Part shown: one piece after another, positions 1-64,000 of the stretch
How positions within the stretch are numbered: the first letter of the stretch is position 1
How the letters are laid out: the number at the start of each line of letters is the position of its first letter
Assembly: GCA_008501635.1 (NCBI GenBank)
Contig: QQUJ01000017.1
Location: forward strand, 186,001-250,000
Length of the DNA stretch: 64,000 bases
From: Pseudomonadota bacterium
Lineage (GTDB): Bacteria > Pseudomonadota > Gammaproteobacteria > QQUJ01
Direction: 5' to 3'
Program-made: the position numbers and the translations under genes
Notes under the pieces: model-generated
The model's input: only the letters and a program-made list of their open reading frames with translations
Database searches by the model: none
Told to the model about the DNA's origin: nothing

Positions 1-944
1 GTACCATCACCCGTGGCGAACCGGCGCTGACCGATGTCGTTGTTGCCAGCGGCTTTGAGGAGGACGAAGTAATGCGCTTCGCTGCCGCTCTAGAGCGTGG
101 TTCCGAGCATCCCCTGGGCGAAGCCATTGTCCGCGGTGCCGATGAGCGCAGTATCGCACGAGCTGATGCGAAGGACTTTGCCGCGGTTCCCGGCCACGGG
201 GTAAGCGGTGTCGTGAATGGTCAGACGTTGCTGCTGGGCAATCGCAAGCTGATGACCGATCGCGGCGTGGACCCGGCGGCTCTGGACGATGACTGGGAAC
301 GACTCGCCCGTGAGGGCAAGACGCCCATGTTCCTGGCAGTGGATGGCAAGGCTGCCGGTCTGGTGGCAGTGGCGGATACGGTCAAGCCCGATTCGAAGAT
401 GGCCATTGCTCGGCTCAAACGCATGGGGCTGGAGGTGATCATGCTCACCGGGGATAACCAGTGCACGGCCGACGCCATCGCGCTTCAGGTGGGTGTGGAC
501 CGGGTGTTGGCGGAGGTGCTGCCCGAGCAGAAATCCCACGAGGTTCAGAAGCTCCAGCTCGAAGGCAAGACCGTAGCGATGGTGGGGGACGGGATCAACG
601 ACGCCCCAGCTTTGGCTCAAGCGGATGTGGGGTTGGCCATTGGCACTGGGACCGATGTAGCCATTGAGGCGAGCGATATCACTCTCATCAAGGGCAGCCT
701 TATTGGCGTGGTCACAGCGATCGATATCAGTCGCGCCACGATGCGCAACGTTTACCAGAATCTGTTCGGGGCGTTTATCTACAACGGCCTGGGAATTCCG
801 ATTGCCATGGGGGTTCTCTATCCCTTCTTCGGGCTGTTGCTCTCGCCGCTGATCGCCGCGGCTGCCATGGCTTTCAGCTCGGTCACGGTGGTGACCAATG
901 CCAACCGCCTGCGCCTGTTTCAACCCCAAGGAGAAAGATCATGA
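1..944 (+). CDS. copA: Copper-translocating P1B-type ATPase, C-terminal part
   Basis: The reading frame is open back to base 1, so the gene begins outside the window. The first codons encode the stretch just after the P-type DKTGT phosphorylation site ([12 protein letters not shown]). Also visible are the [10 protein letters not shown] nucleotide-binding motif near 105-132, MLTGDN near 441-460 and [11 protein letters not shown] near 585-615, followed by two C-terminal membrane segments. By family this is an inner-membrane ATP-driven exporter of Cu(I) or Ag(I). The stop overlaps the start of the next gene (ATGA), and the following genes are small copper-associated membrane proteins, so it probably heads an operon. 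The metal-binding CPC membrane motif lies outside the window, so copper rather than zinc or cadmium is inferred from sequence similarity and context. Confidence 0.93.
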
Positions 945-1318
945 CCCCGGATCGCTGGCTGGTGACGCTTCTCGGCCTTGCACTAATTGCACTGATCGTC
1001 TGGTTCTTTTGGTTGAAGCGTTCGCAAGGTATCCGAGCGGACTTTACATCTTCGGGTTTTCAAGTGGCCATGATCCTGGTCAAGGGTGGTTACACGCCCG
1101 ATGTGATCGTAGTGCAGGCGGGTAAGCCCGTGCGGCTCAATTTCCGGCGTGAAGAGACAGCTTCGTGTTCGGAGAAGGTTGTGTTTGCGGATTTTAACAA
1201 GAGCGCCGATTTACCGACCGGCGAAACCGTGTCGGTGGAATTTATCCCCAAGGAGCCTGGGGAGTTCGAATTCGCATGTCAGATGGGCATGTTTCGAGGG
1301 CGGTTAATAGTCGAGTGA
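941..1318 (+). CDS. Membrane-anchored cupredoxin-domain protein
   Basis: This 125-residue protein has one N-terminal membrane segment (about residues 5-25) followed by a cupredoxin-like beta domain. The pattern [11 protein letters not shown] near residue 67 and [12 protein letters not shown] near the end match the Cys/Met-rich motifs of plastocyanin-like proteins coded next to copper ATPases. The classical His ligand pair is not obvious, so the copper site may be atypical. It overlaps the ATPase by four bases (ATGA) and is probably translationally coupled to it. A role in periplasmic copper binding or handover to the exporter is inferred. Confidence 0.8.
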
Positions 1319-1335
1319 TGAACGGAGGAACGCAC

Positions 1336-1572
1336 ATGATGGGTGGTGAATGGGGAAGCGGGTGGATGGGATTCGGCGGCATCTGGATGGTGCTGCTATG
1401 GGTGCTGGTGATACTCGGGATCATTGTTTTGATCCGTCGGATATGGGTTCGACCCGGGGAGTCGGGCGCCGATTTCCAACCAACGGCATTGGAAATTCTC
1501 AAGGGGCGCTATGCGCGGGGCGAGATCGATCGCGAAGAGTATGAACAGATGCGTCGTGATTTAAGCAATTAA
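1336..1572 (+). CDS. Small membrane protein with SHOCT domain
   Basis: The 78-residue protein has a Gly/Met/Trp-rich N-terminus, one membrane helix (residues about 14-34) and a C-terminal SHOCT domain (ALEILKGRYARGEIDREEYE). The start at 1336 was chosen because GGAGGA at 1324-1329 sits six bases upstream. A longer in-frame start at 1276 would overlap the previous gene by 43 bases. SHOCT domains are short C-terminal modules of uncertain function, thought to mediate oligomerisation. A close paralogue lies at 11827-12168. Its position suggests a part in copper handling, which the sequence does not prove. Confidence 0.8.
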   Translation: MMGGEWGSGWMGFGGIWMVLLWVLVILGIIVLIRRIWVRPGESGADFQPTALEILKGRYARGEIDREEYEQMRRDLSN

Positions 1573-1591
1573 GCTTCCGGAGGAGCGTATC

Positions 1592-1965
1592 GTGATTTCA
1601 TTGGTGCTCTTTATTCCCATGCTGGCGTTGCCTGCGTTTTGGCTCGCCCCAGCTCCGATCGCTTTGTCGTTTTATGCCTTGGTGTTGCTCGGTTGTCTGG
1701 CGACCTATTTCTATCTTTCGCGCTTGCGCCGCCGGTACGCCAGCACGCTGCGACAACTGCTGTACGGGAGGAGCGGCGCTGTGATTCAGATTGCTCCCTA
1801 CCTTCGCGTGCACATCGAGGGCGAGCCGTGGAGTGCGCAGTCGGGCGAGGCGTTGCGGTCGGTGACCGGGTGTTCGTGCATGAGGTGAGTGGTGTGCGAA
1901 TTCAGGTCGGCAAAAAGACGTTGCCGGCAAGCCGATCACTTCCTTCGGTCGAGGCTGATCCATGA
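1592..1965 (+). pseudogene. NfeD-like membrane protein, split by a frameshift
   Basis: The first frame starts at GTG 1592 behind GGAGGAG and encodes two membrane helices plus the beginning of an NfeD-type OB domain (VHIEGEPWSAQSGEA). It then runs to a stop at 1888. A second frame (read from about 1849) continues the same domain as VGDRVFVHEVSGVRIQVG and ends at 1965, where its stop overlaps the next start as ATGA. The joined product of about 124 residues makes sense as one short NfeD-like protein. The shift is equivalent to one missing base near 1848-1858. It may be a genuine inactivating mutation or a sequence error. NfeD-like proteins usually accompany membrane proteases or flotillins, and none is seen here. 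Confidence 0.65.
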
Positions 1966-2624
1966 ACACGTTCGAAGCATATGGGCAGTGGTCTATGGTG
2001 GCGCTCAATGTCGCCTTCTTTCTCTTTTTCCTAACGAGCTTTCTCGCGCCGCGGGGATGGGCGGAGTGGCGCAACTTGGGTGCCGTGGGCGCTTTCCTTG
2101 TTGCGCTCTTTACTGAGATGTACGGGTTCCCGCTGACCATCTACCTGTTGTCTGGATGGCTGGGTGAGAGCTATCCGGTACTCAATCCCCTGACGCATCA
2201 AAACGGACATCTGTGGGTGGCATTGTCGGGTGGGTCGCTCGCGGTCTGGGGCTTGGTGATGGTTGTCAGTTCACTGTTGCTGATAGCGGGTTACATCCTG
2301 CTCGCCCGTGGTTGGCGGCGTGTGCATTGGGCCGGCGGGGATCTGGTGACCGACGGTGTATACGCCTCCGTACGCCACCCGCAGTACACCGGCTTTTTTC
2401 TAGTCATTGCCGGGTTCTTCATCCAATGGCCAACAATTCTGACGGTGCTCATGGCGCCTGTGCTGATCGTGGCCTACCGCCGTTTGGCCTTACGCGAGGA
2501 GCGGTTATTGCTGGAACGATTCGGCGACGCTTATGAGCGCTACCAGCGCGCGACGCCGCGCTTTTTCCCCCCTCCCGGGCATTGGCGGACGCTGTTCGAT
2601 GCAAGGCCGCCGGTTGCCAAATGA
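1962..2624 (+). CDS. Isoprenylcysteine-type (ICMT/PEMT family) membrane methyltransferase
   Basis: This 220-residue protein has about five membrane helices and the family signature DGVYASVRHPQYTGF near residues 128-142, followed by a second motif LREERLLLERFGDAYERY near 180-205. These are the cofactor-binding elements of the ICMT/PEMT superfamily, which methylates small or membrane substrates with S-adenosylmethionine. Bacterial members are common in heavy-metal clusters but their substrate is generally unknown. The start overlaps the end of the NfeD-like second frame by four bases, placing it in the same transcription unit. Confidence 0.85.
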   Translation: MNTFEAYGQWSMVALNVAFFLFFLTSFLAPRGWAEWRNLGAVGAFLVALFTEMYGFPLTIYLLSGWLGESYPVLNPLTHQNGHLWVALSGGSLAVWGLVMVVSSLLLIAGYILLARGWRRVHWAGGDLVTDGVYASVRHPQYTGFFLVIAGFFIQWPTILTVLMAPVLIVAYRRLALREERLLLERFGDAYERYQRATPRFFPPPGHWRTLFDARPPVAK

Positions 2625-2641
2625 CTTGTAGGAGATAGGTG

Positions 2642-2923
2642 ATGGAAGGGTTGCTTTCGCTGTTGCTCTTTGCCGGGTTGTTCTACCTGATGATGCGTTT
2701 CGGCTGCGGTGCGCATTTGATTCACGGTCATGGGGCGGGCAGTAATCCATCTGGTAAACACAAGGACCCGGTTTGCGGTATGGAGGTCGATCCCAACGCT
2801 GGGTACGGTAAAGCGCATGAAGGCACGCTGTATCGATTCTGTTCACGATCCTGCTTGGACAAATTCGAGAATGATCCTGATCAATACTTGAAAAATGATT
2901 CGCTCGACAAATCGATGACATAG
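2642..2923 (+). CDS. Membrane-anchored YHS-domain protein
   Basis: The 93-residue protein has one membrane helix, a MRFGCGAHLIHGHG segment rich in Cys and His, and a YHS domain (DPVCGMEVD at about 40-48, FCSRSCLDKF at about 67-76). YHS domains carry conserved cysteines and are typical of metal ATPases and metal-binding proteins. ATG 2642 is preferred to the in-frame GTG 2639 because AGGAGA at 2630-2635 is six bases upstream. It is the first of three separate YHS-domain proteins in the region (also 3258-4001 and 16040-16906). Metal sensing or buffering is inferred. Confidence 0.82.
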   Translation: MEGLLSLLLFAGLFYLMMRFGCGAHLIHGHGAGSNPSGKHKDPVCGMEVDPNAGYGKAHEGTLYRFCSRSCLDKFENDPDQYLKNDSLDKSMT

Positions 2924-2982
2924 ACGGCAAAGGGCTTGGGCGGTTTGATGCGAGCTCGGTAATCACTCGAGGAGTACTAGCG

Positions 2983-3258
2983 ATGAAAGTTGGAATATCA
3001 CTATCTGCGGTGGGTCAAGCGAGCAGTATTTTTTTGCTGTTCACCTTTCTGCTCTGTGTAGGCTTCGATTTGCTTTTCCCACAGTGGGCCATGTTCGAGT
3101 CCTGGCGCAAACTGCTGCCCGGGTTTGAGTGGATCAGCTGGCGCAGCGTGTTAGTGGGAGCGGTTGAGGCCTACGGCTACGGTTGGTTCTTTGCGCTGAT
3201 TTGGGTTCCGCTTTACAACTTCTTCGCGAACCGCGCGGCGCACGGAGCGGGGGCTTGA
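2983..3258 (+). CDS. DUF5676-type small membrane protein
   Basis: The 91-residue protein has two strong membrane helices (about 13-32 and 56-80) separated by a loop FPQWAMFESWRKLLPGF, the hallmark of the DUF5676 family. These proteins are found beside copper ATPases and YHS proteins. Their function is unknown. Its stop overlaps the next start by one base (TGATG), so the two are probably coupled. Confidence 0.78.
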   Translation: MKVGISLSAVGQASSIFLLFTFLLCVGFDLLFPQWAMFESWRKLLPGFEWISWRSVLVGAVEAYGYGWFFALIWVPLYNFFANRAAHGAGA

Positions 3259-4001
3259 TGACGATGCACGACCCGGTCTGCATGATGGAAGTAGACCCGC
3301 GCAGCGCCGCGGCGATGGTCGTTCATAGAGGCCACGGTTACTACTTCTGCTCAGAAATCTGTCGCAACAAATTTAACGCTGATCCGAACATCTTCATCGG
3401 TAAGCATCTTGCGCCTGCTCTTTGTGTGGGCGTTATGGGGTCGGCCGGTTCGGACGATGCCGAGTGGCTGCGACAGCACGCTTTTCGCCTGGGCAAGGAG
3501 ATCGCCCATCAGGGGCTGACGTTGATTACGGGCGCATGCCCTGGCTTGCCCTACGAGTGCGCGCGGGGGGCGTGGCAATTGGGTGGTATGTCGATTGGTA
3601 TCTCCCCTGCGTTGAGCCTCGACGAACACGTCCACAAATACCTATCGCCGGTCGATGCGTTCGATGTGCTGGTTTACACGGGCAGTGGGCTCATGGGTCG
3701 CGAGGTCACCAATATCCGTTCCAGCGACATGGTGGTGGTGCTGGGTGGCCGCTCCGGCACGCTGGGCGAGTTTGCCATCGCCTACGACGAAGGGAAGCTC
3801 ATCGGCGTGCTGAAAGGGAGTGGCGGTATCGCCGATCAGTTACCGGCGCTGGTTGAATCGATCGGCAAAGAGACCGGTGCGCTCATGGTTTATGAATCTG
3901 AACCGGAACGACTGCTGCAGCGGATGCTCGACGCGTACCGGGGCGGACACTTCCGCAAACCGAACTGTTTCTGCAACGAACAAATCGCTGCCGCGGGCTG
4001 A
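3258..4001 (+). CDS. YHS domain fused to a LOG-family (TIGR00725-like) Rossmann protein
   Basis: Residues 1-45 form a YHS domain (DPVCMMEVDP, FCSEICRNKF). Residues about 52-220 form a LOG/lysine-decarboxylase-like Rossmann fold with GVMGSAGSDD, GACPGLPYECARG and VVVLGGRSGTLGEF. The last matches the PGGxGTxxE motif of LOG proteins with Arg-Ser in place of the middle residues. LOG enzymes are nucleotide phosphoribohydrolases, but TIGR00725-type members have no proven activity. The start at 3258 overlaps the preceding stop. A longer frame back to 3183 has no family support. The C-terminus ends in CFCNEQ, a possible extra metal or redox site. The fusion links a metal-binding module to a nucleotide-binding one. 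Confidence 0.82.
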   Translation: MTMHDPVCMMEVDPRSAAAMVVHRGHGYYFCSEICRNKFNADPNIFIGKHLAPALCVGVMGSAGSDDAEWLRQHAFRLGKEIAHQGLTLITGACPGLPYECARGAWQLGGMSIGISPALSLDEHVHKYLSPVDAFDVLVYTGSGLMGREVTNIRSSDMVVVLGGRSGTLGEFAIAYDEGKLIGVLKGSGGIADQLPALVESIGKETGALMVYESEPERLLQRMLDAYRGGHFRKPNCFCNEQIAAAG

Positions 4002-4048
4002 GCGGTGCTCGGATTTCAAAGACGCAACTACAAGATTCAGGAGAGCTG

Positions 4049-4873
4049 ATGAACAGGATAATGACGATCGATATGAAAGCTGCCGCTGCGCTACCAACCC
4101 TGCTGATCTCCCTGCTATGGATGGCGCCGTCGATGGCGGCCGAACACGCTGTAGATCGTGACCTGGTCCAACGCATCCGTGACGAGGTTATAAAAGAGTT
4201 ACGCGAAAGTGGCGCTCTTGCCCGGGAGGTAGATGCAGGTATCGGTCGGGCGATCGCGCGTCAGCGTGCCGAAGCGCAACGCCGTCCACAGCAGGAGGAG
4301 CAGGCAGAGGCAAAGAATGTCCGTCCGGTCGATCCTGCGCGGGATCATATCTACGGCAATCCGACCGCAAAGGTTTCGCTGATCGAGTACTCCGATTTTG
4401 AATGCCCCTTCTGCAAGCGCTTTCACCAGACCGCGAAGCAATTGGTGGACGAATCGGGCGGTCAGGTTAACTGGGTCTATCGCCACTTTCCGCTCGGCTT
4501 TCACAACCCTGCCGCTCAGCGTGAAGCCGAGGCAACGGAGTGCGCTGCCGAACTGGGCGGTAATGACGCCTTTTGGAAGTACTCGGATCTCGTGTTTGAG
4601 GCAACGCCGTCCAATGGAAAAGGCGTGCCTCCTGAACAACTGACACCACTCGCCACCAAGATCGGCCTCAACAGCAAGCAATTCAAGAGCTGCCTTGACA
4701 GCGGTCGCCACAGTGCACGGGTCCAGGAAGATTTTGTAGAAGGCACGGATATAGGCATTACAGGAACACCTGGCAACATCTTGCGCAACAACGAAACAGG
4801 CAAAGTTCTAAGCCGGGCGGGGGCTCGCCCGATTGAACATTTGAAGGCGGCGGTTGCGGAGTTGCTTCGGTAA
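4049..4873 (+). CDS. Periplasmic DsbA-family thioredoxin (copy 1)
   Basis: This 274-residue protein has an N-terminal export signal ending near APSMAAEH (residue 32), then a charged helical linker (45-90) and a DsbA/DSBA-like thioredoxin domain. The active site is CPFC at about residue 117 and the cis-Pro loop is ITGTPGN near 237. Conserved YRHFPLGFHNPAA and AFWKYSDLVF segments place it with the DsbA/DsbG-like oxidoreductases. It is strongly similar throughout to the protein at 22963-23799. Its likely electron partner is the CcdA-like protein at 10068-10799, or the second CcdA at 23820. Confidence 0.9.
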   Translation: MNRIMTIDMKAAAALPTLLISLLWMAPSMAAEHAVDRDLVQRIRDEVIKELRESGALAREVDAGIGRAIARQRAEAQRRPQQEEQAEAKNVRPVDPARDHIYGNPTAKVSLIEYSDFECPFCKRFHQTAKQLVDESGGQVNWVYRHFPLGFHNPAAQREAEATECAAELGGNDAFWKYSDLVFEATPSNGKGVPPEQLTPLATKIGLNSKQFKSCLDSGRHSARVQEDFVEGTDIGITGTPGNILRNNETGKVLSRAGARPIEHLKAAVAELLR

Positions 4874-4918
4874 TTCACTCCCGGCAGAGACATGGGCAAA
4901 CAGTCGGAGAACAGGCGT

Positions 4919-5239
4919 ATGAATGATCCTATTGTGAAACAAAATGAAACGCGTCCCATCGGTCGCGATCTTTACTTGCTGGCTCGCTATTGGCTGACAC
5001 AACGCCGCGTACAGATACTGCTTGCTGCCGCACTATTCGGCGTGGGCGCCTGGTTCAATTGGAGCTGGCTTGTGGCGGTCGGTATGGCGCCATTGGTCCT
5101 TGCTTTGGCCCCTTGCGCGGTGATGTGTCTACTGGCTATGTGCATGCACAAAGGGCACGGCAAAGACTCTTGTCATGGTTCGGAGAGTGGCTCGGGGGGC
5201 GACACAAAACCCACGCAAATATCAAAGTCAGACAGTTAA
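4919..5239 (+). CDS. Hypothetical small membrane protein
   Basis: The 106-residue protein has one or two hydrophobic helices (about 30-72) that end in PLVLALAPCAVMCLLAMCMHKGHG, a Cys/Met/His-rich tail. Such tails are common in uncharacterised proteins coded with copper ATPases and may bind Cu(I). ATG 4919 was preferred to ATG 4892 because a GGAG lies at 4905-4908. Both are in frame. It follows the DsbA-like gene closely and is probably co-transcribed. Confidence 0.6.
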   Translation: MNDPIVKQNETRPIGRDLYLLARYWLTQRRVQILLAAALFGVGAWFNWSWLVAVGMAPLVLALAPCAVMCLLAMCMHKGHGKDSCHGSESGSGGDTKPTQISKSDS

Positions 5240-5254
5240 CAGTCTTTGCAAAGA

Positions 5255-6446
5255 ATGACCATGTCGTTGGATGTATTGCTGATACTGGTGCTCAGTGTCG
5301 CATTCGGTTGGCTGGCCCGCCGGTTTCGCTTCCCAGTCGCCGTGGCGCAGGTGCTGCTGGGCATGTTGATTGGACCGCCCGTGCTGGGTTGGATCGAAGT
5401 CGGTGAGGCGATTCGGTTATTCGGGGAGCTGGGGGTCGTCCTGCTTCTGGGCTTCGCCGGAATGGAATTGGGTGTGCAGCGTTTAGCGGACGCCGGGCGT
5501 TCGGGCGTGCTGGTTGCAATCCTTGGCATTGGCCTTTCTTGGGTAGCGGGATACGGGGTGGCGATCGGGTGGGGTTCGCAAGCGCCCGAGGCGGTTTATG
5601 TGGGTATCGTTCTGGCCGCTACCAGTGTCGGGATCAGCGTCCAGGTGCTGCGACAGTACGGACTGATCGAGCGGCGCGTCGGGGAAATCGTGCTGGCGGC
5701 CGCTGTCATCGATGATGTGATCGCGTTGTACCTTCTGGCTGTCGCGCACGGCACATTTTCCAAGGTCTTCAGTGCTGAAATGCTGGGCATATCGCTGGTG
5801 GCGGGCATTGTGTTGCTGCCAGCGATTTTCTGGAGCGGCCGCTCGCTTTTTCAATCCACCGGCGGGTTTCTGCTGGAGCGGGGTTCGTACGTGACGGTAA
5901 CGGCAGTCGCTGTTTTTCTGGTCATTGCCGGCTGGGCGACAGATCTCGCGGGGTTTTCTCCCGTCGTCGGTGCGTTTTTTGCCGGTTTGGGTGTCAGGGC
6001 CGGTTTCGACCGTCAGGCCAAGCTGGTGCCCGCGTCATCGTTCGAACCGCTGGTTGCCCTTATTACACCATTTTTCTTTATCGCTATCGGCAGTCGCGCG
6101 GATTGGAGCGTGATCGCAGATGCCGGAATGCCGTTGCTGTTGATTGGTTTGGTGATTGCCGCTTTTGCGGGAAAAGTATTGGGCGCTATGGCGGGCGCCC
6201 TGAGTGTGAAGGGTTGGGAGGCGCGCGCTGGTGGGATTTGGCATGTCGCCCCGAGGCGAAGTGGCGTTGGTGATTGCGGCTCTGGGATTTTCCCAGGGGC
6301 ACCTATCGCATCACATGTTGGTTGCGCTGGTGCTGATGACGGTCCTCTGCGCACTGCTGGCACCGGTGGGCATGGCCTACTTTGCGCGCAGGTGCCGAAC
6401 ATCGGCGAGCGCGAAGACTGAGGCGCGAGGGTCAAACCATGGATAA
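5255..6446 (+). pseudogene. CPA2-family (Kef-like) cation/proton antiporter, frameshifted near its C-terminus
   Basis: The first frame encodes about 325 residues of a Na+/H+ exchanger-type antiporter with roughly ten membrane helices. It includes LGFAGMELGVQRL and VIDDVIALYLLAVAHG, the conserved Asp-rich transport motif. Near 6225-6240 the frame runs into low-complexity residues while the next frame supplies VGFGMSPRGEVALVIAALGF, a conserved family motif, plus the final helix and a stop at 6444-6446. One extra base (or two missing ones) explains the shift. No cytosolic RCK/TrkA domain follows. If the shift is real, the last two helices are lost and the protein is probably inactive. If it is an error, the product is a normal antiporter of about 396 residues. 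Confidence 0.78.
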
Positions 6447-7056
6447 CGCGGTGGCGTTAGTGCAGGCGTATCTCAATCTGAACGGTTACTTCACCGTGAC
6501 TGAATATCCGGTCCTGGAAATGCAACGCGGACGCCGCTTTCGTGTAGTCACGGATCTCGACATCCTGGCTTTCCGTTTTCCCCATGCGGGTCGCCGGGTT
6601 ATCGGCGATGCTGCACGCGCAACCCGTTTTGAGACCGATCCCGAGTTAGGGTGCCCGGTTGGGCAGTCGGACATGATTATTGGTGAGGTCAAAGAAGGAC
6701 GAGCAGAACTGAATCGCGGCGCACGAAATCCCAAGGTCATTGCTGCAGTGCTTGCCCGCTTTGGCTGTTGTTCGGCGGATACCGTAGCGGGGGTGGTAGA
6801 GACGTTGTTACGGGATGGGCGGGCGGTTACAGAAACGGGTCACTGTGTGCGTCTCCTCGCTTTCGGCAGCGTCAACCCGAATGGTGTTAGCGAGTCATTT
6901 GAGTCGCTAGCACTACGGCATGTTGTCGAGTATCTGCAAAGCTATTTACGCCAACACTGGGAAGTGCTGCGTCACGCGCAGTTCAAGCACCCGGCTTTTA
7001 GTTTTCTCATGACGCTGGAGAAGGCGCTACGCCATGGCAGTGCCGCCGGTGCCTAA
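6439..7056 (+). CDS. Nuclease-fold-like protein of unknown function
   Basis: This 205-residue soluble protein overlaps the antiporter's second frame by eight bases. Residues about 35-80 contain TDLDILAFRFP and then DMIIGEVKEG. The spacing of an acidic residue before a D...E-x-K motif resembles the PD-(D/E)XK nuclease fold. The remainder looks like a helical, possibly winged-helix, domain. No specific family was recognised, and the nuclease resemblance is by motif only. The start at 6439 is preferred to 6382 because the upstream part is a shadow of the antiporter gene. It overlaps the flavoprotein gene by 23 bases. Confidence 0.65.
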   Translation: MDNAVALVQAYLNLNGYFTVTEYPVLEMQRGRRFRVVTDLDILAFRFPHAGRRVIGDAARATRFETDPELGCPVGQSDMIIGEVKEGRAELNRGARNPKVIAAVLARFGCCSADTVAGVVETLLRDGRAVTETGHCVRLLAFGSVNPNGVSESFESLALRHVVEYLQSYLRQHWEVLRHAQFKHPAFSFLMTLEKALRHGSAAGA

Positions 7057-8203
7057 CGTCTCTCGTCCGCTGGGAAGAAGCTCGGTTATTGAGATTTCGG
7101 GTGCTGGCCCGGCTGGTCTCGCTGCGGCGCTTGCGGTAACCGCAAACGGGGGCCAGGCCCGCGTTTATGAAAAACGCTCGGAGGTTGGGGCGCGTTTCCA
7201 CGACGATTTTCAGGGCCTGGAGAACTGGACCAGAGATGAAGATGTGCTGGATGAGCTGGCGGCACATGGTATCGCGCTGGATTTTGAGCACATCCCTTTT
7301 TATGAGCTTACTTGCTTCGATCCGCAAGGGCGCAGCAAGACATTTCGCGCGCCGCGTCCGCTGTTCTATCTGGTGCGGCGCGGTACCAGGGCTGGATCGC
7401 TTGATCATGCGTTAATGCATCAGGTTGCAGCGGCCGGCGTTGATCTACGTCTCAACGAACCACGGCATCAGCTGCCGGACGGTGGCATTGTCACCGAGGG
7501 GCCGCGTCGCGCCGATGACATCGCCTCCGGGTTGGTGTTTACCACCGACATGGCCGATGGCGCCTACGCCGCAGCTTCCGACGATCTCGCTCCAAAGGGT
7601 TACGCTTATTTACTGATTTGCGGAGGGCGAGGAACGCTCGCAACCTGTCTGTTCACCGATTTCCATCGAGAGCGTGTTTATCGCGAGCGCAGCGTCGCGT
7701 TTTTCACCACGCATGTGGGATTACGCATGCACGACATCCGACACTTCGGCGGTATTGGCAACTTCTTCCTACCGCCTGTTGCTCGCAAAGGCGCAATGCT
7801 CTACGCCGGTGAGGCGGCGGGGCTACAGGATCCGCTGTTCGGTTTCGGGATGCGCTGGGCGATCGGCTCTGGAACTCACGCAGGACGCGCTCTGATCAGC
7901 GGTGACCTGGATGGCTACGAACGGTTCTGGAATGAGCAATGCGTGGCATTTCATGAAACCGCAGTCACCAATCGCTGGTTCTTCGAACGCCTTGGAAACC
8001 GAGGCTATCGCTCCTTGTTGGGCCACCTAGACACCACAGTAGATCCGCGTGCCTGGTTGCAACGGTGCTACCGGCCACAGAACTGGAAGCGGCTGTGGTA
8101 TCGGTGGGTGGGACATCGCCGCTTTCCTGCGCTGACCTTACCGAGATCGAATTGTGATTGCACCTGGTGCCGGTGTAACGGGCAGCTGGGTATTGCGGTG
8201 TGA
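7034..8203 (+). CDS. FAD-dependent oxidoreductase (geranylgeranyl reductase-like)
   Basis: The 389-residue protein begins with a Rossmann FAD-binding motif (ISGAGPAGLAAALAV, about 21-35). A second FAD-contacting motif is GEAAGLQDPLFGFGMRWAI at about 257-275, the pattern seen in geranylgeranyl reductase and FixC-like flavoproteins. The C-terminus has a CDCTWCRC cluster of four cysteines, which could bind metal or an Fe-S centre. No N-terminal signal is seen, so it is probably cytosolic. The substrate is unknown. It lies between the nuclease-like gene and a Rieske protein, and all three share the same direction and tight spacing. Confidence 0.82.
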   Translation: MAVPPVPNVSRPLGRSSVIEISGAGPAGLAAALAVTANGGQARVYEKRSEVGARFHDDFQGLENWTRDEDVLDELAAHGIALDFEHIPFYELTCFDPQGRSKTFRAPRPLFYLVRRGTRAGSLDHALMHQVAAAGVDLRLNEPRHQLPDGGIVTEGPRRADDIASGLVFTTDMADGAYAAASDDLAPKGYAYLLICGGRGTLATCLFTDFHRERVYRERSVAFFTTHVGLRMHDIRHFGGIGNFFLPPVARKGAMLYAGEAAGLQDPLFGFGMRWAIGSGTHAGRALISGDLDGYERFWNEQCVAFHETAVTNRWFFERLGNRGYRSLLGHLDTTVDPRAWLQRCYRPQNWKRLWYRWVGHRRFPALTLPRSNCDCTWCRCNGQLGIAV

Positions 8204-8241
8204 CCGAGCTTCAGCGGGTCGAATCGTAACGGAGGTGTGTG

Positions 8242-8847
8242 ATGGATACTTTGATCTTGGATGGACGCAGAAGATTCCTGGTTGCAAGCACCACGCTGGT
8301 AGGCGCCGCAGGGTTAACCATGAGTGCGATTCCCTTTCTGGCTTCTTTGAAGCCGAGCGCGTTGGCCAAGGCGCAAGGCGCACTGGTGGAGGTTGATATC
8401 AGTAAGATCGAACCGGGGCAGCAGATCACGGTCACGTGGCGCAAGACGCCGGTGTGGGTCCTGCGTAGGACGCCGGAGATTCTCGAGCGCATCGATCGGC
8501 CAGAACACCTCGAACAACTTCTCGATCCGAACTCGGAGGTAACGACCCAGCAGCCCGATTACGCGCTCAATTCGCATCGTTCGATACGTGATGAGTACTT
8601 CATCGTCGTCAGCATCTGCACGCACCTGGGGTGTGTACCGACCTTCCGTCCGGAGGTGGCACCCGCCGATCTGGGTCCTGATTGGCCGGGCGGCTATTTC
8701 TGCCCTTGTCACGGCTCGCGCTTCGATTTTGCGGGGCGGGTCTTCAAGGGCGTACCGGCACCGAAGAATCTGTTGATACCCCCTTACCGCTTTCTGAGCG
8801 ACACGCACATCGAGATCGGTGTCGATCACGGTACAGCGCAATCTTGA
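8242..8847 (+). CDS. Orphan Rieske iron-sulfur protein (PetA-like)
   Basis: This 201-residue protein has an N-terminal twin-Arg-like signal anchor (GRRRFLVASTT, then a hydrophobic helix). The Rieske ligands are CTHLGC near residue 128 and CPCHGSRFDF near 152, so a [2Fe-2S] cluster held by two Cys and two His is expected. The domain matches the ubiquinol-cytochrome c reductase Rieske subunit, including the linker DYALNSHRSIRDEYF. ATG 8242 follows GGAGG at 8231-8235. No cytochrome b or c1 gene is next to it, so it may work with another partner such as the neighbouring flavoprotein or cytochromes. Confidence 0.88.
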   Translation: MDTLILDGRRRFLVASTTLVGAAGLTMSAIPFLASLKPSALAKAQGALVEVDISKIEPGQQITVTWRKTPVWVLRRTPEILERIDRPEHLEQLLDPNSEVTTQQPDYALNSHRSIRDEYFIVVSICTHLGCVPTFRPEVAPADLGPDWPGGYFCPCHGSRFDFAGRVFKGVPAPKNLLIPPYRFLSDTHIEIGVDHGTAQS

Positions 8848-9012
8848 ATCAGCGAAAAAATCTCACTTGAGAGTGAAATACCGACTAAACCCAACTCTTA
8901 TGCCAAGCAGCGCGTTACATGCGCGCGTCGTATTCACAGATATTGGCTCAGCCAAGTGCTTGCGTGATCGTGATCCGGTACGCCTGGCTTATGTAGTGAA
9001 GGAGTGTTCGCT

Positions 9013-9588
9013 GTGGCAGTGATTCAAACGCTGAGCAACCATCGGTTTCCTTGGTACGTGCGCCTTTTTTTCTGGAATCAGCGGCGCCGCTACGGGAGCG
9101 TGCTCGAGCCGGCCCGGTTATGGGGGCGCTCTCCCAAAGTTTTCGCCGCTTTGGCCTTGTTGTACGGTGCCTTCGATCGCCGTGCCTCACCCCTTGATCC
9201 TGTATTAAGAACGCTGGTGACGGTTCGTGTCTCCCAGATCAATTGGTGTGCCTTTTGTGTCGATATCAACTCGTCGTTGGCTTTGAAACGCGGTCTGTCT
9301 GAGGAGAAGCTGCTGGCGCTGGGTGATTATGCGCAAAGCCCGTTATTTGATGATCGGGAGGTAGCGGTATTGCGCTACGTCGAAGCGGTTACTTTCAGTG
9401 ATCGGCAGCCGGCCAAACGGCATTTCGAGGCGCTACGGAACTATTTTGATGACGATGCGATCATCGAGCTGACCGGCCTCATCGGCTTTCAGAATATGTC
9501 CAGCAAGTTCAACGCCGCGCTGGGTGTGGAGCCGCAGGGATTTTGCCGGATACCCGTTTCGGAGACTGAAGTAAAGGAGTTGGAGTGA
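9013..9588 (+). CDS. AhpD/carboxymuconolactone decarboxylase-family protein
   Basis: The 191-residue protein contains the AhpD-type core with a CAFC redox motif (about residue 77) inside VSQINWCAFCVDINSSLALKR, a helical segment typical of CMD/AhpD proteins. Members with CxxC act as thiol-dependent peroxidase or redox adaptors. GTG 9013 was chosen because AAGGAG at 8999-9004 lies eight bases upstream. The GTG at 9004 overlaps that site. A redox role fits the surrounding Dsb, Rieske and CcdA genes. Confidence 0.8.
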   Translation: MAVIQTLSNHRFPWYVRLFFWNQRRRYGSVLEPARLWGRSPKVFAALALLYGAFDRRASPLDPVLRTLVTVRVSQINWCAFCVDINSSLALKRGLSEEKLLALGDYAQSPLFDDREVAVLRYVEAVTFSDRQPAKRHFEALRNYFDDDAIIELTGLIGFQNMSSKFNAALGVEPQGFCRIPVSETEVKELE

Positions 9589-10064
9589 TGTGGTTGGCGG
9601 TAACCCTAGCGGTGGTGTTGGTCGTTGCGACTTTTCTCACCCACTTTTCGATGCTGCGCTGGTTGTCGGGCGGGATGGGCCGCATACCCATGCGAAAACC
9701 GACGAGAATGATCGCTATTGTACTGGCCACCCTGGCAGCGCACCTGGTGGAGATCGGTCTCTATGCCGGGGTGATTTTCGTTGCGGCGGAGTTCAGCCAG
9801 ATGGGAGGATTGGGCGGCGTCCCTGTCGCGGCGCCGCTCGATTACCTCTATTACTCCGCAGTTACCTTTACTTCGCTCGGATTGGGGGATGTATTCCCAG
9901 TGGGTCATCTCCGTTTTCTCACAGGTGTCGAGGCATTGAACGGTCTGCTGTTAATCGCCTGGTCAGGTTCATTCATCTACATCGCTATGGGGCGCCTGTG
10001 GCAGTGGCAGCCGTGTGCGGAGCCGCGGTGCTCGAAGTCTGGCGATAGAACGAAGGTGGTGTAG
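9588..10064 (+). CDS. Two-helix potassium-channel-like protein
   Basis: This 158-residue protein has an N-terminal helix, a second helix (about 40-65) and then a pore-like segment YYSAVTFTSLGLGDVFPVG (about 90-108) followed by a final helix. This is the Ion_trans_2 layout, with SLGLGD in the place of the TVGYG selectivity filter, so selectivity may differ from a standard K+ channel. The start overlaps the previous stop (TGATG). The C-terminal tail is short and has no nucleotide-binding domain. Confidence 0.75.
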   Translation: MWLAVTLAVVLVVATFLTHFSMLRWLSGGMGRIPMRKPTRMIAIVLATLAAHLVEIGLYAGVIFVAAEFSQMGGLGGVPVAAPLDYLYYSAVTFTSLGLGDVFPVGHLRFLTGVEALNGLLLIAWSGSFIYIAMGRLWQWQPCAEPRCSKSGDRTKVV

Positions 10065-10067
10065 CGC

Positions 10068-10799
10068 ATGGATATTTCCGGCATCGGTGTCATTTCTGCT
10101 TTCGTTGCGGGCCTGATCTCCTTCTTATCCCCCCGCGTACCGCCCTTGGTGCCCGGGTATCTGTCATTCATCTCCGACCAGTCGCTGGATGGCGTCGAGC
10201 GCCATGTGTTTTCCCGCGAGCGCCTGGCAATCATGGGTCTGGGCTTGTGTTTCGTGCTGGGTTTCTCCGTCGTGTTTATCGCCTTTGGTGCGGGCGCAAC
10301 GACCTTGGGAAGTCTCCTGGGCCACTATCGTTATGACGCCAACATCGTCGGTGCTGTCATCGTCATCATCTTCGGTCTGTTCATGACTGGATTGATCCGG
10401 TGGAACTGGTTGCAGCGCGAACTGCGTTTTCATGGTGAGATGAAGGGAGGGCGAGCAGCCTCGGCGGGTGTATTGGGGATCGCTTTCGGTTTCGGCTGGA
10501 CACCCTGCATTGGACCTATCCTGGGGGCGATACTAGCGGTAGCCGCAACATCATCCTCTCAAGGCGCGTCGCTACTTGCCATATACTCTCTAGGTTTCGG
10601 TGTACCCTTTCTGCTTGCGGCGCTCTTCACCGATTGGTTTCTACATCACATGCACAAGGCGCGACGCTTCGGTCCATGGTTGCATCGGATCGCCGGCATG
10701 CGGCTCATTGTCATGGGCACAGCGATGATCACCGGCTATCTCGGGACTTTCTCGTTTTGGTTGCTGGATACTTTTCCGATTCTCGGCTCAATCGCCTAA
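10068..10799 (+). CDS. ccdA: CcdA/DsbD-type thiol-disulfide transporter, one redox Cys lost
   Basis: The 243-residue protein has six or more membrane helices and aligns along its whole length with the CcdA at 23820-24554. CcdA proteins carry reducing power from cytosolic thioredoxin to periplasmic thiol proteins using two membrane cysteines. The second site is intact (GWTPCIGPILGA, about 143-154). The first, normally LSPCVLPLVPGY, reads LSPRVPPLVPGY here (codons near 10126-10164). The Cys is replaced by Arg and the following Leu by Pro. The reading frame is otherwise sound. Unless the change is a sequence error, this copy should not do normal disulfide exchange. Confidence 0.88.
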   Translation: MDISGIGVISAFVAGLISFLSPRVPPLVPGYLSFISDQSLDGVERHVFSRERLAIMGLGLCFVLGFSVVFIAFGAGATTLGSLLGHYRYDANIVGAVIVIIFGLFMTGLIRWNWLQRELRFHGEMKGGRAASAGVLGIAFGFGWTPCIGPILGAILAVAATSSSQGASLLAIYSLGFGVPFLLAALFTDWFLHHMHKARRFGPWLHRIAGMRLIVMGTAMITGYLGTFSFWLLDTFPILGSIA

Positions 10800-10821
10800 T
10801 CAACTCTATGGACTCTAAACG

Positions 10822-11628
10822 ATGCTGACTTTTCCCCAGATAGATCCCGTTGCCTTCTCCATCGGCCCGCTGCGCGTGCATTGGTACGGTTTGATGTATC
10901 TCGTTGCCTTCGGACTTGCCTGGTGGCTGGGACGATGGCGAGCAAAACAGGCGGGCAGCGGCTGGAACAACGATCAGGTCAGCGATCTGGTGTTCTACGG
11001 CGCCCTCGGCGCAGTATTGGGCGGGCGCATCGGTTATACGCTGTTTTACGGTTGGAAGTGGCTGGCGGACGATCCGCTCTACCTGTTCCGCGTCTGGGAG
11101 GGGGGGATGTCGTTCCACGGCGGCTTCCTAGGTGTCGTGCTGGCCATGTGGATCTATGCGCGACGTACCCAGCGAACCTTCTGGTTTGTCACTGACTTTA
11201 TCGCGCCGTTGGTGCCCCTGGGTTTGGGTGCCGGGCGTATCGGTAACTTTATCAATGGCGAGCTCCGGGGGCGGGTGACCGATGCCCCCTGGGCGATAGT
11301 GTTTCCCGGCGGTGGCGATTATGCACGCCACCCCTCCCAACTGTATCAGGCCACATTGGAAGGATTGCTGCTATTTCTGGTGCTTTGGTGGTACAGCCGG
11401 CGCCCGAGGCCTGCTGGCGCAGTATCCGCGCTGTTTTTAGTGGGATACGGTGCCTTCCGGTTCGTCGTGGAGTTCGCCCGTGAACCCGACGCGCACCTTG
11501 GGTTTATTGTCCTGGATTGGCTGACTATGGGGCAGGTGTTGTCGCTGCCAATGCTTGTGTTCGGCGTGGGCCTGTTCGCATTCGCCTACCGAAAGCAGCG
11601 AACGGTGGCCGCAGTGGCGGAGCGGTGA
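10822..11628 (+). CDS. lgt: Prolipoprotein diacylglyceryl transferase
   Basis: The 268-residue multi-pass membrane protein matches Lgt along its full length. It has HWYGLMYL near residue 22, [10 protein letters not shown] near 68, [10 protein letters not shown] near 92-101, and the Lgt signature [20 protein letters not shown] near 134-153. The enzyme transfers diacylglycerol from phosphatidylglycerol to the lipobox Cys of prolipoproteins, the first step of lipoprotein maturation. It ends a long co-directional run, although it is a housekeeping gene and may have its own promoter. Confidence 0.96.
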
Positions 11629-11826
11629 GATCCGCGAGCGATCCGATGACTCCATGGCTGGTCCGCACTCGCTCCCAGGCGATGCGGGATTTTATGCCGC
11701 TGCGACCCGAAGTACACAATACGCGCCAAAGGGAATGTGGGGGCATTTGGCCAGGACGGCACGAAGGGCACAGTAACCACAATGACGAGTACCTGCACGT
11801 TGTCCGATGTTATCGAGGAGACGCAC

Positions 11827-12168
11827 ATGCGAAGACAATGGATAAATGCCGTGGTGGTGTTGACCGCCCCAGTTGCTGCACTTGAGGTGCAAGCGCAGAT
11901 CTCCGGTGATCAGCCTGGCTTCTGGCGCTACGGTTGGGATTGGGGCTGGGGCCATATGCTTTTCGGTTCCCTGATGATGCTTCTGTTCTGGGGCGTGATC
12001 ATCGTATTGATTGTTGCGGTGGTCCGCTGGCTGGGCGGCGGGTCGGCGCAGGGAGGTGAATCTGCCCCTGCGCGGAATCGCGCCCTCGAGGTTTTACAGG
12101 AACGCTATGCTCGAGGTGAAATCGACCGTGAGGAGTATGAGCAAAAACGACGCGACCTGACGGGATGA
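11827..12168 (+). CDS. SHOCT-domain membrane protein (second copy)
   Basis: The 113-residue protein has a signal-like N-terminus (ending near ALEVQAQ), a Trp/Gly-rich stretch, a membrane helix (about 40-65) and a C-terminal SHOCT domain, ALEVLQERYARGEIDREEYE. It is nearly identical in that domain to the protein at 1336-1572. ATG 11827 follows GAGGAG at 11815-11820. A longer in-frame ATG at 11737 has no domain support. It is convergent with the CDF transporter gene. Function unknown. Confidence 0.78.
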   Translation: MRRQWINAVVVLTAPVAALEVQAQISGDQPGFWRYGWDWGWGHMLFGSLMMLLFWGVIIVLIVAVVRWLGGGSAQGGESAPARNRALEVLQERYARGEIDREEYEQKRRDLTG

Positions 12169-12213
12169 AAGCCCAGTGCGAGAGGTAGCGACGCACGATG
12201 CGTCACCACCTTT

Positions 12214-13167
12214 TCACCCTGCCGGCTTTGCCGCTATCGGTCCGGTGCGTGTCACGTCGATTGCCTCGGTGCCGGATTCGTCCTGACAGGTGTTCTCTAC
12301 CTGCAGTGTGATGAAAAAGAAGCCGAAGTTCTCCCGCAGCAGGCGATGCGCCGTCTCAAGAACGGTTTGGGGGTCGGTATCGTCGTCGGTCCGCAGGTGA
12401 CCGGAGAAGACGTAACGCCCGCTGGTCAGTGCCCAGGCGTGGACGTGGTGGACATCCGCGACGCCCTCCAGTTCTCCCAGCTTCTCGATCACCGCACCGA
12501 GGCTCACTTCCCTGGGAGTGCCTTCCATCAAGAGGTGGGCGGCGTCGCGCAGAATACCCCAACTGGCCCAAATGAGGACGAACCCGAATCCCATTCCCAG
12601 CAGTGGATCGATCAACAGGAAGCCGGTGAAGTGGATCACCAGTGCGGTGACGATAATGAGCAGGCTGCCGACGAAGGTCTGGATGATGTGCCACAGCGCG
12701 CCCTTCACGTTCAGATCGCTATGGCTCTGTTTCCAGATCAGACCGAGCGAGATGAATTCGGTGACCAGCCCTCCCGCCGCAGCCAGGAGCATTGGCGTGG
12801 TGGGGAGGTCGATTGGATTGCTCATCCGCATAGCGCCCATTGCAATTACGATCAGCGCCATGCCGAGCAAGAAGCCGCCATTGACCAGCGCTCCGATGAT
12901 CTCGGCGCGATACCATCCGAAACTGCGATCCTCGTCAGCCGGGCGACGGGCGAGTTTGGCGGCGACGATCGCCACCAGTACTCCGCCGACAGCCGAGAAG
13001 GTGTGGAAGGCGTCCGAGATCACCGCGATGGAGCCGGTCCATACGCCGATGCCCATCTCGATCACGAAATAGGTACCGGTCAGCCAGGCGGAGATCACCA
13101 TTCCCCTTCCGCTGGTGGGCATGTGTCCGGCATGACCGTGGCCACCCTCGGGTGTGTGATTCGACAT
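12214..13167 (-). CDS. Cation diffusion facilitator (CzcD-like) with altered metal site
   Basis: This 317-residue protein has a His-rich N-terminus (HGHAGH), six membrane helices and a C-terminal cytosolic domain with DVHHVHAWAL, the CDF dimer-domain metal motif. CDF proteins exchange Zn2+ or related metals for protons. Zinc-type members use HxxxD in helix 2 and in helix 5. Here helix 2 reads SDAFHTFSA (H55, A59) and helix 5 reads GALWHIIQT (H160, T164), so both aspartates are absent. It may carry a different metal or be impaired. It lies downstream of the cytochrome c gene on the same strand. Confidence 0.87.
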   Translation of the reverse strand: MSNHTPEGGHGHAGHMPTSGRGMVISAWLTGTYFVIEMGIGVWTGSIAVISDAFHTFSAVGGVLVAIVAAKLARRPADEDRSFGWYRAEIIGALVNGGFLLGMALIVIAMGAMRMSNPIDLPTTPMLLAAAGGLVTEFISLGLIWKQSHSDLNVKGALWHIIQTFVGSLLIIVTALVIHFTGFLLIDPLLGMGFGFVLIWASWGILRDAAHLLMEGTPREVSLGAVIEKLGELEGVADVHHVHAWALTSGRYVFSGHLRTDDDTDPQTVLETAHRLLRENFGFFFITLQVENTCQDESGTEAIDVTRTGPIAAKPAG

Positions 13168-13333
13168 GGTTACACTCCTCCTGCAACGACAGATAGACCA
13201 AAGAGGAACCTACTTTTCTTTGAGGATAGCGCGCGTTGCCAAAGCTGTACGATTGCGAGGCCCAGGCATACCAATCTCGAAGGTGATCACCGAATTCTCG
13301 TTCGTCGTCCTTGCGGTACGCTTGTGGTCGGCC

Positions 13334-13765
13334 TCACATGCTGTGTGGTTGGTAAAAAATGCCGCTGGCTTCCTGTAATTCTCGGACGTAACTCACGATC
13401 TTCGGAATCTCCCCGTCAGAGACTTCAGGTCGTGCGGGCATATCACCAAAGCGCCAGTGGTGTTGTTTGACGCCGTTGCGCACGGCGCGGGTGAACGCTT
13501 CGTCGGCATGATGTCCGGGGTTGTAGGTTTTGTGCACCAGGGGTGGTCCCTGTTTGGTGCCTTCAGCCGCTCCTCCGTGACAGGAGGCACAGAAGTTATC
13601 GAATGCTGGCCTACCGGCCAGCGCCTGACGGGAGAGTTTTCTGAGAACCTCCTCAGAGGGTCCTTGGGTGATTGGCGCGCTGGTGTCTGTTTTGATACCC
13701 GTAGTGGCCACACCGTAGCCGATCAGGGCAATGCCGATGGTGACGATTAAGAGTAGATATTTCAT
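13334..13765 (-). CDS. Periplasmic class I cytochrome c
   Basis: The 143-residue protein has an N-terminal signal anchor, one haem-binding site CASCHG near residue 59 and a likely distal Met in FGDMPARPEV near residue 108. This is the layout of a small monohaem cytochrome c. Its start overlaps the stop of the DsbE-like gene by four bases (ATGA on the minus strand), so the two are translationally coupled. The pair suggests a periplasmic electron-transfer unit with dedicated thiol reduction for haem attachment. The physiological partner is unknown. Confidence 0.88.
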   Translation of the reverse strand: MKYLLLIVTIGIALIGYGVATTGIKTDTSAPITQGPSEEVLRKLSRQALAGRPAFDNFCASCHGGAAEGTKQGPPLVHKTYNPGHHADEAFTRAVRNGVKQHHWRFGDMPARPEVSDGEIPKIVSYVRELQEASGIFYQPHSM

Positions 13766-14313
13766 GTGTGAATCTCCTGATAGGGTTCTTGCTGCAGCTG
13801 GTCGAGTAACGGACGAATTTTCGTATCGAGAATTTCGCGATTGATGGGGCCGATCTGTTTGTAGCGGATGGTCCCCTGTTTATCGAGAATGAAGGTCTCG
13901 GGTACCCCGTACACGCCCCAGTCGATGCCGCTGCGACCGGGAAAATCGTAGGCGATCTCCGCGTAAGGGTCACCCAGTTCGGCCAACCATTGCAGGGCGT
14001 CCTCACGTTTGTCTTTGTAGTTGAATCCGTAGAGCGGGTACTTCCCTTCGCGGGCGAATTCCATCCACAGCGGATGCTCTTGACGGCAGGCGGTGCACCA
14101 ACTGGCGAAGACGTTGTAGAGGGAGACCTTACCGATGAAGATCTGTTTGGTAAAACGCTGGTCAGGGTCACGCAGCGTTGGCAGATCGAACTCAGGAGCG
14201 GGTTTGTTGATCAGCGCAGAGGGTATTTCGCGCGGGTTGAGGTAGAGGCCGCGTCCGAACAGGACAACCAGCAGGATAAATATCCCAATCGGAATCAGGT
14301 AGCGATAGTTCAC
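13762..14313 (-). CDS. DsbE/CcmG-like thiol-disulfide oxidoreductase
   Basis: This 183-residue protein has an N-terminal membrane anchor (about 5-25) and a TlpA/CcmG-type thioredoxin domain. The active site is WCTACRQEHP near residue 72 and the cis-Pro region is YGVPETFILD near 139-148. CcmG-type proteins reduce the haem-binding cysteines of apocytochrome c, which fits the coupled cytochrome c gene just downstream. No other ccm gene is present here. Confidence 0.9.
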   Translation of the reverse strand: MNYRYLIPIGIFILLVVLFGRGLYLNPREIPSALINKPAPEFDLPTLRDPDQRFTKQIFIGKVSLYNVFASWCTACRQEHPLWMEFAREGKYPLYGFNYKDKREDALQWLAELGDPYAEIAYDFPGRSGIDWGVYGVPETFILDKQGTIRYKQIGPINREILDTKIRPLLDQLQQEPYQEIHT

Positions 14314-14395
14314 GGTACATCTCCATTTAACGAATGGTTGGCGACACGGGGGCCGTCGCGCAGGTTGCCCGCGGCAGAGGGCGGGGGTTTGGAGA

Positions 14396-14746
14396 TTATC
14401 CGGCTATGGGAGGGCGGTGCGGAGGCGTATAGAACTGTTGCAGCGGTCGATGGTCAATTCTATTGATTTGGGGTGTGCCTGGTGCTGCGAAAGCGGTTCC
14501 TCCCTCCCGCAGGGCAGCATAGAGGGTGCACACCGAGCAATTGGTCGGGGAAGCTGCGCTATCCTGACAGCAGCTGGCGGTCCGATCGGGGGTGCTCACT
14601 GAATGCGTTGGGTCATTTACTGGATGCTGGAAGCTCCCCATGGCCAAGGGGAGGTGCAGGCCCACCATAGCAACCAAGAGAAGCAGGATCACCCCCTTGC
14701 GATGTCCGTTGCAGGGTGGGTGGCCAGAACGTTTCATGCAATGCAT
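14396..14746 (-). CDS. DUF2946-like Cys-rich protein
   Basis: The protein of about 116 residues has a hydrophobic segment (VILLLLVAMVGLHLPLA) and a downstream motif ASCCQDSAASPTNCSVCTLY with paired cysteines. This organisation resembles DUF2946 proteins, which are often found next to copper-related genes. The start is uncertain: ATG 14746 and ATG 14737 are both possible and neither has a clear ribosome binding site. The function is unknown, and the cysteines may bind metal. Confidence 0.5.
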   Translation of the reverse strand: MHCMKRSGHPPCNGHRKGVILLLLVAMVGLHLPLAMGSFQHPVNDPTHSVSTPDRTASCCQDSAASPTNCSVCTLYAALREGGTAFAAPGTPQINRIDHRPLQQFYTPPHRPPIAG

Positions 14747-14829
14747 TTTGCCAGAGTACTGCGAGGGGTTACAGTCGAAATCTCGGCTCGCCATTGATCT
14801 TCACTCACTAGGACCAAAAGGGGTATTAG

Positions 14830-16014
14830 ATGGTTCAGCATTTCGACCACATAAAGCACGTTTTCTCTATGGTGGTTTTTCTCGGTGCACTGACGGTGAC
14901 ATCGGCTTGGGGTGGGCTGTTCGACAAAGTCGGCCACGTTCACGCCATTGAAACAGGCCGTTCTCCAGATGAACTCCTGGTCGGGGCGCACGACGGCCTG
15001 TATCGACTGAACGCGGCTGGTGCGCTGGAAAGACTTTCCGAATCCAAGCACGACTTTATGGGGCTCGCCCGCGGATCTCGTGGCGAACTCTATGCCAGTG
15101 GGCATCCCGAGGAGGGTGGCAATCTTGGGCTGCTGCGCTCCGAAGATAACGGCCGCACTTGGCGCAAGCTTTCCGATGGATATGAAGGGCCGGCTGATTT
15201 TCACCAGCTGACAGTAAGCCCGTCGAGCTCGCAAGTGCTGTACGGTGTCCACCATGGGCTGCAGCGCAGTGCCGATGGCGGAATAAACTGGCAACGCATT
15301 GGTGATGCCCCCGACAAGCTCTTCCACCTGGCAGTTTCCAGCGTAAATCCGGATCGGCTCTACGCGGCAACCCGGCAAGGGTTGTTGCGCAGCGATGATC
15401 AGGGCAAAAACTGGCTGCCCGCGCATAGTGCGAAAGCACCTGCCACCTATGTGGGATCAAAGGGCGGCCGCGTGACTACGTTCATCGTCGGCCAGGGGCT
15501 GCTGGCGGCTGACGAATCGGGTTCCGACTGGCAAGTGCTCGCCAATCCGTTTGGCAGTCAAGTGCCGGTGGATATGGTAGCAGTGGGTGACAAGCTGGCG
15601 GTACTCACCAATGCACTAAAGCTGCTTGAAAGTGGCGATGGTGGGCGAAGCTGGCAAGCTTGGGCAGGCAGCAGCACAAACACGAGTGATGCCACAAAGA
15701 GCGGCAAAGAACTCTTCGAGACCAATTGCCAGGTATGCCACGGCTATCTCGGCATGGGCGAGACCCTGGTGTGGGATGAGCGCGCCAACTCCCTTGCACC
15801 GGCATTGGACGACAGTGCCCACGCCTGGCATCACACAGACGAACAGTTGGTGAGCACCATACTCAACGGATTGCCGCAGGGCAGCGGGCGCATGGTGGCA
15901 TGGAAAGAAAAACTGAATCCAGAGCAGGTGCAGGATATCGTCGCATTCCTGAAAACCCTTTGGGGACCGCGCGCCCTGGAGTGCCAAGGACCCAAGCACA
16001 TGTCGTGCATGTAA
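14830..16014 (+). CDS. BNR-type beta-propeller protein with C-terminal cytochrome c domain
   Basis: The 394-residue protein has a signal peptide (to about residue 28). About six sialidase/BNR-like propeller repeats follow (SEDNGRTWRKLSDG, SADGGINWQRIGDA, SDDQGKNWLPAH, SGDGGRSWQAWAG), giving a WD40/VPS10-like fold. From residue about 288 it carries a monohaem cytochrome c domain with CQVCHG and a candidate Met ligand in GSGRMVAWKEKL. Propellers of this type usually serve as binding or stability platforms, and here one is linked to an electron carrier. The gene points away from the DUF2946-like gene and converges on the ABC transporter genes. Confidence 0.85.
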   Translation: MVQHFDHIKHVFSMVVFLGALTVTSAWGGLFDKVGHVHAIETGRSPDELLVGAHDGLYRLNAAGALERLSESKHDFMGLARGSRGELYASGHPEEGGNLGLLRSEDNGRTWRKLSDGYEGPADFHQLTVSPSSSQVLYGVHHGLQRSADGGINWQRIGDAPDKLFHLAVSSVNPDRLYAATRQGLLRSDDQGKNWLPAHSAKAPATYVGSKGGRVTTFIVGQGLLAADESGSDWQVLANPFGSQVPVDMVAVGDKLAVLTNALKLLESGDGGRSWQAWAGSSTNTSDATKSGKELFETNCQVCHGYLGMGETLVWDERANSLAPALDDSAHAWHHTDEQLVSTILNGLPQGSGRMVAWKEKLNPEQVQDIVAFLKTLWGPRALECQGPKHMSCM

Positions 16015-16039
16015 TTTCGCTCGTATTGCGGCGTTGGCG

Positions 16040-16906
16040 TCAGGAGGGCCGCGCCGCTGAGTCCTGCGCGGTGATATAGCGCAAGGGTTCTTCTATGAAG
16101 CGCTCCCGGCAGCGCTCGGAACAGAAGTGATAACTTTTTCCCTGATGCTCAACTTGTAGGATTGAAGTCCACTCATCCACACGCATACCACAGACGGGAT
16201 CGCGCACCCAGGCATGTGGCTCCGCTTTCCGATCACGCAACGCCCCGTCCTCCAACCACAGAATGCGATCGGCTACTTCCTCGACGCGTGGGTCATGAGT
16301 CACCAGCACGATCGTGCGCCCTTCGTCACGGGCGATATCGTGCAGAATCATCATTACCTCCTGGCCGCTATGGGAGTCGAGGTTGCCGGTGGGTTCGTCG
16401 GCAAGAATCAACGCGGGCCGATTGATCAGTGCCCGGGCAATCGCTACCCGTTGTTTCTCACCCCCAGACAGCGTTTTTGGTAATGCATGGCGACGTCTGC
16501 TCAGGCCGAGGCGTTCGATCAGCTGCTTCGCATGGGAGCGTGCAGCACGTATACCGCCCTCCGCCAATCGTGCGGGAAAGAGGATGTTCTCCTCAACACT
16601 CAGCGCCTCCAGCAGATTGAAGGCCTGGAAGATGAAGCCTATACGGTTGGCCCGTACCTCCGGTAATTTTGATTCCGACATCCCGCTGATCTCGATACCG
16701 TCGATCACGATGCGACCGGAGGTGGGGCGCAGCAATCCCCCGATCATGGAAAGCAGGGTGGTTTTGCCCGAGCCGGAAGGGCCCATGATGAGTACCAACT
16801 CACCGGCCGCCGCTTTCAAGGAAATGCCGTTCACCGCGCGAACTTGGGTGTGCCCGCTGCCGAAAAGCTTGACTAACTGCTCGGTAACCACCATGGGGCG
16901 AGTCAT
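16040..16906 (-). CDS. MacB/LolD-type ABC ATPase with C-terminal YHS domain
   Basis: Residues 1-225 form a standard ABC ATPase: Walker [11 protein letters not shown] near 42-51, signature [15 protein letters not shown] near 146, Walker [13 protein letters not shown] near 166, and a switch His in VTHDP. Residues about 234-280 form a YHS domain ([22 protein letters not shown]). Such a domain is not usual in this ATPase family and suggests metal regulation of the transporter. The two FtsX-type permease genes lie immediately upstream. The system belongs to the MacB/LolCDE-like class, which exports lipoproteins, peptides or other envelope substrates. The substrate here is unknown. Confidence 0.9.
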
Positions 16907-16918
16907 GAGTGCATTTCC

Positions 16919-18028
16919 TCAAGCGGTGAAAGCCGACAGAGGGTCTACGCGGGCGACGGCGTAGGCTGGCGGCAAAGCGGCCATGATGGCGATGGCGGCG
17001 GCAGCCAGGCCGGTGTTTAGCACATCACTGCCAGCGACTGACAGCGTGACTAGCGGCAGCACGCTCGGTAATAGCCAAGCCAGTAACTCGATCATCACGA
17101 CGCCGACGATGAACCCCGCGAGGGTGATGCTGACGGCTTGCGACAGCACGCTCAGATATACGGCGCGATTGCGTGTGCCGATGGCCTTGATGATGGCCAG
17201 TTCGCGGCGTAAGCGAGCGGTGTGGGAGTAGGCTGTAAAGGCGACGATGATGGCGGCCAGCGCTCCCCCGATGAGGGTCATTAAGGCAATAACCTCCACT
17301 CCCATCTGCATCGCCAGCTCGTAATCACTGCGCATAAATGCGGTCCGTGGCAACGCAGTCACTTTTTCAACGGACTGTTCAATGCGCGTAACCAGCGCTG
17401 CAGGATCGATTCCTGGTGTCGCCTTGACGAGAATGTAACTTACGACTCCGATGGTGGATAGAATCTCCTCCAGGTCGGCAGCGTGAACGAAGGTGATCGA
17501 AGCAGCCATGGAGAAGGTTTCGCGCGACAATCCGACCACCCGCAAGTTTTGTTCTGCGATGGTGACGAGATCGCCTAGTTGAAGGCCAGTCATCCGGGCG
17601 AGCACCTCGGGGATGACGGCTTCGCCTTGGTCGGGTGCGGCGCGTCCAGCCGCCATTGCCCAAGGTCCGCCTGCACTGGCCTCGGGTCGTCGTCCGATAA
17701 CATAGGAAAACCAGCGGCGGCCACCTGCCTGCAGCACGGTATTGAGAAAAAGAACGGGGGAAACCGATTCGACGCCTTCGATGCCGGCCACCTTGTCTGC
17801 CTTCCAGTCCCAAATCAACGAGGTAGCCATATGCATGTTGGTGACACCTTTCTGCATCACCCAGACATCGGCATCACTGTGCTCAATGTAGGAGACGATA
17901 TTGTTTGACTCGCCACGAAATACTGCCTGGAAGAAGAGTACGAGTACGAAGGCGCCTGCTACGGCCAGGATGCTCCCCAGTAAGGATAGGGGTTCTCTCA
18001 ATAGGCTCTTAAGCGTCCAGTGCAACAT
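16919..18028 (-). CDS. FtsX-family ABC transporter permease (second subunit)
   Basis: This 369-residue protein has an N-terminal membrane helix (about 15-37), a large periplasmic domain of about 200 residues and three C-terminal helices. This is the MacB/FtsX permease layout. The DevC-like segment [20 protein letters not shown] precedes the second helix of the FtsX domain. Its start directly abuts the stop of the other permease gene (TAAATG). It should dimerise with that subunit and use the YHS-tagged ATPase. Confidence 0.85.
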
Positions 18029-19162
18029 TTAACCGTTTCGAAATACGAGGGTTGGGTCGAGTTTTGTGATGAGGTGCAATGGGAGCACAGAGCCAATCAC
18101 TGCAAACACGAAACCGGCAATGCCGATCCGCAGAAGTGCTAATAACTCGGAGGTATCGACGCGATAGATGGGCGCAAATTGCTCGATCAGCTGACCGGTG
18201 CCCTCTGCCCACAACCAGCCAACCGGCAGTGCAAAAAGCAGGAGCAAGGTGCTCTGCGCCCACACCAGGCGCACCAATGCCCCATTGCCAAAACCGAGTG
18301 CTTTAAGTACTCCGTATTGATTCAGTCTACCGTTAACATCGGCGTAGAGAATGAGCCCGACTACGAGAAGGCCGATCAAGTAGGCGACGCCGGTGAGTAA
18401 TCCAAGGATCGGCCCAAACAGGTCGCGTCCGAGCTGGACATCGTTGCGCATCATCTGTTCCGTTGTATAGACATCCACGTGCTTCACCGCCTCTTCAATA
18501 CGCAGAGCCACCTCCCGTGGGTTCGCATTGTCCACCACTTCGACCAGGAGATAGCTCAGCAGCGGGAACGTGCTCAGATCCGCCGCTATATCAGAGTCGA
18601 GATAGAAATCAATGAGGCCGTCGTAGGTGATGAAACCGAAGGACGTGAACAGCGCTCTCTCCTCCTCAGCAATTCCCACTAAGGAAAACTCATAATCGGC
18701 AATCTCCACGGTGTCGCCGAGTTGGAGTGAATATGCTGACGCCATCGATCGATCGATAACGATCTCGCTCCCAGAGGATGCTGGGCGTCCTTCCTGTAGG
18801 CGTACCGGACCGCCAAGAGTGTCGTAAACAAAGAGAAACACTGGGCTTTTACGTTTTCCCTGATCGTAAATCACCGCGACAGCAGTTAGTGGATGCGCTG
18901 CTTTTACGCCGGAGATGGCTTCTATGTCCTGGCGTGTGAGCTGCGGCAAGTTAGAGCGGGTAGCTATAAGATTGGCCACACCGGCTTGCATCACATAAAG
19001 ATCTGTCTGGCGAGCAGCGACGACGTGACGCAGCTGTGCGTAGAGACCCGATTCGAACCCTTCCAGCACGATGATCACCGACAATGCCGCACTCAACGCC
19101 AGTGCCGTCAGCGAGCTGCGCATTGGGTCGAGTTGAAGTTGGCGTAGGGCGAGAAGCAGCAT
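18029..19162 (-). CDS. FtsX-family ABC transporter permease (first subunit)
   Basis: The protein of about 377 residues shows the MacB/FtsX layout: one N-terminal helix (LTALALSAALSVIIVLEGF), an extracytoplasmic domain and three C-terminal helices, with VNGRLNQYGVLKALGFGNG as the conserved coupling segment. The start is uncertain. ATG 19162 begins directly before the first helix (MLLLALRQLQLDP). ATG 19201 and a longer frame to 19324 are also open, but those extra residues look non-conserved. It is the first gene of the three-gene ABC unit. Confidence 0.82.
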   Translation of the reverse strand: MLLLALRQLQLDPMRSSLTALALSAALSVIIVLEGFESGLYAQLRHVVAARQTDLYVMQAGVANLIATRSNLPQLTRQDIEAISGVKAAHPLTAVAVIYDQGKRKSPVFLFVYDTLGGPVRLQEGRPASSGSEIVIDRSMASAYSLQLGDTVEIADYEFSLVGIAEEERALFTSFGFITYDGLIDFYLDSDIAADLSTFPLLSYLLVEVVDNANPREVALRIEEAVKHVDVYTTEQMMRNDVQLGRDLFGPILGLLTGVAYLIGLLVVGLILYADVNGRLNQYGVLKALGFGNGALVRLVWAQSTLLLLFALPVGWLWAEGTGQLIEQFAPIYRVDTSELLALLRIGIAGFVFAVIGSVLPLHLITKLDPTLVFRNG

Positions 19163-19570
19163 CGGTCGAGTGTGTATCGAGTTGCTGTTGCGATCAAGCA
19201 TGGGTCGATACTGCGGTTTTAAATTCGTGCGGTTCGTCCACTGCGGAGGTATTGAGCACGTCTGCTCAGGAGAGGAAGCGTCCGCAACGAATTCGATACC
19301 GCCACCAGGCACAATAAATGCCACGACGGTGGTGATCGGTTGCTGGGTTGTAACCTCCCGTGCCGATCCGATTGCCTGGGTTGATACCCAGACACCAATC
19401 CATAGCGATGCTGGTGAGTCTACAAATCAGTAAACGTTGTACGGGAACTCCGGTAGCAAATGCTGGATTAATGCAGTCCAGGAAAGGTGAAGATGGTGAA
19501 TCCGGATATGCCAATGGCCGATGGGGGTAACCCCCATCGGCCGGTCCGATAACGTATTACGAGATTGGTC
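19163..19570. other. Intergenic stretch between ABC permease and OmpA-like gene
   Basis: This region of about 400 bases presumably contains the promoter of the ABC transporter operon and the 3' end of the OmpA-like transcript. No convincing gene was seen in either direction. The only strong structure is the hairpin at 19516-19542. Confidence 0.5.
19516..19542 (-). terminator. Strong hairpin downstream of the OmpA-like gene
   Basis: A perfect 12-bp stem (GGCCGATGGGGG with CCCCCATCGGCC) has a three-base TAA loop and lies about 30 bases past the OmpA-like stop on the minus strand. No T-tract follows, so intrinsic termination is not certain. It could instead stabilise the transcript end. Confidence 0.5.
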
Positions 19571-20257
19571 TTACTGCGCGGGGCGTTCCTCGAGTCCCAT
19601 CACCATCACCTCGACGCGGCGGTTGGGCTGCAGGCATTGAACAAGAGCTGCACCGCGGACACCTTCGCAGGTACGCACCGGTTTGCGTGAGCCCTGTGCC
19701 ATGATCCCGATCGCCTCGCTTGGCAGAGTGCCGTTGGCCGAGAGATAAGCGCCGACGGCTTCCGCACGTTTGCGCGACAGGGTTTCATTGTAGTCCTCCG
19801 GGCCGATGCGATCGGTATGTCCTTCGACAACGATTTTTGAGACGTTACGGAAGGCGCTCACCTGCTCGATCAATTCGTTGAGCTGGGCCACGCCGTCGGG
19901 GCGCAGCGTCGCAGCGTCAAAGTCGAACAGCGCTGACGCGTCAAGGCGAATCTCCTTGAGCATCATCGCGGGCGTGGGTGTGCTGGGTTTTGCTTCCTCG
20001 AGGGCTGCGATTTCAACAGGTTTCGATTCCTGCTCGCGCTGAGCCACCAAGTTGGGGTGGCATTCACGCACGGCCAGCTCCGGGGTCCATCGATTGGTCA
20101 GCAGACAGCCGCCAGAACCGGTGCTTATGTATTTTCCCTCGTCGGAGAGGACGTAAGCGGGTTGAGCCGCCAACGCCCCAACAACGGGTACGCCAATCAA
20201 GAGGGCCAGGCCGGTAATAGCAATCAGGGGTCTGGTGCGGTGCTTTCTGTTCATCAT
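19571..20257 (-). CDS. OmpA-family peptidoglycan-associated outer-membrane protein
   Basis: The 228-residue protein has a signal peptide (to about residue 31) and a short N-terminal region with two cysteines (GGCLLTNRWTPELAVRECHP). The C-terminal OmpA domain (about 105-222) contains VVEGHTDRIGPEDYNETLSRKRAEAV in its conserved place and ends with QPNRRVEVMV. This domain binds diaminopimelate in peptidoglycan. There is no N-terminal beta-barrel, so it resembles the lipoprotein-like or periplasmic OmpA class, though no lipobox is evident. Confidence 0.92.
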   Translation of the reverse strand: MMNRKHRTRPLIAITGLALLIGVPVVGALAAQPAYVLSDEGKYISTGSGGCLLTNRWTPELAVRECHPNLVAQREQESKPVEIAALEEAKPSTPTPAMMLKEIRLDASALFDFDAATLRPDGVAQLNELIEQVSAFRNVSKIVVEGHTDRIGPEDYNETLSRKRAEAVGAYLSANGTLPSEAIGIMAQGSRKPVRTCEGVRGAALVQCLQPNRRVEVMVMGLEERPAQ

Positions 20258-20925
20258 TATTTACTCCGTAGGGGGTGCGACTCTTTCCAGGGGGTCAGTT
20301 ATGAGCCTTGGCTGAATGCGCTCAGTATTGGGGGCTTCCAAACGGATGTTCCCAATGCCCTCCGTACCGAACGCAACATGTAAACGGTAGCAGGGAGTTC
20401 GCGGGATTCAACCATGCTCTTCATTTTGCCCGACACGGGTGTTGAACAAGTTCGTGTCGAGTAGGCGTTAGATAAACGATGTGCCTGCGGAGTTCCTTCT
20501 ATTCTCGAAAATAGACCGCCCTCCCCTCCGCATCCGCAGATCGCAGCGTGTCGCGACTCTCATCGTGTTTGCGCTACGGGGTGCGGCAGGAGCCTGTTGA
20601 TCGGCGGTGGAGCCGCCAATTGCGCTTTGCCCGGGGTCCAATCCTTCCGCCCTCTTCGCCGGCACCTGGCCCGTAAAATGCAAGATAGTCACAGGTGTCA
20701 ATAAACTTACGCGAAGAAGGGTGGCGAAACGATGGCACATTTACCGCCAGACAACACCCCGGAGAGCTTTCAGGGCGGCCGAGGGAGCTGGAGCCAGGTG
20801 ACTCGCTGCGTCACTTTCGGTCTCGCCACGCCAATCCGCGTTGCCGCTTTGACGGGGTCTATAGGGGCCTGGGCCGGGATTCGCAGGTACCCGCTGCGGC
20901 ATCGTTGCCAGGAACCTTGGTCAGG
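20258..20925. other. Intergenic stretch with no supported gene
   Basis: About 670 bases separate the OmpA-like gene from the divergent protease gene. Several short open frames exist on both strands, but none shows a signal peptide, domain or ribosome binding site that would support it. The stretch probably holds the promoters of both flanking genes. Confidence 0.5.
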
Positions 20926-21441
20926 ATGAGAGCATTTGTGCGACTAGCCGTGTATCTCTTGTCAGCGTTCAGCGGGGCACTGCTCTCGGCATGGCCGGCC
21001 GTTGAGGCGGCCGAATTCGATACCTTGGTGCCGATGCGTAGTGTCGGTACGGCCACCTATTACGTTGGCGGCTATATGGAGGGTGTCGGGGATGTGGACT
21101 TCATGGTCGACACCGGCTCGGGCTATGTGACGATCAACGAAGAGACCTTGGCGGCGCTGAAAAAGGAAAATCGTGCGCGCTACGTGCGCAAACTCCGCGG
21201 CGTGATGGCGGACGGCAGTGAGCTGACGGTACCCGTCTACCGGATCGAGACGTTGTCGATAGGTGGCCTTTGTCACCTGAATGACGTTGAAGCGGCGGTA
21301 TTTCCGGGCAAAACCCGGCAGATCCTCGGCCTGAGCGCACTGAAGAAAGCCGCGCCGTTCATTTTCTCCTTCGACCCCCCCAACCTTGTTCTGAGCAACT
21401 GCCCCGCGCCAACCAGTGTGGCCGCAACCAAAGACAGCTGA
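20926..21441 (+). CDS. Retropepsin-like (clan AA) aspartic protease
   Basis: This 171-residue protein has a signal peptide (MRAFVRLAVYLLSAFSGALL onward, cleaved near AVEAAEF). A single aspartic-protease lobe carries the catalytic motif FMVDTGSGYVTI near residues 64-75 and the conserved ILGLSALKKA near 142. One-lobed proteases of this type act as dimers. The start at 20926 was chosen because it gives a clean signal peptide. The frame is open further upstream to 20695 but without recognisable content. Confidence 0.82.
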   Translation: MRAFVRLAVYLLSAFSGALLSAWPAVEAAEFDTLVPMRSVGTATYYVGGYMEGVGDVDFMVDTGSGYVTINEETLAALKKENRARYVRKLRGVMADGSELTVPVYRIETLSIGGLCHLNDVEAAVFPGKTRQILGLSALKKAAPFIFSFDPPNLVLSNCPAPTSVAATKDS

Positions 21442-21658
21442 TTGCACCGCGCTGCCCCTTCGGTGCGGGGTGTGCCCAAACCCGCACTCCGTAACCACAC
21501 TACGAACCGCCGATCGTCTGGCGGACAGTCCGTCAGCGCTGCCGGCCATGGGGTTCGTCCCTCCGTTGATAGACAGCATCATCTGATTTACGACGTCAAT
21601 TGATTAACGCAGTCGATTTCGAAGAAGGTGAGCAGCAGTTGCCGACCTGCCTATACTG

Positions 21659-22774
21659 TTGACGAGCCATTACCCGATCGTCATAAAGTTGCACAATCTG
21701 GTTCGTTCATTGCTGATACCGGTGCTGGTGATTCTTTGCGCACCGCGAACACAGGCCGAGGAGCTGTCGGCCGCGTGGTTGCAGGTCGTTCGCGATACGC
21801 CCTACGTGTTCAGCGCCGGGCTGTACAAAAATCTGTCGGCGATTCGCCGCTGGGTACTGCTGGGTGAGGGCTACTGCACTCAACCCGGCCGTCATGTTCT
21901 TTTCGATCAGCGCGGGAGGTTTCTGACCTGGTTGGAGAATGCCGGGGATCTCGCCGAAACACAGCACCGACTGAACGCGGTGCGCGAAACCTTGTATCGC
22001 GAAAATCGTGTCCATCGCTGGGTCAGCGGCAACGACGAGGCGACGGGTTATCCTTTTGCCCTGAGTTGTGACCAGCCCCATGTCGATATGGCCGGAGCAC
22101 TGGGCCGTCTGTTGGGAACGGATCCGGCCGACCGCGTCTGGGGGACCTGGGATGGAATGGTCGCAGGTAGCATCGATGCGCCAATACCGCTGATCGAGCT
22201 GGTGCTGCAGGTGTTCAGGAAAAAAGCCGAGCGGCAAGGCTATCGAACGCCGGAGCGGGTGGTGCGCGCCTTTCTCGGACAGATCATCATAGAGAGCGGT
22301 GTACGCAAGCACAGTTTTTCATCCGCCCAGGCGGTCGGTCTACTGCAACTCCGCCCCGAAGTGCTGAAGGACTGCGAGCTTGCCGAGCGCTTCCGTCTGC
22401 ATCGCATGGCACAGGTCGATTGCGCAGTCAGGTTGTACCAGCAAATCGACCGCAATCTGAGGCCGCTTTTTGAAGTGCGCTTTGGGCATCTGCCCGAAGA
22501 TAAGCGTGAAGCTTTGTACTCGTTGCTGTTGGTGCAGGCCTACCACAGCGGCATAGGCCGCATGGCGCAGCTGTTGGGCGAGGGCGATCCCGGTGCTGCG
22601 GCCCGCACGTTGGCCGCCGATCACGCGCGCTTCAGTGCTGAAGACCTGGCTCTGGGCATCATTTTCCACAATATGGGACGCATTGGCCTGGGTCTCTCGT
22701 CGCTCTATTACCTGGTCGATGTCGCCATTGCGGGGGAGGCACTGTGCGCGACCGCCCCGCCTGCATGTCGTTGA
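21659..22774 (+). CDS. Secreted lytic-transglycosylase-like protein of unknown family
   Basis: The protein of about 371 residues has a signal-like N-terminus (SLLIPVLVILCAPRTQAEE). Near residues 210-232 it has IIIESGVRKHSFSSAQAVGLLQL, resembling the catalytic Glu and S-A-GL-Q-L motif of SLT lysozyme-fold enzymes, followed later by VQAYHSGIGRMAQLL. It is therefore a candidate peptidoglycan lytic transglycosylase, inferred from motifs rather than full-family match. The start is a TTG with no clear ribosome binding site and should be treated as uncertain. The N-terminal 200 residues were not recognised. Confidence 0.62.
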   Translation: MTSHYPIVIKLHNLVRSLLIPVLVILCAPRTQAEELSAAWLQVVRDTPYVFSAGLYKNLSAIRRWVLLGEGYCTQPGRHVLFDQRGRFLTWLENAGDLAETQHRLNAVRETLYRENRVHRWVSGNDEATGYPFALSCDQPHVDMAGALGRLLGTDPADRVWGTWDGMVAGSIDAPIPLIELVLQVFRKKAERQGYRTPERVVRAFLGQIIIESGVRKHSFSSAQAVGLLQLRPEVLKDCELAERFRLHRMAQVDCAVRLYQQIDRNLRPLFEVRFGHLPEDKREALYSLLLVQAYHSGIGRMAQLLGEGDPGAAARTLAADHARFSAEDLALGIIFHNMGRIGLGLSSLYYLVDVAIAGEALCATAPPACR

Positions 22775-22962
22775 GCGTGTACTCCAAACGTGACGAGTTG
22801 GGCAGGAAACGCATCGATTGGTCCCCGCCTGCAATATTGCACCGTGATCTCGGGTCTTGATCCCCATATCACCCCGATGGGTCAGTGTGAAACGTTGGAA
22901 AATTCGGGTAGGCTTGCTGTCCGATAACGTCGCTGTGACCGCGCAATAGATAGGGGATTGGG

Positions 22963-23799
22963 ATGATAGCCAAACAGATCCTGGTGAAATGGCGCCTTGC
23001 CGTGGGCCTGGTCTTGCTCGGCGCCGGCGTCTTTTCAGCAATGGCGGCCGACAGCGGACCAAGCGGCACCGACGAGCAGCTCGTTCAGCGCATCAAAGAG
23101 GCGGTCATCCAGGAGCTGCGCAGCAGCGGGGCGCTTGACCAGGAGATCGACGAGGGTATACGCCGCTTTGTGATGCGTCAGCAGGCGGCGCGTCAGGCCG
23201 AGGAACAGCGCCAGGAACAACAGGCAGGGCAGCTGGCAAAGAATGTTCGGCCGGTTTCCAAAGAACGTGACCATATCCTCGGCAATCCCGATGCGGAGGT
23301 CTCTATCATCGAGTACTCCGATTTCGAATGCCCGTTCTGCAAGCGCTTCCATCTGACGGCGCATGAATTGGTGCAGGCGTTCAATGGACGAGTGAACTGG
23401 GTTTATCGCCATTTTCCGTTGGGCTTTCACAATCCGGCCGCGCAGCGCGAAGGCGAAGCGAGCGAGTGTGCGGCAGAATTGGGAGGCAACGAGGCATTCT
23501 GGAAGTACACCGATCAGATCTATGTCCGGACCCCCTCCAACGGCAAGGGGTTGAGTACCGAGCAGCTGTTGTCACTGGCCAACGAGATTGGATTGGAGCC
23601 GAAGAAGTTTGGCGAGTGTCTGGAGAGCGGCAGGCACGCAGCTCGTGTGCAGGAAGATTTCCAGGAGGGTAGTTCCATAGGGATCACCGGAACGCCGGGG
23701 AATATTCTGCGCAACAACAAAACCGGTGCAGTCCTGTCCCGAGCGGGGGCGCGGCCATTTGAGGCTCTGAAAGCGGATCTCGAGTCACTGTTGAACTAG
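22963..23799 (+). CDS. Periplasmic DsbA-family thioredoxin (copy 2)
   Basis: The 278-residue protein has a signal peptide ending near SAMAAD (residue 30), a charged helical linker and a DsbA-like domain with CPFCKRFH near residue 121 and ITGTPGN near 240. It is closely similar to the protein at 4049-4873 throughout, including the linker. The paralogous CcdA gene starts 20 bases downstream, so the pair probably forms a periplasmic reductase system, with CcdA keeping the DsbA-like CPFC reduced. Its targets may be metal-binding or cytochrome thiols. Confidence 0.92.
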   Translation: MIAKQILVKWRLAVGLVLLGAGVFSAMAADSGPSGTDEQLVQRIKEAVIQELRSSGALDQEIDEGIRRFVMRQQAARQAEEQRQEQQAGQLAKNVRPVSKERDHILGNPDAEVSIIEYSDFECPFCKRFHLTAHELVQAFNGRVNWVYRHFPLGFHNPAAQREGEASECAAELGGNEAFWKYTDQIYVRTPSNGKGLSTEQLLSLANEIGLEPKKFGECLESGRHAARVQEDFQEGSSIGITGTPGNILRNNKTGAVLSRAGARPFEALKADLESLLN

Positions 23800-23819
23800 G
23801 AACCAAAGATAAAGAGACC

Positions 23820-24554
23820 ATGGAAATATCAGGCGTCGGCGTCCTGACCGCTTTCGCGGCTGGAATCATATCGTTTCTCTCGCCCTGCGTGTTGCCCCTG
23901 GTTCCGGGGTATCTCTCGTTCATGGCGGATCAATCCCTGGACGATGTGGAGCGCAAGATTTTTTCGCGAGAAAGACTGGCGATACTGGGTATCGCCTGTT
24001 GTTTCGTGCTCGGTTTTTCCCTGGTCTTCGTTCTGCTCGGCGCGGGCGCGACCGCGGTCGGTGGTTTGCTTGCGAAATACCGTTACGAGGCCAACATTGT
24101 CGGCGGCGTCATCATTATCGTCTTCGGTATTTTCATGACCGGATTGATCAAACTGAACTGGATGGAGCGCGAGTTTCGTTATCACGGCGGTATCGCCAAG
24201 GGCAGCCGAGCGGTTTCGGCATTTTTACTGGGTCTGGCTTTTGCCTTTGGCTGGACGCCGTGCATTGGTCCCATACTCGGAGCCATACTCACCGTGAGCG
24301 CGACAGCGGAGGGCGCCGGAGTTGTTCTGCTCGCCATCTACTCTTTGGGATTGGGTGTGCCCTTTATTGTCGCGGCGCTGTTCACTGACTGGTCGCTGCA
24401 CCATCTGCGCAAAGCGCGTCGGGTGGGACCGTGGTTGCACCGCGGTGCCGGCGTGCTGCTCATCATCATGGGCATCGCGATGATCACGGGCTATCTCAGC
24501 ACCTTTGCCTTCTGGCTGCTGGAGGCATTTCCCTGGCTCGGGAGGGTGGGTTGA
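23820..24554 (+). CDS. ccdA: CcdA/DsbD-type thiol-disulfide transporter with both cysteines
   Basis: This 244-residue membrane protein has the two redox motifs LSPCVLPLVPGY (about 20-31) and GWTPCIGPILGA (about 145-156) expected of CcdA. It transfers electrons from cytosolic thioredoxin to periplasmic thioredoxin-like proteins, most likely the DsbA-like protein encoded just before it. It aligns along its whole length with 10068-10799, where the first Cys is changed. The stop TGA overlaps the TTG start of the next gene. Confidence 0.94.
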   Translation: MEISGVGVLTAFAAGIISFLSPCVLPLVPGYLSFMADQSLDDVERKIFSRERLAILGIACCFVLGFSLVFVLLGAGATAVGGLLAKYRYEANIVGGVIIIVFGIFMTGLIKLNWMEREFRYHGGIAKGSRAVSAFLLGLAFAFGWTPCIGPILGAILTVSATAEGAGVVLLAIYSLGLGVPFIVAALFTDWSLHHLRKARRVGPWLHRGAGVLLIIMGIAMITGYLSTFAFWLLEAFPWLGRVG

Positions 24555-25441
24555 GGGGATGTCTGCTGGTAGTGGCTGCGCTACTCATGGGTCTGAGCGC
24601 GGCAAATGCGAACGAGGCGCCGCGTGTTGTCGTCAGCATCAAACCTCTGCATGCCCTGGTTGCGGGTCTGATGCAGGGCGCAGGCGAACCCAAGTTGCTT
24701 GTCAAAGAGGGTAATACTCCGTTTGACTACCAACTCGATGCGCGTGATCGGGCTGCACTCGATGCAGCCGACCTTATCGTGTGGGTGGGTAAGGAACTCG
24801 AAGGTTTTCTGGCCGTACCGTTGGCCGGTGTGCACAAGGCCGACGTACTGGAGTTGCTCGGCATCGAGCAATTGAAGATTCTCCCGCAGCGCCGGAATGC
24901 CGATGCACGCGATCCCTATTTTTGGCTCGACAGCCGTAATGGTCTGATGACGTTGGATCTGCTGGCACGCGTATTGAGCGAACTGGATCCCGCGCGCAGC
25001 CACATCTACTTCAACAATCGCAAGCGAATGTTCAGTGAATTGGCGGAGATCGATCGTCAGTTCGAGTATGGTTACCGTGGCGTTTCCGGTTACCCGGTGC
25101 TGCTCTATCACGACACACAGCAGTACTTCGAGCAAGCCTATGCGATGCGCGTTATCGGGCATCTTGCGCTTGCGGTGGGGGAATCTGCGGATGCTGCGAG
25201 GCTGCTGCAGGCGCAAACCGATCTTCAAAGCTCCACCGAACCGGTTTGTCTGTTTACCGAACGTGGACTACCGGATGACAACCTGGAACTGTTGAGTCTG
25301 AAAACGCACGTTAGAACGGGCCAGCTCGATTCTATGGGCTCTGGTATACCGCCGGGCCCTGATCATTACACAACTCTCCTGCGGCGCCATTTCAACACCA
25401 TTAAAGCCTGTATCGATCCACGCACCGCAAGCAAGCCCTGA
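24551..25441 (+). CDS. ZnuA-like metal-binding periplasmic protein without its own ABC partners
   Basis: The 296-residue protein has a signal peptide (MRGCLLVVAALLMGLSAANA) and a cluster A-I type metal-binding fold. Likely ligand regions are VSIKPLHALVAGLM (His near 36) and LLYHDTQQYFEQAY. The usual second His, in DPHxW, is Tyr here (DPYFWLD). TTG 24551 was chosen: it overlaps the CcdA stop, follows GGAGGG at 24541-24546 and gives a clean signal peptide. No permease or ATPase gene for a zinc or manganese importer is adjacent, so it may act as a metal chaperone tied to the DsbA-CcdA pair. Confidence 0.78.
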   Translation: MRGCLLVVAALLMGLSAANANEAPRVVVSIKPLHALVAGLMQGAGEPKLLVKEGNTPFDYQLDARDRAALDAADLIVWVGKELEGFLAVPLAGVHKADVLELLGIEQLKILPQRRNADARDPYFWLDSRNGLMTLDLLARVLSELDPARSHIYFNNRKRMFSELAEIDRQFEYGYRGVSGYPVLLYHDTQQYFEQAYAMRVIGHLALAVGESADAARLLQAQTDLQSSTEPVCLFTERGLPDDNLELLSLKTHVRTGQLDSMGSGIPPGPDHYTTLLRRHFNTIKACIDPRTASKP

Positions 25442-25622
25442 TCGCCTGGTCCCCCGCGGTACAGATTGTCTCCCGCAAAAGGGGGGTGTTATGGTGACCG
25501 TCGGTTGCGTTATCTTCGCGTAACTGAAGTTTGGGAACATCATCAACCGCCGCGGCGGTTGCCATCGTCTCTTCGTTGCGACCACTTGCTCAGCGATCAA
25601 CGCCGTGCCTGCGGGCGATGGG

Positions 25623-26597
25623 ATGTCCCGATACGCCTTCAAGGAGAGCTGTTTGTCTGCAAGTCGACAGAGCGGAGTGATTCTGCAACCGGGTGGTCTG
25701 GTCGGGCGGCCGCTGCTGTTCGGGGAGGTACTGTTCGACGAGTTCATGGATGGCAGTGTGGTACTCGGTGGCGCGCCATTCAACGTGGCGTGGCATTTGC
25801 GGGGTTTTGGGCTGGATCCTCTGCTGATCAGTCGTGTGGGTGGCGATGTGCTGGGTGATCGGCTTCTCGAGCGCTTGCGGGCACAGCAATTGGACACCGA
25901 GGGTATTCAACGAGATGATGCGCATCCCACGGGACGCGTGCGCGTGACGCTCGTCGACGATCAGCCGCTTTTCTCCATCCTTCCTCAACAAGCCTACGAT
26001 TTCATTGACGCCGCGCATCTGCCGCCACTGGATTCTGCGCACTCCCGCTTTTCCCTGCTTTATCACGGGTCGCTGGCGGTCCGAAACACCGTGAGTGCTC
26101 AGGCGCTGGCTGCGCTGCGCGATTCCGGGTTGCCGATTTTTATCGATATCAATTTGCGCCCTCCGTGGTGGAGTCTCGGTGACATAGAAGCACTTTTAGC
26201 GGGTGGCCGTTGGCTCAAGCTGAATCACGATGAGTTGGCGGAGCTATCGGAACTGGCGGGCCAGACTGTCAACGATTTGCTGCATGGCGCGCGTTCGCTG
26301 TGCAACCGTTTTGGGCTGCAGACGGTTATCGTCACCCGCGGTTCGCAAGGTGCGGTAGCGGTGACCGCGGATGGTATGGCGATAATTGACCCGGTCCCGG
26401 TCGATGGGTTTACGGATTCGGTGGGTGCGGGAGATGCCTTCAGTGCGGTGGTGCTCGTGGGTATTCAGCGCGGTTGGGCACTGGCAACCGCACTGCGACG
26501 CGCAGCTTCCTTCGCCGCGGCGGTTTGTGCGACGCGCGGTGCGATCCCGGATCAGGCCGATTTCTACCAACCCTTTGTGGACTCATGGAAGCGATAG
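25623..26597 (+). CDS. PfkB-family sugar kinase, probable fructokinase
   Basis: This 324-residue protein carries the PfkB fold with the N-terminal GGAPFNVAWHLRGFG motif (about 46-60) and the C-terminal signature DSVGAGDAFSAVVL (near 265), including the catalytic Asp of GAGD. It is followed with a 13-base overlap by sucrose-phosphate synthase, then sucrose synthase. Fructose is therefore the likely substrate, as sucrose synthase and sucrose breakdown release it. The start could also be GTG 25605 in the same frame. Confidence 0.88.
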   Translation: MSRYAFKESCLSASRQSGVILQPGGLVGRPLLFGEVLFDEFMDGSVVLGGAPFNVAWHLRGFGLDPLLISRVGGDVLGDRLLERLRAQQLDTEGIQRDDAHPTGRVRVTLVDDQPLFSILPQQAYDFIDAAHLPPLDSAHSRFSLLYHGSLAVRNTVSAQALAALRDSGLPIFIDINLRPPWWSLGDIEALLAGGRWLKLNHDELAELSELAGQTVNDLLHGARSLCNRFGLQTVIVTRGSQGAVAVTADGMAIIDPVPVDGFTDSVGAGDAFSAVVLVGIQRGWALATALRRAASFAAAVCATRGAIPDQADFYQPFVDSWKR

Positions 26598-28753
26598 AAG
26601 ACAAGCTGCCAGGTAAGTACTTTTTACTGATCAGCGTTCACGGCCTGCTTCGTGGTGAAGATATGGAGCTGGGCCGCGATGCCGATACCGGGGGACAGAT
26701 CAAATACGTTGTTGAGCTGGCACGGGCCCTGGGTGCGGACCCACGTATTGATCGAGTCGATCTCATCACGCGCAAAATAGAAGATCAGCGTGTCGCACCG
26801 GGTTACGCTGCACGGGAGGAGGTGCTTGCCCCCGGTGTGCGTATCGTCCGTCTACCTTGCGGACCGCGACGCTACCTGCGCAAGGAGATGCTTTGGCCGC
26901 ATCTCGACAGCCTTGTCGATCAGATCACGCAGTACATCTCAACCCTCGGCCGCATTCCCGACTTCATCCACAGCCACTATGCCGATGCGGGCTACGTGGG
27001 CACTCGGCTTGCCTCGCTGCTGGGCGTGCCACTGCTGCATACCGGGCATTCGCTGGGGCGGGTCAAGCGCCAGCGCCTGCAGGAGAAGGGTGATAATGCA
27101 GCGGCGCTGGAGAGTGAGTACAACCTGGTGCAGCGGATCGAGGCCGAGGAGCAGACCCTGGATGCCGCTGATCTTGTCGTTGCCAGTACCGCCCAGGAGG
27201 TCGACGAGCAATACGCCCTTTACGACAAGTACAATCCACGACGCATGGCGGTGATTCCACCGGGCATCGAGTTGAGCCGTTTTCATCCGCCGCGTCGTGT
27301 CTTTGGTCGGCCGGCGATCCTGCACGAGCTGGAGCGTTTTCTAAGAGAACCACGCAAACCCATGATTCTCGCGCTATCCCGCCCCGATGAACGCAAGAAT
27401 ATCACGGCGCTGGTACGGGCCTACGCGCAACACCCCACGTTGCGCGACATCGCCAATCTCGTCGTGATCGCCGGGAATCGCGATGACCTGGCCAGCATGG
27501 AACGTGGTCCACGCCAGGTGCTGAGCGATCTGCTGATCGACATCGATCGTTACGACCTCTACGGCAAGGTGGCCTATCCCAAGCACCATCAGGCTGACGA
27601 TGTACCGGAACTCTATCGTCTTGCGGCCCGCACGCGCGGGATCTTCATCAATCCTGCGTTGACCGAGCCGTTTGGATTGACACTGATCGAAGCCGCGGCG
27701 AGCGGTCTTCCCATATTGGCCACGGAAGATGGGGGGCCGCGAGATATCATCGGCCATTGCCACAACGGCGCGTTGATCGATCCCTTGGATATTCCCGCCA
27801 TGGGTCAGGCATTGCATAACGCACTCACCGATCGCAAACAGTGGCGTCGCTGGGCACGTAACGGGCTGCGCGGTGTACATCGGCACTACTCGTGGCAGGG
27901 GCACGTTGACCGCTATCTGAAAGTGATCGATCGCGTGATCGAAAAACCGGCGCGCAGACGCAATCTGGTAACGACACGCAGCCGGCTGCCGGAGATCGAT
28001 CGATTGCTGGTGTGTGATATCGACAACACTCTGATCGGCGACGGCGCCGGACTGCGCGCCCTGATGAAGCGTTTGCACGATACCGACTGTCGCATCGGAT
28101 TTGCCATTGCCACCGGCCGGCGTATCGACAGTGCCCGCAAGATACTCAAGGAGTGGAAAGTGCCGACGCCGGATGTTCTGGTCACGGCCGTTGGCAGTGA
28201 GATCTACTACGGTCACTGGATGGTCGAGGATGAGAGCTGGCAGACACTCATCGATTATCGCTGGGATCGCGATGGCCTGCTGGAGGCCATGGGCGATCTT
28301 GCCGGGTTGAAGCTGCAGATCAAAAGCGAACAGCGTCGTCACAAGATCTCCTACAACGTCGATCCCAAGGTGATGCCTTCGGTGCGCGATATACAACGCC
28401 ACCTGCGCCAGCGTGATCTGCACGCCAACGTCATCTTCTCCCACCAGGCCTATCTTGATCTGTTACCGTTGCGCGCATCGAAGGGGCTCGCTTTGCGCTA
28501 TCTTTCTATGAAGTGGAATCTGCCGCCGGAGCGTATTCTGGTCGCAGGCGATTCCGGTAACGATGAAGAGATGCTGCGCGGGGATATGTTGGGTGTAGTG
28601 GTTGGCAACTACAGCAAGGAGCTGGAGAAGCTGCGTGGTCAACCGCGTTTGTTGTTTGCCAGGCGGGACTATGCCTGGGGCGTGGTGGAGGCGCTGGACT
28701 ACTTCGATTTTCTCGATCGGGTGGTCACGCACGATGAGGAGACGGGCGAGTGA
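26585..28753 (+). CDS. sps: Sucrose-phosphate synthase fused to a HAD phosphatase domain
   Basis: The 722-residue protein has a GT-B glycosyltransferase part (about 1-460) with [19 protein letters not shown] near 29-47, [10 protein letters not shown] near 152 and [16 protein letters not shown] near 365-380. These are features of plant-type sucrose-phosphate synthases, which join UDP-glucose to fructose 6-phosphate. Residues about 475-720 are a HAD domain with [11 protein letters not shown] and [10 protein letters not shown], matching sucrose-6-phosphate phosphatase. Both steps of sucrose making are thus on one chain. ATG 26585 gives the known N-terminal start of the family. Confidence 0.92.
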
Positions 28754-31140
28754 TCGAATCTTTGGACGACTTCCTGGCCGAGCATCGCGATCAGCTGTAT
28801 CTTGCGCTGCGCCACTACCTGGGCCTGCAGAAACCCTTGTTGCTGCATTCCGAGTTGTGGGATGAGTTCGAACGTTTCTGTCGCGAGAGCGGTCACGAAA
28901 CACTGCTGCAATCCCCGCTGGGCAAGGCGATTCATGCCACTCAGGAGGCGGTGCTCGATGCACCCTGGATCTATATCGCAGTGCGCCCGTCCGTCGCGCG
29001 CTGGCGCTATCTGCGGTTTCATGTTGAAGCAGGGCACCATGAAAGCATTCCCGTAAACGAGTTTCTGCGCTTCAAGGAACGCGTGGTCAACGGTCGCGAC
29101 CACGAGCACGACTGGGTGCTGGAGGTGGATCTCGGTCCTTTCAATCGCGAGTTTCCCAAGCTGAAAGAGTCGCGCTCCATCGGCCGCGGCGTGGAGTTTC
29201 TCAATCGGCGCCTCTCCAGCCAGTTGTTCCAGGAACTCGGTAAAGGCGATCGCAAACTGCTGGAGTTTCTGCGCGTCCATCAGCACCAAGGCCGCAAGTT
29301 GATGCTCAACGATCGCATCGCCGAGGTGGATGATCTGCGCCGTGCCTTGCGCCGTGCCGAAGAGTATCTTGGTGGTCAGGCTGACGCCAACACCTGGGAG
29401 CAGGTCGGCCATACGCTGCAGTACCTGGGCTTCGAACCCGGCTGGGGGCGCGATGTGACGCGCATGCGCGATACGCTGGGGCAATTGAGCGACATCCTCG
29501 AAGCGCCCGAGCCGACGACCCTGGATCAGTTCCTGAGTCGTATCCCCATGATCTTCTCCATCGCCATCCTTTCACCCCATGGTTACTTCGGTCAGGCCAA
29601 TGTGCTCGGACTTCCCGATACCGGTGGACAGGTGGTCTACATACTCGATCAGGTGCGGGCGCTGGAGAAGGAGATGCGCCGGCGCCTCTGGGAGCAGGGT
29701 CTGGAGATAGAGCCACGCATCCTGGTTATCACCCGGCTGATCCCCGAAGCGGGCAATACCACCTGCGATCAACGTCTGGAACCGATCGTGGGCACCGAGA
29801 ACGCGCAGATTCTGCGGGTTCCGTTTCACAATCGGCAGGGCGAGATGATTCCGCAGTGGATCTCTCGCTTTCAGATCTGGCCGTATCTTGAGCGATTCAC
29901 CGCCGATGTCGAACGCGAACTGCTGGCTGAATTGGGAGGGCGGCCCGATCTGATTATCGGTAACTACTCCGACGGCAACCTGGTGGCGACGCTGCTTTCG
30001 CAACGCCTCAAGGTCACCCAGTGCAACATCGCCCATGCTCTGGAGAAGACCAAGTACCTCTACTCCGATCTCTATTGGCGCGACAACGAGGAGCACTATC
30101 ATTTCGCGTGCCAGTTCACCGCCGATCTCATCGCCATGAACGCCGCCGATTTTATTATCACCAGTACTTATCAAGAGATCGCCGGGCGCCAGGACAGCGT
30201 GGGGCAGTACGAAAGCTACGCCGCTTTTACCATGCCGGGGCTCTACCGGGTGGTCAACGGTATCGATCTGTTTGACCCCAAGTTCAATATCGTCTCGCCG
30301 GGTGCCGATGATGAGATCTACTTCCCCTATGGTGAATCGGGCCGGCGCCTGAGCGGTGTGCATGGCGAGATCGGCCGGCTGCTCTATGCCGCCGATCAGC
30401 CGGGCGCGCGCGGCGAGTTCATCGAACCCGAGAAACCGTTGCTGTTTACGATGGCCCGCCTCGACAAGATCAAAAACATCACCGGATTGGTGGAGTGGTA
30501 TGCGCAAAACGATAAGCTGCGCGCGCTGACCAATCTGCTGGTCATAGCGGGACATGTCGATGTGAAACACTCTTCGGATGATGAGGAGCGCGCGCAGATT
30601 CAGCACATGCATCAGTTGATGGACGAGTACGGGCTCGACGGACAGGTGCGCTGGCTCGGAGTGCACCTGGAGAAGAAGCTCGCCGGCGAACTCTACCGCT
30701 ACATTGCCGATCGCCGCGGCGCGTTTGTCCAACCGGCGCTGTTCGAGGCCTTCGGTCTCACCGTGATCGAAGCGATGGTTTCGGGGCTGCCTACCTTCGC
30801 CACCTGTTACGGCGGACCGTTGGAGATCATCGAAGATGGGATCTCAGGTTTTCATATCAACCCCAACCACGGCAGCGAGGCTGCCGACAAGCTGGTTCGA
30901 TTCTTCGAGCGTTGTCAAAGCGAATCGGGCTATTGGGGACGCATCAGTCACGGTTCGGTGGAACGGGTGCGCGCCCGCTACACCTGGCAGCTCTACGCCG
31001 AGCGGCTGATGACGCTGTCGCGCATCTACGGTTTCTGGAAGTATGTCACCAACCTCGAACGCGACGAGACGCTGCGTTATCTGGAGATGTTCTACGGCCT
31101 GCAGTATCGACCGTTAGCGGAATTCGGCAGTGAGCAATAG
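28750..31140 (+). CDS. sus: Sucrose synthase
   Basis: This 796-residue protein matches bacterial and plant sucrose synthases in length and layout. It has an N-terminal regulatory region (1-260), then the GT-B core with [19 protein letters not shown] near 287-305, [15 protein letters not shown] near 428 and the [17 protein letters not shown]-x7-E motif near 668-683. It interconverts sucrose plus UDP with UDP-glucose plus fructose. GTG 28750 overlaps the previous stop (GTGA), so it is coupled to the synthase gene. With the kinase and SPS it forms a sucrose cycle, possibly for osmoprotection or carbon storage. Confidence 0.95.
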
Positions 31141-31258
31141 TGGTCAAAACCCCTCTGCCTCTCGCCGGGGCACCAAGCACGGCAAACAGCTCTTCTGTGC
31201 TGTTTTGCGGTGTGGTTGGCACCTCAAGGCGTTTGCCCTTAGCGCCTGAATCCGCCGC

Positions 31259-31714
31259 TTAATGACGATTACGAATGGCCTGTCGACGTTGAAGGAAGTC
31301 GCGTTTCTGGGCGGGTGTGGCGTTCTGCCAGCGCTGTTTGAGCTGCGTGCGCCGCTCCGCAGGCAGGCTGCGATACCACTGATATTTCTTGCGTACCGCG
31401 GCGCGTTCGTCGGGTGACAGCGCGAGGTATTGCTGAAAGCGTTTGCGCAGCAGCTCGCGGCGCTCGGGGGTCAGGCTCTTCCAGCGCTCGAAGCGCTGGC
31501 GCATCAGCCTGCGTTCGCCCGGTGTGAGTTTGGCCCACCGCTGGGCGCCCTGGCGCAAACGCGCCTGACGTTCAGCGGGCAGCTGCTCCCAGCGCTCGGA
31601 AAGCGGAGCGAGAATCGTGCGCTCCTGATCCGAGAGCGCACTCCAGGCGGTTTGCGCAGCGGCGGGGAGGCTCAAGAGAGCCAACAGTGTGGTCACTAGC
31701 AGGCGCTTGATCAT
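31259..31714 (-). CDS. DUF3106-family exported protein
   Basis: The 151-residue protein has a signal peptide (to AAAQT near residue 21) and then repeated units of the type LSxxERxxLxxLxxRWxxLPxERR about every 17-20 residues, typical of DUF3106. The repeats are Arg, Gln, Trp and Leu rich and helical. The start overlaps the stop of the upstream small gene (ATGA). The family often accompanies ECF sigma operons of this kind. Function unknown. Confidence 0.85.
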   Translation of the reverse strand: MIKRLLVTTLLALLSLPAAAQTAWSALSDQERTILAPLSERWEQLPAERQARLRQGAQRWAKLTPGERRLMRQRFERWKSLTPERRELLRKRFQQYLALSPDERAAVRKKYQWYRSLPAERRTQLKQRWQNATPAQKRDFLQRRQAIRNRH

Positions 31715-31926
31715 TGTTGCACCTCGTCGGTCGAGTCTTCCGGGCGAGCGGCGATATCCAGTTCCAGAGGATCGAGCCAGCCGCCATCGTCGGTGGCGAA
31801 GCTGGCAATGAATTCCAGCAGTTCGGCGTCGGGCAGGTTGGCGTCCGGCTCCTCCGCCCGTGATACTCCAATGCTTGCCAGCAGGCCGATCAGCAGCGCC
31901 GGCAGGAGCAAGCGATCAACCGGCAT
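31711..31926 (-). CDS. Small exported acidic protein
   Basis: The 71-residue product has a signal peptide (VDRLLLPALLIGLLASIGV, cleaved near SRAEE) and a very acidic mature part (PDAELLEFIASFATDDGGWLD). It starts at ATG 31926, overlapping the end of the upstream anti-sigma-like gene, and its stop overlaps the DUF3106 start. The tight coupling supports it as a real gene. No function is recognised. Confidence 0.68.
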   Translation of the reverse strand: MPVDRLLLPALLIGLLASIGVSRAEEPDANLPDAELLEFIASFATDDGGWLDPLELDIAARPEDSTDEVQQ

Positions 31927-32260
31927 CGGTTTCTCTGTCCAGCCAGATGAAAAAGTCGAGCTCTTCCACCAGTTCGAGGCTTTCGTCGGCCAGCAGCAGT
32001 TCCAGATCCACTGCGACAAGGGTCTCGGGTAGCGCCGGCACCGGGGTATGGAGCCAGATACCCAGTGCAAGCACCCCGGCGGCGATGCCGCCCGCAGGAA
32101 CCAGCCACGGCGCCGCAGCGCGCCACCTGCCCGGGGCCCGTGCCAAGGCGTTATAGCGGGCCCGGGTCAGCTTCGAGCGTACCTCGGCCGGCAGGTCGGC
32201 GACGCTCTGATCCAGCGCTTTGCGGATCCGCTCATCCAGCGGTCGGCGTTGTTCGCTCAT
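31916..32260 (-). CDS. DUF3619-like protein, possible anti-sigma factor
   Basis: This 114-residue protein has a soluble N-terminal region (MSEQRRPLDERIRKALDQSV), a single membrane helix (about 55-76) and an acidic tail (LLLADESLELVEELDFFIWL). It follows the sigma factor gene with an ATGA overlap. That position and a one-helix topology fit an anti-sigma-type membrane partner, but the sequence resembles DUF3619 rather than a classical anti-sigma ZAS domain. The start at 32260 was chosen for the overlap, since upstream in-frame residues are a shadow of the sigma gene. Confidence 0.72.
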   Translation of the reverse strand: MSEQRRPLDERIRKALDQSVADLPAEVRSKLTRARYNALARAPGRWRAAAPWLVPAGGIAAGVLALGIWLHTPVPALPETLVAVDLELLLADESLELVEELDFFIWLDRETDAG

Positions 32261-32808
32261 ATTTGGGTTTCCTCCAGTTGTCGGCGCAGCGCCTGGGTGG
32301 CACGCGAGTAGTGCGTCTTCACGCTGCCCTCGGAGCAACCCATGGCAGCGGCGGTCTGGGCCGTATCCAATCCCTCCCAGGCGCGCAGCAGGAAGGCCTG
32401 CTGTTGGCGCAGCGGGAGAGTACGCAGTGCACGGTCGATCGACTCCGCCGTCATCTGTCGCTCCAGTATCCTGGCAGGATCGGGACTATTGGGATCGGCC
32501 ACCTGTGTCAGCGGGTCGGGCCCGTCGTCATCCTCCTCGCCACCGCTTCGATCCAACCAGCCCAGCCAGCGCCCGCGCAGGGTGCGACGGCGGTGCCAGT
32601 CGCGAATTCCGTTTTCCAGGATCCGGTAGAAGAGCGGTTTCCACTCCTGGGCCGGGCGGCGGGCGTAACGGCGCACCAGGCCCAGCATCGCCTCCTGCAC
32701 CAACTCCAATGCATCGTCACGATTGCCCGTGGCAAGCTCGGCAATGCGGTACGCACGCCCCTCGATGCTGGCCAGAAACCGGTCCAGTGACTGGGTATGA
32801 TCCAGCAC
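32257..32808 (-). CDS. ECF-type RNA polymerase sigma factor
   Basis: The 183-residue protein has a sigma-70 region 2 (AYRIAELATGNRDDALELVQEAML, then KPLFYRILENGIRDWHRRR) and a region 4 helix-turn-helix (ESIDRALRTLPLRQQQAFLLR, ending in GCSEGSVKTHYSRATQALRR). There is no region 3, so it is a Group 4 sigma factor. It heads a minus-strand operon of four overlapping genes that also encodes a membrane protein, a small exported protein and DUF3106. The signal it responds to is unknown, but an envelope stress response is plausible. Confidence 0.92.
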   Translation of the reverse strand: MLDHTQSLDRFLASIEGRAYRIAELATGNRDDALELVQEAMLGLVRRYARRPAQEWKPLFYRILENGIRDWHRRRTLRGRWLGWLDRSGGEEDDDGPDPLTQVADPNSPDPARILERQMTAESIDRALRTLPLRQQQAFLLRAWEGLDTAQTAAAMGCSEGSVKTHYSRATQALRRQLEETQI

Positions 32809-32957
32809 CTATCCCCTCTGCTGTCCTGCTTCAATCGGTGGATATCTGGCCCTAAATCGCAGCTGCGCGGGAAACAAGCGGGGCTGCGATCCGGGTCGGG
32901 GCCGCTGAACCCGCGGTGCAGTGCACTGACGGCGCGGCCCCGCAGTCGAATCACCGC

Positions 32958-33494
32958 TCAGCGATGGCGGCGTTGATGGCGATGAGGCGCGCGCTCGCCT
33001 CGGTGGTCCATCCGGTTGTCGATGCGGTCACCGCGACGGTCCCAGCGATTCTCGGCGCGATCGCCGCGGTTGTCGAGGCGGTTCTCGATGCGGTCGCCAC
33101 GACGGTCCCAGCGGTTCTCTGCCAGGTCACCGCGTCTGTCGGTGCGATTTTCGACACGATCACCCTTGTTGTCGAGGCGTTGAGCGAAGCCGTCTTTGCC
33201 GGCGGCAGCGGCGCGCTCCGCGGCTTCGTCGAGCCGGGTGTTGGCGCGTTCCCCGCGGCTGTCGAGCCGGTCATTGATAGCCTCTCCCCGGGTATCCATG
33301 CGCTCATTGATGCGCTCGCCTCGGTTGTCGAGACGTTCGTTGATAGTCTCGCCGCGACGATCCACGCGTTCATTGATGCGATCACCGGCTTCATCCCAAC
33401 GGTCGCCGGGTGCTGCTAAGGCGCTGGTGGCAAGGAGGGGGGCCGCCAGCAGCGTTGCCACCAGGGTATATCCCAAAGTGTTTCGTGCGTTCAT
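32958..33494 (-). CDS. Secreted protein of 11-residue (hendecad) repeats
   Basis: This 178-residue protein has a signal peptide (cleaved near ALAAPGD, residue 28). The rest consists of repeats of about eleven residues such as GDRINERVDRR, GETINERLDNR, GERINERMDTR and GEAINDRLDSR, then RRGDRIENRLDN-type units. The repeats are interrupted once near 95-106 by a short Ala/Lys/Phe segment. An 11-residue period rich in Arg, Asp, Glu and Asn suggests a right-handed or hendecad coiled coil. No family was recognised. It is followed on the minus strand by the sigma operon. Confidence 0.7.
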   Translation of the reverse strand: MNARNTLGYTLVATLLAAPLLATSALAAPGDRWDEAGDRINERVDRRGETINERLDNRGERINERMDTRGEAINDRLDSRGERANTRLDEAAERAAAAGKDGFAQRLDNKGDRVENRTDRRGDLAENRWDRRGDRIENRLDNRGDRAENRWDRRGDRIDNRMDHRGERAPHRHQRRHR

Positions 33495-33628
33495 GATGAT
33501 CTCCTGAGATGGGTTCGTGTTATGGGTGGATCACCGCAGGCGGTGCCCTCACTCTCCATAACGAACTGCGAAAAGATCGGTTGACAAACTGCGGAAAATT
33601 CTTTCCAACCTCCGCGCGTGTCTGAGAG

Positions 33629-33637
33629 TTATACACA
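33629..33637 (+). promoter_or_regulatory. DnaA-box-like sequence TTATACACA
   Basis: The 9-mer TTATACACA matches the relaxed DnaA consensus TTWTNCACA. It lies upstream of the AT-rich core and on the same strand as the box at 33818. Confidence 0.45.
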
Positions 33638-33816
33638 TTCTGCGGTGCAGCAATGAGTGGCCGGCCGGAAAAGTGCCATAAATGGCGCGCGGTCTGACAG
33701 AATTGCATATCTCATTGATTTTATTTAGATAATATTTTTGGTTACTTTTTTTCCACCGCAGCAACCTTTTTGTCACAATGCCGCTTGGGGGCCAGTCGGT
33801 GATATTCATCCACAAA

Positions 33817-33841
33817 GTTATCCACAGATTTTGTGGATAAC
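33817..33841. promoter_or_regulatory. Inverted pair of perfect DnaA boxes upstream of priA
   Basis: GTTATCCACA at 33817-33826 and its exact inverted copy TGTGGATAAC at 33832-33841 flank a five-base spacer. Both contain the E. coli DnaA box TTATCCACA without mismatch. A further near-match, TCATCCACA, lies at 33806-33814. The pair ends 110 bases before priA. It could be a DnaA-controlled promoter element or part of an initiation-related site. Confidence 0.6.
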
Positions 33842-33951
33842 CGGAAAATCCCACACACACGAGCCAGTTAGCGTGAAATGATGAGAAGCAACTTCGAAAT
33901 ATGCGCCAACTTGCGGCGGCATCTAGAGGCTCCAGATTCCGTGAACTCGCC

Positions 33952-36153
33952 ATGATTGCACCTTCGGTTGTCAAGGTGGCGGTCCCTTCCCCGCTCCACC
34001 AGACCTTCGATTATCTCGCTGCCGACGACGTACTCGTGGCGCCAGGGGTCCGTGTCCGTGTCCCCTTCGGCCGTGGGCGAGTCATCGGGGTCGCGGTGGC
34101 GACGGCGGAGGGCAGCGACCTCCCGCTTGGTCGCCTCAAGCGCATCGACACCGTGCTGGATGAGGCACCTCTTTGGTCGCCCGAGGAGTGGCGGCTGCTG
34201 CTCTGGGCTGCCCGCTACTACCAGCATCCGCTGGGCGAGGTACTGAGCACAGCGCTGCCTGCGCTGCTGCGCCAGGGGCGTGCGGCGCAGATGGAGGGCG
34301 AGCGCCGCTGGCGATTGACCCTGGCCGGGGGGAAACTGAGCCCTGCCGATCTGGCGCGAATGCCCCGTCAGGCGGCGCTGCTGGCCCGTCTTCAGCAGTG
34401 CGCCGGCGGATGCGGTAATGACGAGTTGGGCGCAATGGGGGGCGCCTGGCGTCCGGCCTTGGCCGCGATGCGCGACAAGGGATGGATCGAGGAGGTGGTG
34501 ATGGTCCCGGAGGCGCCTCCGGCCACGCCCGCCATCGCGCACGGACCCCGGCTCAACGCGGCGCAGGCGCGCGCAGTGGATGATGTACAGGCGGCCCTCG
34601 GGGCATTTGAGCCGTTTCTGCTGGAGGGGGTGACCGGTAGCGGTAAGACGGAAGTCTATTTGCGTCTCATCGAGGCGGTGCTCGAGCGTGATGCGCAGGC
34701 ATTGGTGCTGGTCCCCGAGATCGGACTCACACCGCAGTTGGTGGAGCGGTTTCGGCGGCGCCTGACCCGGCCGGTGGTGGTGCTGCATTCGGGATTGAGT
34801 GATAGTGACCGGTTGCGGGCCTGGCTGGATGCGCGCGCAGGGCGCGCCGGTGTGGTGATAGGGACGCGTTCGGCGGTGTTCACGCCACTCGAGCGGCTGG
34901 GGCTCATAGTGGTGGATGAGGAGCACGACCCATCGTTCAAGCAGCAGGATGGTTTTCGCTACCATGCCCGCGATCTGGCTGTGCTGCGGGCTCGTGGGGC
35001 GGATGTGCCGATTGTTCTCGGATCGGCAACACCGGCGCTGGAGAGTCTGCACAATGCCCGGCAGAGCCGGTACCGGCATCTGCGCCTGCCCGAGCGCGCG
35101 GGCAGCGCCGCGCATCCGTGTCTCGATGTTCTCGATCTGCGCCGTCAGCCACTCGAGGAGGGGATGGCACGCCCGCTGCTGCAGGCGGTGGAGGCGACGC
35201 TGGCTGCCGGGGATCAGGTGCTGCTGTTTCTCAACCGTCGCGGTTACGCGCCAGCACTGCTGTGCCACGACTGCGGCTGGGTGGCAGAGTGTCGGCGTTG
35301 CGATGCGCCGCTGACGCTGCACCGGGGTCGCAATCGACTCTGCTGCCACCACTGTGGCGCCGAACAGGCGATCGACACGGTGTGCGGCGACTGTGCGAGC
35401 ACCGATCTGAGCCCCGCCGGCCGCGGGACCGAACGGATTGAAGAGGTGCTCAAGGCGCGTTTTCCGGCAACGCCGGTGATCCGTATCGACCGCGACACCA
35501 CCCGTCGCCGTGGCGCACTGGAAAAGCAACTTGCGCGGGTAAAGCGTGGCGAGCCCTGTCTTTTGGTCGGCACCCAGATGCTCGCCAAAGGACACCATTT
35601 CCCCAGTGTCACCCTGGTGGGCATGCTCAATGCCGACTACGGGCTCTACAGCAGCGATTTCCGGGCGGCGGAACGCATGGCACAGCTCATCGTTCAGGTG
35701 GCGGGCAGGGCCGGGCGCGCCGAGAAGCCGGGGCGTGTGCTGATCCAGACCCATCATCCGGATCATGCGTTGCTGCAGCGGTTGTTGCGGGAGGATTACG
35801 CCGCTTTTGCCAGCGCGGCGTTGAGCGAGCGGCAGGCTGCCAACTTTCCCCCTTATGCGGCGCTCGCATTGATCCGTGCCGAGGCGCCGGCGGTGGAGCC
35901 CCCGCGGACGTTTCTGGAGAGCGTTGCCAGGCAGGTGCGGCAGCTGGGTGATGAAACATTGCAGGTGTGGGGGCCGGTGCCCGCGCCCATGGAGCGGCGC
36001 GCGGGTCGCTATCGGGCGCAGCTGCTGCTTCAGGCGGTGGACCGTACTCCGCTGCAGAAGATCCTGCAGCATGTGGTACCCCAATTGGCTCAGCTGCCCG
36101 GCGCGCGCAAGGTACGCTGGTCGGTCGATGTCGATCCGGTCGAGATGATTTGA
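33952..36153 (+). CDS. priA: Primosomal protein N', replication restart helicase PriA
   Basis: The 733-residue protein matches the length of E. coli PriA. It shows the 3' DNA-binding domain (PLHQTFDYLAADD near 12-24), helicase motif I EGVTGSGKTEVYLRLIEA near 225, motif II DEEHDPSFKQQDG near 322, and the zinc-binding Cys pairs CHDCGWVAECRRCDAPL and CCHHCGAEQ. The last motif GRAGRAEKPG is near 586. PriA reloads the replicative helicase at stalled forks. ATG 33952 is preferred to 33901 because the family starts at this point. It is followed by argS. Confidence 0.96.
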   Translation: MIAPSVVKVAVPSPLHQTFDYLAADDVLVAPGVRVRVPFGRGRVIGVAVATAEGSDLPLGRLKRIDTVLDEAPLWSPEEWRLLLWAARYYQHPLGEVLSTALPALLRQGRAAQMEGERRWRLTLAGGKLSPADLARMPRQAALLARLQQCAGGCGNDELGAMGGAWRPALAAMRDKGWIEEVVMVPEAPPATPAIAHGPRLNAAQARAVDDVQAALGAFEPFLLEGVTGSGKTEVYLRLIEAVLERDAQALVLVPEIGLTPQLVERFRRRLTRPVVVLHSGLSDSDRLRAWLDARAGRAGVVIGTRSAVFTPLERLGLIVVDEEHDPSFKQQDGFRYHARDLAVLRARGADVPIVLGSATPALESLHNARQSRYRHLRLPERAGSAAHPCLDVLDLRRQPLEEGMARPLLQAVEATLAAGDQVLLFLNRRGYAPALLCHDCGWVAECRRCDAPLTLHRGRNRLCCHHCGAEQAIDTVCGDCASTDLSPAGRGTERIEEVLKARFPATPVIRIDRDTTRRRGALEKQLARVKRGEPCLLVGTQMLAKGHHFPSVTLVGMLNADYGLYSSDFRAAERMAQLIVQVAGRAGRAEKPGRVLIQTHHPDHALLQRLLREDYAAFASAALSERQAANFPPYAALALIRAEAPAVEPPRTFLESVARQVRQLGDETLQVWGPVPAPMERRAGRYRAQLLLQAVDRTPLQKILQHVVPQLAQLPGARKVRWSVDVDPVEMI

Positions 36154-36285
36154 GCCGCGCCCGATACCCTTGCCGGTTGCAACTGGCGCGAGGGGGCGGA
36201 TAATACCGGCCTTCGCGGCGCTTGCGCGCACCGTCGTGGTGCTTTTTCTTGTATCTTGTCACTTTTGATTTGCCATTCACCGTTT

Positions 36286-38043
36286 ATGAAACACCATCTC
36301 GAAGCACTGATCCGCCAGGCACTGCATACCGTGAAGGCCGCTGGTGGCCTGCCAGCCGATGCCGATGCGAAATTCGTCATCGAGCGCGCCCGCGATAAGG
36401 AGCATGGAGATTTCGCCTGCAACGCCGCATTGCTGCTTGCCAGGACAGCGCGGCGCAAACCCCGCGAGATCGCCGAGGCGCTGACGGGCGCGCTGCCCGA
36501 TTCGGCGCATGTGATCAAAGTGGAAATTGCCGGGCCGGGTTTTATCAATTTCTTTCTCTCGCCGCAGGCCTTTCATGGCGTGGTGGGGACGATACTGGAT
36601 CAGCAGACGGCATTCGGGCGCAGCACCTTGGGGGCGGGTAAACGCGTACAGGTGGAGTTCGTCTCCGCCAATCCCACCGGCCCACTGCATGTCGGCCACG
36701 GGCGCGGCGCCGCCTACGGCGCGGTGGTGGCGAACCTGCTGGAAGCGACCGGGCATGCGGTTCACCGTGAGTACTACGTCAACGATGCCGGGCGGCAGAT
36801 GGACATCCTCGCCACGTCGTTGTGGTTGCGCTATCTGGAACTATGCGGGGAGACCTTCACCTTTCCCAGCAACGGCTACAAGGGAGATTACGTTTTTGAT
36901 ATCGCGGCAAGCTTGCACCGGGTACGCAGCGCTGGGTTGCGCCATCCTGCGGCCGCGGTTTTTGCGGGAGTGCCTGCCGATGCGCCCGCAGGTGACAAGG
37001 AAGAGCATATCGATGCGCTTATCGACAATGCCAAGTCGCTGCTGGGCCCCGAGCGTTACCGCGAGGTTTTCGATCTCGGGCTCGACACGATTCTTGCCGA
37101 TATTCGCGACGATCTCCAGCAGTTCGGTGTGACCTATGATGAATGGTATTCCGAGCGCAGTCTTACCGAGAACGGCGCTGTCGAGCGGGCCATCGAGCGG
37201 CTGCGGGCGAGCGGACATGCCTACGAGCAGGATGGCGCGTTGTGGTTTCGCTCCAGCGCTCTGGGTGATGAGAAGGATCGCGTGCTGGTGCGTGACAATG
37301 GACAGAAAACCTATTTCGCCTCTGATATCGCCTACCATGCCGACAAACTTGAACGCGGCTTCGATCGCGTCATCGATGTCTGGGGTGCCGATCACCATGG
37401 CTACGTACCACGGGTGAAGGCGGCGCTTGAAGCGTTGGGGGACGATCCCTCCAAACTCGACGTGCTACTGGTACAGTTCGCGGTGCTCTACCGAGGTGGA
37501 GAGAAGGTGCAGATGTCCACGCGCTCTGGTGAGTTCGTTACGCTACGCGAGCTGCGCGACGAAGTGGGGCGTGATGCGGCGCGTTTTTTCTACGTGATGC
37601 GCAAGTGCGAGCAGCACATGGATTTCGATCTCGATCTTGCCAAATCACAGTCGGCGGAGAATCCGGTCTACTACATTCAGTACGCGCATGCCCGCGTCTG
37701 CAGTGTCGAGCGCCAGATGCGCGAACGCGGTTTGAGCTGGAATCGCGATCAGGGATTGACGGGTCTGGCGCAGCTGAAGGAGAGCCATGAGCAGGACCTG
37801 CTGGTGGCGTTGACCCGCTACCCGGAGGTCGTGGAAACAGCGGCATTGGTGCACGAACCTCACCAGGTGATCAACTACCTGCGTGAGCTGGCCAACGGCC
37901 TGCACACCTACTACAACGCCCATCAGTTCCTCGTCGAGGACAGTGCTCTGCGCGATGCGCGCCTGGCGTTGATTTTTGCGGTGCGCCAGGTCCTCGCCAA
38001 TGGGCTCGCCCTGTTGGGCGTCAGCGCTCCCGAGGAGATGTAG
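36286..38043 (+). CDS. argS: Arginyl-tRNA synthetase
   Basis: This 585-residue protein shows the class I synthetase HIGH motif as [11 protein letters not shown] near residue 132 and the KMSKS-like region as [14 protein letters not shown] near 406. The N-terminal additional domain and the C-terminal anticodon-binding domain are present. The length fits the bacterial ArgRS family (about 560-590). ATG 36286 begins at [12 protein letters not shown], the usual family start. It charges tRNA-Arg and lies between priA and the FtsN-like gene. Confidence 0.97.
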
Positions 38044-38639
38044 TGGCACGCGATTACGCAAAACGGGCGACCCGGAAAACAACGCCCTCCGCGCAACGTC
38101 GTACCGGAGCCCGTAAACCACGTGGCGGTAACGCCGGTGCGCCGGGATGGGCGTGGGCTTTGGCGGGTCTGGCGCTGGGGCTGTTTGTCGCGTTTCTGGT
38201 GTACCTCAATGAAAACCGCCCGGAAAAATCAATTCCAGCAGCGGCCGAGCAGCGCAAGTCGATTCCGAAATCAGCGACCTCCGGGGAGGCGGAGCAGCGG
38301 CCACGTTTTGATTTCTACACCATACTCCCGGAACAGGAGGTTGTGGTGCCGGAAAACTCTCAGGAAGACGAACGTGCTGCGGCAAGTGCCGGACGTGAAA
38401 AATCTCAATATCTGTTACAGGCCGGATCGTTCCGCACCCTGGAGCAGGCCGATTCGCTGCGTGCGCGGTTGGCACTGCTCGGCGTCGAGGCGAGTATCGA
38501 GACCGTGCGCCTCAAAGAGGGAGATACCTGGCATCGGGTCCGCGTCGGGCCGTTCAGCGGTGTACGCGAGATTGCCAAGATCCAGGAGCGCCTGCGGCGC
38601 CAGGAGATTTTGACCCTGCGGGTGAAGATCAAAGGCTGA
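38043..38639 (+). CDS. SPOR-domain (FtsN-like) cell-division protein
   Basis: This 198-residue protein begins with a basic cytosolic segment (RDYAKRATRKTTPSAQRR), one membrane helix (about 37-57) and a linker, then a C-terminal SPOR domain (about 118-196; YLLQAGSFRTLEQADSLRAR, and later HRVRVGPFSGVREIAKIQ). SPOR domains bind denuded glycan at the septum. GTG 38043 overlaps the argS stop (TAGTG), so translation is likely coupled. The argS-FtsN-like order is common in gammaproteobacteria. Confidence 0.92.
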   Translation: MARDYAKRATRKTTPSAQRRTGARKPRGGNAGAPGWAWALAGLALGLFVAFLVYLNENRPEKSIPAAAEQRKSIPKSATSGEAEQRPRFDFYTILPEQEVVVPENSQEDERAAASAGREKSQYLLQAGSFRTLEQADSLRARLALLGVEASIETVRLKEGDTWHRVRVGPFSGVREIAKIQERLRRQEILTLRVKIKG

Positions 38640-38647
38640 ACGTCGGA

Positions 38648-38745
38648 CGCCGTTCACACCAGGTTAACTGAACAATCATCAGGATGGTCGTCCTGGTGCC
38701 GGGCAACGCTCTTCGGTCAAACCGACGCCGGGGAGGTGAACGGTG
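38648..38745 (+). other. Possible structured RNA element in the FtsN-like 3' region
   Basis: An 8-bp closing stem (CCGTTCAC 38650-38657 with GTGAACGG 38736-38743) encloses two hairpins. One is ATCAGGA 38678-38684 with TCCTGGT 38691-38697. The other is TCGGT 38713-38717 with ACCGA 38721-38725. A terminator follows at once. This could be a small RNA or a stabilised 3' UTR. It matches no riboswitch or RNA family that I recognise. Confidence 0.35.
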
Positions 38746-38756
38746 CCCTCCAACAG

Positions 38757-38785
38757 AAAAGTGGCGGCAATGCCGCCACTTTTTT
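38757..38785 (+). terminator. Intrinsic (probably bidirectional) terminator
   Basis: An 8-bp GC-rich stem (GTGGCGGC 38761-38768 with GCCGCCAC 38772-38779) and a three-base loop are followed by six T. Four A lie upstream, so it can serve both directions. It ends the argS-FtsN transcript and also lies downstream of the minus-strand DUF2892 gene. Confidence 0.85.
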
Positions 38786-38835
38786 CCTGCCACTGCTTAC
38801 AGCTACTACTTACAGCTACTACGGGAAAACCCAGA

Positions 38836-39039
38836 TCAGGTACTGCAGGAGCCCTCGGAGACGCCCGCTTTCCTGAGCATCGAGGCGAGCGGGCAGAAAT
38901 TGGTGAGTCCGCTCTGAAACAGATTGATGCCGACAAATGCACCCAGTGCTATCCAGTAGGGATGGACATAGTGGGCCAGGGCGATACTGATCAGAACCAT
39001 GAGTCCTGCAACCAGGTGAACGATACGATCTACGGTCAT
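38836..39039 (-). CDS. DUF2892 small inner-membrane protein
   Basis: The 67-residue protein has two membrane helices and the DUF2892 pattern MTVDRIVHLVAGLMVLISIA, then NLFQSGLTNFCPLASMLRKAG. The conserved FCPL segment is typical of this family, which is sometimes fused to rhodanese domains. Its function is unknown, with links to sulfur handling. It lies next to a cytochrome-like gene on the same strand. ATG 39039 is preferred to the longer frame because the family starts at this point. Confidence 0.82.
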   Translation of the reverse strand: MTVDRIVHLVAGLMVLISIALAHYVHPYWIALGAFVGINLFQSGLTNFCPLASMLRKAGVSEGSCST

Positions 39040-39072
39040 GGGTGAATCTCCGTCGGTTGGGATCAAATTGCG

Positions 39073-39669
39073 TTACCGCAACAGGGTAGAAATGCCCGGG
39101 ACGCCTCGAAATACCTGATGACAGCCGATACACCCGGTGGTTATGTCGGTGAGGTAAGAGGAGGCCTTGGCCATGTCGCCTCCCTCGGCGGCGTCCGCGA
39201 GGCGTTTGGCGTTGCCCTCGACGTTGTCGTTAAAACTGGCCAGCAAGCTCAGTTTCTCGTTGGTGACATCCTCTAATTTGAGATAAGGCAACAGGCCGCC
39301 ACGCGGTATACGATGATCGGCGAGACGTCGTGCGCTGTCGGCCGCCTGCTCGGGATTATCGGTAACGATACCCACGATCATGCTCTGGTAGTCGGCCAGT
39401 ACCTCATGCATAACGTGGCGCAGCGTGATCTGGCTGCTGTGTCGCGAGTGCTGTGAGTAGATGCGCAACAGCAGCTGTTTGGTCTCCGGGGTGAGATCCT
39501 TCACCTTGCGCTGCAGCTCCGGTTTCATCATCTGAATCTGCTGCTGCATCATCTGCTGCATCTTCTGCATATCGGGTGCTGCCAGTGCATTGTTGGTCCC
39601 GGATAGGTAAAGCACTGCAATCAGGGTCCCGGAACCTGCTTTTACCACGCGTTTCAGCCAAATACTCAT
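39073..39669 (-). CDS. Periplasmic cytochrome c'-like protein with one haem site
   Basis: This 198-residue protein has a signal peptide (to about residue 31, NALAAPD), then a helical Met/Gln-rich segment (MQKMQQMMQQQIQMM), and a C-terminal TTGCIGCHQVFRG haem motif. A CxxCH close to the C-terminus in an all-helical protein resembles cytochrome c' or the methanethiol/DUF3365-type haem proteins. Sequence identity to a named family could not be settled. It lies directly upstream of the DUF2892 gene on the same strand and may be co-transcribed. Confidence 0.68.
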   Translation of the reverse strand: MSIWLKRVVKAGSGTLIAVLYLSGTNNALAAPDMQKMQQMMQQQIQMMKPELQRKVKDLTPETKQLLLRIYSQHSRHSSQITLRHVMHEVLADYQSMIVGIVTDNPEQAADSARRLADHRIPRGGLLPYLKLEDVTNEKLSLLASFNDNVEGNAKRLADAAEGGDMAKASSYLTDITTGCIGCHQVFRGVPGISTLLR

Positions 39670-39857
39670 TTCCCCGCCCTCCTCATGAACCATTGGTTAT
39701 CGATTGTCCTGGTGCGCCAATGGTATCTCTGATTGCATGGGATACCTGTTGTTTGGCAGCATGGGTTATCAAAGAACAAAGCCGTGGGTAGCTGATTGCC
39801 GCACGGTAACGGGCTGTAAGAAGTTGTATCAGTTTGTTGCAAACGGAGGGTGTCGTT

Positions 39858-40559
39858 ATGAGTGAGAAGCCGGTCAGGTTGCTGGTCGTCGATGATCAGC
39901 CTGAGCTGCGCTCTCTGCTCAAGCGCTACCTCGCGCAAGAGGGTTTCCAGGTCGATGCGGTTGGCGATGGCGCCGCGATGGAGCGTTATCTGCGCGATCA
40001 TCCCGTCGATCTGGTGATTCTCGATCTGATGCTTCCGGGCGACGATGGCCTGACATTGGCGCGGCGATTGCGCAGTCGCGGTGATCAGCCCATCATCATC
40101 ATCTCCGCGCGGGGCGAGGAGGTCGATCGTATCGTCGGGCTGGAGGTGGGTGCCGATGATTATCTCGCCAAACCGTTCAATCCCCGCGAACTGCTGGCGC
40201 GGATTCGCGCGGTGTTGCGCAGAGCAGGCAGCAAGGAAGAGGCGCCCGGCGCCGCGCAATTTACATTCGGCCCCTACATGCTCGATCCTGCCTCGCACCG
40301 GCTGACACGCGACGGGGAAGAGATTACGCTGACCAGCGGGGAGTTCGATCTGCTCTTTACGCTGGTCAAACACCCCAATCGCGTTCTGACACGGGATTTT
40401 CTACTCGAATCGACCAAGGGGTACGAGCGCGATCCCTATGATCGAAGTATCGATGTGCGCATCAACCGACTGCGCCGGAAGATCGAAAGCGACCCCGCAT
40501 CACCGGTCTACCTGCGCACCGTCTGGGGCGCGGGCTATCTCTTCTCCCCCAATCCCTGA
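39858..40559 (+). CDS. ompR: OmpR-type response regulator
   Basis: The 233-residue protein has a receiver domain (VVDDQPEL, phosphoacceptor Asp in LVILDLMLPGDDG near residue 55, KPFNPREL near 106) and a C-terminal winged-helix DNA-binding domain (LTSGEFDLLFTLVKHPNRVL and DVRINRLRRKIE). Its length and sequence fit the OmpR branch. ATG 39858 follows GGAGGG at 39845-39850. The histidine kinase gene lies 10 bases downstream. The output genes are not evident here. Confidence 0.92.
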   Translation: MSEKPVRLLVVDDQPELRSLLKRYLAQEGFQVDAVGDGAAMERYLRDHPVDLVILDLMLPGDDGLTLARRLRSRGDQPIIIISARGEEVDRIVGLEVGADDYLAKPFNPRELLARIRAVLRRAGSKEEAPGAAQFTFGPYMLDPASHRLTRDGEEITLTSGEFDLLFTLVKHPNRVLTRDFLLESTKGYERDPYDRSIDVRINRLRRKIESDPASPVYLRTVWGAGYLFSPNP

Positions 40560-40569
40560 GTGATTCACG

Positions 40570-41889
40570 GTGCGTCTCCGCCGTCCGCGCACGCTTTTTG
40601 GTAAAACCCTGGCGACCATCGCGCTGGTCGCCGTCGGATTCCAGCTCTTCACGCTGGGGGTTATCGCTTACCAAATGCTGGTGCCGCTGGGGAAGCGTTC
40701 GGCCGACGACCTTGCGACATTGATGATCAATGCCGCGAAGAGCTGGCAATCGGCGTCGAACCTGCAGCGGCCGATGGTCGCCGCGAACACGAAACGCGAT
40801 GCGATGTTGACGGTGGGGACCGCGGATCAGGCGCTGCCCGCCAGCGATAGCTGGCTCCCTTATCGGTTTTTTGTGGAGTCCGCGCTTGAGCGCCGGCTGG
40901 GGGAGCCGGTGCGGTTGCTCGGCAGCGTTGAGCCGGATGGGGCTGCCTGGTACTGGGCGGACATACCGATAGCGGGCGAGGGTGTGCGCATAGGTTTTCC
41001 GCGTTCGCGTATCGAGGTCGGACCGCTGATGGCGCTGGTCCTGGTGTTGACCGTGGGGACCTGGGTCACGCTGATCACCGCTATCGCGCTGGCGCGGCGC
41101 CTGGCGGCGCCACTGGAGCGATTATCCGGTGCCGCGGCTTCGATTGGCAGTGGTCAGTGGCCCGAGCCGTTGCCGGAAACCGGGCCCCGTGAGCTGGCAT
41201 CGCTGACTGCCAGCTTCAATCGCATGACCAATCAGGTGCGCGAGCTGATCGCCAATCGGACCGTGCTCCTGGCCGGCATATCACACGATCTGCGCACCCC
41301 GATCACGCAGATCATGCTGGCCATCGAGATGCTCTCGGTGCGTGATTCCGATCTCGAGCTGGTCACCGGTATACGTCGCGATCTTGATAACATGAACCGC
41401 CTGATCGGACAGTTTTTGGAGATCAGCCGCGAGTTGGAAGCCAGCGACGGTGAGCCGATGATGCTGGAGGCGTTGATGCAGGAACTCTCCCAGGGATTCT
41501 CCGAACGTGGCGCCAACATTGCCTGCACGCGCTGTGACAATTGCCTGCGGATTCAGCATCCGCTCGCATTGCGCCGCGTTCTCGGCAACCTGATGGAAAA
41601 TGCGCTGCGCTACGGGGAGGGAAGTCCCGTCGATGTCGGTTGTTGCTGTTCGGAGGGCACCTTACAGATACAGATCTGCGATCGCGGGCCGGGGATACCC
41701 GCCGCAGAGCGGGAAGCCGTGTTCAGACCGTTTCATCGTCTGGAGGGCTCACGCAGCAACCAGACAGGAGGAAGCGGTCTCGGCCTGGCAATCGTGAAGC
41801 AGTTGGCGGACGCCCATGGTTGGCAAGTCGCACTTACGCCGCGCAACGGCGGGGGAACCGTCGCCACGGTTACCATCGCCACCAGTTAG
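40570..41889 (+). CDS. envZ: EnvZ-like sensor histidine kinase
   Basis: This 439-residue inner-membrane kinase starts at GTG 40570. It has two membrane helices (about 15-35 and 155-175) flanking a periplasmic domain of about 115 residues, then a HAMP linker (RRLAAPLERLSGAA), the H-box LLAGISHDLRTPITQIML near 234, and ATPase motifs N (NLMENALRYGEG), G1 (DRGPGIP) and G2 (GGSGLGLAIVKQLA). It phosphorylates the regulator encoded just before it. Its signal is unknown. The EnvZ/OmpR pair classically senses osmolarity. Confidence 0.92.
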   Translation: MRLRRPRTLFGKTLATIALVAVGFQLFTLGVIAYQMLVPLGKRSADDLATLMINAAKSWQSASNLQRPMVAANTKRDAMLTVGTADQALPASDSWLPYRFFVESALERRLGEPVRLLGSVEPDGAAWYWADIPIAGEGVRIGFPRSRIEVGPLMALVLVLTVGTWVTLITAIALARRLAAPLERLSGAAASIGSGQWPEPLPETGPRELASLTASFNRMTNQVRELIANRTVLLAGISHDLRTPITQIMLAIEMLSVRDSDLELVTGIRRDLDNMNRLIGQFLEISRELEASDGEPMMLEALMQELSQGFSERGANIACTRCDNCLRIQHPLALRRVLGNLMENALRYGEGSPVDVGCCCSEGTLQIQICDRGPGIPAAEREAVFRPFHRLEGSRSNQTGGSGLGLAIVKQLADAHGWQVALTPRNGGGTVATVTIATS

Positions 41890-41972
41890 CCGCCACCCGG
41901 GATCGCCTGTGCCGTTTTATTGAGAAACCGGGGATACAGCGGCCGGGCGGCGTGACGAAAGAGGGAGGGGCT

Positions 41973-42332
41973 ATGTGCGCGCAGCGAGTTTCCGGCACAA
42001 TCATGCGCGGGCACCTGCGGCCGGGATGGTTGCTCTTGTTGCCACCCCTGGTGATGGCGTGCAAGAGCGTGACGCTGCCGGCCGCGGGGCCGAAGTCTCT
42101 CGATGAATATGTACCGCGCGGAAAGGTCGGGCTGGTGCCATTCGCGCAGCGGCGTGCCGGGGTGCAGGCCAATCCCGAGGCCGCGCAGCAACTGTGCAGC
42201 CACCGCAGTCCCCGGGTGATGACGCCGATCCGGCAGGAGGTTGTCGGCCATGGCTCGCTCTATGGCATCTACAATCACCCCAATCCCTTCAACCACATCT
42301 GGCTGCACACCGACGACAGTATCGCCGGCTGA
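41973..42332 (+). CDS. Hypothetical lipoprotein
   Basis: The 119-residue protein starts at ATG 41973 behind GAGGGAGGGG. It has a hydrophobic stretch ending in a lipobox (LLLLPPLVMACKSV), so lipidation of Cys30 is expected. The mature part contains CSHRSPRVMTPIRQEVVGHG and HPNPFNHIWLHTD. No domain was recognised. It is followed by a metallo-hydrolase gene in the same direction. The long in-frame region before 41973 overlaps the kinase gene and is not part of this protein. Confidence 0.62.
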   Translation: MCAQRVSGTIMRGHLRPGWLLLLPPLVMACKSVTLPAAGPKSLDEYVPRGKVGLVPFAQRRAGVQANPEAAQQLCSHRSPRVMTPIRQEVVGHGSLYGIYNHPNPFNHIWLHTDDSIAG

Positions 42333-42481
42333 TTGATGACCGCCGACCGGGCGTACCTGAACACGTTGCGTGAATGGCTGCTGCAATCGGGGATTGACGG
42401 GTCTTCCTGGTGTCCGGTATACCAACTGCAGAGGTCAACAAGACCCACCACACGATCATGATACGAGGGGGAGATAACAAA

Positions 42482-43516
42482 ATGAAACGACGCGAGTTTG
42501 TGAAATCCATTGCTATCGGCGGTGCCATGATTTCCATGGGATCAGCACTTCTGCCACGCCCGGTGTCCGCAACCCCCGGCGGCAAGATTGATATCGGGGC
42601 CTGTCGATCCGTCAAGGTCACCTGCATTTCAGAGGTCGGTTGGCACGATACCGGCAAACTGATTGCACAAATGAAAGCCGCCGGCGGGCCGCAGACCGAT
42701 CAGTGGTCGATTCAGTGGGATCCGGATAATGGTGCCGGCTCGTGCAGCCTGGTGGAGATCGAGGGACTCGACGGCAGCATCCATCGGTTCCTCATGGATG
42801 TAGGCTGGAACCCCAAGTACATGGCCGAACGATTTGCCGCGACGGGCGTCGACCGCATGTTGCGCGACGGCGAGATCGAGTTTCTCTTCATCACCCACGA
42901 ACACCTGGATCATCTGTGGGGCCTGGAGACGGTGCTGCGGCTGAAGCCGGACATCACCATCATGGTGCCAAGCACCTTTCATGAGCCGGCCTTTCAGCTA
43001 ATCGAGGGCAGCAAGTTCCCGGTACCCGGGGTCGAGAACGCGGTGCACCACACCGGCAAACTCATCAAGCACACGCCCGGCGGGGTCCATCCGCTGGTAC
43101 CAGGCATGGCAGCAGCCACATTCGATCTACCCATCATTCTGGGGATTCAGGGCGAGCAGTCCCTGTATGCCAACATCGCCGGCAAGGGTGTGGTCTGCAT
43201 CACCGGCTGTTGTCATCAGACCATTCTCAAGTTCGCCGGCTACGCACGCGAACACCTGGCGGAGGGCGACAAGCTGTACGGCGTCTACGGCGGCCTGCAT
43301 ATCGCGCCGTTCGGCCCGCTCAAGCCCGAACAGGAGGAGATGGTGCGTGCCATCGGTCAATTCGGATTCTCGAAGATCGCCTGCAATCACTGTACCGGCC
43401 TACCCGCGGTCGAAATGATGACCACGCTTGGGTACCCAGTCGTGAAAGGCACCGGCGGTTCGGGTTCAGCCAGCGATCTCTATATCGGTAATGGTGACTC
43501 GGTAACTTTTACCTAA
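42482..43516 (+). CDS. Exported metallo-beta-lactamase-fold hydrolase
   Basis: This 344-residue protein has an N-terminal signal with a twin-Arg pattern (KRREFVKSIAIGGAMISMG) and a metallo-beta-lactamase fold with the metal motif THEHLDHLWGLE near residue 140. A second His site is probably in ITGCCHQTIL near 240 and a third near FSKIACNHCTG. It resembles the COG1237 group (dihydropterin-linked MBL enzymes), but the substrate is unknown. The twin-Arg signal suggests export of the folded, metal-loaded enzyme. ATG 42482 is the start that gives this signal. Confidence 0.85.
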   Translation: MKRREFVKSIAIGGAMISMGSALLPRPVSATPGGKIDIGACRSVKVTCISEVGWHDTGKLIAQMKAAGGPQTDQWSIQWDPDNGAGSCSLVEIEGLDGSIHRFLMDVGWNPKYMAERFAATGVDRMLRDGEIEFLFITHEHLDHLWGLETVLRLKPDITIMVPSTFHEPAFQLIEGSKFPVPGVENAVHHTGKLIKHTPGGVHPLVPGMAAATFDLPIILGIQGEQSLYANIAGKGVVCITGCCHQTILKFAGYAREHLAEGDKLYGVYGGLHIAPFGPLKPEQEEMVRAIGQFGFSKIACNHCTGLPAVEMMTTLGYPVVKGTGGSGSASDLYIGNGDSVTFT

Positions 43517-43541
43517 GGCGCTTAGCTGTAAATTGATACGA

Positions 43542-43577
43542 CCGTCGGGGGTGGCGTCATCACCCCACTCCCGACGG
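43542..43577 (+). terminator. Hairpin between convergent MBL and speA genes
   Basis: CCGTCGGG at 43542-43549 pairs with CCCGACGG at 43570-43577, and the inner part continues with GTGG/CCAC-type pairing. It lies between two genes that converge. No T-tract follows on either side, so it is a likely but unproven terminator for both. Confidence 0.5.
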
Positions 43578-43588
43578 CCTCATAAAAA

Positions 43589-45472
43589 TTAATCTTCCAG
43601 GTAGGTGTAGCCGCTGAGCCCCGCCTCCAGCTCTACCAGAAACTGCTTCGCATCAGCGGCGCAGAGACCGGCGCTTTCGATCTGCGCTTTGTAGCGTGAC
43701 AGCAATACCTCGGGGTCGAAGCGAACGTAGCGCAGCAGGTCGCTGGCGGTGTCGCCCTGCAGCGCTTCGGTGAGTCGGTAGCCCCCGTTGCCGTCCAGCT
43801 CCACATTGACCGAACAGGTGTCGCCGAAGAGGTTGTGCATGTCGCCAAGGATCTCCTGGTAGGCGCCCACCAGAAAGATGCCGAGCAGGTAAGGTTCACC
43901 CTCGCGCAATTCGTGCAGCGGCAGCGTGCTGTCGATGCCCTCGTTGTCCACGTAGCGCTCCAAGCGGCCATCGGAGTCGCAGGTGATGTCTTCGATGACA
44001 CCACGGCGGGTGGGAGGCTCATCGAGCCTTTGCAGCGGCACCACGGGAAAGATCTGCTCGATGGCCCAGGCGTCGGGTACCGATTGAAAGAGCGAAAAAT
44101 TGGCGAAGTAGCGGTCGGCGAGTTTTTCGTTGAGATCGTCGAGGGCGTCGCGGTGGGCGCGTTGACCGGGGACCAGGCGACGCTGCAGTCGCAAGCAGAT
44201 GGCGTAGTAGAGACGCTCGGCGTGGGCGCGCAACTCCAAGGACAGCATGCCATGACTGAACAGTTCCTGCGCCTCATCGCGCAGGTGAAAGGCGTCGTGG
44301 TAGAGCTCCAGCGCAGGGCGCGAATCGGCTTCGCTCAAGGCCAGCCACAGGCTGTGCAGCACAGGATGGTCATCGTCTCGCGGCAATTCGCCGCCTGCAG
44401 GAACCCGCGAGACGTCGATGACGTTGGTGATCAGCACCGCATGGTGGGCGGTCATGGCGCGTCCGGCTTCAGTAATCAGATGCGGCTTGGGCAGATCATG
44501 GGCCGCGCAGGCATCGGCCATGGCGGCGACGATGTTGTTGGCGTACTCCGAGACGCTGTAGTTCATGGAGCAGAAACTGCGCGAACGCGTGCCTTCGTAG
44601 TCGATGCCGAGGCCGCCGCCGACATCGACACAGCCAAGTGGAACGCCCATGCGTTGTAGCTCCACGTAGTAGCGCGCCACCTCGCGCATGGCGCGTTGAA
44701 TGTCGCGGATATTCGGGATCTGCGAGCCGAGATGCATATGCAGCAACTGCAATGTATCGAGCTTGCCCGCGGCGCGCAGCTGCTCCACCACATCGAGCAC
44801 GCCCGCTGCGGTAAGACCGAACTTGGACTTCTCGCCACCCGAGTTCTGCCATTTTCCTGCGCCGATGGAGGCGGGGCGCACGCGCACGCCAAGCAGCGGG
44901 TCGACGCTCAGTTTCGCAGCCTCCTCCAGCGCCAGCGTGAGTTCGGAGATCTTCTCGATGACAATATGGATGCGGTGACCGAGGCGGCGACCGATGAGCG
45001 CCAGACGGATATACTCGCGGTCCTTGTAGCCGTTGCAGATAATAATGCCGTTAGACGGGTTGGACATGGCAAGCACTGCCATCAGTTCCGATTTGCTGCC
45101 GGCCTCCAGACCCACGCGCTCACCGCCATGGCCGTGCAGCGCCTCGACCACGCTGCGCTGCTGATTCACCTTGATGGGGTAGACTGCCGTGTAGCCGCCG
45201 CTGTAGTCATGACGGCTCATGGCCTCGGCGAAGGCGCCGCACAGGGTGTCGACACGGTCGCGCACGATGTCATTGAAACGTACCAGAACCGGCAACGTGA
45301 GATTTGCCTTATGGATCTCATCGACCAGCTGCCGCAGATCGATCTCTCCGCGGCTGGCGTCGCGTCGTGGGCGTGCCACCAGGTGCCCGCTGGCATTGGC
45401 GTCGAAATAGCCTTCGGACCAATACGGGAGGTTGTAGGTGGCGCGCGCGGTGTCTAGATCCCAGTCGGTCAT
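43589..45472 (-). CDS. speA: Biosynthetic arginine decarboxylase
   Basis: The 627-residue protein matches SpeA-type PLP-dependent arginine decarboxylases. It has YPIKVNQQRSVVEALHGHG with the PLP Lys near residue 97, VGLEAGSKSEL near 119-129, the substrate-site DVGGGLGIDYEGTRS near 283, and a conserved C-terminal domain. It makes agmatine for polyamine synthesis. Its start at ATG 45472 is the family's usual start (TDWDLDTARATYNL). An in-frame TTG at 45508 is less likely. It is divergent from speE. Confidence 0.95.
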   Translation of the reverse strand: MTDWDLDTARATYNLPYWSEGYFDANASGHLVARPRRDASRGEIDLRQLVDEIHKANLTLPVLVRFNDIVRDRVDTLCGAFAEAMSRHDYSGGYTAVYPIKVNQQRSVVEALHGHGGERVGLEAGSKSELMAVLAMSNPSNGIIICNGYKDREYIRLALIGRRLGHRIHIVIEKISELTLALEEAAKLSVDPLLGVRVRPASIGAGKWQNSGGEKSKFGLTAAGVLDVVEQLRAAGKLDTLQLLHMHLGSQIPNIRDIQRAMREVARYYVELQRMGVPLGCVDVGGGLGIDYEGTRSRSFCSMNYSVSEYANNIVAAMADACAAHDLPKPHLITEAGRAMTAHHAVLITNVIDVSRVPAGGELPRDDDHPVLHSLWLALSEADSRPALELYHDAFHLRDEAQELFSHGMLSLELRAHAERLYYAICLRLQRRLVPGQRAHRDALDDLNEKLADRYFANFSLFQSVPDAWAIEQIFPVVPLQRLDEPPTRRGVIEDITCDSDGRLERYVDNEGIDSTLPLHELREGEPYLLGIFLVGAYQEILGDMHNLFGDTCSVNVELDGNGGYRLTEALQGDTASDLLRYVRFDPEVLLSRYKAQIESAGLCAADAKQFLVELEAGLSGYTYLED

Positions 45473-45559
45473 CGCTTCACTATCGGTGGTGGAGGCGTGG
45501 GCTGCCAAACCTACCGAAACTCAGCCCGGTAGAAAAGTGTTTGTCTGCGAAGGTGCGGT

Positions 45560-45565
45560 TATAAT
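45560..45565 (+). promoter_or_regulatory. speE: Probable -10 box of the speE promoter
   Basis: A perfect TATAAT lies 48 bases before the speE start in the divergent speA-speE gap. No good -35 box is found at 17 bases (GTGTTT at 45537-45542), so recognition may depend on other contacts. Confidence 0.5.
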
Positions 45566-45612
45566 GCCGACCCCGCGCAAAGTCATCCTCGATCTCGTCC
45601 AAGGGTAATCTC

Positions 45613-46470
45613 ATGAGCCTCGATCCCAAAGCCTGGTTTTCCGAAATTCACACCGCGGACGGTTCTGCGTTCTCGCTCAAGATCGAGCAGCGGGTACACG
45701 CCGAACAGACCGAGTATCAGCATATCGAGATCTACAGGACGGAAAAGTTTGGTCATCTGATGGTGATCGATGGCTACGTGATGCTCACCAGTCGTGACAA
45801 TTTTCTTTATCACGAGATGATGAGCCATCCGGTGCTGTTTACGCATCCCGATCCCAAGCGGGTGGCAATCATCGGCGGCGGCGACTGCGGGACGCTGCGC
45901 GAGGTGCTTAAACACCCAGGCATCGAATCGGCGCTGCAGGTCGAGATCGATGAGCGCGTGACGCGGCTTGCGGAGCAGTTCTTTCCGGAGCTGTGCGCGG
46001 CCAACAACGACCCGCGCGCCCACCTGCTCTTCGACGACGGTATACGCTGGATGCGCGAGGCGGATTCCGGCAGTGTGGACGTAATCATCATCGACAGCAC
46101 CGATCCCGTGGGTCCCGCTGAGGGGCTGTTTCAGGCTCCCTTCTATCAGGACTGCTTCCGGGTGCTGGGCGAGAAGGGCGTGCTTGCGCTACAGAGTGAG
46201 TCGCCTCTCTACCACATGCGTCTGATAAAGGAGATCCACGCGACGCTGCGCGGTGTGGGCTTCCCGGAGTGTCGTACATTGCCGTTCCCACAATGCGTCT
46301 ATCCCAGTGGTTGGTGGAGTGGAACCATCGCCTCCAAGGGAGTGGCTATCGATTCGTTCCGTGCCCGGGATGCCGCGTCCCGTCCGTTTGCAACTCTCTA
46401 TTACAACGCAGAAATACACCGGGCGGCTCTGGCCCAGCCACAGTTCATGATCGACGCGCTCGGGGATTAG
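45613..46470 (+). CDS. speE: Spermidine synthase
   Basis: This 285-residue protein carries the spermidine synthase core: AIIGGGDCGTLREVLKH near 95-110 (decarboxylated SAM binding), DVIIIDSTDPVGPAEGLF near 155-172 (catalytic Asp and substrate site), and the N-terminal beta domain with YQHIEIYRTEKFGHLMVID. It moves an aminopropyl group to putrescine. Divergence from speA puts both polyamine steps under one intergenic control region. Confidence 0.96.
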   Translation: MSLDPKAWFSEIHTADGSAFSLKIEQRVHAEQTEYQHIEIYRTEKFGHLMVIDGYVMLTSRDNFLYHEMMSHPVLFTHPDPKRVAIIGGGDCGTLREVLKHPGIESALQVEIDERVTRLAEQFFPELCAANNDPRAHLLFDDGIRWMREADSGSVDVIIIDSTDPVGPAEGLFQAPFYQDCFRVLGEKGVLALQSESPLYHMRLIKEIHATLRGVGFPECRTLPFPQCVYPSGWWSGTIASKGVAIDSFRARDAASRPFATLYYNAEIHRAALAQPQFMIDALGD

Positions 46471-46503
46471 TGCAGCGCTTGCGGGCCAACCCACTACCGG
46501 AGA

Positions 46504-47028
46504 TTATCCGCACCAATGGGCTACATTTTCCTCGGCTTCCCGTAACGCTTTTTTATGGTCGGCATCGCTAAGTATGCGGCGCTTGCCGTGCTGGTCGAGG
46601 TCGTAGAGCGTGCTGGCGTTGCGGTAGGTGCGCAGCTGGTCCCGCGCGATGTGACAGTTCTTCTCCCGGTGCTCCTGCGCGGCTCTGCTTTTAGCCGCTT
46701 TCGCTTCGCGCTGCAGACGCTCTTCCTTCCAGGCGCGTAGCAGTCGCTGCTGTTTGTCGCGGCGCGCCTCTTCGGTGGGTGCGGCGGGCGCCGATCGCGG
46801 TTGCGATTCGATAGCCACGCTCTCGGCGGCCTCCTTATTCGGAGGCTTATCGCCGAAGTGCACCCGACCCTGGGCATCCACCCAGCGAAAGACCTCGCTG
46901 TGGACCGGAGATGCAAGCAGCATCAAACCAAGCAGGAGCGCGGTGAGAAGGGGGGTGTGCGAGGGGGTACAAAAAAGCCGCGGGAGGCGATGGCCTGCCC
47001 GCGGCGTGTTGCTCGGTACTACCGGCAT
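46504..47028 (-). CDS. DUF4124-domain exported protein
   Basis: The protein of up to 174 residues has a signal-like hydrophobic segment (LLTALLLGLMLLASPVHS) followed by the DUF4124 motif EVFRWVDAQGRVHFGDKPP. A charged, coiled-coil-like middle (EEARRDKQQRLLRAWKEERL) precedes a C-terminal domain with NCHIARDQLRTYRNASTLYD. DUF4124 proteins are common in gammaproteobacteria and have no known role. The start could be further inside, as the first 27 residues before the hydrophobic stretch are long for a signal peptide. Confidence 0.78.
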   Translation of the reverse strand: MPVVPSNTPRAGHRLPRLFCTPSHTPLLTALLLGLMLLASPVHSEVFRWVDAQGRVHFGDKPPNKEAAESVAIESQPRSAPAAPTEEARRDKQQRLLRAWKEERLQREAKAAKSRAAQEHREKNCHIARDQLRTYRNASTLYDLDQHGKRRILSDADHKKALREAEENVAHWCG

Positions 47029-47032
47029 TCGT

Positions 47033-47962
47033 TCAACCGCAAAGCTGTTTGAGTATGGTGGCCAGCTTGGAGGTGGAATTGTGCTCGCCGGTATTCTTGG
47101 GATAGATCAGGTACATGGGTACGGAGCGCACCCGCCCGCGTTCCAGCGGTAATACCTTCAAATCGCCATTGCGTACCGCATCTTCGATCAGGTGCTCGGG
47201 CAGCCAGCCGAAACAGTTGCCGGCCTTGATGACGGCCGAGGCGGTCTCCATGGTCGCGACGTACCATTTGCCCGAACTGCTGACCCAGCCGGAGTGGCGG
47301 TCGCCGGTACGGGAATCGGTAAGTATGACCTGAGTCTCCTGGCGCAGATCGTCCTGGGTCAGGGTGCGGTCCAGCTGGTGAAGCGGATGGCTGGGATGGG
47401 CGACGGCGACCAGGCGTACTTCCATGAGAAAGTCGGCGAGGCAATCGCGCGGTACCTGAGGACCGATGGCCACATCGGTGGCCTCGGCAAGGTCATCGCT
47501 GTCGAGGTTGGCGGCCTCCTGCAGCCGCACCAGGGTATCGGGGCACTCGCGGGAGAAGATGCCGAAAGCGTTGACCAGCAAACTGGTGGGGAAGGCCTTG
47601 TCGACCGTAAGACGGATCTCGGTATCCTGGCCGAAGGCGATCTGCTTGGCCATGGCCTCCAGCTCGAGAGCGTCTTTGAGCAGCACGCGCACCTTGTCGA
47701 CCATGGCTTTTCCGGCTTCGGTCAGGATGGCTTTACGACCCTCCATGGTGAAGAGCTGAACGCCCAGTCGCTCCTGCAGTTTGTTGATGGTGTAGCTGAC
47801 ACCCGATTGGCTGCAATGAAGAAACTCGCCTGCTTGCGCGAATCCACCCGTGTCGATGACCGCCAGGAACGTCACCCACTGATCGAGCGTAGCGAGTGGT
47901 GCTCTACCTTGCGATTCTTCGCGGGGGGTAGGAATCCGTGCCTTGTCAGTTGCCGTTGTCAT
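47033..47962 (-). CDS. LysR-family transcriptional regulator
   Basis: This 309-residue protein has an N-terminal LysR helix-turn-helix (LDQWVTFLAVIDTGGFAQAG, then HCSQSGVSYTINKLQERLG) and a periplasmic-binding-protein-like effector domain from about residue 100. It is typical in length. ATG 47962 gives the standard domain start; GTG 48001 in the same frame is also possible. It lies between an outward fetB-like gene and the DUF4124 gene, so no clear target is seen. The binding motif is unknown. Confidence 0.85.
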   Translation of the reverse strand: MTTATDKARIPTPREESQGRAPLATLDQWVTFLAVIDTGGFAQAGEFLHCSQSGVSYTINKLQERLGVQLFTMEGRKAILTEAGKAMVDKVRVLLKDALELEAMAKQIAFGQDTEIRLTVDKAFPTSLLVNAFGIFSRECPDTLVRLQEAANLDSDDLAEATDVAIGPQVPRDCLADFLMEVRLVAVAHPSHPLHQLDRTLTQDDLRQETQVILTDSRTGDRHSGWVSSSGKWYVATMETASAVIKAGNCFGWLPEHLIEDAVRNGDLKVLPLERGRVRSVPMYLIYPKNTGEHNSTSKLATILKQLCG

Positions 47963-48114
47963 CCTGTGGCCCACCTTTTCTCGGCCCAATGCCGTTTTCA
48001 CTATATAAAGAGGTTAGAACCAAATCCCGAGGTTATCCGTGAAACCAATCACATTGTAACCCTGATAGGTTCGATGAGCATATCTGTAAGGTTAGCCCTT
48101 CACCTCATTGTTTG

Positions 48115-48918
48115 TCATGTACTTTTTTCTTGATCCTTGAGATGGTCGAGGCGTAATCGCTGGCGCTCGTCAAATAACCGCCGGGCAGCGATCCAGACTG
48201 CCGCGATAGTGCCGAAGCCGGTGCCCGCGCTGACCAGGAAGAGGATCATGATCTGATACTTGACGGCCTCCACCGGTGGGCTCCCCGCCAGGATCTGCCC
48301 GGTCATCATCCCTGGCAGGCTGACGATGCCCGCGGCGGCCATGGCGTTGACGATGGGGATGGTGCCGGAACGAATGGCATCGCGTAGCACATCGGAAATC
48401 GCCTCGCGCCAGGTGTGGCCCAGAATCAGACGCGCCTCGATGACGCGGCGGCGTTCGTGGGCGCCGCTGGTCAGGCGATCCAGCCCGATGGCAACGCCGT
48501 TCATGGTATTACCCAGAAGCATACCTAAAAGAGGAATGGCGTATTGGGGGTGATACCAGGGGTCGGCCCCAACGATGACGGTCAGGGCTAACACAGCCAC
48601 GGCGAACGAGGAGATGAACATCGAGATGCCGCCAACCCCAAAACTCCACCAGCCCGCCAGCCGGTGACGCTGGCGGGCGTGGATCTCCCGGCTCGCCAGC
48701 AGCAGCATCAAGAAGCTGAGCCCTACTACCCACAGCAGGTTGACGTGCTCGAACAGGGTCTTGAGCACCAGTCCGACCAGTAACAGCTGTGCGGCGCACC
48801 TCACACCGGCAACGAAAACCTGATGGGCGATGCCGAGGTGCATGTAGATCGCCAGGGCAGCCAGAATCAGCATCAGCGCAGCGGCGATCAACAGATCCCA
48901 GGTATCGAGCAGGATCAT
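48115..48918 (-). CDS. fetB: FetB/YbbM-type ABC transporter permease
   Basis: The 267-residue protein has about seven membrane helices and the UPF0014/FetB signatures GVRCAAQLLLVGLVLKTLF near 38 and LLGMLLGNTMNGVAIGLDR near 130, with GTIPIVNAMAAAGIVSLPGMM near 187. In E. coli FetAB has been linked to iron export and peroxide resistance. It overlaps fetA by four bases and forms a two-gene exporter operon. Confidence 0.9.
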   Translation of the reverse strand: MILLDTWDLLIAAALMLILAALAIYMHLGIAHQVFVAGVRCAAQLLLVGLVLKTLFEHVNLLWVVGLSFLMLLLASREIHARQRHRLAGWWSFGVGGISMFISSFAVAVLALTVIVGADPWYHPQYAIPLLGMLLGNTMNGVAIGLDRLTSGAHERRRVIEARLILGHTWREAISDVLRDAIRSGTIPIVNAMAAAGIVSLPGMMTGQILAGSPPVEAVKYQIMILFLVSAGTGFGTIAAVWIAARRLFDERQRLRLDHLKDQEKST

Positions 48919-49535
48919 GAGCGTTTCATCTCGCTAAGAACACGGTCGAGGCGCAAGTGGCGGCTCGCAACGCGGGTGATCTGCTCCGGGTCATGGCTGA
49001 CCCAGATGATTGGCGAACCATGCTCCTGCTGGTAACGCCTGATCAGGGACTCGATGCGCCGTGTGCTCTCTGGATCGAGACTGGCGGTCGGCTCGTCGAG
49101 CAGCAACACCTGCGGCTGGTTGGCCAGCAGGCGTATCAAAGCCAGACGCTGGCGTTCGCCCGTAGAGAGGTCGCGTATCCGTGCCTGCCACATCGCCGTC
49201 GGCAGTCCTACCTCCGGCAATTGCTGAGCCGCACTGGCATCGGCAAAATGGTCGCTGACCCGGCTTCCCCACCACTCGCTTTCAGCGGGCAGCAGGCCGA
49301 TCCGCCGTCGCCACTGAGGACCCGACAGCTTCTCGGCCGCGGTACCGCGCCAGGTTACGCTACCCTCGTGGGGCTCCATATCCGCGATTGACCGGAGCAG
49401 CAGGCTCTTCCCCGATCCCGATGCTCCGGAGATGCAAAGACACTCGCCTGCGCGCACGCTCAGGCTCAGCGGGCCGATGCCGTGACAACGGATCCCTTCG
49501 GCCTGCAGGGTGTCACTGGGTGAAACCTGGTCCAC
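48915..49535 (-). CDS. fetA: FetA/YbbL-type ABC transporter ATPase
   Basis: This 206-residue ATPase has Walker A SGASGSGKSLLLRSIADME near 36, the signature LSTGERQRLALIRLLANQP near 125 and Walker B VLLLDEPTASLDPESTRR near 148. A switch His is in WVSHDPEQIT. It pairs with the FetB-like permease and may export iron, as its E. coli homologues do. The operon points away from the CDGSH gene. Confidence 0.9.
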   Translation of the reverse strand: MDQVSPSDTLQAEGIRCHGIGPLSLSVRAGECLCISGASGSGKSLLLRSIADMEPHEGSVTWRGTAAEKLSGPQWRRRIGLLPAESEWWGSRVSDHFADASAAQQLPEVGLPTAMWQARIRDLSTGERQRLALIRLLANQPQVLLLDEPTASLDPESTRRIESLIRRYQQEHGSPIIWVSHDPEQITRVASRHLRLDRVLSEMKRS

Positions 49536-49609
49536 TTGCTAGACTTTGTAGGGTTTGCCCTCTTGTACCTTTAGCTTATGAGCGTTGCAACAATGAAGGA
49601 GTCAGCGTC

Positions 49610-49846
49610 ATGCCCGAACCCACCGTTGCCCAGAAAGGTCCCTACGCGCTGGAGTTGGAGCCTGGCACCTACTGGTGGTGCGCCTGCGGGCGATCGAAGA
49701 GTCAACCCTTCTGCGACGGATCGCACAAGGGCAGCGGGTTTACACCCACGAAGTTGGAGCTCATGGAGCGAAAAAAGGTGTGGCTATGCGGTTGCAAACG
49801 CAGCAAGAAGCAACCGCATTGCGACGGAAGCCACCAGGGTCTCTAG
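49610..49846 (+). CDS. CDGSH iron-sulfur protein with two CDGSH motifs
   Basis: The 78-residue protein holds two copies of the CDGSH zinc-finger-like motif: CACGRSKSQPFCDGSHKG and CGCKRSKKQPHCDGSHQG. Each pair binds a [2Fe-2S] cluster by three Cys and one His, so two clusters are expected. Such bacterial proteins act in redox or iron sensing. ATG 49610 follows AGGAG at 49597-49601. It is divergent from the fetAB-like operon, which may hint at an iron-linked role. Confidence 0.93.
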   Translation: MPEPTVAQKGPYALELEPGTYWWCACGRSKSQPFCDGSHKGSGFTPTKLELMERKKVWLCGCKRSKKQPHCDGSHQGL

Positions 49847-49927
49847 CACGCGCAGCGCGTTGCATAGGTAATCGAGTTGCGAAACAATGCGGCCTTCAGA
49901 ACCAGCGAAAACCAGAAAGGCGGCGCG

Positions 49928-50233
49928 GTGATCAACGCCAAAATGCTCGACGACCTTGCCAAGACATTGGCGGGCGCTTTGCCCCCGGGACTGCGTGAGA
50001 TGCAGCAGGAGGTGGAGAAGAATTTTCGTGCCGTGCTGCAGGGATTCTTCTCACGCATGGACCTGGTGACCCGCGAGGAGTTCGACGTGCAGACCGAGGT
50101 ATTGATCCGCACCCGAACCCTGGTTGAAGATCTTGAAAAACAGGTTGCGGCCCTGGAGGATAAGGTCCTCGGTGCCGGCAAAAAGGCCAAGGCCACGCCA
50201 CGCGCACCCAAGGGCGACGACACCGCACAATAG
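49928..50233 (+). CDS. ubiK: Ubiquinone biosynthesis accessory factor
   Basis: This 101-residue protein matches the YqiC/BMFP family. It has a helical N-terminus (INAKMLDDLAKTLAGALP), a middle segment REMQQEVEKNFRAVLQGFFSRMDLVTREEFDVQTEVL with the conserved trimer interface, and a basic C-terminal tail. UbiK binds UbiJ in the ubiquinone synthesis complex and interacts with membranes. GTG 49928 is chosen over ATG 49877 because it gives the family's usual length. It precedes comM, a common arrangement. Confidence 0.88.
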   Translation: MINAKMLDDLAKTLAGALPPGLREMQQEVEKNFRAVLQGFFSRMDLVTREEFDVQTEVLIRTRTLVEDLEKQVAALEDKVLGAGKKAKATPRAPKGDDTAQ

Positions 50234-50281
50234 ATCTGTTGGCGCGTCGGGAGTGCCGCGTCACGCTCACCAAGGAAGGTT

Positions 50282-51796
50282 ATGCCTCTTGCCGTTGTCT
50301 ACAGCCGTGCACAGGAGGGCGTTCAAGCCCCGCTGGTGACCGTGGAGGTCCACCTCTCCAACGGGCTTCCCAACCTTTCCATCGTCGGCCTGCCCGAGGC
50401 GGCCGTGCGCGAGAGCAAGGATCGTGTGCGCGGCGCGCTGCTCAATGCGGGGTTCGAATTCCCGGCACGACGCATCACCATCAATCTTGCCCCGGCGGAT
50501 CTGCCCAAGGAGGGTGGCCGCTTTGATTTGCCGATTGCGCTGGGCATCCTGGCGGCATCGGGGCAAATCCCGCAGGCACCGCTTGAACGCTGCGAGTTTC
50601 TCGGCGAGCTTGCGCTGGGTGGTGATCTGCGCGCGGTGCGTGGCGGGCTGCCCGCCGCACTCCAGGCGCGCGCTGCGCGAAGGGCACTGTTGGTGCCCGA
50701 AAGCAACGTCCAGGAGGCGGCATTGGTGGCCGATGGGGAGGTCTACGGCGCGGCGCATCTGCTCGAGGTGTGCGGCCATCTGACCGGCGCCGCGCCCATC
50801 GATGCGGCGCTTGACGCCCACCGGGATACCATGGCGTTCGAGACTCCGGAGCTGGCCGACGTGCGTGGCCAGCATCAGGCGCGCCGTGCCCTCGAGGTCG
50901 CGGCTGCCGGTGGACATTCGCTGCTGATGATCGGCCCGCCCGGGACCGGCAAGACCATGCTGGCCAGTCGCCTGCCCGGTATTCTGCCGCCACTCAGCGA
51001 CGAGGAGGCGCTGGCTACCGCGGCCGTCGCCTCCATCAGCGACCGGGGGTTTCACGCCAATCGCTGGCGGCAGCGACCGTTCCGGGCTCCGCACCATACC
51101 GCCTCAGGGGTGGCATTGGTGGGTGGTGGTAGTAACCCGCGGCCGGGAGAGATTTCGCTGGCCCACAACGGCGTCATGTTCCTCGACGAGTTGCCGGAGT
51201 TTGATCGCCGCGTTCTCGAAGTGCTGCGCGAACCGCTGGAATCGGGACGGGTAACCATATCCCGCGCAGCCCGGCAGGCTGAGTTCCCTGCCCAGTTTCA
51301 GCTGATTGCGGCAATGAATCCCTGCCCATGCGGGTATCTGGGTGATCCCAGCGGACGTTGTCGTTGCACGATGGACCAGGTCCAGCGCTATCGCAATCGG
51401 CTTTCGGGACCGTTGTTGGACCGCATCGACCTGCATGTGGAGGTGCCGCGGCTTCCGCACCGGGTCGTGGCGGGCAGTGTATCGCCACCGCCGGAGACCA
51501 GCGCGGCGGTACGTGAGCGGGTGGTCGCCGCCCGCAACCGCCAGCTGCAGCGTGCCGGCAAGCCCAATTTCAAGCTGAACAATCGGGAGGTGGAACAGAG
51601 TTGCCGCCTCGATGCGGCGGGGCAGCAGCTTCTGGAACAGGCGGTGGAGCGCCTCGGTCTTTCGGCGCGCGCCTATCACCGCATCCTGCGGGTGGCGCGC
51701 ACCATAGCCGATCTGGACGGCAGTGATCGGTTGCAGGTGCCATATCTTAGTGAAGCAATTGCCTATCGTCGCCTGGATCGCACGGTGCCGGACTAG
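50282..51796 (+). CDS. comM: YifB/ComM-family Mg-chelatase-like AAA+ ATPase
   Basis: The 504-residue protein has the N-terminal Lon-like substrate domain (LSNGLPNLSIVGLPEAAVRE), then an AAA+ core with Walker A MIGPPGTGKTMLASRLPGIL near 217, Walker B GVMFLDELPEFDRRVLEV near 298 and the Mg-chelatase C-terminal domain. ComM is a hexameric helicase that promotes branch migration during natural transformation. Its presence suggests but does not prove natural competence. Confidence 0.95.
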   Translation: MPLAVVYSRAQEGVQAPLVTVEVHLSNGLPNLSIVGLPEAAVRESKDRVRGALLNAGFEFPARRITINLAPADLPKEGGRFDLPIALGILAASGQIPQAPLERCEFLGELALGGDLRAVRGGLPAALQARAARRALLVPESNVQEAALVADGEVYGAAHLLEVCGHLTGAAPIDAALDAHRDTMAFETPELADVRGQHQARRALEVAAAGGHSLLMIGPPGTGKTMLASRLPGILPPLSDEEALATAAVASISDRGFHANRWRQRPFRAPHHTASGVALVGGGSNPRPGEISLAHNGVMFLDELPEFDRRVLEVLREPLESGRVTISRAARQAEFPAQFQLIAAMNPCPCGYLGDPSGRCRCTMDQVQRYRNRLSGPLLDRIDLHVEVPRLPHRVVAGSVSPPPETSAAVRERVVAARNRQLQRAGKPNFKLNNREVEQSCRLDAAGQQLLEQAVERLGLSARAYHRILRVARTIADLDGSDRLQVPYLSEAIAYRRLDRTVPD

Positions 51797-51910
51797 CCGA
51801 CGAGAAGAGGCGGACATCATAACCATCTGCCAGATAGACGGATGACGGGGGCCTGAGAATTCGTTTGTCAGGCGTGAGGTAAAACCTGCCCGCCCTGCTA
51901 GGGCGCCTGG

Positions 51911-52597
51911 CTATTCGGTGGAATAGACGGTGAGGATATTGGTGTCTACGATGATGATCTCCGCACGCCCCAGGCGGATCGCGCCTTCCTGCTCCAGGAG
52001 TTTGAGGGCCCGTTGCACCACTTCGCGCACGGAGCCCGCCATTGCGGCGATGTCCTGCTGCGTGACTCGCTGACAGGCATCGGCGGCACCCTCGATGAGG
52101 GGCTGGTTGCCGGATGCGCAACGCAGCAGCAATCGTGCAACACGACCCACTACGGAGTGCAGGGCGGCGTCCTCGATCATTTCCACCAAGAATCTCTGCC
52201 GGTGCGCCATCAGCAACAACATGGCCTTGGTTATATCCGGTTGCGCGTCTAGCAAACGCATCAGTGCGGGACGAGACAGTAAAACCACTTTGCTGTCCTT
52301 CGTGGCTACCACCGTGGCCGGATTGGGTTCGCCATCGATAGCGGCGACATCGTTAAAACTGCGACCAGGCCCGAGAATTCGCAGAACCTGCTCACGGCCT
52401 TCGCTGGATGTACGCAGCACGCGAACCCGACCGGACACCACCACCCCCAGCCCTGCGCAGGGGTCGTCCTGGATCAGTATCGCCTCTCCAGTTTGGCATT
52501 TCCGCACGTTGGCCCTATCAGCCAACGCGGCGACCGCCTCGGTGTTTAGCCTCTTGAAATAGGGAACGGATAGCAGCGCGTCTCGAATATCGTCCAT
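51911..52597 (-). CDS. Crp/Fnr-family transcriptional regulator
   Basis: This 228-residue protein has a cyclic-nucleotide-binding-type sensor domain (about 15-130, with GLGVVVSGRVRVLRTSSEGRE) and a C-terminal Crp-type helix-turn-helix (VTQQDIAAMAGSVREVVQRAL near 175). No Fnr-type cysteine cluster is seen in the N-terminal part, so oxygen sensing by an Fe-S cluster is unlikely. It is divergent from the hemerythrin-domain gene, which makes that gene and itself plausible targets. Start ATG 52597 is preferred to an in-frame start at 52648. Confidence 0.87.
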   Translation of the reverse strand: MDDIRDALLSVPYFKRLNTEAVAALADRANVRKCQTGEAILIQDDPCAGLGVVVSGRVRVLRTSSEGREQVLRILGPGRSFNDVAAIDGEPNPATVVATKDSKVVLLSRPALMRLLDAQPDITKAMLLLMAHRQRFLVEMIEDAALHSVVGRVARLLLRCASGNQPLIEGAADACQRVTQQDIAAMAGSVREVVQRALKLLEQEGAIRLGRAEIIIVDTNILTVYSTE

Positions 52598-52723
52598 CTC
52601 ATGCTCTCTGCTACTTAAGTTGCAGACTACCAATTCAGCGATGTGCACTATGTAGCCAGAATCTCAGTCAACGTGGAAAGCGACTGAGGTATGAACGAAC
52701 AGCAACCGATAGGAGATAGTGCC

Positions 52724-53179
52724 ATGAAATTTTCAATTCCCGAAACGTTGACTCGTGAACATGCGGCTCTGCATGGTCGATTGCACGAGGCCTTGGAGGC
52801 AGGTGGTGCAGTCGCTGCCGCCACCCAAAACCTGATCGACAAGCTGCATCCGCACTTTGTGCGCGAGGAAGAGATCGCGATGCCGCCGCTGGGTTTGCTG
52901 GCCCCGCTAGCCAAGGGCGAGTATCGAAGTGAGATGGACCAGGTGCTGGAATACACGGAGGCACTGGCCGAAGAGCTACCCCGTATGCTTGAAGAGCATG
53001 AGGCTATCAGGTCGGCCGTTCAGCAACTCAGGAGCGCTGCCAAAGAGTCGGGCCGCCAGGACATCGTGGAGTTTTGTGATGATCTGGGCGAGCACGCACG
53101 CTCTGAGGAGGAGGTGCTCTACCCCGCGGCTTTACTGGTAGGCGAGGTAGTGCGCCAGCACAGTTTGGAAGCGGTTTAG
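52724..53179 (+). CDS. Hemerythrin HHE-domain protein
   Basis: The 151-residue all-helical protein carries the hemerythrin-like metal residues in LTREHAALHGRL (His12, His16), LHPHFVREEEIAMPPL near 42, EEHEAIRSAV near 90 and EHARSEEEVLYPA near 125. It should bind a di-iron centre that holds oxygen or nitric oxide, or repairs iron centres. ATG 52724 is preceded by AGGAG. It is divergent from the Crp-type gene. Confidence 0.88.
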   Translation: MKFSIPETLTREHAALHGRLHEALEAGGAVAAATQNLIDKLHPHFVREEEIAMPPLGLLAPLAKGEYRSEMDQVLEYTEALAEELPRMLEEHEAIRSAVQQLRSAAKESGRQDIVEFCDDLGEHARSEEEVLYPAALLVGEVVRQHSLEAV

Positions 53180-53264
53180 CGACCCGCCGTGCGCGGTGTA
53201 GTGCGGGGTTGTTTGTCAGCGAGACAGCCCCGCCTTGACTCCCCACTGGATGTCGATTCGCCGG

Positions 53265-53294
53265 GCTGCCACCCCCGAACCTCGGGGTGGCGGC
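53265..53294. terminator. Hairpin between convergent hemerythrin and DsrE genes
   Basis: GCTGCCACCCC (53265-53275) and GGGGTGGCGGC (53284-53294) form an 11-bp stem with one wobble pair. It sits between two convergent genes and can serve as a bidirectional stop. No T-tract is seen. Confidence 0.45.
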
Positions 53295-53327
53295 GCTGGT
53301 GACAAAGACGGTAACGGGATTGGTTGG

Positions 53328-53693
53328 CTAGGGACGAATATAAGCCCAGCCCTCTTGCTGGCGCTCCATGAGATGGACCACACCGGCCGGTACCACCTTG
53401 GCCGGTGACAGCAGCGCGATCTCCTGGTTCTCCTTCCTGCCCATTCCCTTCATGGTGTTGCCGCAGGCCATGAACGAAATATTGGAGAAGTTCTGCGAAA
53501 AAGATTGGACGCGGTCTTTTACCGGTGACGTATCGGCGCGCAGCATGTGCAGCCCCGGGCCGTAGGCGACGATTTCGATCTCCACCTCTTCGGCTTTGTC
53601 CTTGTAGTACGCATCCACGTTGGCCGCGTTGTTGAGCGTGAGATTCATGCGCGCAGGGTCATTTTCATCAACATGGAAAACGACACGGTGCAC
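53328..53693 (-). CDS. DsrE-family protein
   Basis: The 121-residue protein has the DsrE/F-like fold: VVFHVDENDPARMNLTLNN at the start, IEIVAYGPGLHMLRAD near 42, and a single conserved Cys in FMACGNTMKGM near 78. Members carry or transfer sulfur in sulfur oxidisers, or act in stress responses when not linked to dsr genes. No dsr operon is in view, so its role is open. It converges on the hemerythrin gene. Confidence 0.85.
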   Translation of the reverse strand: MHRVVFHVDENDPARMNLTLNNAANVDAYYKDKAEEVEIEIVAYGPGLHMLRADTSPVKDRVQSFSQNFSNISFMACGNTMKGMGRKENQEIALLSPAKVVPAGVVHLMERQQEGWAYIRP

Positions 53694-54015
53694 TGGCTGT
53701 TATGTCTCTGCTCTCGCATAGACTCTTTTCCCACTTCTGTCTAAGGATCTGTAATGTAGTCATAAACCGATAAGGTAACGGTCCGGCCCGCGGCTAGCCG
53801 ATCGAGAAAATCATGCGCGACGTTCACACTTGGATGATCGGAGATGGCTACACTGAAGCCGTACCATCAAAACCGGTCGATACATCTGCAGCACGTGATC
53901 CGATAGCGTGCTTAGCTCTTTGGTTTCGCGACCTTAAATAGTCGCGGTGTTGCGATTGAGTGCCAAGACGCGGACCGCTTATGTCATGACGTTAGATGGG
54001 CGGCTTCCCGTGCTC
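53694..54015. other. Intergenic stretch with no supported gene
   Basis: About 320 bases between the DsrE gene and the MoCF-type gene hold no gene, repeat or clear structure that I could support. The MoCF gene ends here, so it marks the edge of the GntR-controlled locus. Confidence 0.5.
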
Positions 54016-54903
54016 CTATCCGATGACCGGTGTACCATGGAGTCGTGCGTGCAAAACATCGACGATATTTCCCGCTAGGCATTCTCGATCATACCCTTGG
54101 CGCAATCCCTCAATCAGCACCGGTGCTGCCTCTTTTACTTCGGCATGAGGTCCCGTCAAGGCCACGAGCATTGTCTGTTCCACGTGCCCCACAGCGATTC
54201 GAACGCCTTCCTTATAATGGCGTCCGTGACCTCTTTGATACTGCACAACGTACGGCGTCGCGGCGTCAGGGGCCAGGGCCGTGATCGCCTCGACCATGCA
54301 GTCCTTGAGTTCGGCGCCGGTGCCGCCCGTGGAGACAACCAGACCGAATCCCCGGCCTATGGCGTCCGTCAAAGCACCGATAGCAACGTCGATGTCGTCG
54401 TCGACAACCGAGCCCGCTTTCGCCTCATAGCCATTGATAGTGAACAACTCCATCAAGAAGGGGGTATTGGTATCCATCACGTTTCCAGCCATGATCTCGC
54501 GACCGGTTGGAAGAATCATGACTTTCCTAGCGAGTTTCTCGCGTAATTGGCCACGGAAGTCGGACATCGCTCCCGGAAGAGTCTCTGCGCGTTCGGGAGA
54601 GAGATTGATTACTCCCAGAATGCCGTCCGAATGGATTTCCGTTTCCGTGCCCACGGAAAGACCCGGGATACACGATAGCGATTCAAGGAGAGCCCGTCTC
54701 TTACCCGCCAACCGGCCGATGTCGTCGGGGTCGCTCAGGAGATCGAGGGTCAGCTGATCCGAATGCGCATCGACAACCAGTACGTCTTCAGGCGACAGAG
54801 TGAGGCTATCGGCGACCGCAGCCGCGATCAGGTCGAGGTCTACATCCGTCAAGCTCAACCCGGTGATTCTGAGTTCGCGTTTGTTGAATAGATGCACGGT
54901 CAT
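54016..54903 (-). CDS. MoCF/CinA-type (COG1058-like) protein with N-terminal extension
   Basis: This 295-residue protein has the MoCF fold in its C-terminal half: EIMAGNVMDTNTPFLMELF near 136-154, GYEAKAGSVVDDDIDVAI and STGGTGAELKDCMVEAI near 192. These match MoaB/MogA and the COG1058 domain of CinA. That domain binds molybdopterin in some proteins and is an ADP-ribose pyrophosphatase in CinA. About 130 residues at the N-terminus (TVHLFNKRELRITGLSLTDV) were not recognised. The start at ATG 54903 has GGAGGG seven bases upstream. A nucleotide-processing role would suit the nearby LarE and NadC-like genes, but this is inference. Confidence 0.7.
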   Translation of the reverse strand: MTVHLFNKRELRITGLSLTDVDLDLIAAAVADSLTLSPEDVLVVDAHSDQLTLDLLSDPDDIGRLAGKRRALLESLSCIPGLSVGTETEIHSDGILGVINLSPERAETLPGAMSDFRGQLREKLARKVMILPTGREIMAGNVMDTNTPFLMELFTINGYEAKAGSVVDDDIDVAIGALTDAIGRGFGLVVSTGGTGAELKDCMVEAITALAPDAATPYVVQYQRGHGRHYKEGVRIAVGHVEQTMLVALTGPHAEVKEAAPVLIEGLRQGYDRECLAGNIVDVLHARLHGTPVIG

Positions 54904-54916
54904 GGCACGCCCTCCT

Positions 54917-55684
54917 TCAATACTCAACATGCGAGCGAAAATCCTTCACCGCTGCCTGTAGGGACTGGACGATCAGGGCCATGACGGAGACGGTGAAGTA
55001 GCGGACCCCGAGGCTCCGCAACGGGTTTATCTGTTCCAAATCTGTAACGTGGACACCGCATGCCTTGCCTGATGCAACTATCATAGGGATGAGCTTCTGG
55101 AGCAGACCAACCATTCGTTGATCGGCAGGCGTTGGGAAGCCATAGTCCAATGACAAATCGCTCGTTCCCAAAAAAACCGCATCAACACCTTCAACGGTCA
55201 GGATATGGGTCAATTGATCAACTCCTCGACGGCTTTCCACTTGGATGGCAACCACGGTTTCCGCCTGCGCCTCGCTCATCACATCGGAGCGCTGCCTAAA
55301 GCCATATCCGGCGGTCGAAGTGGTTGAGCCGAATCCACGGCGCCCTCTAGGCGGAAATTGGCTGGCGATTACGATTGCATCCGCCTCGGCTGCAGTCACA
55401 ACTGATGGAACCTGGATTCCGGTAGCGCCAGAGTCGAGGGCGGCTTGAATTCCAGTCGGGTCGGCATCGGCTGTGCGTACTATCGCTGGAGTCCCGCGAA
55501 ATCGTGCCGAACGCAGGCACTCCTCCATTTCAAGGCGGGAGAAAACCCCGTGCTCCCCATCAAAAATGATGAAATCGAAACCTGCCCGTGCAGCCATTTC
55601 CGCCAATGGCGGTGATGCCATCCCGATAAACGCGCCCAGCAGCGGCGTGCCCGAGGAGGCGGCTAGCGCCTTCTTAAAGGTCAT
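54917..55684 (-). CDS. HpcH/HpaI-family class II aldolase or lyase
   Basis: The 255-residue protein matches the HpcH/HpaI family. It has GFDFIIFDGEHGVFSRLEME near 35-54, a metal-binding Glu in AIQVESRRGVDQLTHIL near 143, and FLGTSDLSLDYGFP near 167-180. These enzymes use a divalent metal to cleave 4-hydroxy-2-oxo acids into pyruvate or oxaloacetate-type products. Its start overlaps the end of the cupin gene by 11 bases, so both are in one transcript. It is a likely catabolic enzyme for the substrate of this locus. Confidence 0.87.
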   Translation of the reverse strand: MTFKKALAASSGTPLLGAFIGMASPPLAEMAARAGFDFIIFDGEHGVFSRLEMEECLRSARFRGTPAIVRTADADPTGIQAALDSGATGIQVPSVVTAAEADAIVIASQFPPRGRRGFGSTTSTAGYGFRQRSDVMSEAQAETVVAIQVESRRGVDQLTHILTVEGVDAVFLGTSDLSLDYGFPTPADQRMVGLLQKLIPMIVASGKACGVHVTDLEQINPLRSLGVRYFTVSVMALIVQSLQAAVKDFRSHVEY

Positions 55685-56024
55685 CGCCCGTCGACACCAA
55701 ATAGTCTTCACGGATTGGGCTGAAGACGTCCAGGTTCAGGATCGGCGTGTCTCCGAGAGGGCGCAGTCCGTGCTTAACGTTGGAGGGGACGAGTACGACA
55801 TCGCCTTTGCTCATACGAATTGTCTCATCACCCAGATAGAATTCGCACTCGCCTAACAAAATATAGGTAATTTGCTCGTGGGGATGGCTGTGAATGGCCG
55901 GGCATGCGGATGCCTGTATTTCGTTCATCACCACCGTACTGTTTTTTCCCGAGAACACCCGCCGATCGACACCCTCACGAGCGATGATCCGTCGAATGCT
56001 GTCAAAATTCGCCACCTTAGCCAT
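55674..56024 (-). CDS. Single-domain cupin
   Basis: This 116-residue protein has the cupin signature HSHPHEQITYILLGECEFYLG near residues 45-65 (two His and one Glu as metal ligands) and GDVVLVPSNVKHGLRP near 74 with a further His. It is a compact metal-binding barrel that may be an isomerase, dioxygenase or sensor. Start ATG 56024 has GGAG five bases upstream. It is the first gene of the minus-strand arm and faces the GntR gene across the divergent promoter. Confidence 0.86.
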   Translation of the reverse strand: MAKVANFDSIRRIIAREGVDRRVFSGKNSTVVMNEIQASACPAIHSHPHEQITYILLGECEFYLGDETIRMSKGDVVLVPSNVKHGLRPLGDTPILNLDVFSPIREDYLVSTGDDL

Positions 56025-56137
56025 ACGATCTCCATTGTTGGCCCCAGTTGCCGCAACGAACGGAATCAATTGGGGAAGGACTGTGTGGTCTGGTGCTTAC
56101 CGCAGCCGTACCAGTATCAATCTGCCATAAAATACAT

Positions 56138-56149
56138 ATCATATATTAT
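56138..56149. promoter_or_regulatory. Candidate GntR operator, cupin-side copy
   Basis: ATCATATATTAT differs at one position from the perfect palindrome at 56168-56179. It lies exactly 30 bases (about three helical turns) away, start to start. It overlaps a possible minus-strand promoter, TTTACA (56162-56157) with TATGTA (56138-56133) at 18-base spacing. Confidence 0.5.
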
Positions 56150-56150
56150 A

Positions 56151-56179
56151 TTGACGTGTAAACCTACATCATATATGAT
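56151..56179 (+). promoter_or_regulatory. Sigma-70-type promoter for the gntR arm with overlapping operator
   Basis: TTGACG (56151-56156) and TATGAT (56174-56179) are separated by 17 bases, an almost ideal sigma-70 promoter. The perfect palindrome ATCATATATGAT at 56168-56179 covers the -10 box, so a bound repressor would block it. The likely start TTG 56213 is 34 bases further on. The proposed regulator is the GntR protein encoded at once downstream. Confidence 0.6.
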
Positions 56180-56212
56180 CCCTTGCGCCTATGCGGAGAG
56201 GGGGATCGGATC

Positions 56213-56926
56213 TTGGTTGAGCAAATCATACGTTTCGACACCAAGTCGCGTATCGCCTATGGGGCGATAAAGACCGCCATTGCAGAAGGGCGCTATCTGC
56301 CGGGAGAGAAGATCGGCATCTCGCAGATTGCCAGAGAGTTGAGCACAAGTGATATTCCGGTCCGCGAGGCTATGCAGCGTCTGGAGGCTGAGGGATTGCT
56401 GGAATACACGCCCCACGTCGGTTTCCGGGTGACATCCCCCGATTTCGGCCATTACATCCACTTGTTCGAAGTGCGCCAACTGCTCGAAGGGGAGGCGGCA
56501 AAGCGTGCCGCTACGCGAATTTCAGCGAATTCCCTCGCGGAATTGAAGAGGCTGGATTCTGAAATGGCTACCGCGATGCGTGAGGGGGGTATGCAATCCT
56601 TCTCGCAGTTAAACCGCCAATTCCATACTGTGCTTTTCGAAGCGAGTGAAAATCCGGTTTTGATACGGGAGATCGAACACGTGGGGTCGATCTATCCCCG
56701 CACTAATGCCATTTTCGTGATGTTCCCTCAACGAGCCCAGTCGACCATGCGTGAGCACGCGTTGATCATCCAATGCTTGGAGAGTCGAGATCCCGCCGCA
56801 ACCAATCACGCCTATCTCGCCCACATGGCCGCCGGATACGAAATGCTGCTCAGGTATCGAGGGGAAATGTCAGGCGAAGTTGGCGCGCAGAACTTAGCTA
56901 TCAACGGTATCTCAGGAGGTAAGTGA
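56213..56926 (+). CDS. GntR-family regulator with FCD domain
   Basis: This protein of about 237 residues has an N-terminal winged helix (AYGAIKTAIAEGRYLPGEKI, then ISQIARELSTSDIPVREAMQ) and a C-terminal FCD ligand domain with His-rich metal sites (LNRQFHTVLFEASENP near 140 and STMREHALIIQCLESRD near 178). FCD regulators bind organic acids. The start is uncertain: TTG 56213 follows a GAGAGGGGG tract, whereas the frame opens at TTG 56183. It lies at the centre of the divergent locus and probably represses both arms. Confidence 0.86.
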   Translation: MVEQIIRFDTKSRIAYGAIKTAIAEGRYLPGEKIGISQIARELSTSDIPVREAMQRLEAEGLLEYTPHVGFRVTSPDFGHYIHLFEVRQLLEGEAAKRAATRISANSLAELKRLDSEMATAMREGGMQSFSQLNRQFHTVLFEASENPVLIREIEHVGSIYPRTNAIFVMFPQRAQSTMREHALIIQCLESRDPAATNHAYLAHMAAGYEMLLRYRGEMSGEVGAQNLAINGISGGK

Positions 56927-56928
56927 TT

Positions 56929-57534
56929 ATGCCATCGGTAAACCGCGTGGCGGTAATCGACGATAAGCTCTGTACGAGATGTCCGGTATGCATCAGGGAC
57001 TGCCCAACCGAAGCCATCTGGCGAGAAATAATCGACAAAAAGCACTTCATTCGCATCGATAACGATAAATGCCTGGATTGTACAATCTGTTTCACGCGTT
57101 GCCCGGAACATGCCATCGGCATGGAGCCCCGAAGCGAACCTCTGTCATTTGGGATCGACTGGACCAAGGCTGACTCGGCTGAAGTTAAACGAATTTGCTT
57201 GGCCGCTCACATGCACGAGGAGCAAGTGATTTGCTTCTGCCGGCAGACACAGGCTCGCGAAGTGGCGGCCGCAATACTTCTCGGGCACACCACACCTGAA
57301 AGCCTGTCTCTCGCCACAGGTATCCGCACGGGCTGCGGCGTACTGTGCGTGACGGCGGTACTCAGGTTGCTGAAAGCCGCCGGAATCGAAGTCGGCAAGG
57401 CGCCTGGATGGCAGTGGTATGGGTCGTATATCACCATCTGGGATATCCCGCCTGAGGTGCGACAGAAGTATCCCGAGTATTTCGTCGAGGATGATTATCA
57501 GCTTGCTCTGCAACTCTATCCAAATGAGGTCTGA
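56929..57534 (+). CDS. Ferredoxin with 2x[4Fe-4S] and BFD-like [2Fe-2S] domains
   Basis: The 201-residue protein has two 4Fe-4S motifs (CTRCPVCIRDCP near 16 and CLDCTICFTRCP near 48). A second region (about 97-150) has ICFCRQTQAREVAAAILLGH and GIRTGCGVLC, the CxC and Cys-rich ends of a bacterioferritin-associated-ferredoxin-like domain. The combined domains suggest an electron-transfer partner. It follows the GntR gene with a 2-base gap and AGGAGG at 56914-56919. Electron delivery to a neighbouring enzyme is inferred. Confidence 0.85.
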   Translation: MPSVNRVAVIDDKLCTRCPVCIRDCPTEAIWREIIDKKHFIRIDNDKCLDCTICFTRCPEHAIGMEPRSEPLSFGIDWTKADSAEVKRICLAAHMHEEQVICFCRQTQAREVAAAILLGHTTPESLSLATGIRTGCGVLCVTAVLRLLKAAGIEVGKAPGWQWYGSYITIWDIPPEVRQKYPEYFVEDDYQLALQLYPNEV

Positions 57535-57536
57535 CG

Positions 57537-58961
57537 ATGTCTTTGTCCACGTTGCAACCCGTCGAACCGAGAGCGTCGTACTACAACATCTCTCCGAGCG
57601 ATCTCAAGATGCGGGCCGTGGATCTGCCCGGACTGATTTCGATACGTACAAAAGACCTGTTCCCGATCCCTGAAACCCCTGTCACTGCCGCATCGCCGGA
57701 GGCGATGTGCGACATCATCCGGACCAAGACCATCCAGACGCTCGAAAAGGTGAATCTCGAGCGTGTCCGACCCAACGATTCGGTCAATATCCTGACCTCC
57801 CACCATGGGTACTCTATATATGGCGGTCATGCCTATGTGGAGATGATCCGCACCCTTCGTGACGAAATTGAACGCCGCACTGGCGCCAAGGATATTCGGT
57901 TGCGTGCCGGGGTCGGGCTACGTTTTCGGGAGACCGAGGAATATATCGAGAAGTTTGGATTGAAAGAGTACTTCCATGGTAAGGCCGAAGGAATCGCTCC
58001 TGTCGACCGAGGCGTACCCATCGAAACAGAGATCGGAAGACTCTATGGTATAGCCAAGGCTTACGATGCCCGCTGGATCGTTCACGCGCACAACAACGAC
58101 GTAAGGGAACTGCATTATCATCGCCAACTCGGGCGCCTGTTCAAGCCCTTTGCCATGTCCTATGCGACTATTGAGACCCGCTCGTCCTATCATCAGAGCA
58201 CCGGTCCGCGCATGGCCAATCTATTGCCCCGGCTCATTTGGGAATCAGAACATGTACAAAAGCGCTACCTTTGCGGCTGCATGTTGCAGGTAGGACCGGA
58301 AGGGATCATGGGTGTTGACGCCAACGAAGATCTCGTGGCGCAGGACAAAGAGTTCTGCAAACTGAACCTGCGTTGGTATGGCAAGCTGCTCACTTTATTG
58401 GGAGCGATCGACAAAGCCATCATCATCCTCGACTATCCGGGTCCGATCCCATATACGACTGCGGGAGGGATTCTTTTCGGGAATTTTTTGAATGCCAATG
58501 TCGATGAATTCGATCTCAGGCAAGTAACGCCATTTACTCGCTACACAGATATGCTGTACCCGGATGTGAAGCCTTTGGTCACCAACGTGCTAACTCCTCC
58601 GAACCCGGCCATTAAAGCGGTGGTGTTGAACTATTGTTCGAAGGGCTATCCAGGAACCTTCTTTCCCAAACAAATGCCGGTTCTGGTCGTTGGGGCGCAA
58701 GCGAAGCTATTGGAGGTAGACGAGCAAAATAGCGAGTTCATGAAGTACGCCGTTGAAGTGGACAGTCTACCCAAGGCGGTGAACTTCAGCCGTAACTTCG
58801 CCAAGACCGACAACATATTGGTCTTCGACGGCGCCGTTGGCGGGTTCAACGTCAGCGAACCTTTAGCGGAACAGATGTATCGACTCGCGCCAGAAATCTC
58901 ATCCACTGTAGATGATGTGCTGATGCCTATGTGGCTCAAGCAGCGCGGCATCGTTCATTAA
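57537..58961 (+). CDS. LarA-like (lactate racemase-family) protein, putative nickel-pincer enzyme
   Basis: This 474-residue protein was not recognised with confidence as a whole, but its middle fits the LarA (Lar_N/DUF2088) layout. The N-terminal part has SVNILTSHHGYSIYGGH near 82-98 and AGVGLRFRETEEYIEKFGL near 124-142, which resemble the LarA stretches around Arg75 and His108. In LarA of Lactobacillus plantarum His174, Lys184 and His200 hold or contact the nickel-pincer cofactor. Here H193, K203 and H219 have exactly the same spacing (10 and 16 residues). The equivalent of His108 appears to be Leu128. A larE gene lies in the same operon. The substrate is unknown; lost His108 suggests a reaction other than simple racemisation. 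Confidence 0.55.
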   Translation: MSLSTLQPVEPRASYYNISPSDLKMRAVDLPGLISIRTKDLFPIPETPVTAASPEAMCDIIRTKTIQTLEKVNLERVRPNDSVNILTSHHGYSIYGGHAYVEMIRTLRDEIERRTGAKDIRLRAGVGLRFRETEEYIEKFGLKEYFHGKAEGIAPVDRGVPIETEIGRLYGIAKAYDARWIVHAHNNDVRELHYHRQLGRLFKPFAMSYATIETRSSYHQSTGPRMANLLPRLIWESEHVQKRYLCGCMLQVGPEGIMGVDANEDLVAQDKEFCKLNLRWYGKLLTLLGAIDKAIIILDYPGPIPYTTAGGILFGNFLNANVDEFDLRQVTPFTRYTDMLYPDVKPLVTNVLTPPNPAIKAVVLNYCSKGYPGTFFPKQMPVLVVGAQAKLLEVDEQNSEFMKYAVEVDSLPKAVNFSRNFAKTDNILVFDGAVGGFNVSEPLAEQMYRLAPEISSTVDDVLMPMWLKQRGIVH

Positions 58962-59101
58962 ATCTAAGTACGTTTTGTAAGCGCAACAACAACAATAGGG
59001 GTGGTAATGGGGGCGAGGTGCTAGGTTTCGACGGCTCCTGGCCCCACTCGTTCCATGACTCTACCGACATGAGATCACAACGTCTAAAAGGAGACGCGCA
59101 A

Positions 59102-60091
59102 ATGAAGAAAACAGAAGCGAAGGGGATTCTGAAAAAAGGTTCGATGTCTCTTGCGGTCTTTGGGTTGGCCCTCTTGGGCGCCGTGCCCGGTTCCTGGGCA
59201 GCCGACCAAAAAGTGCTTTCGATAGCGACCGGTGGTAGCGGCGGCACCTACTTCGCCATCGGCAGCGGTATGGCGACCTTGGTTTCCAAGTACATGCCTG
59301 ATTACAAGCTGGTTGTGCAGTCGACTGCGGCGAGCATTGAGAACATCCACTTGGTTGCCAACAAGAAGGTGGATTTCGCCATCGTTATGCCCGATTCTGC
59401 CTATTTTGCTACCATCGGCGGGCGGGAATTCAGTGGTAAGGCGAAGTACGACAATCTGCGGGCAGTGACGGCTGGTCATGCCTCCCTCCTGCAGGCGGCC
59501 TCCTTGAAATCCTCGGGGATCAAGAACTTTACCGATTTAAGAGGTAAAAAGGTCGCTCTGGGCGCCCCGGGAAGTCCGTCAAAATTCCTGACTATGGCTG
59601 CGCTCGAAGCCTACGACTTGAAATCTGACGACTATCAAGCCGCTTTTCTCACCTACGCCGAGATGGTGGAGGGATTGAAAGACGGTAACATCGATGCGTC
59701 AGCGGTTTTCGCTGGTATTCCGACTTCGTCCATGCTTGACTTGGCCACCACAACGAAAATCAATTTCTTGCCGGTGGAGGAGAGCAAGTTCGCCTTCCTC
59801 AAGAAAAACTATCCCTACTATTCTAAGGCGGTTATCGCAGCCAACACCTATACCGGGCAGGATGCGCCAGTAACAACTCTCGCCGCGCCGGCAATCCTGA
59901 TCACCAATAGCGACGTGCCGGAAGAGGTCGTGCACCAGTTCATCAGGACGATCTTGGAGCATACCGATGAACTGGCCGCCATTCACCCCGCTGGCGCCAA
60001 ATGGAACCTGCAAACGGCCACTGATGGCATCGCCATCCCGTTCCACCCGGGGGCGAAGAAATACCTGCAGGAAAAGAACAAGTTGAACTGA
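59102..60091 (+). CDS. TAXI-family TRAP transporter substrate-binding protein
   Basis: The 329-residue protein has a signal peptide (ending near GSWAADQ, residue 33) and the TAXI family start KVLSIATGGSGGTYFAIGSG near 39-58, with ALGAPGSPSKFLTMAALEAYD near 155. TAXI proteins bind organic acids such as glutamate or C4-dicarboxylates in the periplasm. ATG 59102 follows AAAGGAG at 59087-59093. The DUF1850 and permease genes that follow complete a TAXI TRAP system. The ligand is unknown. Confidence 0.92.
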   Translation: MKKTEAKGILKKGSMSLAVFGLALLGAVPGSWAADQKVLSIATGGSGGTYFAIGSGMATLVSKYMPDYKLVVQSTAASIENIHLVANKKVDFAIVMPDSAYFATIGGREFSGKAKYDNLRAVTAGHASLLQAASLKSSGIKNFTDLRGKKVALGAPGSPSKFLTMAALEAYDLKSDDYQAAFLTYAEMVEGLKDGNIDASAVFAGIPTSSMLDLATTTKINFLPVEESKFAFLKKNYPYYSKAVIAANTYTGQDAPVTTLAAPAILITNSDVPEEVVHQFIRTILEHTDELAAIHPAGAKWNLQTATDGIAIPFHPGAKKYLQEKNKLN

Positions 60092-60170
60092 AGCGTGGCC
60101 ACAGGGGAGGTGCCGATAGAAAACGGACCTCCCCTCCGTACCGCTAGTGACGACGATTGCAACCATTTCG

Positions 60171-60695
60171 ATGAAGAAAGCGCGAACTGTTGCAATCTGG
60201 GCGACGCTGGGCTTGGCGCTGGTCTTGATGGGGGGATACCTGCTTCTCCCCGTAACGAGGGTACAGTTGAACCTTTCCTCCATGGCTGGCAACCGAGAAC
60301 ACTCTGTGATCCTTTCCGTTGCTCCTGGAGGGAGGATAGGCATCGGTTTTGAGCATTCGTTGTACAAGGTTGAACAAGTCGAGACCTATTTCGTGCAAAA
60401 GAGCGGATTACTGCTGAAATCGGTTTATTTCGGCTCATTTGACGCCCTCAACTACTACGACCCGATTGGGGAGCTACCGCGGAAGTCCAAAGGAACCGGC
60501 TATGAGGTGGTATTCAGGCGTTCCGTACCGGGAGAAATCAAGTTTTCCATTGCTCGAAGCACCCCGATCTGGCTGGTTGTTGGGGATGATCCTCCGCTGT
60601 TCCTGACAGATATCCCTAAAGACTTCACGCAATTTTCTCTTCAAACAATTCGGAGGCCGAGGATCCAGATCCTGTTGGGGAAACTACGCTCATGA
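60171..60695 (+). CDS. DUF1850-domain protein of a TAXI TRAP system
   Basis: This 174-residue protein has an N-terminal membrane helix (about 7-26) and an extracytoplasmic DUF1850 domain with GIGFEHSLYKVEQVETYFV near 62. The family is found almost only between TAXI binding-protein and permease genes. Its role is unsettled. The stop overlaps the permease start by four bases. ATG 60171 is chosen, but GTG 60147 is also in frame and neither has a good ribosome binding site. Confidence 0.83.
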   Translation: MKKARTVAIWATLGLALVLMGGYLLLPVTRVQLNLSSMAGNREHSVILSVAPGGRIGIGFEHSLYKVEQVETYFVQKSGLLLKSVYFGSFDALNYYDPIGELPRKSKGTGYEVVFRRSVPGEIKFSIARSTPIWLVVGDDPPLFLTDIPKDFTQFSLQTIRRPRIQILLGKLRS

Positions 60696-62617
60696 CCTCG
60701 TTCAATAGTTTTTTTCAATCAGCCACAGCACACATCACGAAGCTGGTCTGCATCCTGTTCGGTCTTTTTCATCTCTATACCGCAGGCTGGGGAACGCTTG
60801 GTGCCATGGATCAGAGGGTGATCCACATCACCTTCATCCTAGTTCTAGTCTTTCTCAACAAGCCAGTCCACGCGGGCGTCAACGGCGCCTGGCGGCTCTT
60901 GGACGTGATATTGACCCTGGTAGCGCTGGCGGTTGGCGGTTACCTGTACCTTAATTCGGAGGAGATTGCCTTTCGTCTGGGAATCGCCAATATGATTGAC
61001 TTGGCCGCTGGCGCTGCCCTTATCCTCCTACTAATGGAAGCGACCCGCCGGGTCATAGGGTGGCCCCTCCCCTTCATCGCCGGTACAGCCATTCTCTATG
61101 GCTTCTTCGGCGACAAGCTCCCGGGTATCCTAGCCCACGGTGGATTTGAGGTGGACCGCCTTATCAGTCATCTATCGTTGACCACCGAGGGAATATTCAC
61201 GGTGCCGCTCAGCGTTTCTGCAACGGTGGTCGTCATCTTCATCATCTTTGCCACTTTTCTCAACGCCACGGGAGCTGGACAGTATTTCATTGATCTGGTG
61301 ATGAGCTACTTCGGCCGTAGTAGGGGGGCGCCGGCCAAGGCGGCGGTGGTGGGCAGCGCCATGATGGGAACTCTCAGCGGCAGCGTCATCGCCAACGTGA
61401 TGGGAACCGGCTCCTTCACGATCCCGCTGATGAAACGCTCGGGGTACCGACCGGTGGTTGCCGGGGCGGTGGAAGCCTGCACGTCCACTGGCGGACAGAT
61501 AATGCCCCCGATCATGGGGGCGGCCGCTTTCATAATCGCTGAGTTTCTGCGAGTTCCGTACTTGGAGGTGATCAAGGCTGCTGTCATACCGGCTATTCTT
61601 TTCTACGTGGCGCTTTTCATTTACGTGCACTTGGAGGCGGCACGGGGTGGCTTGAAGGCGTTGCCCGATGAAGAGATCCGCGAGTATCGGAAGCGCAGGC
61701 AGGGCAAGTATTATCAGCTCATCCCCCTCGTCGCTCTGGTGGTGATGATGGCCTCTCTCGGCTGGTCACCAACCCGTTCAGCTTTCTTCGCTATTCTTAT
61801 CACCCTCGCTATTGGCTTCATTCAGAAGGAAGGGCGACTCACCTTCACTAAGCTGATCGACATGTTCCGGCAGGCGGGGATGACGATGCTGGAGGTAGCC
61901 ACTGCGTGTGCTACTGCCGGAATCATCATTGGTATCCTCTCCCTCACCGGACTCGGGCTGCAGCTGTCGAGCATTCTTACCGGGATAGCCGGGGGAAATT
62001 TAATGATCTTGCTCGTTCTCACGATGTTCGTTTCCCTTATTCTCGGAATGGGTCTGACTACCACTGCCTGTTACGTTATTCTCGCTGTGCTGGTTGCCCC
62101 GGCCATAATCAAAATGGGGATCGATCCAATGGCTGCGCACTTGTTCGTCTTCTACTACGGTATGTACTCCTTCATTACTCCACCCGTCTCGCTCGGCGCC
62201 TTCGCCGCCGCTGGGATCTCCGGCTCGTCGCCGATGGCGACTGGCTACATGGCGTGGAAGATCGCCCTCCCAGGCTTTATCCTTCCTTTCATGTTCACTT
62301 CATTCCCGGCGATGTTGATGAAGGGATCCTGGCCGGAGATTCTCTACGTCACCACTACCGGCCTGGCGGGCGTGTTCTTCATCTCGGCGGCGACCGTCGG
62401 CTATTTCCGACGGGATCTCAACAGGTTGGTGCGGGGCATGATGATCGTTGCTGGAGTCCTGCTCGTTCACGGCGGAATGCTGACCGACGTGATCGGTATC
62501 GTCCTCGGTGGAGCCACGGTTCTCAGCTGTTACCTCCGCTCCCCCCACCCCAGCGAGGCCCACGCAATCGACGGTATAGTTCCAGCCGATGCACCTCAAT
62601 CTCGTAACGACGTCTAG
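60692..62617 (+). CDS. Fused (4TM/12TM) TRAP transporter permease
   Basis: This 641-residue protein combines the small and large TRAP membrane subunits, as is usual for TAXI-type systems. About 16 or more helices are visible. The DctM-like part shows VGSAMMGTLSGSVIANVMGT near 217-236, GQIMPPIMGAAAFIIAEFL near 268, and FVSLILGMGLTTTACYVIL near 445. Transport is driven by a Na+ or H+ gradient. It starts at ATG 60692, overlapping the DUF1850 stop. Confidence 0.94.
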   Translation: MTSFNSFFQSATAHITKLVCILFGLFHLYTAGWGTLGAMDQRVIHITFILVLVFLNKPVHAGVNGAWRLLDVILTLVALAVGGYLYLNSEEIAFRLGIANMIDLAAGAALILLLMEATRRVIGWPLPFIAGTAILYGFFGDKLPGILAHGGFEVDRLISHLSLTTEGIFTVPLSVSATVVVIFIIFATFLNATGAGQYFIDLVMSYFGRSRGAPAKAAVVGSAMMGTLSGSVIANVMGTGSFTIPLMKRSGYRPVVAGAVEACTSTGGQIMPPIMGAAAFIIAEFLRVPYLEVIKAAVIPAILFYVALFIYVHLEAARGGLKALPDEEIREYRKRRQGKYYQLIPLVALVVMMASLGWSPTRSAFFAILITLAIGFIQKEGRLTFTKLIDMFRQAGMTMLEVATACATAGIIIGILSLTGLGLQLSSILTGIAGGNLMILLVLTMFVSLILGMGLTTTACYVILAVLVAPAIIKMGIDPMAAHLFVFYYGMYSFITPPVSLGAFAAAGISGSSPMATGYMAWKIALPGFILPFMFTSFPAMLMKGSWPEILYVTTTGLAGVFFISAATVGYFRRDLNRLVRGMMIVAGVLLVHGGMLTDVIGIVLGGATVLSCYLRSPHPSEAHAIDGIVPADAPQSRNDV

Positions 62618-62633
62618 AACGGGGTACAGGGGG

Positions 62634-63503
62634 ATGTCTGACAACGCCGGAAATCACGACCTTAGGGACGACATTTTCGCTTCTGTTATGGAGAGACGAT
62701 ACATCGCAGAGGTCCGGGTCACTACCCCTGGATTGGTTTGCGGCGTCGAACTGGCCCGCCGCAAGGTGGAGGTCCTGGACTGCGAAGTGCTGGACGCCGT
62801 CAGGGACGGTGCCGACGCGACACCGGAAAGTCCCATTCTTACGTTCACCGGCTCCGCCAAAGCAGTCGCCATGGCCGAGGATTGTGTGCCTGGTGCCATC
62901 GCTAAGCCCTCGGGTATCGCCCGTGCTGCCCGCAAGGCCCGAGATCTTGCTGCCGGCAAGGTGCGTGTAGTATCCGGCGCTGCTAAAAAGATGCCGTCCG
63001 AGGTTAAGGACCAGGTCCGCAAGGCCGTCCATTGCGGCGGCGGTAGCGGTCGTATAGCCAACGGCCCCTTTCTCTATCTGGACAAAAACTATGTGCGCAT
63101 CTTCGGTAGCGTGCGCCAAACACTTGCTGCGGTCGCCAGCATGACCGGCCATGTCCGCGCCATTCAACTGCGGGGTTTGGTGGAGGATATCGCCACAGAG
63201 GCCCACACCGCTATCGAGTTGGGGGCTGAGATTCTGATGGTGGACACTGGGCGGTTGGATGATCTCGACTTGGTGGCATCGATAGTGCGGGAATCCGGGC
63301 GTCGCCCGTTTGTCACTATCGCCTTTGCCGGAGATATCGAGTTGGAAGACATCCCCAAGATCGCGACCCACGACGTGGACATCTTGGATATTGGGCGCGC
63401 CGTCATCGATGCGCCTATGGTGGATATCAAATTCGACATTATTGCGAAACGCGCCGCTCCTCGACAGGGCGCCTGCGACCCCGCTGACGCATCGCGTAAA
63501 TGA
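62634..63503 (+). CDS. NadC-family (quinolinate phosphoribosyltransferase-like) protein
   Basis: This 289-residue protein matches the NadC/ModD fold: LVCGVELARRKVEVLDCEVL near 34, SGIARAARKARDLAAGKVRV near 100, HCGGGSGRIANGPFLYLDKN near 137-156, GAEILMVDTGRLDDLDLV near 200 and FAGDIELEDIPKIATHDVDI near 225. True NadC makes nicotinate mononucleotide from quinolinate. Usual markers such as DTRKTTPG at the active site are not seen: the place reads VVSGAAKKMPSE. It is therefore a paralogue, probably with another acid or base substrate. Beside larE it may feed nicotinate-type nucleotides to cofactor synthesis. Confidence 0.8.
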   Translation: MSDNAGNHDLRDDIFASVMERRYIAEVRVTTPGLVCGVELARRKVEVLDCEVLDAVRDGADATPESPILTFTGSAKAVAMAEDCVPGAIAKPSGIARAARKARDLAAGKVRVVSGAAKKMPSEVKDQVRKAVHCGGGSGRIANGPFLYLDKNYVRIFGSVRQTLAAVASMTGHVRAIQLRGLVEDIATEAHTAIELGAEILMVDTGRLDDLDLVASIVRESGRRPFVTIAFAGDIELEDIPKIATHDVDILDIGRAVIDAPMVDIKFDIIAKRAAPRQGACDPADASRK

Positions 63504-63633
63504 TCGAGCCAGCGCCTCCGTTGTATGGTTGCCTGGCCACCTCGTTTGGCGACTGCGTCGCCGGTCTCGTACCGGGGCTTGCCGGCATCGTAAGGTTATC
63601 CAAAGCGCAAAACATATATTAGGAGTTGGGCAT

Positions 63634-64000
63634 GTCGACAATAGAACTTCAGGCTCGTCTGTTGCAAGAATTGGGGCGGCACACGCGTATTGCCATCGCT
63701 GTTAGCGGAGGTATAGACAGCATGACTCTCGCTTTTATCGCACACCGTTTGTCGCCACACCCCGCGGCCATGGTACATGCTGTTTCTCCCGCAGTGCCAC
63801 CTAAGGCTACAGAACGGGTTGAGGCCTATGCGGCGCGGGAAGGGTGGGACTTGACCATCGTTGACGCCGGAGAATTCGCTGACCCCATCTATCGCGCCAA
63901 CCCGGTGGATCGCTGTTATTACTGCAAGTCCCATCTTTACAATCGCATTCATGCCCTGGTCCAAGGAACCGTCGCGTCCGGAGCTAATCTGGACGACCTG
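63634..64000 (+). CDS. larE: LarE-type sulfur transferase for the nickel-pincer cofactor, N-terminal part
   Basis: The gene starts at ATG 63634 behind AGGAG (63623-63627) and runs off the window after 122 residues. It shows the PP-loop ATP-binding motif AIAVSGGIDSMTLAFIAHR near 21-39, the LarE-type NPVDRCYYCKSHLYNRI near 89-105 and VASGANLDDL at the end (matching the GTNxDDL region). LarE is an ATP-dependent enzyme that inserts sulfur into pyridinium-3,5-biscarboxylic acid mononucleotide. The part that would show a sacrificial Cys or a [4Fe-4S] site lies outside the window. Confidence 0.9.

Follow-up and report, generated by a model that had tools for sequence, protein, structure and literature searches.

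Within the 64,000-nucleotide window of contig QQUJ01000017.1, the gene ccdA1 (10068..10799, plus strand) encodes a 243-amino-acid CcdA/DsbD_TM homologue in which an arginine stands in place of a redox cysteine. We asked whether this substitution is real and, if so, what the protein may have become without its cysteine. At the first conserved site, ccdA1 reads LSPRVPPLVPGY, whereas its paralogue ccdA2 (23820..24554, plus strand) reads LSPCVLPLVPGY. Codon 23 of ccdA1 (10134..10136, plus strand), at the redox-Cys site of transmembrane segment 1 (TM1), is CGC and encodes Arg, and codon 25 (10140..10142, plus strand) is CCG and encodes Pro; in ccdA2, the codons at these two sites are TGC and TTG. 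The initial annotation had described a Cys-to-Arg change in an open frame with the other Cys retained, and we confirmed each of these points: the reading frame runs without stop or indel through all 243 codons, and the redox cysteine of TM4, Cys147 (TGC, 10506..10508, plus strand), is present in the motif GWTPCIGP. The annotation had also counted three base substitutions, which holds relative to the TTG of ccdA2; only two are needed from CTG, the Leu25 codon in 65 of the 94 other rows of our 95-row alignment. Residue 25 is Leu in 93 of those 94 rows. A further outlier, Arg212 (CGG, 10701..10703, plus strand), lies close to the C-terminal end in an otherwise hydrophobic column that holds L, I, V, A, F or M in all other residue-bearing rows. 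ccdA1 also contains a cysteine at position 61, but the same column is Cys in 38 of the 94 other rows, and Cys61 is therefore no copy-specific compensation.

We found that ccdA1 matches the DsbD_TM profile PF02683 with 58.3 bits against a cut-off of 27.1 (E=8.9e-16), across positions 5-214 of the 219-position profile. The DsbD_2 profile (PF13386) also matches ccdA1 (E=1e-7), and ccdA2 has no match to it at E 0.001 or better. Two more specific assignments were rejected: the ArsG permease (NF040495; 38 bits, cut-off 200) and the rhodanese/DsbD fusion selenoprotein TsoB (NF045694; 47.6 bits, cut-off 805), for which only positions 185-395 of 572 were matched. In six-TM CcdA proteins, TM1 and TM4 each carry a cysteine at the end (available portion of PMC4491210); ccdA1 has Arg23 at the first of these sites and Cys147 at the second. 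Near full-length sequence similarity (E=2.3e-30) links ccdA1 to 5VKV, the solution NMR structure of a six-TM CcdA of the DsbD family. The two share the TM4 Cys motif, but 5VKV has Cys where ccdA1 has Arg23, and ccdA1 additionally carries Pro25 and Arg212. Similarly, ccdA1 is homologous to the beta domain of DsbD, a transmembrane electron conduit with C163 and C285 in E. coli, but lacks the alpha and gamma domains as well as an equivalent of C163. An AlphaFold2 model of ccdA1 (pLDDT 80, pTM 0.75) was built from an alignment of Cys-type homologues, which favours the CcdA fold regardless of the substitutions; with this model, Foldseek returned 5VKV as the sole PDB match with E<=0.001 (E=1.5e-6, TM 0.51, rmsd 6.8). 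Because the input alignment was of the Cys type, the model is no proof that Pro25 and Arg212 are tolerated.

To determine how rare Arg23 is, we collected homologues from 80 public genome contigs, 94 same-class genomes and 369 class-level genomes, the latter two sets including the genome under study. A scan of the contigs with the protein query alone gave no matches, whereas an alignment-based scan found homologues; the patterns used in that scan omitted position 23, and the collection was thus not selected for Cys there. The 114 loci collected yielded 95 aligned rows, comprising three copies from the genome itself and 92 others, after we set aside eight loci of the genome under study (for which the three named copies stand in), six identical proteins and eight remote loci with no match at E<=1e-10. 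Cys occupied position 23 in all 94 rows besides ccdA1, and Cys147 was likewise present in 94 of 94. The eight remote loci also have Cys at aligned position 23; in one of them, L010, no Cys was seen at 147. At the DNA level, the exact pattern in its Cys form occurred at 31 places in 31 of 398 proteobacterial genomes, ccdA2 included, and in its Arg form at two places in the same genomes, namely ccdA1 and a site in genome G629. We rejected the latter as a CcdA gene: it gave no significant tblastn match and is a chance match. Every available relative thus keeps Cys, the outcome that the initial annotation had named as counting against its reading, but all of these relatives come from other orders.

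Could the Arg and Pro codons instead be base-call or assembly errors in a gene that truly reads Cys-Val-Leu? The genome is a draft of 30 contigs, and with CTG as the ancestral Leu codon the two differences would both be T-to-C changes, spaced just 7 bases apart. In addition, a gene for a Na+/H+ exchanger 4 kb upstream (5246..6421, plus strand; PF00999) has a frame change: in a three-frame reading, its open frame departs from the family sequence near 6220 and continues in another frame. The initial annotation had spoken of frameshifted genes nearby; the exchanger bears this description out in part. Several observations nevertheless make such errors unlikely. Neighbouring genes break few of the columns that are invariant in their small sets of relatives (7 of 77 for lgt and 4 of 77 for DsbG1), and mostly mildly: the lgt changes are mild, and DsbG1 has two harsher ones (A to E and E to K) among its four. 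ccdA2 breaks no near-invariant column in the 90-row comparison described below, codon 212 of ccdA1, some 570 bp further on, holds a third unusual base change, and this density of substitution errors would be unusual for an assembly that is 98% complete and 0.6% contaminated. A base-call error is an unlikely source of Arg23, and we take Arg23 to be a genuine and rare replacement in a copy that is redundant.

That redundancy is apparent from the genome itself, which contains three DsbD_TM genes, and both of those besides ccdA1 keep both cysteines. ccdA2, identified by tree and Pfam, is 70% identical to ccdA1 and lies 13 kb away. In a maximum-likelihood tree the two are sisters with support of 100/95, the copy of genome G060 joining next (99/69), and their branch lengths are 0.28 for ccdA1 and 0.19 for ccdA2. 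Judged from their sequences, ccdA1 and ccdA2 are products of a lineage-specific duplication. The DsbG-like genes have a similar relationship. DsbG1 (4049..4873, plus strand; PF13462/PF01323) encodes a DsbA/Thioredoxin_4-family periplasmic protein with an intact CPFC motif, and its paralogue DsbG2 (22963..23799, plus strand), with CPFC and 66% identity to DsbG1, lies directly upstream of ccdA2; the two pair together in a six-row FastTree tree. Both ccdA copies have a DsbG-like gene nearby, but only ccdA2 directly follows its own. Duplication of a whole dsbG-ccdA block would be the simplest reading. The third copy is also found on this contig, between a putative SoxB gene upstream and a thioredoxin-like gene downstream.

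ccdA1 itself sits in a tight run of genes in the order AhpD-like, channel-like, ccdA1, lgt. The run begins with an AhpD/CMD-family protein with an intact CAFC motif (9004..9588, plus strand; PF02627, NF053654, TIGR00778), followed by an Ion_trans_2 channel-like protein (9585..10064, plus strand; PF07885), whose gene overlaps that of AhpD by 4 bp, with 3 bp between its end and ccdA1. A second prolipoprotein diacylglyceryl transferase gene, lgt (10822..11628, plus strand; PF01790, TIGR00544), starts 22 bp after ccdA1; another lgt, with 61% identity, is located on contig C10 of the assembly. The upstream part of the cluster includes a Rieske protein (8239..8847, plus strand; TIGR01416). Downstream, a second CcmG/DsbE-like thioredoxin, CcmG2 (13762..14313, minus strand), scores above the TIGR00385 cut-off and has an intact WCTAC motif; beside it is a small ORF resembling a c-type cytochrome (13334-13765, minus strand). 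The main ccm genes, encoding CcmG and CcmH, are on another contig. A scan for promoters and terminators was uninformative, with a single promoter-like site (minus strand) where 1.9 were expected.

Parts of this arrangement recur in two gammaproteobacterial MAGs, each with a Cys-type CcdA and a single ccdA within the stretch examined. In the first (L023) the order is DsbG-like, CcmG/TlpA-like, CcdA, AhpD, and in the second (L042) it is DsbG-like, TlpA-like, SCO-like, CcdA, Rieske, with the TlpA-like and SCO-like genes assigned by motif. The AhpD homologue that adjoins ccdA in L023 is 71% identical to ours, and the Rieske homologue near ccdA in L042 is 66% identical. From these gene orders it follows that ccdA1, and not ccdA2, holds the neighbourhood common to relatives. 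We also considered whether the cluster as a whole is broken and rejected this: DsbG1, CcmG2, AhpD and Rieske each retain an intact CXXC or metal-binding motif. Survival of ccdA1 through polarity onto an essential lgt is weakened as an explanation by the second lgt on contig C10.

How, then, might a CcdA have lost its first cysteine? We propose that in the ancestral CcdA a pair of cysteines, one in TM1 and one in TM4, took electrons from thioredoxin in the cytoplasm and relayed them to thioredoxin-fold partners in the periplasm (DsbG-like and CcmG-like proteins). Duplication in the lineage of this bacterium would have given rise to ccdA1 and ccdA2, apparently along with the DsbG-like neighbour. 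Loss of the TM1 Cys in ccdA1 would then have made a dithiol relay impossible, while ccdA2 and the third copy near the Sox genes presumably cover the function. In DsbD, both C163 (TM1) and C285 (TM4) are essential for the reduction of DsbC, and the surface at C163 faces the cytoplasm (available portion of PMC3526765). Because this homologue needs both transmembrane cysteines, relay by ccdA1 should have stopped; the assertion of the initial annotation to this effect follows by analogy from the DsbD work, as far as the available portion of PMC3526765 describes it. Our preferred account is that ccdA1 is probably a redundant duplicate without electron relay, in an early stage of decay that has so far involved missense changes only. 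Among the readings that the initial annotation had offered, decay fits best: the sister copy is intact, three residues of ccdA1 are radical outliers, every homologue has Cys, and the Cys147 motif has stayed the same, as a recent loss would predict. The intact frame in a tight gene run counts against it. If decay is correct, ccdA1 would be a commonplace example of a redundant duplicate caught while its active site is being lost, and annotating it as 'cytochrome c biogenesis protein CcdA' would claim more function than it has.

We looked for signs of decay or relaxed selection in ccdA1 in a 90-row comparison that left out the long-branch rows L006, L009, L084, L113 and L114. Here ccdA1 departed at three columns from a residue shared by all 89 other rows, the most of any row (runner-up, two), and placed a charge in two columns that are otherwise never charged, again the most (runner-up, one). 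At columns conserved to at least 97%, ccdA1 broke four, and three long-branch rows broke more (five or six); ccdA2 broke none of the near-invariant columns. Arg23 was the costliest residue change in either sister, at -9.9 bits. At columns invariant in five near relatives, ccdA1 broke 10 of 95, close to the 8 of 93 of the intact L023, which counts against decay; the figures were 5 of 90 for L005 and 3 of 88 for ccdA2. Across the protein as a whole, relaxation was not significant. A relative-rate test gave 40 derived residues in ccdA1 and 26 in ccdA2, with seven sites ambiguous, which is not a significant difference (p=0.11), and the severity of the changes likewise did not differ significantly between the sisters (summed loss of 90 and 42 bits, respectively; p=0.11). 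The family score of ccdA1 is mid-range, the 53rd lowest of 90. The rate and severity comparisons yield trends only and speak against strong general decay, as does the mid-range score. In a codon model for selection on the ccdA1 branch, synonymous sites were saturated and the fitted branch length was at its upper bound, and the omega values are for this reason silent on recent relaxation.

These results also bear on the possibility that ccdA1 has acquired a non-redox role that benefits from the Arg and can do without the TM1 Cys, for example as a transporter or ion-linked permease, or as a scaffold for DsbG1, CcmG2 or AhpD. An open frame within a closely packed gene run that also holds a channel-like gene and lgt would fit such a role, as would the conservation of the remaining protein, reflected in its mid-range family score, and the PF13386 match that ccdA2 lacks. 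Yet the redox motif at Cys147 has not changed, both Pro25 and Arg212 seem harmful, Arg23 occurs in no homologue, and nothing points to a new substrate site. We consider this role doubtful; the non-redox transporter of the initial annotation, for which we found no positive support, is retained at lower weight than decay. In a broader version, selection would have kept ccdA1 after loss of the TM1 Cys as a pseudo-electron-conduit that transports an ion or binds DsbG1 or CcmG2 and is coupled to the neighbouring channel, AhpD and lgt genes, with Arg23 functional. This seems to us quite unlikely. If it were true, ccdA1 would be a natural CcdA working without the dithiol relay, and the Arg form would offer a tool for separating partner binding from electron transfer in the CcdA family. 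A CcdA with its TM1 Cys replaced is described neither in the titles and abstract openings of the literature searched nor in the available portions of PMC3526765, PMC8782879, PMC3842002, PMC4491210 and PMC4460558.

Finally, the initial annotation had suggested a mixed-disulfide trap, that is, a one-Cys protein or regulator that catches a periplasmic thioredoxin-fold partner via Cys147. The retention of Cys147 and its motif is compatible with this idea, and the genes for DsbG1 and CcmG2, two candidate partners with CXXC motifs, lie no more than 10 kb away. We disfavour it as very improbable: the lost residue corresponds to DsbD C163, the surface of which faces the cytoplasm (available portion of PMC3526765), a stable trap would be costly, no sequence change favouring a trap was seen, including around Cys147, where there is no adaptation, and Pro25 and Arg212 would be left unexplained. 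Decay of a redundant duplicate thus remains our preferred account of ccdA1.

Elsewhere in the window, YHS domains occur at 2639-4001 and 16040-16906, in a small YHS protein, a protein with YHS and LDcluster4 (SLOG) domains and an ABC ATPase that carries its YHS domain at the C terminus. Genes for a sucrose-phosphate synthase/phosphatase-like protein and a sucrose synthase adjoin each other at 26474-31140.

Follow-up and report, generated by a model that had tools for sequence, protein, structure and literature searches.

P0001, a protein of 474 amino acids encoded at positions 57537-58961 on the forward strand of the window (the whole stretch of 64,000 nucleotides analysed here), emerges as the likeliest user of the rare nickel-pincer (NPN) cofactor of the lactate racemase LarA in two genomes, i.e. 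that of the window (G000) and that of the contigs L003 and L059 (G748). This candidate NPN-dependent enzyme most likely has the LarA fold in a deeply diverged form, and the combined view that it is an NPN enzyme and distantly LarA-like seems to us a somewhat better than even bet. Genes for LarB, LarC and LarE occur without larA in about 15% of surveyed genomes, so that NPN proteins not yet known or unrecognised relatives of LarA exist, and which proteins use NPN in such genomes is a question posed in the same study (PMC11796402). NPN enzymes with demonstrated activity are, in the literature surveyed, hydroxy-acid racemases or epimerases. P0001 provides a specific and testable NPN candidate that is found beside cofactor genes, a transporter, a regulator and a possible redox partner.

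That P0001 is the likely NPN user follows from the presence of genes for LarE, LarB, LarC1 and NadC-like and NadD-like proteins in its operon together with the lack of a recognisable larA gene. The operon begins with a GntR/FCD regulator (56183-56926, forward strand, as are all genes up to LarC1), followed by a protein with 4Fe-4S ferredoxin and BFD [2Fe-2S] domains (56923-57534), P0001 itself, a TRAP TAXI solute-binding subunit (59102-60091, coordinates from tblastn; TIGR02122), a DUF1850-like protein (60147-60695; a weak match), a fused TRAP permease (60692-62617; TIGR02123), a NadC-like phosphoribosyltransferase (62637-63503; below the nadC equivalog cut-off) and LarE (63632-64000), which is cut by the window end and continues to position 10448 of L005, the same contig beyond this end. 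Here, LarB (L005 10448-11104) and LarC1 (L005 11107-12000) come next, and a NadD-like gene (L005 11997-12680) follows on the reverse strand. From the GntR gene through LarC1, several of the genes overlap. As in known larB/larC/larE sets, LarE and LarB exceed their curated cut-offs (236.7 bits versus 150 for TIGR00268, and 231.8 bits versus 175 for NF033503), as does LarC1 (162 bits versus 90 for TIGR00299), and LarE contains a CXXC-C motif, as in the [4Fe-4S] type of this protein known from Thermotoga (PMC9283937). Lar_N proteins were detected neither in G000 (at E values up to 10) nor, above the cut-off, in G748, and the genome G747 has one Lar_N protein plus a full LarC, both on another contig. 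It is mainly the operon context and the lack of a Lar_N gene in the genome that support the link to the NPN cofactor already drawn in the preliminary description.

The P0001 reading frame is intact and real, and its product is without a match to any profile in Pfam, NCBIfam or PDB searches. Four family members are known, i.e. the proteins of the window, of L002 (91% identity to P0001) and of L003 (89%) as well as one Chloroflexi protein split between the contigs L009 and L004 (65% and 70% over these two parts, respectively). Searches of plasmids and viral contigs, and of 369 genomes from the same class, 398 from the phylum and 400 from the phylum to which the Chloroflexi MAG belongs, yielded no further homologs, and a P0001-type protein did not appear in the literature searched, which had most subscription journals outside its coverage. 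Because homologs are so few, P0001 has no usable AlphaFold model; predictions for the full protein and for residues 30-300 have very low confidence (pLDDT 41.5 and 42.8).

Gene order in L002 is the same as in the window operon, whilst G748 has the cofactor genes in a different order (LarC1-LarE-LarB-NadD-like-NadC-like), contiguous and directly after the P0001/TRAP cluster. In all four genomes, which represent two phyla, the Fe-S/BFD protein is encoded directly upstream of P0001. The Chloroflexi cluster retains this protein, P0001 and the NadC-like gene as well as three genes that in the window lie on the reverse strand ahead of the operon, i.e. a cupin (55674-56069), an HpcH/HpaI aldolase (54917-55711) and a MoCF (MogA/MoaB-like) domain protein (54016-54930). 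LarC, and LarB above the cut-off, were not found in this small Chloroflexi MAG, which is likely to be incomplete and carries a Lar_N gene. That P0001 and its partners are retained there is a point for a different reading, in which P0001 does not bind NPN at all and is another catabolic enzyme of the cluster, with the LarBCE cofactor being used elsewhere inside or outside the putative genomic island described below. The same reading would gain from the LarC of the operon being LarC1 only, since the NPN pathway may therefore be altered. However, the other genes in the cluster can be assigned to known families whose roles are different, which leaves P0001 as the sole unassigned enzyme-sized protein, and P0001 carries the LarA-like triple of residues discussed below. 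We thus regard an NPN-free P0001 as unlikely, yet as a rival to be taken seriously.

The P0001 cluster is unlike known larB/larC/larE sets in that LarC ends after its first half and NadC-like, NadD-like and MoCF genes are added. This LarC matches Ni_insertion only in positions 3-229 of 375, and its second half is absent in all three clusters that have a LarC (L005 11107-12000, L002 15420-16298 and L059 727-1752), each with a His-rich N-terminal extension that fits a role in nickel handling. LarC2 was also sought downstream of LarC1 and is absent from this place, where the NadD-like gene lies on the opposite strand. MogA-like proteins belong to a family that nucleotidylates molybdopterin. With LarC2 absent and a MogA-like protein conserved in the cluster, the MoCF protein may therefore be a candidate stand-in for the missing half. 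Normally, LarC cytidinylylates P2TMN before nickel insertion (PMC11796402). The N-terminal domain of the MoCF protein was considered as LarC2 itself and rejected, as by eye there is no resemblance. The NadC-like and NadD-like genes could feed NaAD. In an alignment, the motifs by which quinolinate phosphoribosyltransferases bind their substrate are changed in the NadC-like protein from TRKT to GAAKK, from SHR to SGR and from KDNH to LDKNY; its pyridine substrate may therefore not be quinolinate.

In LarA, His108 and His174 alternate as acid and base, and NPN takes and returns the hydride, with the cofactor being secured by Lys184 and His200 (PMC12611868, PMC9283937). The preliminary description had placed H193, K203 and H219 of P0001 at the same spacing (10 and 16 residues) as His174, Lys184 and His200, and this was borne out on the P0001 sequence, with the LarA numbering checked on the sequence of 5HUQ (His108 lies in GFHRP; His174, Lys184, His200, Asp72 and Arg75 agree with the literature). 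H193 (codon 58113-58115, forward strand, as for all codons given here) is the candidate equivalent of the acid/base His174 by spacing and by MAFFT, whereas K203 (58143-58145) and H219 (58191-58193) are candidate equivalents of the cofactor anchor Lys184 and the nickel ligand His200 by spacing only. The H-x9-K-x15-H triple is invariant in four of four P0001 family members, the Chloroflexi one included, and is present in 29 of the 32 LarA homologs fetched. It appears anywhere in 1.1% of composition-preserving shuffles of P0001 (P 0.011) and within 12 residues of position 193 in 0.06% (P 0.0006), so that the significance of the spacing, taken alone, is modest.

Besides this spacing and a similar length, P0001 shares with the LarA superfamily (PF09861; L. 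plantarum LarA, PDB 5HUQ) two weakly similar, collinear blocks in the N-domain, and its operon has the LarB, LarE and LarC genes. PSSM blocks around Asp72 and His108, which were built from the 32 LarA homologs, score highest in P0001 at positions 77 and 116, i.e. at a spacing of 39 versus 36 in LarA, with a joint shuffle P of 0.004 for blocks that were chosen after the fact and with LarA in mind. The offsets of the two blocks are identical in all four family members, and R129 and H193 are 64 residues apart (66 for the corresponding residues in LarA). Among 189 open reading frames of at least 250 codons scanned in all fetched DNA, the only ones in which the triple and the best two-block match are separated much as in LarA were 29 LarA homologs and the four members of the P0001 family, and on the two blocks one unrelated reading frame outscored P0001 and another came close. 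Taken together, these similarities are suggestive of homology to LarA.

The label ‘LarA-like’, as it had been applied to P0001 at the outset, is nevertheless not confirmed by standard profile tests. The HMM search against Lar_N (PF09861) that the preliminary description had proposed gave no match at E values up to 10. hhalign aligned P0001 in register with one LarA profile; with a 17-sequence LarA profile the result was not significant, as 173 of 400 column-permuted controls matched or beat P0001. PSSMs of the GTPV block and of the block following His200 gave no signal in P0001, and the stretch around K203 has no similarity to LarA beyond H/K/H and scores worse than random once these residues are masked. 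In MAFFT alignments of both families, H193 came to stand under His174 in all four modes and K203 and H219 were shifted by three. LarA relatives that could have served as additional alignment rows were sought in viral contigs, where none was found.

Since neither hmmscan nor hhalign relates P0001 significantly to LarA, this protein might alternatively bind NPN as the representative of a separate, non-homologous protein family, with the H-K-H spacing being coincidental. The absence of Asp72, Arg75 and the GG motif of LarA would be natural for such a family, operon and genome context fit it equally well, and the existence of non-LarA NPN proteins is expected (PMC11796402). It would leave to chance, however, that the triple sits at a LarA-like place (0.06% of shuffles) and that two N-domain blocks are collinear (P 0.004), and we consider a separate origin rather improbable. 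Common descent with LarA remains our preferred reading, and although it does not match the Lar_N profile and lacks several of the LarA residues, P0001 probably works like a LarA enzyme.

If so, its active site would be altered more deeply than by one missing base. The absence of a catalytic His, which had been proposed previously, holds at the level of sequence, with no His in the aligned segment, but the residue opposite His108 is not Leu128, as was then assumed. This assignment is one position off, since in the best register (hhalign, PSSM) G-F-H108-R of LarA is opposite G127-L128-R129-F130, which puts Arg129 (codon 57921-57923; invariant in the four homologs) at this position. In the same register, Asp72 corresponds to His89 (codon 57801-57803; placed by PSSM and invariant), Arg75 to Tyr92 and the GG preceding Lys184 to Leu201-Phe202. 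In 17 of 17 aligned LarA homologs, Asp72, Arg75 and the GG of the SGGxK motif are invariant, and the S varies. Retention of the cofactor ligands, also claimed before, is deduced from the H/K/H spacing only, and Asp72, Arg75 and SGG of LarA are not retained.

These replacements also bear on whether P0001 could be an ordinary, if very diverged, LarA-type racemase or epimerase that recruits its second base from another His. H89, H90, H185 and H195 are invariant in the P0001 family and could serve in this way, and a TRAP importer fits the use of hydroxy acids. Yet the position of His108 is taken by an invariant Arg, Asp72, Arg75 and SGG are lost, and a conserved Fe-S partner would be unexpected for a redox-neutral isomerase, which makes this explanation highly improbable. 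The suggestion of the preliminary description that P0001 has a chemistry different from racemisation is plausible.

The lack of a catalytic His has precedents, because LarA homologs with a single His have already been published for Blautia wexlerae and Streptococcus plurextorum (PMC12611868; PDB 9q2u, 9q3j). Like P0001, these have lost one catalytic His and kept the positions of the cofactor Lys and the nickel His. In these proteins, however, His174 is replaced by Asn, with His108 and the Lar_N domain being kept (PMC12611868), whereas P0001 appears to keep His174 (as H193) and to lose His108 (Arg129), and does not match Lar_N. Two adjacent LarA homologs in another genome of the class (L011 1459-2769 and L013 373-1743) have Gln at the position of His174 and match Lar_N; by sequence they represent a different one-His variant.

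For a P0001 that is distantly LarA-like, the following mechanism can be envisaged. K203 would anchor NPN, H219 would complete nickel coordination and H193 would act as the single acid/base, whereas Arg129 in place of His108 might bind or polarise the substrate with no proton exchange. NPN would then accept a hydride from one stereoisomer only. Since the conserved partner of P0001 is an Fe-S/BFD protein, this hydride may be passed on as electrons instead of being returned to the opposite face, so that a hydroxy acid, which the TRAP system perhaps imports, would undergo net oxidation. The redox step, taken by itself, is a tentative proposal that we think could be right but would not expect to be. 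More doubtful still is the full scenario, in which P0001 founds an NPN family that runs net oxidation or reduction via the Fe-S/BFD protein, using a cofactor that receives its nickel from LarC1 and a MogA-like nucleotidyltransferase acting in place of LarC2.

The genomic setting of the cluster has some further features. A direct repeat of 716 bp, 100% identical in its two copies (window 52985-53700 and L005 16017-16732, approximately 17 kb apart), brackets the operon and contains a small reading frame that we take to be DsrE-like. Between the repeats, the G+C content is 0.52-0.60 versus 0.64-0.66 outside, and the operon has the appearance of an island that was integrated or duplicated recently, although an assembly artefact is conceivable. 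L002 (WYAX01000025.1) is filed as a MAG of Nitrospira defluvii; its cluster is approximately 85-92% identical to that of the window, and this MAG may therefore be mixed. In two genomes, UbiD-family decarboxylases are encoded beside the P0001 cluster, i.e. one at L003 16585-17961 and three at L004 3534-8878, which is a hint at the pathway of the substrate.
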